Shown here: positions 1 to 25,372 of the stretch, one piece after another
How positions within the stretch are numbered: position 1 is the stretch's first letter
Layout: each line of letters starts with the position of its first letter
Source of the DNA: Magnetococcales bacterium
Lineage (GTDB): Bacteria > Pseudomonadota > Magnetococcia > Magnetococcales > Magnetaquicoccaceae
Direction of reading: 5' to 3'
Assembly: GCA_015228895.1 (NCBI GenBank)
Contig: JADGCR010000007.1
Coordinates: 1-25,372, forward strand
Length of the DNA stretch: 25,372 nt
The notes under the pieces: generated by a model
What the model was told of the DNA's origin: nothing
Seen by the model: the letters and a program-made list of their open reading frames with translations, nothing else
Database searches by the model: none
Made by a program: the position numbers and the translations under genes

Positions 1-412
1 GGACCAGGGGGTTGTCCTTGCGCGCCTTGCGCCAGCCGGAAACCACGTCGTACCCCTCCTGCAATTTTTGCAGCAGTCTGGGGATGTCCACGGGGTCGTT
101 TTGCCGGTCGGAGTCCATGGGGATGAGGATCTCCCCGTCGGCATGCTCGATGCCCGCCATGATGGCGGCGGTCTGACCGAAATTGCGGCAGAACCGGATC
201 ACCTTGAAGCGTCCGTCCCGTTCCGCCACGTCTCGCAGGCGCTCCTGGGAGAGGTCCTGGCTGCCATCGTTGATCAGGATCACCTCGAAGGGGTTGCCCA
301 TGCCCTCCAGCACCACCAACAGATCGTGGCAGAGGGGCGCGATGTTCGCCTCCTCGTTGTAAACCGGGATGATGACGGAGAGCGACGGCAGGATGGATGT
401 CGAGGCGTTCAT
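1..412 (-). CDS. Family 2 glycosyltransferase (GtrB/DPM1-like), 3' end cut by window edge
   Basis: This is the N-terminal 137 residues of a GT-A fold glycosyltransferase; the rest lies beyond the left edge. The start is the ATG at 412. It opens with the GT2 hallmark SVIIPVYNEEANI (about residues 12-24), followed by INDGSQD (48-53) and RNFGQTAAIMAGIEHADG (76-93). The metal- and sugar-nucleotide-binding D-x-D lies in MDSDRQNDP (D100, D102), and VSGWRKARKD follows at about 124-133. That ordered set is typical of the polyprenyl-phosphate hexosyltransferases (GtrB, DPM1-like, ArnC-like), which charge undecaprenyl phosphate with a sugar at the inner membrane. The C-terminal membrane helices that would confirm this are outside the window, and the sugar cannot be inferred. 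It lies downstream of, and on the same strand as, the autotransporter gene, but a strong terminator separates them, so it is probably transcribed separately. Confidence 0.88.
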   Translation of the reverse strand, partial: MNASTSILPSLSVIIPVYNEEANIAPLCHDLLVVLEGMGNPFEVILINDGSQDLSQERLRDVAERDGRFKVIRFCRNFGQTAAIMAGIEHADGEILIPMDSDRQNDPVDIPRLLQKLQEGYDVVSGWRKARKDNPLV

Positions 413-520
413 GTTCGGCTCACGGCAGTGGGTGGATGAATTGGCGCCACAAAGCTTGCATGATAGCGCAACCTTACGCTCCAAATCCAGCATTGACCCA
501 AAGAGCCGGAAAAAACAATA

Positions 521-553
521 AAAAAAAGGGGTGGACACCGAAGTCCACCCCTT
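521..553 (-). terminator. Rho-independent terminator of the autotransporter gene
   Basis: Perfect 9-bp GC-rich stem (528-536 with 543-551, extended by two A-T pairs) and a 6-nt loop. On the minus strand it is followed by a run of seven T (527-521). It lies 20 nt past the stop codon at 573, the expected place for the terminator of that gene. Confidence 0.9.
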
Positions 554-572
554 CCATGGTCGAACAGGCGAC

Positions 573-1784
573 TCAGAACTCGTAACGCACGTTGGCGGTC
601 ACGGAGGTTTCGTTGTATTGGTCGCGGCCCTGCACCGATTCCACGGCGATATCACCCTTGAAGGAGTCGTTGAGGTTGGCGCGCACACCAGCCGTCAGGC
701 GCACGTCGTCCCGGTCCGAATTGGTGACGCTGGTGCCGGAAACGGTGGAAAACTTGGTCGCGGTGGAGTCATAGGCGTAGGTGGCGCCCAGATAGGGTTC
801 CAGCAGGGGGGTCAGGTAGCTCAGTTCCACACCGGCGGAAACCTGTCCCAGCTTGAGGGCGTCCGTGGATTTGGGCTTTTCGTGGGAATACATGTAACCC
901 AGCTTGCCGGACAACAGCCAGTCGGCGCCCAGGGGCAGGTAGCCATTGGCGGAAACCGCGGTGAACCAACGGTTGGCGTCTTCAAACGTGCCGACAGCGG
1001 CGGCACCGGCCTTGGTGTCCTGGGTGTTGTTCAGCCAGGTGTGGCCCAGCAGGGCATCCATGCTGAAATGGTTGTTGAACAGATAACCCACATAAGGCGT
1101 CACGCTGGTGGCCAGCGAGTCACGATTCAGGGTGGTCATGGAGTAATTGGCATAGTCCTGGGAGACGGTCAGACCGACCAGCAGGCTCTGCATGACACGC
1201 ACGTCGCTGCCCACCAGCCAGCTGTTGTTGCGACCATCGAACCCGCCGGTGGAGGCGGTGCTCTCGCTGTTGATGTGGCGCACGTTGCCCCACACGCCGA
1301 CCTTGCCGCCACTGGCCTCGCCGGAGGCGATGCCCATCATCGAATCGTGCAGTTCCGCCACTTTCTTTTTGGTGAAGGTGCTGGGACGCATGATGTTGGC
1401 GATGCGGGTGGAGACCTGGGTCACCGTGGCGGTGGTCTGGGCGCGCATCTGCGGGGCGGCGGTGGTGGCGTAGCTGCCGCCGTACAGTTGGTTGTAAAGA
1501 CAGGTTCCCCAGGCTTCGAGTCCCGTCACCGATCCCGAAGAGAGATAGGAGGTATAGATGGAGGAGAAGGTGTATCCGCTTGGGAAGGAGGATTCGCAGT
1601 TGCCCATGGCGTTGAACAGCGAATCGATGTAGGAGCTGTAGGCGGGATAGGAGGCGGAGATGGAAGTCCATCCGGATCGCGCCGTTGCCAGCTCCGATTG
1701 ATAGGTGGAGGTGGTGGCCTGGGCCGGATTGCTCAACGCCAGCAGAGCACCCGCCGCTGCCAGGGTTTTCAGATATTGTTTCAT
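573..1784 (-). CDS. Autotransporter beta-barrel outer-membrane protein with very short passenger
   Basis: A 403-residue protein. I chose the ATG at 1784 because it gives a clean signal peptide (MKQYLKTLAAAGALLALS, with a likely signal-peptidase cut after NPAQA) and sits 8 nt after GGAGA; longer in-frame starts add an unlikely extension. Residues about 24-150 are Ser/Tyr/Thr-rich with two cysteines and make a short passenger or plug. From about residue 155 to the end it alternates polar and aromatic/hydrophobic residues as a transmembrane beta-barrel does (for example GVWGNVRH, SWLVGSDVRV, AVSANGYLPLG, LSGKLGYMYS). It ends in VRYEF, and a terminal Phe is the usual recognition signal for the BAM complex. 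This fits the autotransporter beta-domain fold. The barrel is clear, but the passenger is too short and featureless to assign a ligand or enzymatic role. The gene is monocistronic, with a promoter at about 1897-1926 and a terminator at 521-553. Confidence 0.85.
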   Translation of the reverse strand: MKQYLKTLAAAGALLALSNPAQATTSTYQSELATARSGWTSISASYPAYSSYIDSLFNAMGNCESSFPSGYTFSSIYTSYLSSGSVTGLEAWGTCLYNQLYGGSYATTAAPQMRAQTTATVTQVSTRIANIMRPSTFTKKKVAELHDSMMGIASGEASGGKVGVWGNVRHINSESTASTGGFDGRNNSWLVGSDVRVMQSLLVGLTVSQDYANYSMTTLNRDSLATSVTPYVGYLFNNHFSMDALLGHTWLNNTQDTKAGAAAVGTFEDANRWFTAVSANGYLPLGADWLLSGKLGYMYSHEKPKSTDALKLGQVSAGVELSYLTPLLEPYLGATYAYDSTATKFSTVSGTSVTNSDRDDVRLTAGVRANLNDSFKGDIAVESVQGRDQYNETSVTANVRYEF

Positions 1785-1828
1785 TTCATTTCTCCAGTAG
1801 TAGGTAAAAAAGCCTTTCAATGCTTCGG

Positions 1829-1849
1829 ATCACATTTCGTTAATGTGAT
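1829..1849. promoter_or_regulatory. 8-bp inverted repeat in the autotransporter 5' leader
   Basis: ATCACATT (1829-1836) and AATGTGAT (1842-1849) are a perfect inverted repeat around a 5-nt centre. It lies in the inferred 5' untranslated region, between the promoter (1897-1926) and the start codon (1784). It could be an operator bound as a dyad or an RNA hairpin. The half-sites are in the opposite order to the CRP/FNR TGTGA-N6-TCACA type. Confidence 0.45.
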
Positions 1850-1896
1850 ATTTTTGTAACCATGTTGCTAAAGTGTCACATCCTTGACCGTGAAGA

Positions 1897-1926
1897 TTTA
1901 TACAAGGAACCCGTGACGCGAGTCAA
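1897..1926 (-). promoter_or_regulatory. Sigma70-type promoter of the autotransporter gene
   Basis: Reading the minus strand, TTGACT (1926-1921; 5 of 6 to consensus) is followed by an 18-nt spacer and TATAAA (1902-1897; 5 of 6). Transcription would start near 1890, leaving a leader of about 105 nt before the ATG at 1784. Confidence 0.7.
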
Positions 1927-2160
1927 GAAAAAAATACGCCCCAGATAAAATCCCATTAATCCTGACTCACCCTAACCAAAAAACAGCCACTTTCAAATAT
2001 AAAAAGACCTTTATTTTGGATGCTTTTCAGGAATTTTGCCCAACAGACCCGCTGATGCTGTTAGCAATACCAATGCCATTTTTATTTGGCACCGGCGACA
2101 GCGCGCACAAAAGCGACAAACGGCGGTCCAGCGTGTTGCGAAAATGCCACAAGCCTCGTA
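1927..2160. other. AT-rich non-coding gap
   Basis: No convincing gene or RNA is visible. The stretch is much more AT-rich than its surroundings, with several A/T runs around 1975-2035. The reading frames crossing it have no family features and no ribosome binding site. It separates the Hpt gene (stop at 2161) from the autotransporter promoter. I see no clear terminator stem for the Hpt gene. Confidence 0.5.
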
Positions 2161-2529
2161 TCAACCGCTCTGAAGTGCGTCCAGAGTCCGGTTCATCTCC
2201 CGGACCACCTCCCTGGCGTCGTCCTGGAGGGCGGTCAGAAGAGCGTCGGAGGGGCGTTGACCCGCCCGGCTCTGCTCTTCCAGTTGGCAGCAGAGTTGCA
2301 CCATGAGGTCCGCTCCCAGAGTGGCCGCCGCTCCCTTGAGCTTGTGCGCCTCCCTCTGGATGGAGGGCAGGTCGGACGCGGCGAAAGCCCGGGAGAGCGC
2401 GGCGAGACGTTTGGGCAGCGTGACAAAGAACTTATCCACGATGGCCCTGACATACCCGCCGACCTCGGCGTGCAGCAGACGGATCTTCTGACCGCCATCA
2501 AAGGCGGAAGGTCGTGTCAGGGGTTCCAT
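2161..2529 (-). CDS. Orphan Hpt (histidine phosphotransfer) domain protein
   Basis: A 122-residue single-domain protein that would relay phosphate between a hybrid kinase receiver and a final response regulator. The diagnostic motif is REAHKLKGAAATLGA, with the acceptor histidine at about residue 62 from the ATG at 2529. It is flanked by helices with the amphipathic pattern of Hpt four-helix bundles. An in-frame TTG at 2538 could add three residues; neither start has a strong ribosome binding site, so translation may be coupled to the gene ending at 2545, 6-15 nt upstream. No hybrid kinase or receiver-bearing partner is adjacent: the kinase at 4460-6448 lacks a receiver domain, so the partner must be elsewhere. 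Confidence 0.82.
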   Translation of the reverse strand: MEPLTRPSAFDGGQKIRLLHAEVGGYVRAIVDKFFVTLPKRLAALSRAFAASDLPSIQREAHKLKGAAATLGADLMVQLCCQLEEQSRAGQRPSDALLTALQDDAREVVREMNRTLDALQSG

Positions 2530-2544
2530 GAGAGCCAAAAAAGG

Positions 2545-2745
2545 TTACACTCTCTTGCTGACGAACCAAACCGCGAAGCTCTCCAACGCCCCCTGAAGGG
2601 TTTTGTAGGGAGCGCTTTGCATCAAAGGTTCGGAGGGCGCGGGCTCCTGATTGAAATCCGTGGTCAGATCGTCCGCGAACCGGAGGATCGTCTCCCGGAT
2701 CAACTCTTGAGAGTCATTCAGAATTTCATCGACTTTGCATGTCAT
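2545..2745 (-). CDS. Small protein of unknown function upstream of Hpt
   Basis: A 66-residue acidic, mostly helical protein (starts MTCKVDEILNDSQEL, ends in FAVWFVSKRV) that I do not recognise. The ATG at 2745 follows AAGGA by about 7 nt, a good ribosome binding site. The gene ends 6-15 nt before the Hpt start, so the two are very likely co-transcribed. It has no signal peptide, no convincing membrane segment and no metal motif. It may be a partner of the Hpt protein, but only gene order supports this. Confidence 0.6.
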   Translation of the reverse strand: MTCKVDEILNDSQELIRETILRFADDLTTDFNQEPAPSEPLMQSAPYKTLQGALESFAVWFVSKRV

Positions 2746-2879
2746 GGGAGGGTTCCTTGAAAAAAATTTTGTAATTGCTGTTGTTTCTGTGTGAAAATAC
2801 TGTATCCCGCGCCAGGATTTTGTGCCAGAAGAATTTTCTTATTGAATCGTCCACCTCGCCCCCAGTTGGAGTCCCATCG

Positions 2880-3344
2880 ATGCATACCTTGGAAGTGTTG
2901 GATAAATTGGCCTTTTTCCGCGGCTTGACGGACGAGGAGAAAGAGACCGTCGGCAACCTCCAATTGCGCATTTTCCGTTATCATCCCGGCTCGATCATCA
3001 TTCGCAAAGGGGATCTGGATGGGGACCTCTTCGTCATTCTCAAGGGGACGGCCACGGTTGTGGGCAATCGTTCCCTGCCCCTGGCCATTCTCAAAAGCGG
3101 CGATGTGTTCGGCGAAGTGTCGTTTCTCTCCCAGGGCCGGGCACGCACCGCGGACGTGGTTTCCAACGGCGAGGTCATCGTCATGCGCCTGGACCAACAG
3201 GCTTTCGCCTCCCTGGAAGGCCCGTTGCGGGAGAAACTCAAGGACAAGCTGATCAAAATCCTCATCGACCGGCTGGTCACCCCCCAGGCCAGCGTGGATG
3301 TCTCCTTCAACTGGACCCACGCCGGACCGGACCGGGCGCAATGA
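2880..3344 (+). CDS. Stand-alone cyclic-nucleotide-binding domain protein
   Basis: A 154-residue protein made almost wholly of one CAP_ED/cNMP-binding beta-roll. The ATG at 2880 is preceded by GGAG about 10 nt upstream; the frame is open further upstream but without similarity. The phosphate-binding cassette is visible at about residues 74-91 (GDVFGEVSFLSQGRARTA), with the Gly-Glu and the Arg-Thr-Ala that in CRP and PKA-R contact the cyclic phosphate and ribose. This suggests true nucleotide binding. The beta-strand before it (SIIIRKGDLDGDLFVILKG) is also typical. There is no C-terminal helix-turn-helix, so it is not a CRP/FNR transcription factor and probably acts through protein contacts. 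It is divergent from the Hpt pair and convergent, 15 nt apart, with the HD-GYP gene. A second protein of this type is at 24257-24691. Confidence 0.85.
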   Translation: MHTLEVLDKLAFFRGLTDEEKETVGNLQLRIFRYHPGSIIIRKGDLDGDLFVILKGTATVVGNRSLPLAILKSGDVFGEVSFLSQGRARTADVVSNGEVIVMRLDQQAFASLEGPLREKLKDKLIKILIDRLVTPQASVDVSFNWTHAGPDRAQ

Positions 3345-3359
3345 ACCGTTGTCAACCGG

Positions 3360-4460
3360 TCATTCGGTGGGGAAAGAGTCCTTGATCTGCCGAATCGCCC
3401 CGCTCGCCAGCTCGCTCTCGAAAGCGTCCACCACCTCCGGATCGAAATGGGTGCCGCCGCACCTGCGAATCTCCGCCACCGCCTGCTCCACCGGCCAGGC
3501 CTTTTTGTAGGGACGATCGCTGGCCAGGGCGTCAAAGACATCCGCCACCGCCACGATGCGCGCCGACACTGGAATCTCCTCGCCCCGCAACCCCTGGGGA
3601 TAACCGCTCCCGTCCCACCGCTCATGGTGGCTGTAGGCCACCTCTCTGGCGGTCTCGAACCACTTGTGCTCACCCAGAATATGCAGCGCCATTTCCGGGT
3701 GGGTCTTGACCACCGCGAACTCCTCCTCGGTGAGTCGTCCCGGTTTCTGGATGATCTGATCCGGTATCCCCAGCTTCCCCAGATCGTGGAGCATGCCGGC
3801 CAGACCCAGACTCCGCGCCTCGTTCCGGGAAAGTCCCAGCCGGTTGGCCAGGCTCTCGGTGTAGTGGCGAATGCGGTGAATGTGGTTGCCGGTCTCCCGG
3901 TCCTTGAGTTCCGAGGCCATGGCCAGCATGTAAATGGCATGATTGTGGGCGTCCACCAACTCCTCGTGGTGTTGCGCGATGGTCTGGAGATCCCGGAATC
4001 CCTTGATGGCGTTGCGAATGGTGGTGAACAGCTTCTGGGAGGTGAGTTCGGTCTTCTCCTTGTAGTCGTCGATGTCGTAATGCTCGATGACGAACCGTTC
4101 CGGCGCCATGCCCGGCTGACCGGTGCGGATGATCAACCGCATGAACAGATTCTTTTGCTCCTCGCGGATGAACTTGACCAGATCCAGTCCCGCCGAGTCG
4201 GTCTCCATCACCACGTCGATCAACGCCACCGCCACATCGGCATGCCGGGTCAGCAGCCCCCGCGCCTCCATGGCGGAATGGGCGTGGAGCAGGGCGAGCT
4301 GGATGTCGCCGAAGGAGAAGCGACTCAGGGACAACTGGGTGGCGGCGTGCACATCCGGTTCATCGTCCACCACCAGCAGTTTCCATTTCTTCTGGGTGGG
4401 CGGTTCTGGCGACGCGACGGCTTTCCTGGACTTGAAGACTATTTTCCTCATTTTGTTCAT
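3360..4460 (-). CDS. REC-HD-GYP response regulator (predicted c-di-GMP phosphodiesterase)
   Basis: A 366-residue response regulator predicted to hydrolyse cyclic di-GMP. Residues about 26-140 are a receiver: acidic pair in VVDDEPDVHA (about 31-40), phospho-acceptor D82 in ALIDVVMET and the conserved Lys in DDYKEKTEL (about 131-139). The pattern TGQPGMAPERFVI resembles the receivers of the DUF3369-associated HD-GYP family. Residues about 172-350 are an HD-GYP domain with intact metal and substrate motifs: MLHDLGKLGIPD (H225, D226), HHERWDGSGYP (278-288) and VADVFDALASDRPYK (about 305-319). I start it at the ATG 4460, which overlaps the TGA of the kinase gene by one base (TGATG). This implies translational coupling and makes that kinase the likely phosphodonor. 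A GTG at 4463 would add one residue. Confidence 0.93.
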   Translation of the reverse strand: MNKMRKIVFKSRKAVASPEPPTQKKWKLLVVDDEPDVHAATQLSLSRFSFGDIQLALLHAHSAMEARGLLTRHADVAVALIDVVMETDSAGLDLVKFIREEQKNLFMRLIIRTGQPGMAPERFVIEHYDIDDYKEKTELTSQKLFTTIRNAIKGFRDLQTIAQHHEELVDAHNHAIYMLAMASELKDRETGNHIHRIRHYTESLANRLGLSRNEARSLGLAGMLHDLGKLGIPDQIIQKPGRLTEEEFAVVKTHPEMALHILGEHKWFETAREVAYSHHERWDGSGYPQGLRGEEIPVSARIVAVADVFDALASDRPYKKAWPVEQAVAEIRRCGGTHFDPEVVDAFESELASGAIRQIKDSFPTE

Positions 4461-6448
4461 CACGACCCCTGTGCGGCAGGCAGACGGATCTCGAAAACCA
4501 CCCCTTCACCCCATTCACTCTGACAGACGATTTCACCACGTAATTGCGTGGTGACTATATTGTAACAGATCGTCAGACCAAGTCCAGAGCCACCCCGCTC
4601 CCGCGCCGTGGTGAAAAACGGATCGAAGATGTTCTTCAGATGATCCGGATGAATGCCCGCCCCATTGTCCTGATAGCGAATCGCCAGCTTTTTGGGCATG
4701 CCGTCCAACATCTGGACCTCGATGACGATCCGCCCTTCACGGGTCCCGTTGTCGAAGCCATGCTTGAGGCTGTTCATCAGAAGATTGGTCATGACCTGAC
4801 CGATGAGTCCCGGCTGGGAGTGCAGGGTGATGTCCATCGGACAGCGGAGTTCAATGACGATGGGGCTCTTTTTGAAGGCGGTATGCAGGGTCGCCAGGAT
4901 GTCCTGCATCATTTCGTTGATATTGAAGCTCCTGGCCTCCTCGGAAGCCTGGTCCGCGGAGGTCCGCTTGAAACGGGTCACCAGATTGGCCGCCTTCTTG
5001 AGACTGGAGAGCCCCAGTTCCGCGGTTTGAGTCAATTGGGTCAGGAGGGCGCCCAGTTCATCCTCATCCACCTCGTCCTGGGAGAGCATCTGATGCAAAT
5101 CCCGGATCAATTCGGGAATATTGGAGATCGTGGTGATGGCGATGCCGATTGGTGTGTTGATTTCATGAGAGAATCCTGCCACAAGACGGCCCAGGGAAGC
5201 CATCTTCTCGCTGTGCAGCAACTCCTGATGGGTGTCGTTGAGCTGCTTGATGGTGTCGTGCAGGACCGCGTTGGTGATCTCCAGATGTTCCGTGCGGATC
5301 TGCACCTGGTTTGCCAGGATGTTCTGCTGATGCAACAGGGATTGCTTCATCTCCTGCAAACAGGAGGAGAGCGCGCCGATCTCATCCGTGCCATACAAGG
5401 CGATCTTGAGATCGTACTGCCCCCTGGAGATCTGGTTGGCATACTGGCTCAACAGTTGAATGGGGATCAGCAGACTCTGAAAAAACAGATAGGTGACCCA
5501 ACCAAGCAGCAAAAAGGTGACGGACAACGACAAAAGCAGGCTCAGACCGGTCTGATTCAGGGTGTTCTCCTGGTCCGAGGTATTGTAGAGCATCAGTTGC
5601 TGGTTCTTGTACGTCAGGACGGTGTTATTGGCCAGAATGGCGTTGTTGATCTCCAGCAGCTCCCGTTGATACTTTTCGAACAGGGGCATGCGCTGTTGCA
5701 GCCTTTCCGCCTCCTGGCGGTAGCTGGCGAAGGTCTGCTTGATGTGGGTGATGTCAACCGCCCCCAGTTCCGGGAAGGCGTCCATGGTGGTCTGCATCAC
5801 CTGCAGGGCCTGCTGAAAGAGTTGCAGACTCTCCGGGTGGCCGCGCAGCATGAAATCCTTCTCCCTTCTGCGCAACTGCAACAGGTTGACCATGGCCTTG
5901 TGATCGTTCTTGCTGGCCAGCCTCATTTCCAGACGGTGGATATAGGTCCTCAGCCGCCCCTGGATGCCGTCATCCTCGCTGACACCGATCTCCTGCTTGA
6001 GGGTCAGGGCGTCATGGTCCACCTGCTGCAATCTGACCAACAGCCGCTCGATCTCTTGCAGGGGTTGCTCCGTGTCCCGCAGGGGGGCGACCCGCGCGGC
6101 GCCGTCGGCTGCGGACAGGGCCTTCAACCGGCCAATGTTCTGAGTGATCTTGACGATCCTGTCATCCAAGACGCGATCCACCGGACCGTCATTGTCCGAG
6201 GCTTTGGGACCATCATCCAGCATCTGCGCCATGAGCAGATGGAAGCCGAAGCTCTCGAAGGCGATCTGATTGATCAGCAGGCTCACCTGGTCCAGATGCT
6301 TCTTTTGGGAGGTGGCCCGTTCCAGGGTGACGATGTGCCGTCCGACAATGGTGGCCACAGCCAGGTAACTGACGGCCATCAAGCCGATCAGAATCATGGT
6401 TTTCCCGCGGAGACGCACATGATTCAGGTAGGAGTAGAGTTTCGGCAT
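4460..6448 (-). CDS. HBM-type sensor histidine kinase (TM-HBM-TM-HAMP-HisKA-HATPase)
   Basis: A 662-residue inner-membrane sensor kinase. There is a membrane helix at about residues 17-37. A long all-helical periplasmic region (about 40-300) contains RRREKDFMLRG (193-203), the signature seen in helical bimodular (HBM) sensor domains such as those of TorS and McpS. A second membrane helix lies at about 301-324 and a HAMP linker at about 325-375. HisKA follows, with the phospho-accepting H428 in LVAGFSHEINTPIG. The catalytic ATPase domain has the N box NLLMNSLKH (555-563), the G1 box DNGAGI (594-599), the F box (FDPFF, 608-612) and the G2 box GGSGLGLTI (619-627). All key residues are present. 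The gene starts 3 nt after yejB ends and overlaps the HD-GYP gene by one base, so it belongs to one operon with the peptide-transport genes and is probably the partner of the REC-HD-GYP protein. The ligand is unknown. Confidence 0.93.
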   Translation of the reverse strand: MPKLYSYLNHVRLRGKTMILIGLMAVSYLAVATIVGRHIVTLERATSQKKHLDQVSLLINQIAFESFGFHLLMAQMLDDGPKASDNDGPVDRVLDDRIVKITQNIGRLKALSAADGAARVAPLRDTEQPLQEIERLLVRLQQVDHDALTLKQEIGVSEDDGIQGRLRTYIHRLEMRLASKNDHKAMVNLLQLRRREKDFMLRGHPESLQLFQQALQVMQTTMDAFPELGAVDITHIKQTFASYRQEAERLQQRMPLFEKYQRELLEINNAILANNTVLTYKNQQLMLYNTSDQENTLNQTGLSLLLSLSVTFLLLGWVTYLFFQSLLIPIQLLSQYANQISRGQYDLKIALYGTDEIGALSSCLQEMKQSLLHQQNILANQVQIRTEHLEITNAVLHDTIKQLNDTHQELLHSEKMASLGRLVAGFSHEINTPIGIAITTISNIPELIRDLHQMLSQDEVDEDELGALLTQLTQTAELGLSSLKKAANLVTRFKRTSADQASEEARSFNINEMMQDILATLHTAFKKSPIVIELRCPMDITLHSQPGLIGQVMTNLLMNSLKHGFDNGTREGRIVIEVQMLDGMPKKLAIRYQDNGAGIHPDHLKNIFDPFFTTARERGGSGLGLTICYNIVTTQLRGEIVCQSEWGEGVVFEIRLPAAQGS

Positions 6449-6451
6449 GGT

Positions 6452-7516
6452 CTACTGGGCGCTGTCGAAGGTGATGCGCGGGTCGGCCACCACATAGGTC
6501 AAATCCGTGATCAACTTGGTGAGCAGGCCCAGCAGGGTGTAAAAATAGAGCGTGGCCAGAACCACCGGGTAGTCCCGGTTGATCACCGATTCATACCCCA
6601 GCAGACCCAGGCCATCCAGGGTGAAGATGGTTTCGATCAGCAGGCTGCCACTGAAAAAGGCCGCCACGAAGGAACCGGGAAATCCGGTCACCAGAGGAAT
6701 GATGGCGTTGCGAAACACATGCCGGTACAAAACCGCCCGTTCCGTCAACCCCTTGGCCCGCGCGGTCAGGACATACTGCCTGGAAATCTCCTCCAGGAAA
6801 CTGTTTTTGGTGAGCATGGTCATGACCGCGAACGAGCCGACCACCGAGGCGGTCACCGGCAGCGCCATGTGCCAGAGATAGTCCACCACGCGTCCGAACC
6901 AGGAGAGGGAGTCCCAGTCGTCGGAAACCAGACCGCGAATGGGAAACAGATCCCAGAAACTCCCCCCCCCGAACAGCACGATGAGCAGCACCCCCAGCAC
7001 GAAACCGGGAATGGAGTATCCCGCCAGGATCATCACCGAGGTGGCGGCGTCGAAGCGGTCCCCATGCCGCACCGCCTTGCGGATCCCCAGAGGGATGCTG
7101 ACCAGATAGGTGAGCAGAAAGGTCCACATCCCCAGGGAGATGGAAACCGGCAGCTTGTCGATCACCAGCTCCGTCACCGTGCGATGATAATAATAGGACT
7201 CCCCGAAATCGAAACGGAGGTAGTTCCAGATCATCAGGGCGAAACGTTCGTGGGCCGGACGGTCAAAACCGTACAACTGCTTGAGGGCATCGATCTGAGC
7301 GGGGTCCAGACCCTTGGCTCCCCGGTAGAGTCCCCCACCGGAGCCCCCCCCGCCGGAGACCTCTCCGTGACCGGAGTTCACCCCCTGTTCCATCCGGGCG
7401 ATCATCTGCTCCACCGGACCGCCGGGGACGAACTGAATCACCACGAAAGTGACGGCCATGATGCCCAGCAGGGTGGGGATCATCAGCAGCAGACGGCGCA
7501 GGACATAGGCGGTCAT
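6452..7516 (-). CDS. yejB: YejB-type ABC peptide transporter permease
   Basis: A 354-residue inner-membrane permease of the binding-protein-dependent (DppB/OppB) superfamily. Its N-terminus, YVLRRLLLMIPTLLGIMAVT, and the FVVIQFVPGGPVEQ segment are those of YejB, the permease of the microcin C/oligopeptide importer. Several membrane helices are evident, and the cytoplasmic EAA loop (ARAKGLTERAVLYRHVFRN, about residues 254-272) that docks on the ATPase is intact. The end, VADPRITFD, is also characteristic. A Gly/Ser-rich stretch at about residues 47-63 replaces part of the first periplasmic loop, where YejB proteins commonly vary. It starts one base after yejA ends. The partner permease YejE and ATPase YejF do not follow; a histidine kinase does. 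The transporter therefore needs those subunits from elsewhere in the genome. Confidence 0.92.
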   Translation of the reverse strand: MTAYVLRRLLLMIPTLLGIMAVTFVVIQFVPGGPVEQMIARMEQGVNSGHGEVSGGGGSGGGLYRGAKGLDPAQIDALKQLYGFDRPAHERFALMIWNYLRFDFGESYYYHRTVTELVIDKLPVSISLGMWTFLLTYLVSIPLGIRKAVRHGDRFDAATSVMILAGYSIPGFVLGVLLIVLFGGGSFWDLFPIRGLVSDDWDSLSWFGRVVDYLWHMALPVTASVVGSFAVMTMLTKNSFLEEISRQYVLTARAKGLTERAVLYRHVFRNAIIPLVTGFPGSFVAAFFSGSLLIETIFTLDGLGLLGYESVINRDYPVVLATLYFYTLLGLLTKLITDLTYVVADPRITFDSAQ

Positions 7517-7517
7517 C

Positions 7518-9296
7518 TCATTTCATCCACCAGGAGAGCAGCCACCCTTCCGGAGTGTAGTACAAAGGCAGGGTCGCGGGTCGTTGGAACCGGTCCCAAT
7601 AGGCCAGACGATGATAGGTCAGGTGCCAGTTGGGCACCAGGTAGTGTCCCGACAACAGCACCCGGTCCAGGGCGCGGCAGGCGGTGACCAGCTCCTTGCG
7701 GTCTTTGGCGGCGACGAGCTTCTCCAGGAGGGCGTCCACCGCCGGGTCCCGGATGCCGATCCGGTTGTGGCTCCCCTTGATCCCGGCGCTCTGGGAGTGC
7801 CACATGTCCCGCTGTTCGTTGCCGGGGGATTGGGATTGTCCGAAGCCGTTGACGATCATGTCGTAGTCGAAATCGTGGACCCGGCTCTGATACAACGACG
7901 GGTCCACGGTACGGTATTTCAGCACCACCCCCAGTTTTTCCAGGTTGGCGGCGTAAGGGGCCAGGATGCGCTCGAAGGGAGGCGAGGCCAGCAGGGCCTC
8001 CACCTCGAACCGCTCCCCCTTGTCATGGGTCAGCACCCGGTCCGCACCCAGTTTCCAGCCCGCCTCCTGCAGCAGCCTGGCCGCCTCCCGCAGATTCTGC
8101 CGCAGGGAGTGGGGCGGAGTGGTGGACGGAGGGGGCTGGACCGGAGCGAACACGGCGGGGTCCAGATGCTTGCGCAAGGGTTGCAGCAATGCCAACTCCT
8201 CAGGAGAGGGGGGGCCCGCCGCCTCCATCTCCGAGTTGGAAAAATAGCTGTTGGAACGGGTGTATTGACCATAAAACAGGTTTTCGTTGCTCCATTCGAA
8301 GTCGAAGGCCAGGGAGAGGGCCTTGCGCACCCGGAGATCCTGAAAGACCGGCCTCCTGAGGTTGAAGATCAAGCCCTGCATCCCGGCCCCGCGTTTGTGG
8401 GGCAGGGTCTCCTTCCGGATCAGACCCTGGGCGAACTTGGGCCCCTCGTAGTCCCTGGCCCACTGTTTGGAGTTGTTCTCCGCCATGAAATCGAACTCCC
8501 CCGCCTTGAATCCCTCCAGAGCCACCACCGGATCCTTGTAATACTTGATGACGACGCGCTCGAATTGATACATGCCCCGGTTGACCGGACGACCCTGACC
8601 CCAGTATTTTGGATTCTTGCGATAGATCAGGATCTTGCCCGGCTTGAACTCCTCCACCACATAGGGGCCGGACCCCAACGGCGTGATGAGATCTTCCTGG
8701 GCGAAGGCGTTCCGGGCGAAAAAGGCGCGGGAGAAAACCGGAATCTCCCCGGCGATGAGGGGGAGTTCCCGGTTGACCTGGCGAAAACGGATCCGGATGG
8801 TCCGGGGTGACAGCACGTCCGCCCCCACGATGTCCCGCCAATAGGATTGATAGAAAGGGTGCGCCTTGTCCGACTGCAAGGTCTCCAGGGAGAACTTGAC
8901 ATCCTCCGCGGTCAAGGGGGAATCGTCGGAAAAACGGGCATCCTCGGCCAGATGAAACACCATGGAGAGCCGGTCCTCCGCCACTTCGACCTTCCGGGCC
9001 AGCAGCCCGTACTGGGAAAAGGGTTCGTCCATGGACTGGACCATCAGGTGTTCGAAGACCAGAGGTTCCAGAAAATCCGGGGCCGACCCCTTGAGGGTGT
9101 AGGGATTCATTTTGTCGAAACCGCCAATGGCATGCAGGGTGAGCGTACCGCCGGGTTTGGCCTCCGGACTGGTATAATCGAATCCCTTGAAGTCATGGGG
9201 ATATTTCAGCACGCCATCCAGACTCAGGCCGTGATCGGCCCACGCGGGGCCGATCCAAAGCAACCAAAGGCACAAGGCGGTCAACAAATGCGGCAT
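7518..9296 (-). CDS. yejA: YejA-type periplasmic oligopeptide-binding protein (SBP family 5)
   Basis: A 592-residue solute-binding protein for an oligopeptide/microcin C-type ABC importer. The ATG at 9296 gives a compact signal peptide (MPHLLTALCLWLLWIGPAWA, likely cut before DHG); a GTG at 9311 would add five residues. Early mature motifs match YejA: YPHDFKGFDYTSPEAKPGG, then NPYTLKG. SBP_bac_5 landmarks follow, such as LAEDARFSDDSPLTAEDVKFS and GSGPYVVEEFKPGK, then ENLFYGQYTRSNSYFSNSEM and the late GFGQSQSPGNEQRDMW. The length is normal for the family. It is the first gene of the minus-strand operon yejA-yejB-kinase-HD-GYP and is transcribed divergently from the radical SAM gene at 9477. 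The peptide specificity cannot be read from the sequence. Confidence 0.93.
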   Translation of the reverse strand: MPHLLTALCLWLLWIGPAWADHGLSLDGVLKYPHDFKGFDYTSPEAKPGGTLTLHAIGGFDKMNPYTLKGSAPDFLEPLVFEHLMVQSMDEPFSQYGLLARKVEVAEDRLSMVFHLAEDARFSDDSPLTAEDVKFSLETLQSDKAHPFYQSYWRDIVGADVLSPRTIRIRFRQVNRELPLIAGEIPVFSRAFFARNAFAQEDLITPLGSGPYVVEEFKPGKILIYRKNPKYWGQGRPVNRGMYQFERVVIKYYKDPVVALEGFKAGEFDFMAENNSKQWARDYEGPKFAQGLIRKETLPHKRGAGMQGLIFNLRRPVFQDLRVRKALSLAFDFEWSNENLFYGQYTRSNSYFSNSEMEAAGPPSPEELALLQPLRKHLDPAVFAPVQPPPSTTPPHSLRQNLREAARLLQEAGWKLGADRVLTHDKGERFEVEALLASPPFERILAPYAANLEKLGVVLKYRTVDPSLYQSRVHDFDYDMIVNGFGQSQSPGNEQRDMWHSQSAGIKGSHNRIGIRDPAVDALLEKLVAAKDRKELVTACRALDRVLLSGHYLVPNWHLTYHRLAYWDRFQRPATLPLYYTPEGWLLSWWMK

Positions 9297-9366
9297 GGGA
9301 TGGGGTCTCACTCAGGTTGAAGGTTTTCGCGATCGGTGCAGTGTAGCGAGGATCGATGGGGTTTGA

Positions 9367-9390
9367 CCAGAAATTTTCTGGCCTGAGGCC
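9367..9390. promoter_or_regulatory. Dyad symmetry in the yejA / radical SAM divergent promoter region
   Basis: CCAGAAA (9367-9373) and TTTCTGG (9375-9381) form a perfect inverted repeat around one base. It is followed directly by GGCC-TGA-GGCC (9380-9390). The site lies in the 180-bp gap between the divergent genes starting at 9296 and 9477, a natural place for an operator acting on one or both. No regulator is identified, and the promoters themselves are not clear. Confidence 0.4.
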
Positions 9391-9476
9391 ACAAAGAGTG
9401 ACGCCACGCGGCCTTGATTGTGCTAGATTGTTCTCCGCACGGATACGGTCGAACCCCAACACCGAGGATACCCGCC

Positions 9477-11126
9477 ATGACACCCACCGACTCTTCCCTG
9501 GCTGCGGAGACCGGCAGCACCCGGACGACCCACCGGACCCGGGCCCAGGACGGCCGTTCGGTACGGGCGCTCATCCGGGAACTGGCCGCCCCGGTTCCCT
9601 GCGACGCGATGGTCACGCTCATCCGTCCTTTCGCCGTCATGTCGAAGCATGCCTACAGCACCCCGATCACCCCGCCCATCGGCCCGGCCTACCTGGCGGC
9701 GGTCATCGAGGCCGCGGGCTATCCCGTCGCGATGATCGACGGCATCGGCGAGGAGATCCAGCGCGTCGTGGCGAGCGGGTGCGGACGGTTCAACCTGCAG
9801 GGACTCAGCGCCGCAGCCATCATCGGGCGCATCCCCTCCGACACCCGCGTCATCGGGATCTCGATGATGTTCAGCCAGGAGTGGCTGGAGCATCGGCGCC
9901 TGATCCAGGGCATCCGGGACCGTTTCCCCGCGGCCAGGATCGTCGTCGGCGGGGAGCATGTCACGGCACTGACGGAATATGTGCTCCGGGATTGTCCGGC
10001 CATCGACTACGCGGTGATCGGCGAGGGTGAACTGACGTTTCTCGAACTGGTGCACGCCCTGTTCCACGACGCCCCGGTGGACGGCATCGGCGGCGTGGCC
10101 CACCTCACCCCCGCAGGCGTCATGAAAACAGGGGTCGGCAGCAGGATCGGCCTGATCGACGAGCTGCCCCGCCCCGCCTGGCACCTGTTGCAGGTGCGGA
10201 ACTATTTCATCGACAACTGGACCATGGGGATCGCGATGGGACGCAACATGCCCATCCTCGCCTCGCGGGGCTGCCCCTATCAATGCACTTTCTGCTCCAA
10301 TCCGGGCATGTGGTCCACCCGCTACAAACTGCGCGACGTTCAGGAGGTCATCGCCGAAATCCAGTGGTTGATCCAGGATTTCGGGGCCAACAGCATCGAC
10401 TTCTTCGACCTCACCGCCATCGTGCGCAAGGAGTGGATGCTCCGGTTCTGCGCCGCATTGAAGGCGAACGGTCTTTCCATCATCTGGCAACTGCCCTCCG
10501 GCACCCGTTGCGAAGCGTTGGACGAGGAGGTGTTGCGCGCCATTTTCGCGGCGAACTGCCGTTATCTGGTGTACGCCCCGGAGAGCGGCTCCGAACGCAC
10601 CCTGAAAAGGATCAAGAAGCGACTGAATCTGCGCACGACCCTCTCCAGCATACAGACCGCGCTCAGGGTGGGACATACGGTCAAGGTCAACTTCGTGATC
10701 GGCTTCCCGGATGACGAAACGCGGGATGTGCTGCGGACCCTCGGACTCATCCTGCGCCTGGCCTGGCTTGGGGTGCACGACTGCAACGTGGCCATCTTCA
10801 CCCCCTATCCCGGCTCCGAACTCTTCGACGAACTCAGGGAGGCCGGGGCGATTCCGGCGTTGGACGACGCCTATATCGCCACGTTGATCTGTCAGTTCGA
10901 TTTGACCGTCGCCCAATCCTTCTGCCGACACCTCTCCGGGCGCTCCCTGATGCTTTTCCGGTTGATGGGGCAACTCGGCTTCTACGCCCTCTCCTATCTC
11001 CGTCGCCCCTGGCGCCTGGTCAACCTGGTGCGGGGCGTCCTGCGTCCCGGCACCATCGCCACGAATCTGCTGGAGCAGAGGATCTTCGACCTGCTGGCCC
11101 GACGCCGTCTGCTCTCCAAGGGTTGA
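9477..11126 (+). CDS. Cobalamin-binding-type radical SAM protein (BchE-like architecture)
   Basis: A 549-residue protein. The ATG at 9477 is preceded by GAGG at a normal distance. The N-terminal half (about 45-200) looks like the Rossmann-type B12-binding domain of class B radical SAM enzymes: PPIGPAYLAAVIEAAGY (66-82), IGISMMF (about 126-132), ARIVVGGEHVTAL (153-165) and AVIGEGELTFLELV (179-192). The radical SAM domain carries SRGCPYQCTFC, with the cluster-binding cysteines 266, 270 and 273, then YAPESGSERTLKRIKK and VNFVIGFPDDE. Such enzymes perform methylations, cyclisations or rearrangements. The substrate cannot be assigned, and no DxHxxG cobalamin-ligand motif is visible. The C-terminal 110 residues are basic and hydrophobic. 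It lies 113 nt upstream of the MEMO-AMMECR1 gene on the same strand. It is not the PflA-like enzyme usually paired with that family. Confidence 0.88.
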   Translation: MTPTDSSLAAETGSTRTTHRTRAQDGRSVRALIRELAAPVPCDAMVTLIRPFAVMSKHAYSTPITPPIGPAYLAAVIEAAGYPVAMIDGIGEEIQRVVASGCGRFNLQGLSAAAIIGRIPSDTRVIGISMMFSQEWLEHRRLIQGIRDRFPAARIVVGGEHVTALTEYVLRDCPAIDYAVIGEGELTFLELVHALFHDAPVDGIGGVAHLTPAGVMKTGVGSRIGLIDELPRPAWHLLQVRNYFIDNWTMGIAMGRNMPILASRGCPYQCTFCSNPGMWSTRYKLRDVQEVIAEIQWLIQDFGANSIDFFDLTAIVRKEWMLRFCAALKANGLSIIWQLPSGTRCEALDEEVLRAIFAANCRYLVYAPESGSERTLKRIKKRLNLRTTLSSIQTALRVGHTVKVNFVIGFPDDETRDVLRTLGLILRLAWLGVHDCNVAIFTPYPGSELFDELREAGAIPALDDAYIATLICQFDLTVAQSFCRHLSGRSLMLFRLMGQLGFYALSYLRRPWRLVNLVRGVLRPGTIATNLLEQRIFDLLARRRLLSKG

Positions 11127-11239
11127 GCGACCCGGGGCAGACCGAATGAAGCATCCGGATCCTTTGCCCCACAGGCGGGGGACATGTTAAAGTGAAACAG
11201 GTATCGCAAACCAATCCCATCCTAAAGACGGAGGGTGTC

Positions 11240-12634
11240 ATGAAAACGGAGCGCGTGCGAGCGCCGGCGGTGGCTGGCATGTTCTATCCCGGCGAGGCCG
11301 GGGAGTTGAGGAACCTGGTGCGGACGCTGCTGGCCCAGGCGCCCGAGGTCAAGGCCGATCCGGTGGCCATGGTGGTGCCCCACGCCGGTTTCATCTATTC
11401 GGGACGGACGGCGGCCTGCGCCTACAAGAGCCTCCCGGCGGCTCCGGCCCACGCCCCCCGGCGGGTGTTCCTGCTGGGACCAAGCCACAGGGTGCCCTTG
11501 CGCGGGGTCTCGGTGGGCGACTACACCGCCTACGGAACCCCCCTGGGCCCGGTGGAGGTGGACCAGGAGGCCGTGGCCCGCCTGGCGGCCAGACCCCATG
11601 TCTCCACGGATGACGCCGCCCATCGCCTGGAACACTCCCTGGAGACCCAGCTCCCGTTTCTCCAGGAAACCCTGGTCCACTTCCGCATCGTCCCCATCGT
11701 CTACGGGGATACCAGTGGCCAGGCCCTGGCGGAGCTCCTGGCAAGCTGCCGGCGTCCCGACGACCTGATCGTGGTCTCCACCGATCTCTCCCATTTCCAC
11801 CCCTACGAGGAGGCCCGCCTGCGGGACGCCAGAAGCAACGAGGCGGTGCTGTCCCTGGACCCCCGGGCCATGGACACCTGCGAGGCGTGCGGCAACCCGG
11901 GGGTCCAGGCCCTCCTGACCACCGCGCTGCGGCACAACTGGCAGCCCACGCTCGCGGATCTGCGCAACTCCGGGGATACGGCGGGAGACAGGAAACGGGT
12001 GGTCGGATACGCCAGCTACCTGTTCCACCCCGCCGCCGGCCAACCGGAACACCACGCCCCCGGTTCCAGCCGTTTCGCCGTGGCTTTGCCGGGGGTGGTC
12101 CGGGAACATCTGCTCCGCTCCCTGGGAGGGGAAAAAGGGCTGTCCGCCACCCTCCTGACCAACCGCTGGCCGGAACTGGCGCGACCGGGAGCCTGCTTCA
12201 TCACCATCAAGAAACAGGGGACGCTGCGGGGCTGCATCGGCACCCTGGCCGCCCACCGTCCCCTGGCAGAAGACCTGCTGGACAACACCCTCTCCGCCGC
12301 CCTGCGGGATCCCCGCTTTCCCCCGGTGACCCGTGAGGAGCTGCCCGGCATCGAGATCGAGGTCTCCCTCCTCTCCCCCCCGGAACCGTTTCCCCATCGG
12401 GATGGCGCGGATCTGGCGGCCCGCCTGCGCCCTGGCGTGCATGGGGTGATTCTGGGCAAGAACGGACGACGCGGCACCTTTCTGCCCCAGGTGTGGGAAC
12501 AACTCCCCGACCCGGAGGCGTTTTTGAGCCAATTGTGCCAAAAGGCCGGACTGGAAGGCTCCTGCTGGCGGCAGGGGGCGGAAATTCAGGTCTATACGGT
12601 TGAAAAAATCCCGGAAATCAAGAGAGCCACCTGA
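11240..12634 (+). CDS. MEMO-AMMECR1 fusion (AmmeMemoRadiSam proteins B and A)
   Basis: A 464-residue two-domain protein. The ATG at 11240 follows an excellent GGAGG at 7 nt; the frame extends upstream without support. Residues about 5-263 are a MEMO domain, related to extradiol dioxygenases. It begins RAPAVAGMFYPG, with metal-site candidates H48 (VVPHAGFIYSG), H83 (LGPSHR), TDLSHFHPYE (about 181-190) and C217 (EACGNPG). Residues about 285-455 are an AMMECR1 domain with the signature RGCIGTL in TLRGCIGTLAAHRPL, then DPRFPPVTREELPGIEIEVS. In many bacteria and archaea these two occur as separate genes with a dedicated radical SAM enzyme (AmmeMemoRadiSam). Here they are fused, and that third enzyme is not recognisable next door. 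The biochemical role of the family in bacteria is unresolved. The YdjM-like gene follows after 2 nt. Confidence 0.93.
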   Translation: MKTERVRAPAVAGMFYPGEAGELRNLVRTLLAQAPEVKADPVAMVVPHAGFIYSGRTAACAYKSLPAAPAHAPRRVFLLGPSHRVPLRGVSVGDYTAYGTPLGPVEVDQEAVARLAARPHVSTDDAAHRLEHSLETQLPFLQETLVHFRIVPIVYGDTSGQALAELLASCRRPDDLIVVSTDLSHFHPYEEARLRDARSNEAVLSLDPRAMDTCEACGNPGVQALLTTALRHNWQPTLADLRNSGDTAGDRKRVVGYASYLFHPAAGQPEHHAPGSSRFAVALPGVVREHLLRSLGGEKGLSATLLTNRWPELARPGACFITIKKQGTLRGCIGTLAAHRPLAEDLLDNTLSAALRDPRFPPVTREELPGIEIEVSLLSPPEPFPHRDGADLAARLRPGVHGVILGKNGRRGTFLPQVWEQLPDPEAFLSQLCQKAGLEGSCWRQGAEIQVYTVEKIPEIKRAT

Positions 12635-12636
12635 CG

Positions 12637-13371
12637 ATGGCGGCCTTTGGCGTCCATATCGGAGTGGCGGCGGTGACGGGAGGGGTGGGGGTGACCACTT
12701 TGATGGCCGCGGGACTGGCCGATTCCCAGACCGCGCTGCTCTGTTTTTTCACCTCCCTGATCGGCGGGGTGCTCCCGGATGTGGACGCGGACGATTCCAT
12801 CCCGCTGAACCTGGCTTTGACCTGTTTCGCCTTGATCTCCTCCTTTTTCGTCATGTTCAGCCGGGTGGGGACCCACTCCATCCTGGAATCGATCCTGTTG
12901 TGGCTGGGGACGTTCCTGGTGGTCAAGCTGGTGATCTTCGAAGGGTTCAGACGGGCCACGACCCATCGGGGCCTATGGCACTCCCTGCCGGCCGGAGTGT
13001 TGTGCGCCGGGGTGACGGCCTGGCTGTCGAGCCACCTGTTTCATCTCCCGCCCCTGTCCGGCTGGCTGGCCGGTCTCACCCTGCTGGCGGGATTTGTGGT
13101 CCATTTGTTGTTGGACGAGTTGTACAGTCTGAACCTGTTGAGCGCGGGCGGGGCCTCCCACGCCCTGGGGAGCGCGTTCAAGCTCCATGCCGGCAACCTG
13201 TGGGTCACGGGGGCCTTGTATCTGGCCGTGGTCCTGATCCTCGCGCTCACTCCCGGTTTGACCGACATGCTGCACGCGGTTTTCAACCCAACCACCGTGC
13301 AGGAGGTGCGTGGCCGCTTTCTTCCCACAGGAAATTGGTTCGGTCTCTCTTTTTTGCCAGCTTTCCATTGA
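12637..13371 (+). CDS. YdjM/DUF457-family membrane-bound predicted metal-dependent hydrolase
   Basis: A 244-residue polytopic membrane protein starting 2 nt after the MEMO-AMMECR1 stop codon, so probably co-transcribed with it. Conserved polar motifs sit between hydrophobic helices: GGVLPDVDADDS (about residues 44-55), SRVGTHSILES (about 75-85), TTHRGLWHSLP (about 108-118) and HLLLDELYS (about 152-160). The His/Asp set matches the YdjM (DUF457) family, annotated as a membrane-bound metal-dependent hydrolase from these residues; in E. coli ydjM is LexA-regulated. About six membrane segments are visible. The substrate is unknown. Its stop codon (13369-13371) lies inside the -35 box of the tRNA-Leu promoter. 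Confidence 0.85.
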   Translation: MAAFGVHIGVAAVTGGVGVTTLMAAGLADSQTALLCFFTSLIGGVLPDVDADDSIPLNLALTCFALISSFFVMFSRVGTHSILESILLWLGTFLVVKLVIFEGFRRATTHRGLWHSLPAGVLCAGVTAWLSSHLFHLPPLSGWLAGLTLLAGFVVHLLLDELYSLNLLSAGGASHALGSAFKLHAGNLWVTGALYLAVVLILALTPGLTDMLHAVFNPTTVQEVRGRFLPTGNWFGLSFLPAFH

Positions 13372-13396
13372 CAGGGGTTGAACGCGTTGCTAATAT
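13368..13396 (+). promoter_or_regulatory. Near-consensus sigma70 promoter of tRNA-Leu
   Basis: Perfect TTGACA (13368-13373), a 17-nt spacer and TAATAT (13391-13396) lie 17 nt before the tRNA 5' end. The bases after the -10 (GTCCCGC) form a GC-rich discriminator, as in stable-RNA promoters under stringent control. The -35 overlaps the stop codon of the YdjM-like gene. Confidence 0.88.
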
Positions 13397-13413
13397 GTCC
13401 CGCAGATGATCAA

Positions 13414-13500
13414 GCCCAGATGGCGGAACTGGTAGACGCGCTAGATTCAGGTTCTAGTGTCCGAAAGGACATGGGAGTTCGACTCTCCCTTTGGGCACCA
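13414..13500 (+). tRNA. tRNA-Leu (anticodon CAG)
   Basis: An 87-nt class II tRNA. The acceptor arm GCCCAGA pairs with the 3' TTTGGGC (first pair of the 3' arm a wobble), then discriminator A and encoded CCA. The D arm contains GGTAGACGC. The anticodon stem CTAGA/TCTAG holds the loop TTCAGGT, giving anticodon CAG, which reads CUG, a favoured Leu codon in this GC-rich DNA. A long variable arm (TGTCCGAAAGGACA) marks Leu/Ser class II, and the T arm is GGGAG-TTCGACT-CTCCC. A consensus promoter precedes it and a strong terminator follows. Confidence 0.97.
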
Positions 13501-13508
13501 AAAAATTC

Positions 13509-13544
13509 AAGGAGTTGGCCGGTTTCGGTCAACTCCTTTTTTTT
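13509..13544 (+). terminator. Rho-independent terminator after tRNA-Leu
   Basis: A 10-bp stem (13511-13520 with 13527-13536, one G-T pair) and a 6-nt loop, followed by eight T. It starts 9 nt after the tRNA CCA end and finishes 33 nt before the radical SAM start codon at 13578. Confidence 0.9.
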
Positions 13545-13577
13545 ATTGGTTTTTCTCCAACCGACACAGGTGGCGTC

Positions 13578-15695
13578 GTGAAGAAAATCGTTCTCGCATT
13601 TTGTTCCCTGGCAGACAAGTGGTTGCCCACGCTCGACAAGGAAAACGGCCACTACTCCCTGGGACTGGGCATGCTGGCGTCGGTGATGGAGGAGGCCGGC
13701 TACGATTGCCGGGTGCTCTTCATGCCGGAACAGACACAACCGGCCTGCCTGGAACGGTTGCGGGACACCCTCGCGACGGAACCGCCGGTGGTGCTGGGAT
13801 TCGGCATGATGTCCGACAACCGGGTGGCCACCTACCGGGCCATAGAAATGGTGCGACTCAGCCATCCCGACCTGCCGGTGGTGATCGGCGGCGTCCACGC
13901 CACGGTGATGTACCAACAACTGCTGACGCGATATCCCCACCTGATCGCGGTGCTGGGAGAAGGCGAGCGGACCCTCCCGGAACTGGTGGCGACCCTGGAG
14001 TCCGGCCAGGACCTGTCCGGGGTGACCGGCATCGCCTTTGTGCGTGACGGCACCGTGGTGACCACTCCGAACCGCCCCCTGATCGAGGATCTGGACGCGC
14101 TCCCTTTCGCCAAACACGCGCTCTTCTTCACCCCGGAGAGGACCGAGGCCCAGATCATCACCAGCCGGGGCTGTCCGTTTCGTTGCAGTTTCTGCGTCCT
14201 GGATGTCCTGTCGCAACGGCGGGTGCGGCATCGCAAGGCCTCCCGTGTCGTGGATGAAATCGAAACCATCCTGACCCGGTTTCCTCAAGTGACCACCTTC
14301 CAGATCCTGGACGATCAATTCTTCATGTTGAAACAGCATGTCCTGGATTTCTGCGCCGAGATCCAGCGCCGGGGGATACACAAAAGAGCCAGTTTCTTCT
14401 GTTCGGGACGGGTCAAGCCTCTGGACCGGGAGATGATCCTGGCGATGGAGATGGCGAATTTCGAGAACGTCATCCTGGGACTGGAGAGCGGCTCCAGAGA
14501 AATCCTGAAACGGTGCCACAAGAAAATCACCCCGGAGGACGTCCTGCGGGCGGTCAGCCTCTTTGCCGATTCCACCATCAACGTCGCGATCCTGCTGGTC
14601 ATCGGACTGCCGGGCGAAACGAGAGAGACCATCATGGAGACCGTGGAACTCTGTCAACAGCTCCAGAGACACTCCTATCACCATTACAGCCACAAGATTC
14701 AAACCGCCTTTGTCTATCCTGGCGCGGAACTGCACGACATCGCCAAGGCGGCGGGCATGATCCACGACGATTTCTGGTTGAGCGATCAAGACGTGCCCTA
14801 TTTCACCGTTGAGCACAGCATCCAGGAAATGCTTGAATATCGGGATGTTCTGTTGACCCATCTGTGCGCCGAGCGGATCTGCACTCCCGCGGGATTCGCG
14901 GCCCAGCGGCCCTTGCTGCACTCCCTGATCCACTGGGGATTCACCCAGCCCAACCTGGGGGGATTCCATTACCAGCTCCTGGTGCTCCATGTGGCGGAGC
15001 GGATGCTGGCCACGGGCGAACTGGTCATTCACGTTGACCCGAAACTGCTGTCGGAAGACGATCCCCGGTGCGGATTGACCCGGATCAGACGCACGCCGGG
15101 GACCGATCACCAGATCGAGATCGTTGCCGGGCAGCCCATGGAGCCCCCCCGTTTTCTGAACGCCCTGCTTCATTACGCCTATACGCAGAACATCCGCACC
15201 CTGACGGATCGGATCGACCGGGGGGTGGAGGCGTTCCTGGAGGAGCTGAGCCGCTCCCCCAATCCTTTGGGCCGCTTGATGGCGATTCCCAATCTGTCCA
15301 TCGTCCCCTTCATCCGGAATACCAGCGACGACCATTTCTGGGCGTTGCTCAAACAGGCCATCGAGTTCCATCAGGCCGGCCAGTTGACCCCGGCGGAGAT
15401 CATCTATCAGACGATTCTGGCAGCCCTGCCAAATCACCCGGACACCAATCACAATTATGGCGTTCTGATCATGCAGTGCAACCAGCCCGCCGCCAGTCTG
15501 CCTTTTTTCAAAACGGCCTGGCTCTCCGACCCCGTCATGGAGCAGTACTGTTCGAGCTATGTGGACGCCCTGATGCGCGACAACCAGCCGGACGAGGCGG
15601 TCCGGGTGGTGGCCCGGGCGCGTCAAAGGGGCGTGTCCGACACCCTGGTGGCGCATCTGGAACGGCTTCTGCAGATGGAACCGGGCGGCGACTGA
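13578..15695 (+). CDS. Cobalamin-binding-type radical SAM protein with C-terminal TPR module
   Basis: A 705-residue protein. I start it at the GTG 13578 (AGGTGG about 9 nt upstream; protein begins VKKIVLAFCS); any longer frame would run into the tRNA. Residues about 1-165 resemble a B12-binding domain: HYSLGLGMLASVMEEAGYD, VVLGFGMMS, LPVVIGGVHATVM and AVLGEGERTLPELV. The radical SAM domain follows, with ITSRGCPFRCSFC (Cys 199, 203, 206), VILGLESGSREILKR and ILLVIGLPGETRETI. After about residue 450 comes a helical linker. Residues 586-705 are a TPR-like module (HQAGQLTPAEIIYQTIL ... HPDTNHNYGVLIMQ ... SSYVDALMRDNQPDEAVRVV). The same module forms the N-terminus of the GT41 protein at 21402. The substrate is unknown; the TPR part suggests a protein partner. 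No DxHxxG motif is seen. It lies directly behind the tRNA terminator with no obvious promoter of its own. Confidence 0.88.
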   Translation: MKKIVLAFCSLADKWLPTLDKENGHYSLGLGMLASVMEEAGYDCRVLFMPEQTQPACLERLRDTLATEPPVVLGFGMMSDNRVATYRAIEMVRLSHPDLPVVIGGVHATVMYQQLLTRYPHLIAVLGEGERTLPELVATLESGQDLSGVTGIAFVRDGTVVTTPNRPLIEDLDALPFAKHALFFTPERTEAQIITSRGCPFRCSFCVLDVLSQRRVRHRKASRVVDEIETILTRFPQVTTFQILDDQFFMLKQHVLDFCAEIQRRGIHKRASFFCSGRVKPLDREMILAMEMANFENVILGLESGSREILKRCHKKITPEDVLRAVSLFADSTINVAILLVIGLPGETRETIMETVELCQQLQRHSYHHYSHKIQTAFVYPGAELHDIAKAAGMIHDDFWLSDQDVPYFTVEHSIQEMLEYRDVLLTHLCAERICTPAGFAAQRPLLHSLIHWGFTQPNLGGFHYQLLVLHVAERMLATGELVIHVDPKLLSEDDPRCGLTRIRRTPGTDHQIEIVAGQPMEPPRFLNALLHYAYTQNIRTLTDRIDRGVEAFLEELSRSPNPLGRLMAIPNLSIVPFIRNTSDDHFWALLKQAIEFHQAGQLTPAEIIYQTILAALPNHPDTNHNYGVLIMQCNQPAASLPFFKTAWLSDPVMEQYCSSYVDALMRDNQPDEAVRVVARARQRGVSDTLVAHLERLLQMEPGGD

Positions 15696-15702
15696 AAATG
15701 GG

Positions 15703-15731
15703 TTGGCTTTCACCCGGCGTTCTGTTACAAT
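15703..15731 (+). promoter_or_regulatory. Putative sigma70 promoter of the mamD-like gene
   Basis: TTGGCT (15703-15708; 4 of 6), a 17-nt spacer and TACAAT (15726-15731; 5 of 6) lie just after the stop codon of the radical SAM gene and about 55 nt before the mamD-like start. This gives that gene, and perhaps the downstream operon, an independent transcription start near 15738. Confidence 0.6.
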
Positions 15732-15785
15732 AGCGACATGCCGTAATCGACCTCCACGAACCAACAACACCATGAGGAAACGCGG

Positions 15786-16517
15786 ATGCCCGCCATCACC
15801 AAACAACTGATCGGACCAGAACAACTCTCCACCGTGACCGGCAAGAGTTTCACGCTGAAAAGTGTCGCCGGCAGCAAGGATTATCTGCTCACGCCCATTG
15901 CCTCCAAAGGGGGCGGCGGCGTTCTCCACCCCATTCTGCTCACCAATCCCGCAGTCGAGGGGTTGGCTCCGGCGGGAACGGCGGGCGCCAAGACGGCGGG
16001 CGCCAAGACCGCGGTCGCGGGCAAGGGCGCCGCGGCCAAAGTGGCCGCGACCAAAGGGATGCTCCCAACCCTGGTGGAAATCGAAGGGAGCGGAAAAATT
16101 CTGGGGACCGGCAAAAGCCTGACCCTGGGCGGACTGGAAATCAACGGCACCCTGCAAGCCGGTCAAGGAGGCAACACCATTCTGTTGCAGGGTGGACAGG
16201 CGACCCTCACCCAGGGGGCCATCAAGGCCAAGGCCGGAGCCGTGGCCGCCAAGGGGACCGTGGCGGGAACCGGGGGGGCGATCGCCAAGCCAGTGGCGGC
16301 GACCGTGGCGGGTACCGCCGCCAAGGGCGCGGTCAAAGGAACCGCGGTGGCCGGCACCATCTGGAATGGTGGCGGCCTGAGCCTGGGCCTGGGTATTGGC
16401 CTGGGGGCGTGGGGACCCGTGCTTCTGGTCGGGGTGCTGACGCTGGCCGGAATCGGCGCGTATCAGTACATGCAACAGAAAAAATCGGGCGGAGGGTTGG
16501 TGGAAGCCGCCGACTGA
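15786..16517 (+). CDS. mamD: MamD/Mms6-family magnetosome protein (LG-repeat)
   Basis: A 243-residue low-complexity protein. The ATG at 15786 follows GAGGAAA. The C-terminal part is diagnostic: GTIWNGGG then GLSLGLGIGLGAWGP (residues 197-211), running into a membrane helix ending QYMQQKKS. This Leu/Gly-repeat segment is shared by the magnetosome-membrane proteins Mms6, MamD (Mms7) and Mms5, which influence magnetite crystal size and shape. The length and long N-terminal region fit MamD better than the short Mms6. Residues 1-60 and 97-145 are Gly-rich and predicted beta-strand (for example VEIEGSGKILGTGKSLTLGG). Residues 61-92 and 146-190 are Ala/Lys/Gly repeats (AGAKTAGAKT). The very acidic tail of Mms6 is absent, with only VEAAD at the end. 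It has its own promoter and is followed by a perfect hairpin. Recognition is by motif only, and no other mam gene is visible here. Confidence 0.75.
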   Translation: MPAITKQLIGPEQLSTVTGKSFTLKSVAGSKDYLLTPIASKGGGGVLHPILLTNPAVEGLAPAGTAGAKTAGAKTAVAGKGAAAKVAATKGMLPTLVEIEGSGKILGTGKSLTLGGLEINGTLQAGQGGNTILLQGGQATLTQGAIKAKAGAVAAKGTVAGTGGAIAKPVAATVAGTAAKGAVKGTAVAGTIWNGGGLSLGLGIGLGAWGPVLLVGVLTLAGIGAYQYMQQKKSGGGLVEAAD

Positions 16518-16545
16518 GGCTTGGGATCCCACCGTTTCACAGACC

Positions 16546-16587
16546 AGCGACACGCGCTGGAGACCGCCGTCTCCAGCGCGTGTCGCT
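16546..16587. terminator. Perfect 19-bp inverted repeat between the mamD-like gene and the GT41 operon
   Basis: Arms 16546-16564 and 16569-16587 are exact reverse complements around a CGCC loop, giving an extremely stable GC-rich hairpin. There is no T-run after it on either strand, so it is not a classic intrinsic terminator. It could be a Rho-independent pause, an RNase-resistant mRNA 3' end for the mamD-like transcript, or a dispersed repeat. It lies 29 nt after one stop codon and 28 nt before the next start. Confidence 0.6.
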
Positions 16588-16615
16588 GTCATCCAGGTCA
16601 GCCGCGAGCCTAACC

Positions 16616-19255
16616 ATGCCTTCCCAGAAATCCACGCCAGCGACAGACAATCCGCCCTTTCAAACCTTGATCGCCCTCTACAACCAGGGAGAGTATCCGG
16701 AATTGGAACGGCAGGCCCGCGCGCTGACCCTGCGCTCTCCCGGCCATGGTTTCGTCTGGAAGGTGTTGAGCCTGGCGCTGCACGCGCAAGGTCGGCTGGA
16801 CGAGGCGGTGGAAGCCATGCGCCAGGCGCGGAAACGACTGCCCGAGGACGGGGAGATCCCCGCCAACCTGGGGGTCATGCTCCTGGAACAAAACGCCCTG
16901 ACGGAGGCGGAAGCCTGTTTTCGTCACGCCGTGTCCCTTCAGCCGGAACTGGCCACGGCCTGGCACAACCTGGGGATCACACTGCAGAAGCAGCAGCGTT
17001 TTCACGCGGCGGAACAGGCTCTCCGGCAAGCGTTGCGCAGCCAGCCCGGATATGCCAGGGCCAGCCTGAATCTGGGCATGCTGCTTGAATCCCGGAACCG
17101 CCTCCAGGAGGCAGAGGCGGCTTTCCGCCACGCCTTGGACCTCCAGCCCGGCCTGGCCGAGGCCAGTCACCGGTTGGGCATCCTGCTGGCCGGTCAGAAC
17201 CGTGGGCAGGAGGCCGAAACCGCGTATCGCCACGCCCTGACCTGCGACCCGAAGCATGCCGACGCCCACAACAATCTGGGGATTCTCCTGGCGGAGCGAA
17301 AAGCCCACGCCGCCGCCGCGAACTGTTTCCGGCAGGCACTGGAGATCAACCCGGAACTGGCCGACGCCCACTACAATCTGGGCAACACGCTCCGCGTGCA
17401 GGGTCGCCTGGACGAGGCGGCCTCCTGCTATCGGCGCGCGCTGGCCTGCAAGCCCGATCTGGCCGCCGCCCATTGCAATCTGGGCCTCCTGAATTACCAG
17501 CGGGGCCACCTGGAGGCCGCCGAACTCTGTTACCGCCAGGGTCTGTCGTCTCATCCCAACGACTGGGAGAATCTCTACAACCTGGGCATCACCCTGCACG
17601 AGCAGGGCCGCCACGTCGAGGCCGAAACCAGTTTCCGGATGACCCTGCGACAGCGGCCTGATCATCCCGAAGCCCACAACAACCTGGGAAACGCCCTGTA
17701 CGAACAATTTCGTCTGGAGGAGGCGGAAGCCTGTTATCGGCAGGCGTTGGCTTGCCAACCGGATTACGCCGCCGCCCACAACAATCTGGGGAACACCCTG
17801 AACGACCTGCGCCGCACCGACGAAGCCGCCGAAAGTTTCCGTCGGGCGCTGGTCCACGATCCCGGGCTTGGAAACGCCCTGGCGTTGCTGTGTCACTGTC
17901 TCCAGACTCAATGTCAATGGCAGACCCTGCCCGCGGACACGGAAGCGGTGCGCGCCGCCTTGTCCGATGGCGTGGTGATGCCGATTTTCCCGTTACTCTC
18001 CCTCCCCTTCGATGACGGACACCTGCTGCGGGAAGCCAGCGAAAGGTACGTCGCCGCGCAGGTCGGCCCGCTCCTGACCACCCCGCCCCTGGTGGACCCG
18101 CGCCACCATCCACGGAGAGAACGTCTGCGGATCGGGTATCTGTCGGCGGACTTTCGCAACCATCCCATCACGCAACTGTACGCGGGTCTGCTCGAAACCC
18201 ACGACAGAGCCAGCCATATCGTCCATGGGTATGCCATCGGGCCGGACACCAACGACGCCGGGCGACAACGCATCGTCAAGGCCTGTGATGTGTTTCGTGA
18301 TCTGGCCCCACTCTCCGATCTGGAAGGGGCGCGACGCATCGCCGACGACCAGATCGACATTCTGGTCGATTTCACCGGCTACATGCAATTTTTCCGACCC
18401 GGAATCCTCGCCCGCCGGCCCGCGCCGCTGATCGTCAACTTCACCTATCCGGGCACCATGGGCCATCCCCGCATGGCGGACTATAAAATCAGCGACCCGA
18501 TCGTCACCCCACCCTCCCTGGCCGGACATTTCACCGAAACCCTGGCCCTGCTGCCCCACTGTTTCCACATCCATGGCCGCAACCGCTTCCATGACCCGCG
18601 CCTGACACGCGATGCCGCCGGATTGCCGGAGCATGGGTTTGTTTTTTGCAGTTTCAATCAATATTATAAATTCAGCGGGGAGAGTTTCGCGCTGTGGTGC
18701 CGCCTGCTCCACGAGGTCGAGGAGAGCGTGTTGTGGCTGCCTCGTGCCGACGCCGCCGCCATGAACAGACTGCGCCAGGAGGCCGCGGGACACGGGATCG
18801 AGCCAGACCGCGTCCTGTTCGCCCCCAGGACCGGGACCCTGGCGCAACACATGGCCCGTCTCTCCCTGGCGGACCTGGCGCTGGACACCTTCCCCTACAC
18901 CTCCCAGACCACGGGGGGCGACGCCCTGTCGAGTGGCGTCCCCCTGATCACCAGAATGGGCAACTCCTTCGTCAGTCGGGTGGCCGCCAGTCTTTTGCAC
19001 GCGGCGGGCTTGCCGGAACTGGTCACCGGGTCGTGGCAGGACTATTATCGACTGGCACTGGAACTGGCCCACGACCCGGTCCGTCTGCGAGCCATCCGGG
19101 AACGTTTGCGAGCCAACCTCCCCACCCACCCCCTGTTCGATACCGAAGGATTCGCCAGGGACATGGAACGCCTGTATGAGCGCATGTGGCGGGATCACGG
19201 CGCCAACAGAAAAGAGAGGATCATCCTGAGCGCCCGAAAACAGGAGTCGCCATGA
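16616..19255 (+). CDS. TPR-GT41 O-GlcNAc-transferase-like (SPINDLY) protein 1
   Basis: An 879-residue protein. The ATG at 16616 has only a weak ribosome binding site. Residues about 25-430 form about twelve 34-residue TPRs with the canonical NLG...L...G...EA pattern (for example AHNNLGILLAERKAHAAA, AHYNLGNTLRVQGRLDEA). Residues about 497-865 are a GT41 catalytic region: RLRIGYLSADFRNHPI (H516, matching the catalytic-site His of human OGT), ILVDFTGYM, RRPAPLIVNFTYPGTMGH, FCSFNQYYKF (K685, the UDP-contacting Lys in OGT), VLWLPRADAAAMNRLRQEA, LADLALDTFPYTSQTT, GDALSSGVPLITRMG and SFVSRVAASLLHAAGLPELV. Family members transfer GlcNAc or other sugars to Ser/Thr (or Asn/Cys) of proteins. The target is unknown. 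It is the first gene of the coupled operon, and its TGA overlaps the ATG of the next ORF. A paralogue lies at 21402. Confidence 0.93.
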   Translation: MPSQKSTPATDNPPFQTLIALYNQGEYPELERQARALTLRSPGHGFVWKVLSLALHAQGRLDEAVEAMRQARKRLPEDGEIPANLGVMLLEQNALTEAEACFRHAVSLQPELATAWHNLGITLQKQQRFHAAEQALRQALRSQPGYARASLNLGMLLESRNRLQEAEAAFRHALDLQPGLAEASHRLGILLAGQNRGQEAETAYRHALTCDPKHADAHNNLGILLAERKAHAAAANCFRQALEINPELADAHYNLGNTLRVQGRLDEAASCYRRALACKPDLAAAHCNLGLLNYQRGHLEAAELCYRQGLSSHPNDWENLYNLGITLHEQGRHVEAETSFRMTLRQRPDHPEAHNNLGNALYEQFRLEEAEACYRQALACQPDYAAAHNNLGNTLNDLRRTDEAAESFRRALVHDPGLGNALALLCHCLQTQCQWQTLPADTEAVRAALSDGVVMPIFPLLSLPFDDGHLLREASERYVAAQVGPLLTTPPLVDPRHHPRRERLRIGYLSADFRNHPITQLYAGLLETHDRASHIVHGYAIGPDTNDAGRQRIVKACDVFRDLAPLSDLEGARRIADDQIDILVDFTGYMQFFRPGILARRPAPLIVNFTYPGTMGHPRMADYKISDPIVTPPSLAGHFTETLALLPHCFHIHGRNRFHDPRLTRDAAGLPEHGFVFCSFNQYYKFSGESFALWCRLLHEVEESVLWLPRADAAAMNRLRQEAAGHGIEPDRVLFAPRTGTLAQHMARLSLADLALDTFPYTSQTTGGDALSSGVPLITRMGNSFVSRVAASLLHAAGLPELVTGSWQDYYRLALELAHDPVRLRAIRERLRANLPTHPLFDTEGFARDMERLYERMWRDHGANRKERIILSARKQESP
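18089..18150 (+). repeat. 62-bp identical tract shared by the two GT41 genes (copy 1)
   Basis: Identical base for base to 23076-23137. It covers the linker and the first strand of the catalytic domain (VDPRHHPRRERLRIGYLSA). Flanking sequence in both genes differs at many silent positions, so this looks like recent gene conversion rather than selection on protein alone. Confidence 0.85.
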
Positions 19256-19380
19256 CCACACCCCCATCCGGACAGAACCGCCTGGGACGGGAGGGGATCG
19301 AACCCCTCCCGGAAACGGACCTCAAGCCTCCGGGCCGCAAGCGGACCCGCTGCTCCTGTTCGCCGGAAGCCTGTCCATGA
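19252..19380 (+). CDS. 42-residue Cys-containing small protein, translationally coupled
   Basis: A short ORF I do not recognise. Support comes from context: its ATG (19252) overlaps the TGA of the GT41 gene (ATGA), AGGAG lies 7 nt upstream, and its own TGA overlaps the ATG of the E1 alpha gene (ATGA). About 70% of its codons end in G or C, as expected for a real gene here. The product is basic and Pro-rich, starting MTTPPSGQNRLGREG and ending GRKRTRCSCSPEACP, with three cysteines in C-x-C-x4-C. There is no signal peptide or membrane segment. Possibilities (inference only): a small metal- or redox-active partner of the dehydrogenase, a substrate peptide for the glycosyltransferases or radical SAM protein, or merely a coupling leader that keeps ribosomes running into E1 alpha. 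Confidence 0.55.
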   Translation: MTTPPSGQNRLGREGIEPLPETDLKPPGRKRTRCSCSPEACP

Positions 19381-20333
19381 CCGTGACCGATCCCGGCCTG
19401 CATGAACGACTCTTTCGCGCCATCTACCGCATCCGCCGGGTGGAGGAGGAGGTTGCCCGCATCTATCCCTCCGACCAGATCAAGAGTCCGATTCATCTCT
19501 CCATTGGTCAGGAGGCGCCTTCGGTGGCCGTGTGCGACCTGCTGACCCGCGAGGATGTGGTGTTCGGAAACTATCGCGGCCACGCCCTCTATCTGGCCCG
19601 CGGAGGGGATCTCCAGGCCATGATGGCCGAGTTGTATGGCAAGGTGGATGGCTGCGCGCGGGGCAAGGGGGGCTCCATGCACCTGATCGATCCGCGGGTG
19701 AACATGATGGGCACCTCCGCCATTGTCGCCACCCAGTTGCCCCATGCGGTTGGCTACGCCTGGGCCATGGCGCAACAGAAAAGAAATGGGATCGTGGCCT
19801 GCTTTTTCGGTGACGGCGCAACCGAGGAGGGGGCGTTTCACGAAAGCCTCAATTTTGCCCTGCTCAAGAAACTCCCCATCCTGTTTGTCTGTGAAAACAA
19901 CGGATGCGCCATTCTCTCCCCGATCGGGAACCGCTCCACCCAAATCAACATCACCCGGAGAATCAGCGGCACGGGCATCTCCTCCGCCAGGGTGGAGAGT
20001 GGGAATGTCCTCGAGATCCGGAGCGCGGCGCAAACCGCCCTCCACCAGGTCCGCCAAAGAGAGGGGGGACCCTTTTTCCTGGAAATTCTGACGTGTCGTC
20101 TCCGGGGACACGTGGGTCCGGAAGAGGACTGGGATCTGGGCTACCGGAGCCATGAGGAGGTCCGCTCCTTCCTGGACAACGATCCGGTCCAACAGATGGA
20201 GCGCACAATCGAGCCGGCCCGCAGACAAGAGATTGCCGACGCCGTTGAGCAAGAGATTCAACAGGCCATTCGGTACGCCCGGGAAAGCCCCTTCCCCGCG
20301 CCGGAGGAGTTGTACCAACATGTCTTCAAATAA
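19377..20333 (+). CDS. TPP-dependent dehydrogenase E1 component, alpha subunit
   Basis: A 318-residue alpha subunit of a heterotetrameric 2-oxo acid (pyruvate-, branched-chain- or acetoin-type) dehydrogenase E1. Expected elements appear in order: HLSIGQEAPSVAVCDLL (40-56), NYRGHALYLARGGDLQAMMAELYGK (phosphate-contact region, 65-89), GKGGSMHL (97-103) and the thiamine-diphosphate motif from GDGATEEGAFHESLNFAL (145-162) to CENN (172-175). The stretch after CENN reads GCAILSP rather than the common YAMSTP, a hint that the substrate may differ from pyruvate. The ATG at 19377 overlaps the stop of the small ORF, and the 3' end overlaps E1 beta by 14 nt. No E2 or E3 gene is in the window. Lone E1 alpha/beta pairs inside glycosylation or polysaccharide loci are known and need not form a classical complex. 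Confidence 0.9.
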   Translation: MTVTDPGLHERLFRAIYRIRRVEEEVARIYPSDQIKSPIHLSIGQEAPSVAVCDLLTREDVVFGNYRGHALYLARGGDLQAMMAELYGKVDGCARGKGGSMHLIDPRVNMMGTSAIVATQLPHAVGYAWAMAQQKRNGIVACFFGDGATEEGAFHESLNFALLKKLPILFVCENNGCAILSPIGNRSTQINITRRISGTGISSARVESGNVLEIRSAAQTALHQVRQREGGPFFLEILTCRLRGHVGPEEDWDLGYRSHEEVRSFLDNDPVQQMERTIEPARRQEIADAVEQEIQQAIRYARESPFPAPEELYQHVFK

Positions 20334-21387
20334 CGCACCGGCACGGGAGATGACCTTCTCCCAGGCCATCCGGGAAGCCCTGGAACAGGAAATGGCGCGC
20401 GACCCCGCCGTCTTCGTGCTGGGGCAGGGGGTGGATGACGTCAAGGGCTTCTACGGCTCCACGCTGGACCTGCACAAACGGTTCGGCAAGGAGCGCTGCT
20501 TCGACACCCCTTTGTCCGAGGATGCCATCACCGGCATCTGCATCGGAGCCGCTCTGGCCGGGATGCGTCCCGTCAACACCCATCAGCGCATGGATTTCAT
20601 GCTCCTGTGCCTGAACCAACTGGTCAATGTCGCCGCCAAAAGCCGTTACATGTATGCGGGGGCCGCGTCGATACCCATGGTGGTCCGGGGCGTGGTCGGC
20701 AGAAGCTGGGGACAGGGACCGCAGCACACCCAATCCTTTCATTCCTACTTCATGCATGTGCCGGGCTTCAAGATCTTCGCGCCGGCGACTCCCCACGCGG
20801 CCAAAGGGTGCATGATCAGCGCGATTCGGGACGACAACCCTGTTCTGATCATGGAAAACCGGATGCTGCACGGCACCCGGGGAGAGGTCCCGGAATCCCC
20901 CTATGGGATCCCCTTCGGACAAGCCAACGTGATGACCTCCGGCGGCGACCTGACCCTCGTGGCCATCAGCCATATGGTGCTGGAGAGCCTGCAGGCGGCG
21001 CAACGGCTGGGAAGGGAAAAGGGGATCGCCGTGGAGGTGATCGATCCGGTCTCCCTGGCCCCACTGGACATGGAGACGATTGCGCGTTCCGTGGAAAAAA
21101 CCGGGCGGCTGCTGGTGGTGGACAATGGCTGGATCAACTGCGGAGCCAGCGCGGAAATCGTGGCGCAAATGGCGGAACGATGGCGGGGGGACAGAGGGGT
21201 TCGGGTGCGGCGTCTGGGTTTCGCCCCGGTACCCTGCCCCACCACCAAACCGCTGGAGAACCTGTTCTATCCCAACGCCGCCACCATTGCCGCCGCCGCG
21301 TATGCCCTGATCACCGGGAGGGATGGGGAGTGGGTGCCGGACCCCACCCCTTCCAGCGAGGTGGAAGGTTTTCGCGGTCCTTTCTGA
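20320..21387 (+). CDS. TPP-dependent dehydrogenase E1 component, beta subunit
   Basis: A 355-residue beta subunit that pairs with the preceding alpha subunit. The ATG at 20320 lies inside the 3' end of E1 alpha (14-nt overlap) behind a GGAGGAG. Transketolase-like pyrimidine-binding domain: MTFSQAIREALEQEMARDP, VLGQGV, DTPLSEDAITGICIGAALAGMRPV (family members usually have a Glu at this TPP-activating position) and GPQHTQSFHSYFMHVPGFKIFAPATP. C-terminal transketolase domain: TLVAISHMVLESLQAAQ, IDPVSLAPLDMETIARSVEKTGR and VDNGWINCGASAEIVAQ. Length and domain order are normal. The GT41 paralogue follows after 14 nt, so the operon continues. The substrate is not determined; the sequence does not separate pyruvate, acetoin or branched-chain types. 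Confidence 0.9.
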   Translation: MSSNNAPAREMTFSQAIREALEQEMARDPAVFVLGQGVDDVKGFYGSTLDLHKRFGKERCFDTPLSEDAITGICIGAALAGMRPVNTHQRMDFMLLCLNQLVNVAAKSRYMYAGAASIPMVVRGVVGRSWGQGPQHTQSFHSYFMHVPGFKIFAPATPHAAKGCMISAIRDDNPVLIMENRMLHGTRGEVPESPYGIPFGQANVMTSGGDLTLVAISHMVLESLQAAQRLGREKGIAVEVIDPVSLAPLDMETIARSVEKTGRLLVVDNGWINCGASAEIVAQMAERWRGDRGVRVRRLGFAPVPCPTTKPLENLFYPNAATIAAAAYALITGRDGEWVPDPTPSSEVEGFRGPF

Positions 21388-21401
21388 GGTCATTGCGCCC
21401 G

Positions 21402-24233
21402 ATGACACCCCTCTCTCCCCCGCAAACCCCGGAACCGGTCCTGCAACGGGCCGTCACCCTGCATCAGTCCGGTCGGTGGCAGGAGGCGGAACACCTTTAC
21501 CGGGAAATTCTGCAACGCCATCCCCACCACCCCGACGCCAACCACAACCTGGGACTCCTGGCGTTGCAGCTCGGCGCGCCAACGGCCGCCCTGCCCTTTC
21601 TCAAGACGGCGCTCGAAGCGGACCCCGGACAGGCGCAATACTGGTTGAGCTATGTGGATGGTCTGCGCCACGACGGTCAACACGATGCGGCGCGTCAGGT
21701 TCTGGCCCGGGGGATCAGCCACGGCGCGTTGCGGGACACCCCGAATGACGACGCCCTGATCGATTTGTACCGGCAGAGGCGTTATCCCGAATTGGAGCAA
21801 CAGGCCCGCGTCATGACCGCGACGGCTCCGGAACACGGTTTCGGCTGGAAGGTGTTGGCTTTGGCGATCCAGCAGCAAGGACGGGTGGACGAAGCCCTGA
21901 CCGTGATGCAAAAGGCGTTGGAACTGCTGCCTGACGACGCGGAAATCCATGGCAACCTGGGTGTGATGTGGATGGAACTGGGCCGCCTTGTCGAGGCGGA
22001 GGTCTGCTATCGCCAGGCGCTGGCGTTGCGCGGGGATCATGCCGAGGCTTGCAACAATCTGGGCATGCTGCTCCACAGGCAGAATCGTCCCGACGAGGCG
22101 GAAGAGGCGTTCGGGCAGGCGCTGCGCATCAAGCCGGACTACATCAACGCCCACTACAACCTGGCCCTGCTGCTGCAGGAACAGAAACATTGGAGCAAAG
22201 CGGAAACGGCTTTCCGTAAACTTTTACACCTGAAACCGGACCATTTCGAGGCGTTCAACCATCTGGGCATGCTGTTGGCGGAGCAACACCGCCTTCTGGA
22301 AGCGGAGAACGCCTACCGGCAAGCCCTGATGCTCAATCCACAATGCGCCGAGGCATACTACAATCTTGGCAACACCCTGCGGACACAAAACCGTCTGATC
22401 GAGGCCGAAACCAGCTATTTTCAGGCATTGTCCAGAAAGCCCGATCTTGTGGCGGCCCATTGCAATCTGGGCATCCTGTATTACCGGCAAGGCCATCCCG
22501 ACAGAGCCGCAAACCAGCTCCACAAAGGCCTGGCCCACCTGCCCGACGACGTGGAGAGTCTCTACAACCTCGGCATCATCCAGCATGAACAGGGCCTGTT
22601 TGACGCGGCCGAAACCTCCTGTCGTCGCGCCTTGAAAAGTCGGCCGGATCACGCCGCGCTCTGGAACAACCTGGGCAACACCCTCATTGAACTGAATCGC
22701 CCGGACGAAGCGGAACCGTGTTTTCGTCAGGCTCTGGCATGCAGGCCGGATTACGCCGCCGCCCATTTCAACCTTGGGAATCTGCTCTATGATCTGGTGC
22801 GTCTGACCGAAGCCGGGACCAGCTTTCGCCGGGCCGCGGAACTCGATCCCGATCTGGGGAGCGCTCTGGTACTGCTCTGCCACTGTGCCCAGCATCTGTG
22901 CGACTGGCGAACCTTGCGCGCAGACACCGAGGCGGTGCGCCGGGCATTGACGCGCAAAGTGGCCACACCGATGTTTCCCCTGCTTTCACTGCCCCTGGAG
23001 GATGGCCTGCTGTTGCGACACGCGGGGGCCTCCTCCATCCAGCAACAGATCGCCCCGCTGTTGCGGAAACCCCCTCTGGTGGACCCGCGCCACCATCCAC
23101 GGAGAGAACGTCTGCGGATCGGGTATCTGTCGGCGGATTTCCGCAATCACCCCGTCACGCAACTCTTGGCCGCCGTCATCGAAACCCATGACAGCAGGCG
23201 GTTCCAGGTCCACTGTTTCGCCTATGGACCGGACACCCGGGATGAGGGACGTCAACGCATCATCCGGGCATGCGATCGCTTTCACGACCTGAAAGACCTG
23301 TCCGACCACGACAGCGCTGCGCTGATCGCCCGCGAGGGCATCGACATCCTGTTGGACCTTTCAGGCAACATGCAACACCATCGCATCAAGATCACCGCCT
23401 GCCGTCCCGCGCCGCTCCTGGTCAACTTCAGCTTTCCCGGCTCCATGGGCCATGCCAGGGTGGCCGATTACAAGATCAGCGATACCATCGCCTCTCCCCC
23501 CCACATGGCGGAACAGTTCAGCGAGACTTTGGCGCTGATGCCCCACAGTCAGCAACCCAACGACCGCAACCAGGCCATCGCCACCTCCCCGTCGCGACAG
23601 GAGGCCGGGTTGCCTGACGAGGGATTGGTTTTTTGCAGTTTCAATCAGAACTACAAGTTCAATCCGGATGGTTTCACGGTCTGGTGCCGACTCCTGGACC
23701 AGGTTCCCGGCAGTGTTCTCTGGCTGCCCGCGTCCAACCCCATCGCCATGCAGAACCTGCGTCAGGAGGCGCTCCAGCGGGGGGTCGCGGCCAACCGGCT
23801 GGTTTTCGCCCCCAGAATGCCCACCCTGCCGGAACACCTGGGCAGACTGGCGCTGGCGGATCTGGCGTTGGACACCTTTCCGTACAACTCCCAAACCACG
23901 GGGAGTGATGCTTTGTGGAGCGGTGTGCCCATGGTGACCCGGATGGGCACAACCTTCGTCAGCCGCATCGCCGCGGGCATGCTGCACGCGGTGGGTCTTC
24001 CGGAACTGGTCACGCGTTCGTGGGAGGAGTATTACGAACTGGCGCTGGATCTGGCGTTGAATCCGGACCGTTTGCAGGCCATCCGGCAACGTCTCCGGTC
24101 CAACCGCCTGACCCACCCCCTGTTCGATACCGAACGGTTTGCGCGGGATCTGGAACGGCTGTTGGAACGCATGTGGCGGGATCACGCCGCCGGCAAAAGA
24201 GAGATGATCATCCTGGAAGACGCTCCGGAATGA
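21402..24233 (+). CDS. TPR-GT41 O-GlcNAc-transferase-like (SPINDLY) protein 2, with extra N-terminal module
   Basis: A 943-residue paralogue of the protein at 16616. The ATG at 21402 is the first start after the E1 beta stop; GAGG lies about 15 nt upstream. Residues 1-118 are an extra TPR-like module (HQSGRWQEAEHLYREIL ... HPDANHNLGLLAL ... LSYVDGLRHDGQHDAARQVL) matching the C-terminus of the radical SAM protein at 13578. From about residue 120 it aligns with the start of protein 1, with about eleven further TPRs. The GT41 catalytic region runs from about 562 to 925: RLRIGYLSADFRNHPV (H583), RPAPLLVNFSFPGSMGH, FCSFNQNYKF (K752), LADLALDTFPYNSQTT, SDALWSGVPMVTRMG and FVSRIAAGMLHAVGLPELV. Where protein 1 has DFTGYM, this copy has DLSGNM, a change near the acceptor/donor site that may alter activity. 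It is the last gene of the operon, convergent with the cNMP gene. Confidence 0.93.
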   Translation: MTPLSPPQTPEPVLQRAVTLHQSGRWQEAEHLYREILQRHPHHPDANHNLGLLALQLGAPTAALPFLKTALEADPGQAQYWLSYVDGLRHDGQHDAARQVLARGISHGALRDTPNDDALIDLYRQRRYPELEQQARVMTATAPEHGFGWKVLALAIQQQGRVDEALTVMQKALELLPDDAEIHGNLGVMWMELGRLVEAEVCYRQALALRGDHAEACNNLGMLLHRQNRPDEAEEAFGQALRIKPDYINAHYNLALLLQEQKHWSKAETAFRKLLHLKPDHFEAFNHLGMLLAEQHRLLEAENAYRQALMLNPQCAEAYYNLGNTLRTQNRLIEAETSYFQALSRKPDLVAAHCNLGILYYRQGHPDRAANQLHKGLAHLPDDVESLYNLGIIQHEQGLFDAAETSCRRALKSRPDHAALWNNLGNTLIELNRPDEAEPCFRQALACRPDYAAAHFNLGNLLYDLVRLTEAGTSFRRAAELDPDLGSALVLLCHCAQHLCDWRTLRADTEAVRRALTRKVATPMFPLLSLPLEDGLLLRHAGASSIQQQIAPLLRKPPLVDPRHHPRRERLRIGYLSADFRNHPVTQLLAAVIETHDSRRFQVHCFAYGPDTRDEGRQRIIRACDRFHDLKDLSDHDSAALIAREGIDILLDLSGNMQHHRIKITACRPAPLLVNFSFPGSMGHARVADYKISDTIASPPHMAEQFSETLALMPHSQQPNDRNQAIATSPSRQEAGLPDEGLVFCSFNQNYKFNPDGFTVWCRLLDQVPGSVLWLPASNPIAMQNLRQEALQRGVAANRLVFAPRMPTLPEHLGRLALADLALDTFPYNSQTTGSDALWSGVPMVTRMGTTFVSRIAAGMLHAVGLPELVTRSWEEYYELALDLALNPDRLQAIRQRLRSNRLTHPLFDTERFARDLERLLERMWRDHAAGKREMIILEDAPE
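23076..23137 (+). repeat. 62-bp identical tract shared by the two GT41 genes (copy 2)
   Basis: Identical to 18089-18150; see that entry. Shorter exact matches between the two genes also occur near the 3' ends (around 19126-19150 and 24112-24136). Confidence 0.85.
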
Positions 24234-24245
24234 ATCCCCGCCATT

Positions 24246-24270
24246 CCCGCGCCCCGTCAAGCCGCGCGGG
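24246..24270. terminator. Possible hairpin between convergent genes
   Basis: CCCGCGC (24246-24252) and GCGCGGG (24264-24270) can pair around an 11-nt loop in the 23-nt gap between the convergent stop codons (24233 and 24257) and just into the cNMP gene. There is no T-run, so a role in termination is only possible. Confidence 0.3.
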
Positions 24271-24691
24271 CGCTGCGTCGTCCGATCAGACCGGCAAAAG
24301 CCTTGGTGACCCGCCAGTCGTTCGTCATGAGCATCTGAAAGGTTTCGATATCCAGGGTCAACACGATGACATGGGTTTCCGCCACGATATCCGCTCCCCT
24401 CGGTTTGCTGGAAACCAGGGACATTTCGCCAAGCAGAGCGCCCGGCTCGGCGGGGAAGTGGAGATGTTTGCCCTCCCCGACCGGCACATCCACCCTGGCC
24501 TTGCCCTCGTAGAGGATAAACAGCGTCGTCCCGGTAGAACCGAACTTGACGATATACTGGCCCCGTTCAAAGGTTTCGATGCCGATCAAAGGGGCGATCA
24601 GGGTGGCCAGATCCGGCCTGGGCAATTCACAGAATCCTTCCACCTTGCTCAAAAACTCCACAATCTGCGGCAACGAGAAATCGGTCTGCAT
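24257..24691 (-). CDS. Second stand-alone cyclic-nucleotide-binding domain protein
   Basis: A 144-residue protein made of one CAP_ED/cNMP-binding beta-roll. The ATG at 24691 is preceded by GGGGAGA at 9 nt. Core strands: IETFERGQYIVKFGSTGTTLFILYEGKARV (about 38-67), then the phosphate-binding cassette GALLGEMSLVSSKPRGADIV (84-103). The Gly-Glu is present, but the usual Arg-Thr/Ser-Ala reads Arg-Gly-Ala, so nucleotide selectivity may be altered or binding weakened. There is no helix-turn-helix or effector domain. It is convergent with the GT41 gene and divergent from the Sel1 gene. It differs clearly from the protein at 2880 and is not a recent duplicate. Confidence 0.85.
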   Translation of the reverse strand: MQTDFSLPQIVEFLSKVEGFCELPRPDLATLIAPLIGIETFERGQYIVKFGSTGTTLFILYEGKARVDVPVGEGKHLHFPAEPGALLGEMSLVSSKPRGADIVAETHVIVLTLDIETFQMLMTNDWRVTKAFAGLIGRRSARAA

Positions 24692-24813
24692 GGCGCTGGT
24701 CTCCCCGGCAAAGGCATGACGGAATCGAAAGGTTTGTTTTGGACCAACACTACACCAAAAAACGCTCTCCCGTCCACCTTGTTGGAAATTCAGACCATGG
24801 GATCATTCTTGAA

Positions 24814-24842
24814 TTGAAATCAGTCTCGCAAAAGGATAAATT
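24814..24842 (+). promoter_or_regulatory. Putative promoter and overlapping dyad upstream of the Sel1 gene
   Basis: TTGAAA (24814-24819; 5 of 6), a 17-nt spacer and TAAATT (24837-24842; 4 of 6) lie about 85 nt before the ATG at 24926. An inverted repeat, AAGGAT/ATCCTT (24832-24837 and 24844-24849), straddles the -10 and could be an operator. Confidence 0.45.
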
Positions 24843-24925
24843 GATCCTTGAGATGAAACCGGCAATCACAGAAGACGCGCGGCTTTCCCAAGACAGAAAA
24901 ACCGCTCCCTTTGGAGGCAAGACCC

Positions 24926-25372
24926 ATGACCGTCAACAGCTTGTGGCATCCAGTTCTCTGGCCCCTGATGTTCGCTCTCCTCGCCAGCGCGCACCTCCCG
25001 ACCGTGGCCATGGCCGACGCAAACCAGCCGGAGGCCGCCAGCGGGCGCACCCCGGAATCCCTCTTCGAGCAAACCCGGCAGGCCGCCGACCAGGGGGACG
25101 CGGAGGCCCGGATGCTCCTTGGCCACCTGTACCTGAAGGGCAGCGGTGTGGCCAGAGACCCGGCCCAGGCGCTCAAATGGTACGCCCTGGCCGCCGCGCA
25201 AGGCCATTCCGAGGCCGCCCGCCATCGGGATCAACTGCTCCCCGCTTTCACCCGGCACTCCACCGTCACCATCTCCAGATACGAACCCAAGACCAGCGCA
25301 CCCCAACCGGAAGCCGCGCCAGCGCCCCCTCCGGACACCCGCCCCACCCCCCTGGAGATCCTCCCCCTGTCC
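24926..25372 (+). CDS. Secreted Sel1-repeat (TPR-like) protein, 3' end cut by window edge
   Basis: The first 149 residues of a gene that continues beyond the window. The ATG at 24926 follows GGAGG at 9 nt. A hydrophobic signal sequence (about 1-29, LWPLMFALLASAHLPTVAMA) has a likely cut after AMA, so the protein is periplasmic or exported. At about residues 56-100 there is a Sel1-like repeat: QGDAEARMLLGHLYLKG, then GVARDPAQALKWYALAAAQGHSEA. It is followed by a Pro/Ala-rich stretch (from about 120) as the frame leaves the window. Sel1 proteins are usually protein-interaction scaffolds in signalling or envelope processes; the partner is not apparent here. Confidence 0.82.
   Translation, partial: MTVNSLWHPVLWPLMFALLASAHLPTVAMADANQPEAASGRTPESLFEQTRQAADQGDAEARMLLGHLYLKGSGVARDPAQALKWYALAAAQGHSEAARHRDQLLPAFTRHSTVTISRYEPKTSAPQPEAAPAPPPDTRPTPLEILPLS

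Follow-up and report, generated by a model that had tools for sequence, protein, structure and literature searches.

The gene at positions 15786–16517 (+ strand) of the window, i.e. the whole analyzed stretch of 25,372 nt, probably encodes a MamD-like accessory membrane protein of the magnetosome that is in working order and is encoded outside the main magnetosome gene cluster. We assign a probability of about 70% to this reading. Judged by its sequence, the protein belongs to the MamD-like family of magnetotactic cocci and is neither MamD proper nor Mms6; the family is known, and the gene adds a new member to it at an unusual location. The open reading frame of 243 codons is intact, starts with ATG, and contains a single stop codon at its end.

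The product consists of modules, linkers, and a tail. Module 1 comprises residues 1–62 and includes a diverged MamD repeat (LxGKxFTV...LxP; residues 11–46, 15816–15923), which was recognized by profile alignment and shuffling controls. It is followed by linker 1 (residues 63–92, 15972–16061), module 2 (residues 93–146, 16062–16223), and linker 2 (residues 147–189, 16224–16352). Both linkers were delimited by composition and are rich in Ala, Lys, Gly, and Thr; combined, they contain 11 K/R and not a single D/E. Module 2 was delimited in the family alignment by the conserved residues LVEIEGxGK...GL(E)xxG, and it appears to be specific to the MamD-like family, with no detectable match to the MamD repeats. 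The tail (residues 190–230, 16353–16475) was defined by NCBIfam matches, alignment, profiles, and hydropathy. It begins with the GTIW box (residues 190–193), followed by a Leu/Gly repeat and the GAWGP motif, residues 199–211 being SLGLGIGLGAWGP, and ends with a membrane helix, the remainder of which occupies residues 212–230. Among the 19-residue stretches, hydrophobicity is highest in the one beginning at residue 200 (mean Kyte-Doolittle value 1.94), and 13 residues follow the helix. The original prediction had named these tail elements and the Ala/Lys/Gly-rich low-complexity segments, and all of them were found. An AlphaFold model built with 11 sequences was structurally uninformative (mean pLDDT 37.4).

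Homology searches connected the product to three magnetosome proteins, chiefly via its tail. The NCBIfam models for MamD (NF040916), Mms6 (NF040917), and MamG yielded 54.7 bits (E 9e-15), 39.4 bits (E 6.8e-10), and 25.1 bits (E 1.5e-5), respectively, which is below the curated cut-offs of 100, 200, and 100 bits. The MamD model had no match in any of 14 unrelated control genomes, and thus the match to the low-complexity tail is not trivial. A Pfam search with the product returned nothing over cut-off; PF28196 is a precomputed Pfam number on all 31 proteins of the protein search. The tail profile matched the MamD tail profile with a probability of 99.9% (E 1.7e-32). For module 1, hhalign found a MamD repeat with a probability of 79% and a score of 34.6, with both compared profiles (MamD-like and MamD) being thin (Neff about 2.5), and weaker matches were found at three further repeats. 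The scores of 100 column shuffles of module 1 had a mean of 11.6 and a maximum of 19.6. Module 2 did not match the MamD profile. Taken together, a MamD tail and at least one MamD repeat are present while module 2 is unmatched, which indicates that the protein is related to MamD yet belongs to a family of its own.

The comparison with the two best-matching proteins is in congruence with this view. MamD (Mms7) has the same LG tail, the membrane helix, and one repeat that is recognizable in the product. However, tandem repeats fill most of the N-terminal part of MamD, and the repeat motif occurs at four places (by eye at two in the short MamD P0013), whereas only the one in module 1 is recognizable in the product. 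Mms6 likewise has a Leu/Gly repeat and a membrane helix, but the N-terminus of the product is much longer. In addition, the available portion of PMC11332177 describes an acidic magnetite-interacting C-terminus for Mms6, which the product lacks, as its last 13 residues include 2 acidic and 2 basic ones. The identification as MamD proper or Mms6 proper was rejected, as both models stayed below cut-off. The gene had been predicted to be of the MamD/Mms6 type: the homology of the tail to MamD and Mms6 was borne out and extends to MamG, whereas the gene is MamD-like and represents neither of the two. The HMM search that had been proposed as a check returned magnetosome proteins as the best matches, i.e. 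MamD, Mms6, and MamG, all of them below cut-off.

Besides the window protein itself, the protein search recovered ten relatives of full length (244–282 aa) and twenty further proteins, which include some of the size of MamD (about 320–400 aa) and some of the size of Mms6 (about 140–150 aa). Four additional full-length relatives (P0032–P0035) were found in a profile search. Five of the 14 full-length relatives carry a taxon name, and all five are from Magnetococcales or Magnetococcus; proteins that share only the tail were also found by the profile search in Magnetospira, other Alphaproteobacteria, and Gammaproteobacteria. The nearest relative is a protein of Magnetococcus sp. YQC-5 (64% identity over 96%), which according to the accessible text of PMC9840458 was collected magnetically and contains double magnetosome chains. 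Alignment from end to end, including modules 1 and 2, was obtained with P0002 (64% over 96%), and eight of the other nine relatives aligned with 38–44% over 91–97%; the local alignment of P0009 was confined to the tail. In a tree of 26 family members the window protein lies inside the family and pairs with the YQC-5 protein (support 100/99). A contig scan with a single sequence produced 203 pattern matches and not one confirmed relative, and an alignment-based scan found 9. A tblastn search of the product against 72,556 plasmid and 50,697 phage records gave no match, and an origin from a plasmid or phage was therefore rejected.

The name of the family has been published. In Magnetofaba australis IT-1 a MamD-like gene (locus 2822) ends the mamCXZ cluster, and its product has a stretch of 23% in common with MamD at 73% identity; as far as the available text of this 2014 paper goes, it was related only to the MC-1 protein (PMC3934378). 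Two of the genomes in our set have comparable loci. The order MamZ-MamX-MamC-relative-...-MamA-like-MamD in G047 matches that of IT-1, and the order in G045 is MamD-MamX-MamZ-relative; where scanned, MamX, MamZ, and MamD of G045 as well as MamC of G047 were over the NCBIfam cut-offs. From the gene order we infer that both genomes are IT-1/MC-1-like. The window protein aligned over its length with both relatives at 34–35% identity. It differs from the IT-1/MC-1 proteins in that it sits on another branch, together with YQC-5, and its gene stands alone, whereas theirs is inside the magnetosome cluster.

The distribution of the family was analyzed in 48 Magnetococcales genomes. The family profile had matches in 46 of them, i.e. 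in all but G024 and G039. In 18 genomes a full-length relative was recovered, either as a single piece or as two pieces (G001-G006, G009-G013, G017-G019, G021, G045-G047). In all 18 cases a tblastn search with 17 references revealed a magnetosome-type gene at a distance of at most 2.1 kb. The distance was 15–412 bp in 16 genomes, 1337 bp in G047, and 2099 bp in G046. The neighbors are of the MamF/MmsF-like, MamD, MamC, MamX/MamZ, small Mms-like, TPR MamA-like, and CDF transporter types, and the sequenced neighborhoods of the family other than the window are magnetosome loci. In nine genomes (G001-G006, G009, G010, G021) a MamF/MmsF-like gene lies 63–272 bp from the relative. The MamF/MmsF label is our presumption, based on similarity and general knowledge, with no NCBIfam match; among these neighbors, only the G045 protein matched Pfam DUF4870, with 24.7 bits versus 25. 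In G011, G012, and G013 a CDF transporter gene is the sole magnetosome-type neighbor, and the G011 transporter resembles MamB with a score under the cut-off (276 of 350 bits). In these three genomes and in G021 the relative is not on the MamB contig, which suggests that the family already tends toward satellite locations; several contigs with relatives are short, e.g. 3.0 kb in G010.

MamB exceeded the cut-off in 44 of the 48 genomes. Of the 18 genomes that contain a full-length relative, 16 had it, the exceptions being the drafts G009 and G010. The source organism is therefore likely to be a magnetotactic coccus, and the original prediction had already taken it to be probably magnetotactic; the Magnetococcales affiliation of the relatives and the magnetosome chains of YQC-5 point in the same direction. 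In the seven closest genomes (G034, G035, G037, G038, G040, G041, G044) the sole LG-tail gene is on the MamB contig, about 14–16 kb from mamB. G040, which is of the closest lineage, has a short true MamD instead (P0013, 190.7 bits).

Such a neighbor is lacking in the window. While all 18 relatives have a magnetosome-type gene within 2.1 kb, tblastn with the 17 references (E≤1e-8) detected no magnetosome gene in the 15,785 bp upstream and the 8,855 bp downstream of the window gene. A comparison of 18 reference proteins, one of which was the window protein, with the window ORFs of at least 40 aa also gave no other magnetosome gene. The weak matches that were set aside are those between the TPR repeats of two GT41 genes and MamA-like proteins, and a 40-residue match to MamD (E 2e-4) by a 63-aa overlapping ORF inside a GT41 gene. 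The NCBIfam search of 10 neighboring ORFs returned one magnetosome name, MamA with 156 bits (cut-off 200), which corresponded to the TPR repeats encoded by one of the GT41 genes and scored below a generic TPR match. The PADLOC matches in the window were limited to generic ones for radical SAM and cyclic-nucleotide-binding proteins. The claim that the window contains no other mam or mms gene thus agrees with all three magnetosome gene searches, the window being the whole known contig, which ends at 25372 with more mam genes possible past this end. The original prediction had further proposed an isolated copy or the edge of a magnetosome island. An isolated copy fits best, whereas an edge finds no support in the visible DNA: up to a tRNA-Leu gene, the left half of the window consists of ordinary chromosomal DNA that is conserved as a block, and in the closest genomes the LG-tail gene has its place near mamB, so that the edge of the main cluster was rejected.

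The conserved block extends from 3.4 to 13.4 kb and is syntenic with Magnetococcales genomes. The genes for a histidine kinase, a permease, a solute-binding protein, and Memo/AMMECR1 (about 3.4–12.6 kb) are arranged in the same way in G034 and G040, with identities of 88 and 86% for the permease and 80 and 82% for the solute-binding protein. The part from the permease to YdjM is also syntenic in G035, G037, G038, and G041 and, more distantly, in G007 and G018. Within this block, a B12-binding/radical SAM gene (9414–11126) is located between the genes for the solute-binding protein and Memo/AMMECR1; in six close relatives these two genes are 120–300 bp apart without it, which indicates an insertion in the lineage of the window. 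The block ends with a tRNA-Leu gene (CAG, 13414–13500, + strand), which was found at the same place in all six close relatives examined (G034, G035, G037, G038, G040, G041) but not in the compared stretches of G007 and G018, which are more distant. To the right of the tRNA, seven large ORFs of the window were examined, and none had a match in the stretches of the six relatives (2.2–10.2 kb). The content at this site is common to G034 and G040, another content is found in G037 and G038 (partly in G041), and G035 has neither. It differs between lineages, and the tRNA gene is therefore the boundary of a variable region. We do not call this region an integrative island, because no integrase was among the gene families matched in the window, no copy of the tRNA 3′ end of at least 12 nt was present in the window, and the far end lies beyond it.

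Inspection of the flanking sequences indicated that the gene might be a transcription unit of its own. A promoter-like motif (TTGGCT-17-TACAAT, 15703–15731, + strand) matches 9 of 12 consensus positions and lies about 54–55 bp before the start codon. It is a weak signal, as 2 such sites occur in 3.5 kb versus 0.8 ± 1.0 in shuffled sequences. A perfect inverted repeat of 20 bp with a loop of 4 nt (16545–16588, + strand) starts 27 nt after the stop codon and is the only one of its kind within 13372–25372 at the settings used. The intergenic RNA was predicted to fold with −57.4 kcal/mol, compared to −31.0 ± 3.4 for shuffled sequences (z −7.7). The hairpin is probably the transcript end or an mRNA-stabilizing element; it is not in the list of the terminator scan, since the scan needs a T run and the hairpin has none. 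No further copy of its arm was found in the window, and none of 75 loci contained the core of the hairpin.

A location outside the magnetosome island has a precedent in AMB-1. In the accessible parts of PMC2818848, a mamD-like gene of the magnetotaxis islet (MIS) is one of seven scattered mam-like genes in about 22 kb, and the islet with this gene is also mentioned in PMC9512821. By analogy, the window gene could belong to a satellite islet with its other mam genes past the point where the contig stops on the right. The window indeed does not reach the far boundary of the variable region, and the relatives of G011, G012, G013, and G021 are off the MamB contig with a single magnetosome-type partner. 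Nevertheless, we consider an islet unlikely, because the 8.9 kb downstream are occupied by non-magnetosomal genes, namely two GT41 genes, those for pyruvate dehydrogenase E1, and one for a cyclic-nucleotide-binding protein. The AMB-1 islet, as described there, has seven mam-like genes and transposases, in contrast to one mam-like gene and no noticed transposase in the window. The isolated position could also mean that a duplicated MamD-like gene was stranded outside the cluster and is now a disused or silent relict, and in the seven closest genomes a single LG-tail gene, located in the cluster, is sufficient. This appears rather improbable for a gene that has an intact reading frame, has kept the module and tail residues conserved in the family, and is bracketed by a promoter-like site and a hairpin of its own. 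Its codon-position GC is ordinary as well: the third-position value of 0.77 resembles those of 11 neighbors (0.75–0.84), and a foreign composition was thereby ruled out.

As the 18 relatives have magnetosome neighbors and the window gene has none, its use may have changed. The product might now be a Gly-rich membrane protein without a role in the magnetosome, e.g. a substrate of the adjacent radical SAM or GT41 enzymes. The gene has the same direction as the flanking B12/radical SAM-TPR and TPR-GT41 genes, and a linker rich in Thr, Lys, and Ala would be in line with this idea. However, a GT41 neighbor was found in none of the 18 loci of the relatives, a radical SAM gene was found near a relative only in G013 (about 8.4 kb away and with a weak match), and the window gene has its own putative signals, so that such a use seems very improbable. 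Hardly any weight is given to an artefact of binning or assembly, in which a magnetosome contig was joined to an unrelated one. The source appears to be a draft metagenome contig, but there is neither a gap nor a step in composition at the gene, which is internal to the contig and has no cluster genes alongside.

For a working MamD-like accessory protein, the following mechanism can be envisaged. The gene would be expressed from its own transcription unit in the variable region by the tRNA-Leu gene. The soluble N-terminal part would comprise the MamD-type repeat, the family-specific module, and the positively charged Ala/Lys/Gly linkers, while the Leu/Gly zipper and the C-terminal membrane helix would anchor the protein in the magnetosome membrane. 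By analogy to MamD and its kin, MamF-like (Tic20-like) helpers may bring the protein into this membrane at the onset of mineralization, where it might restrain or tune the growth of membrane and magnetite until it is cut by MamE. Because the gene is outside the main cluster, the protein would need helpers whose genes are located at other sites of the genome, which would presumably contain a complete cluster. In the available text of PMC11628618, MamF-like proteins are required for the targeting of proteins that have a Gly-rich C-terminal membrane helix after an Ala-rich domain (MamJ, MamD, Mms5), and MamD is strongly depleted from magnetosomes when the MamF-like proteins are missing. The window protein has this architecture. 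However, MamG and Mms6 have similar tails and do not need MamF-like proteins according to the same source, and thus the likeness of the tail does not prove the route, and confidence in the targeting is moderate. MamD enters magnetosomes under mineralizing conditions, and its cleavage by MamE lets the membranes grow, as described in the accessible part of PMC11332177. Its role seems to differ between species, from promoting crystal size to restraining membrane growth (available parts of PMC11628618 and PMC11332177).

The annotation of magnetosome genes looks mostly inside the cluster, and if single crystal-tuning genes are located elsewhere, cluster-based surveys undercount them. Where related cocci differ in the shape of their magnetosomes, the difference might then map to such loose genes. 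It is conceivable, though speculative, that crystal-tuning magnetosome proteins are exchangeable accessories, and that the lone MamD-like unit of promoter, gene, and hairpin in the tRNA-Leu variable region exemplifies this. Such a unit would plug into a magnetosome system encoded elsewhere, and lineages could alter the size or shape of their magnetosomes by swapping single genes. To our knowledge, the MamD-like family is almost unstudied, and with their two MamD-like modules plus the shared tail, its members provide a reduced MamD for mapping the parts that bind magnetite, are cut by MamE, and are recognized by MamF-like helpers. The occurrence of scattered mms6-group and mamCDFG-group genes outside clusters is known in general terms (PMC9840458, as far as its accessible text goes). 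In the available text of the literature on MamD-like proteins, magnetosome islands, and tRNA, no description of a lone MamD-like gene beside a tRNA-Leu gene was found.

Several observations were made in passing. In G021 a pair of MamD-like and MamF-like genes (L029, 10052–11295) shares its contig with parA/parB-like genes and is off the MamB contig, which makes it another example of a gene in a satellite position. In G011 (L023, 4890–9027), genes that by eye look like ZnuA/ZnuB-type metal uptake genes follow those for the MamD-like protein and a CDF transporter of the MamB/MamV-like type. In G018 a gene for a cyclic-nucleotide-binding protein (L027, 4572–4988) follows the MamD-like gene at a distance of about 190 bp; its product is 39% identical to that of window 24257–24691, which is 7.7 kb away from the window gene, and this may be chance. 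The B12/radical SAM protein encoded at 13578–15695 of the window has a relative in G025 (58%) and a C-terminal TPR-like part that is 46% identical over 97 residues to one GT41 gene product. The two TPR-GT41 (O-GlcNAc-transferase-like) genes (16616–19255 and 21402–24233) are about 56% identical and flank a pair of genes for pyruvate dehydrogenase-type E1 alpha and beta subunits (19377–21387). The best NCBIfam match of E1 alpha has 278 bits (cut-off 394), and the closest E1 genes in the order are those of G030 (68%), which is not one of the genomes that are closest by the left block.
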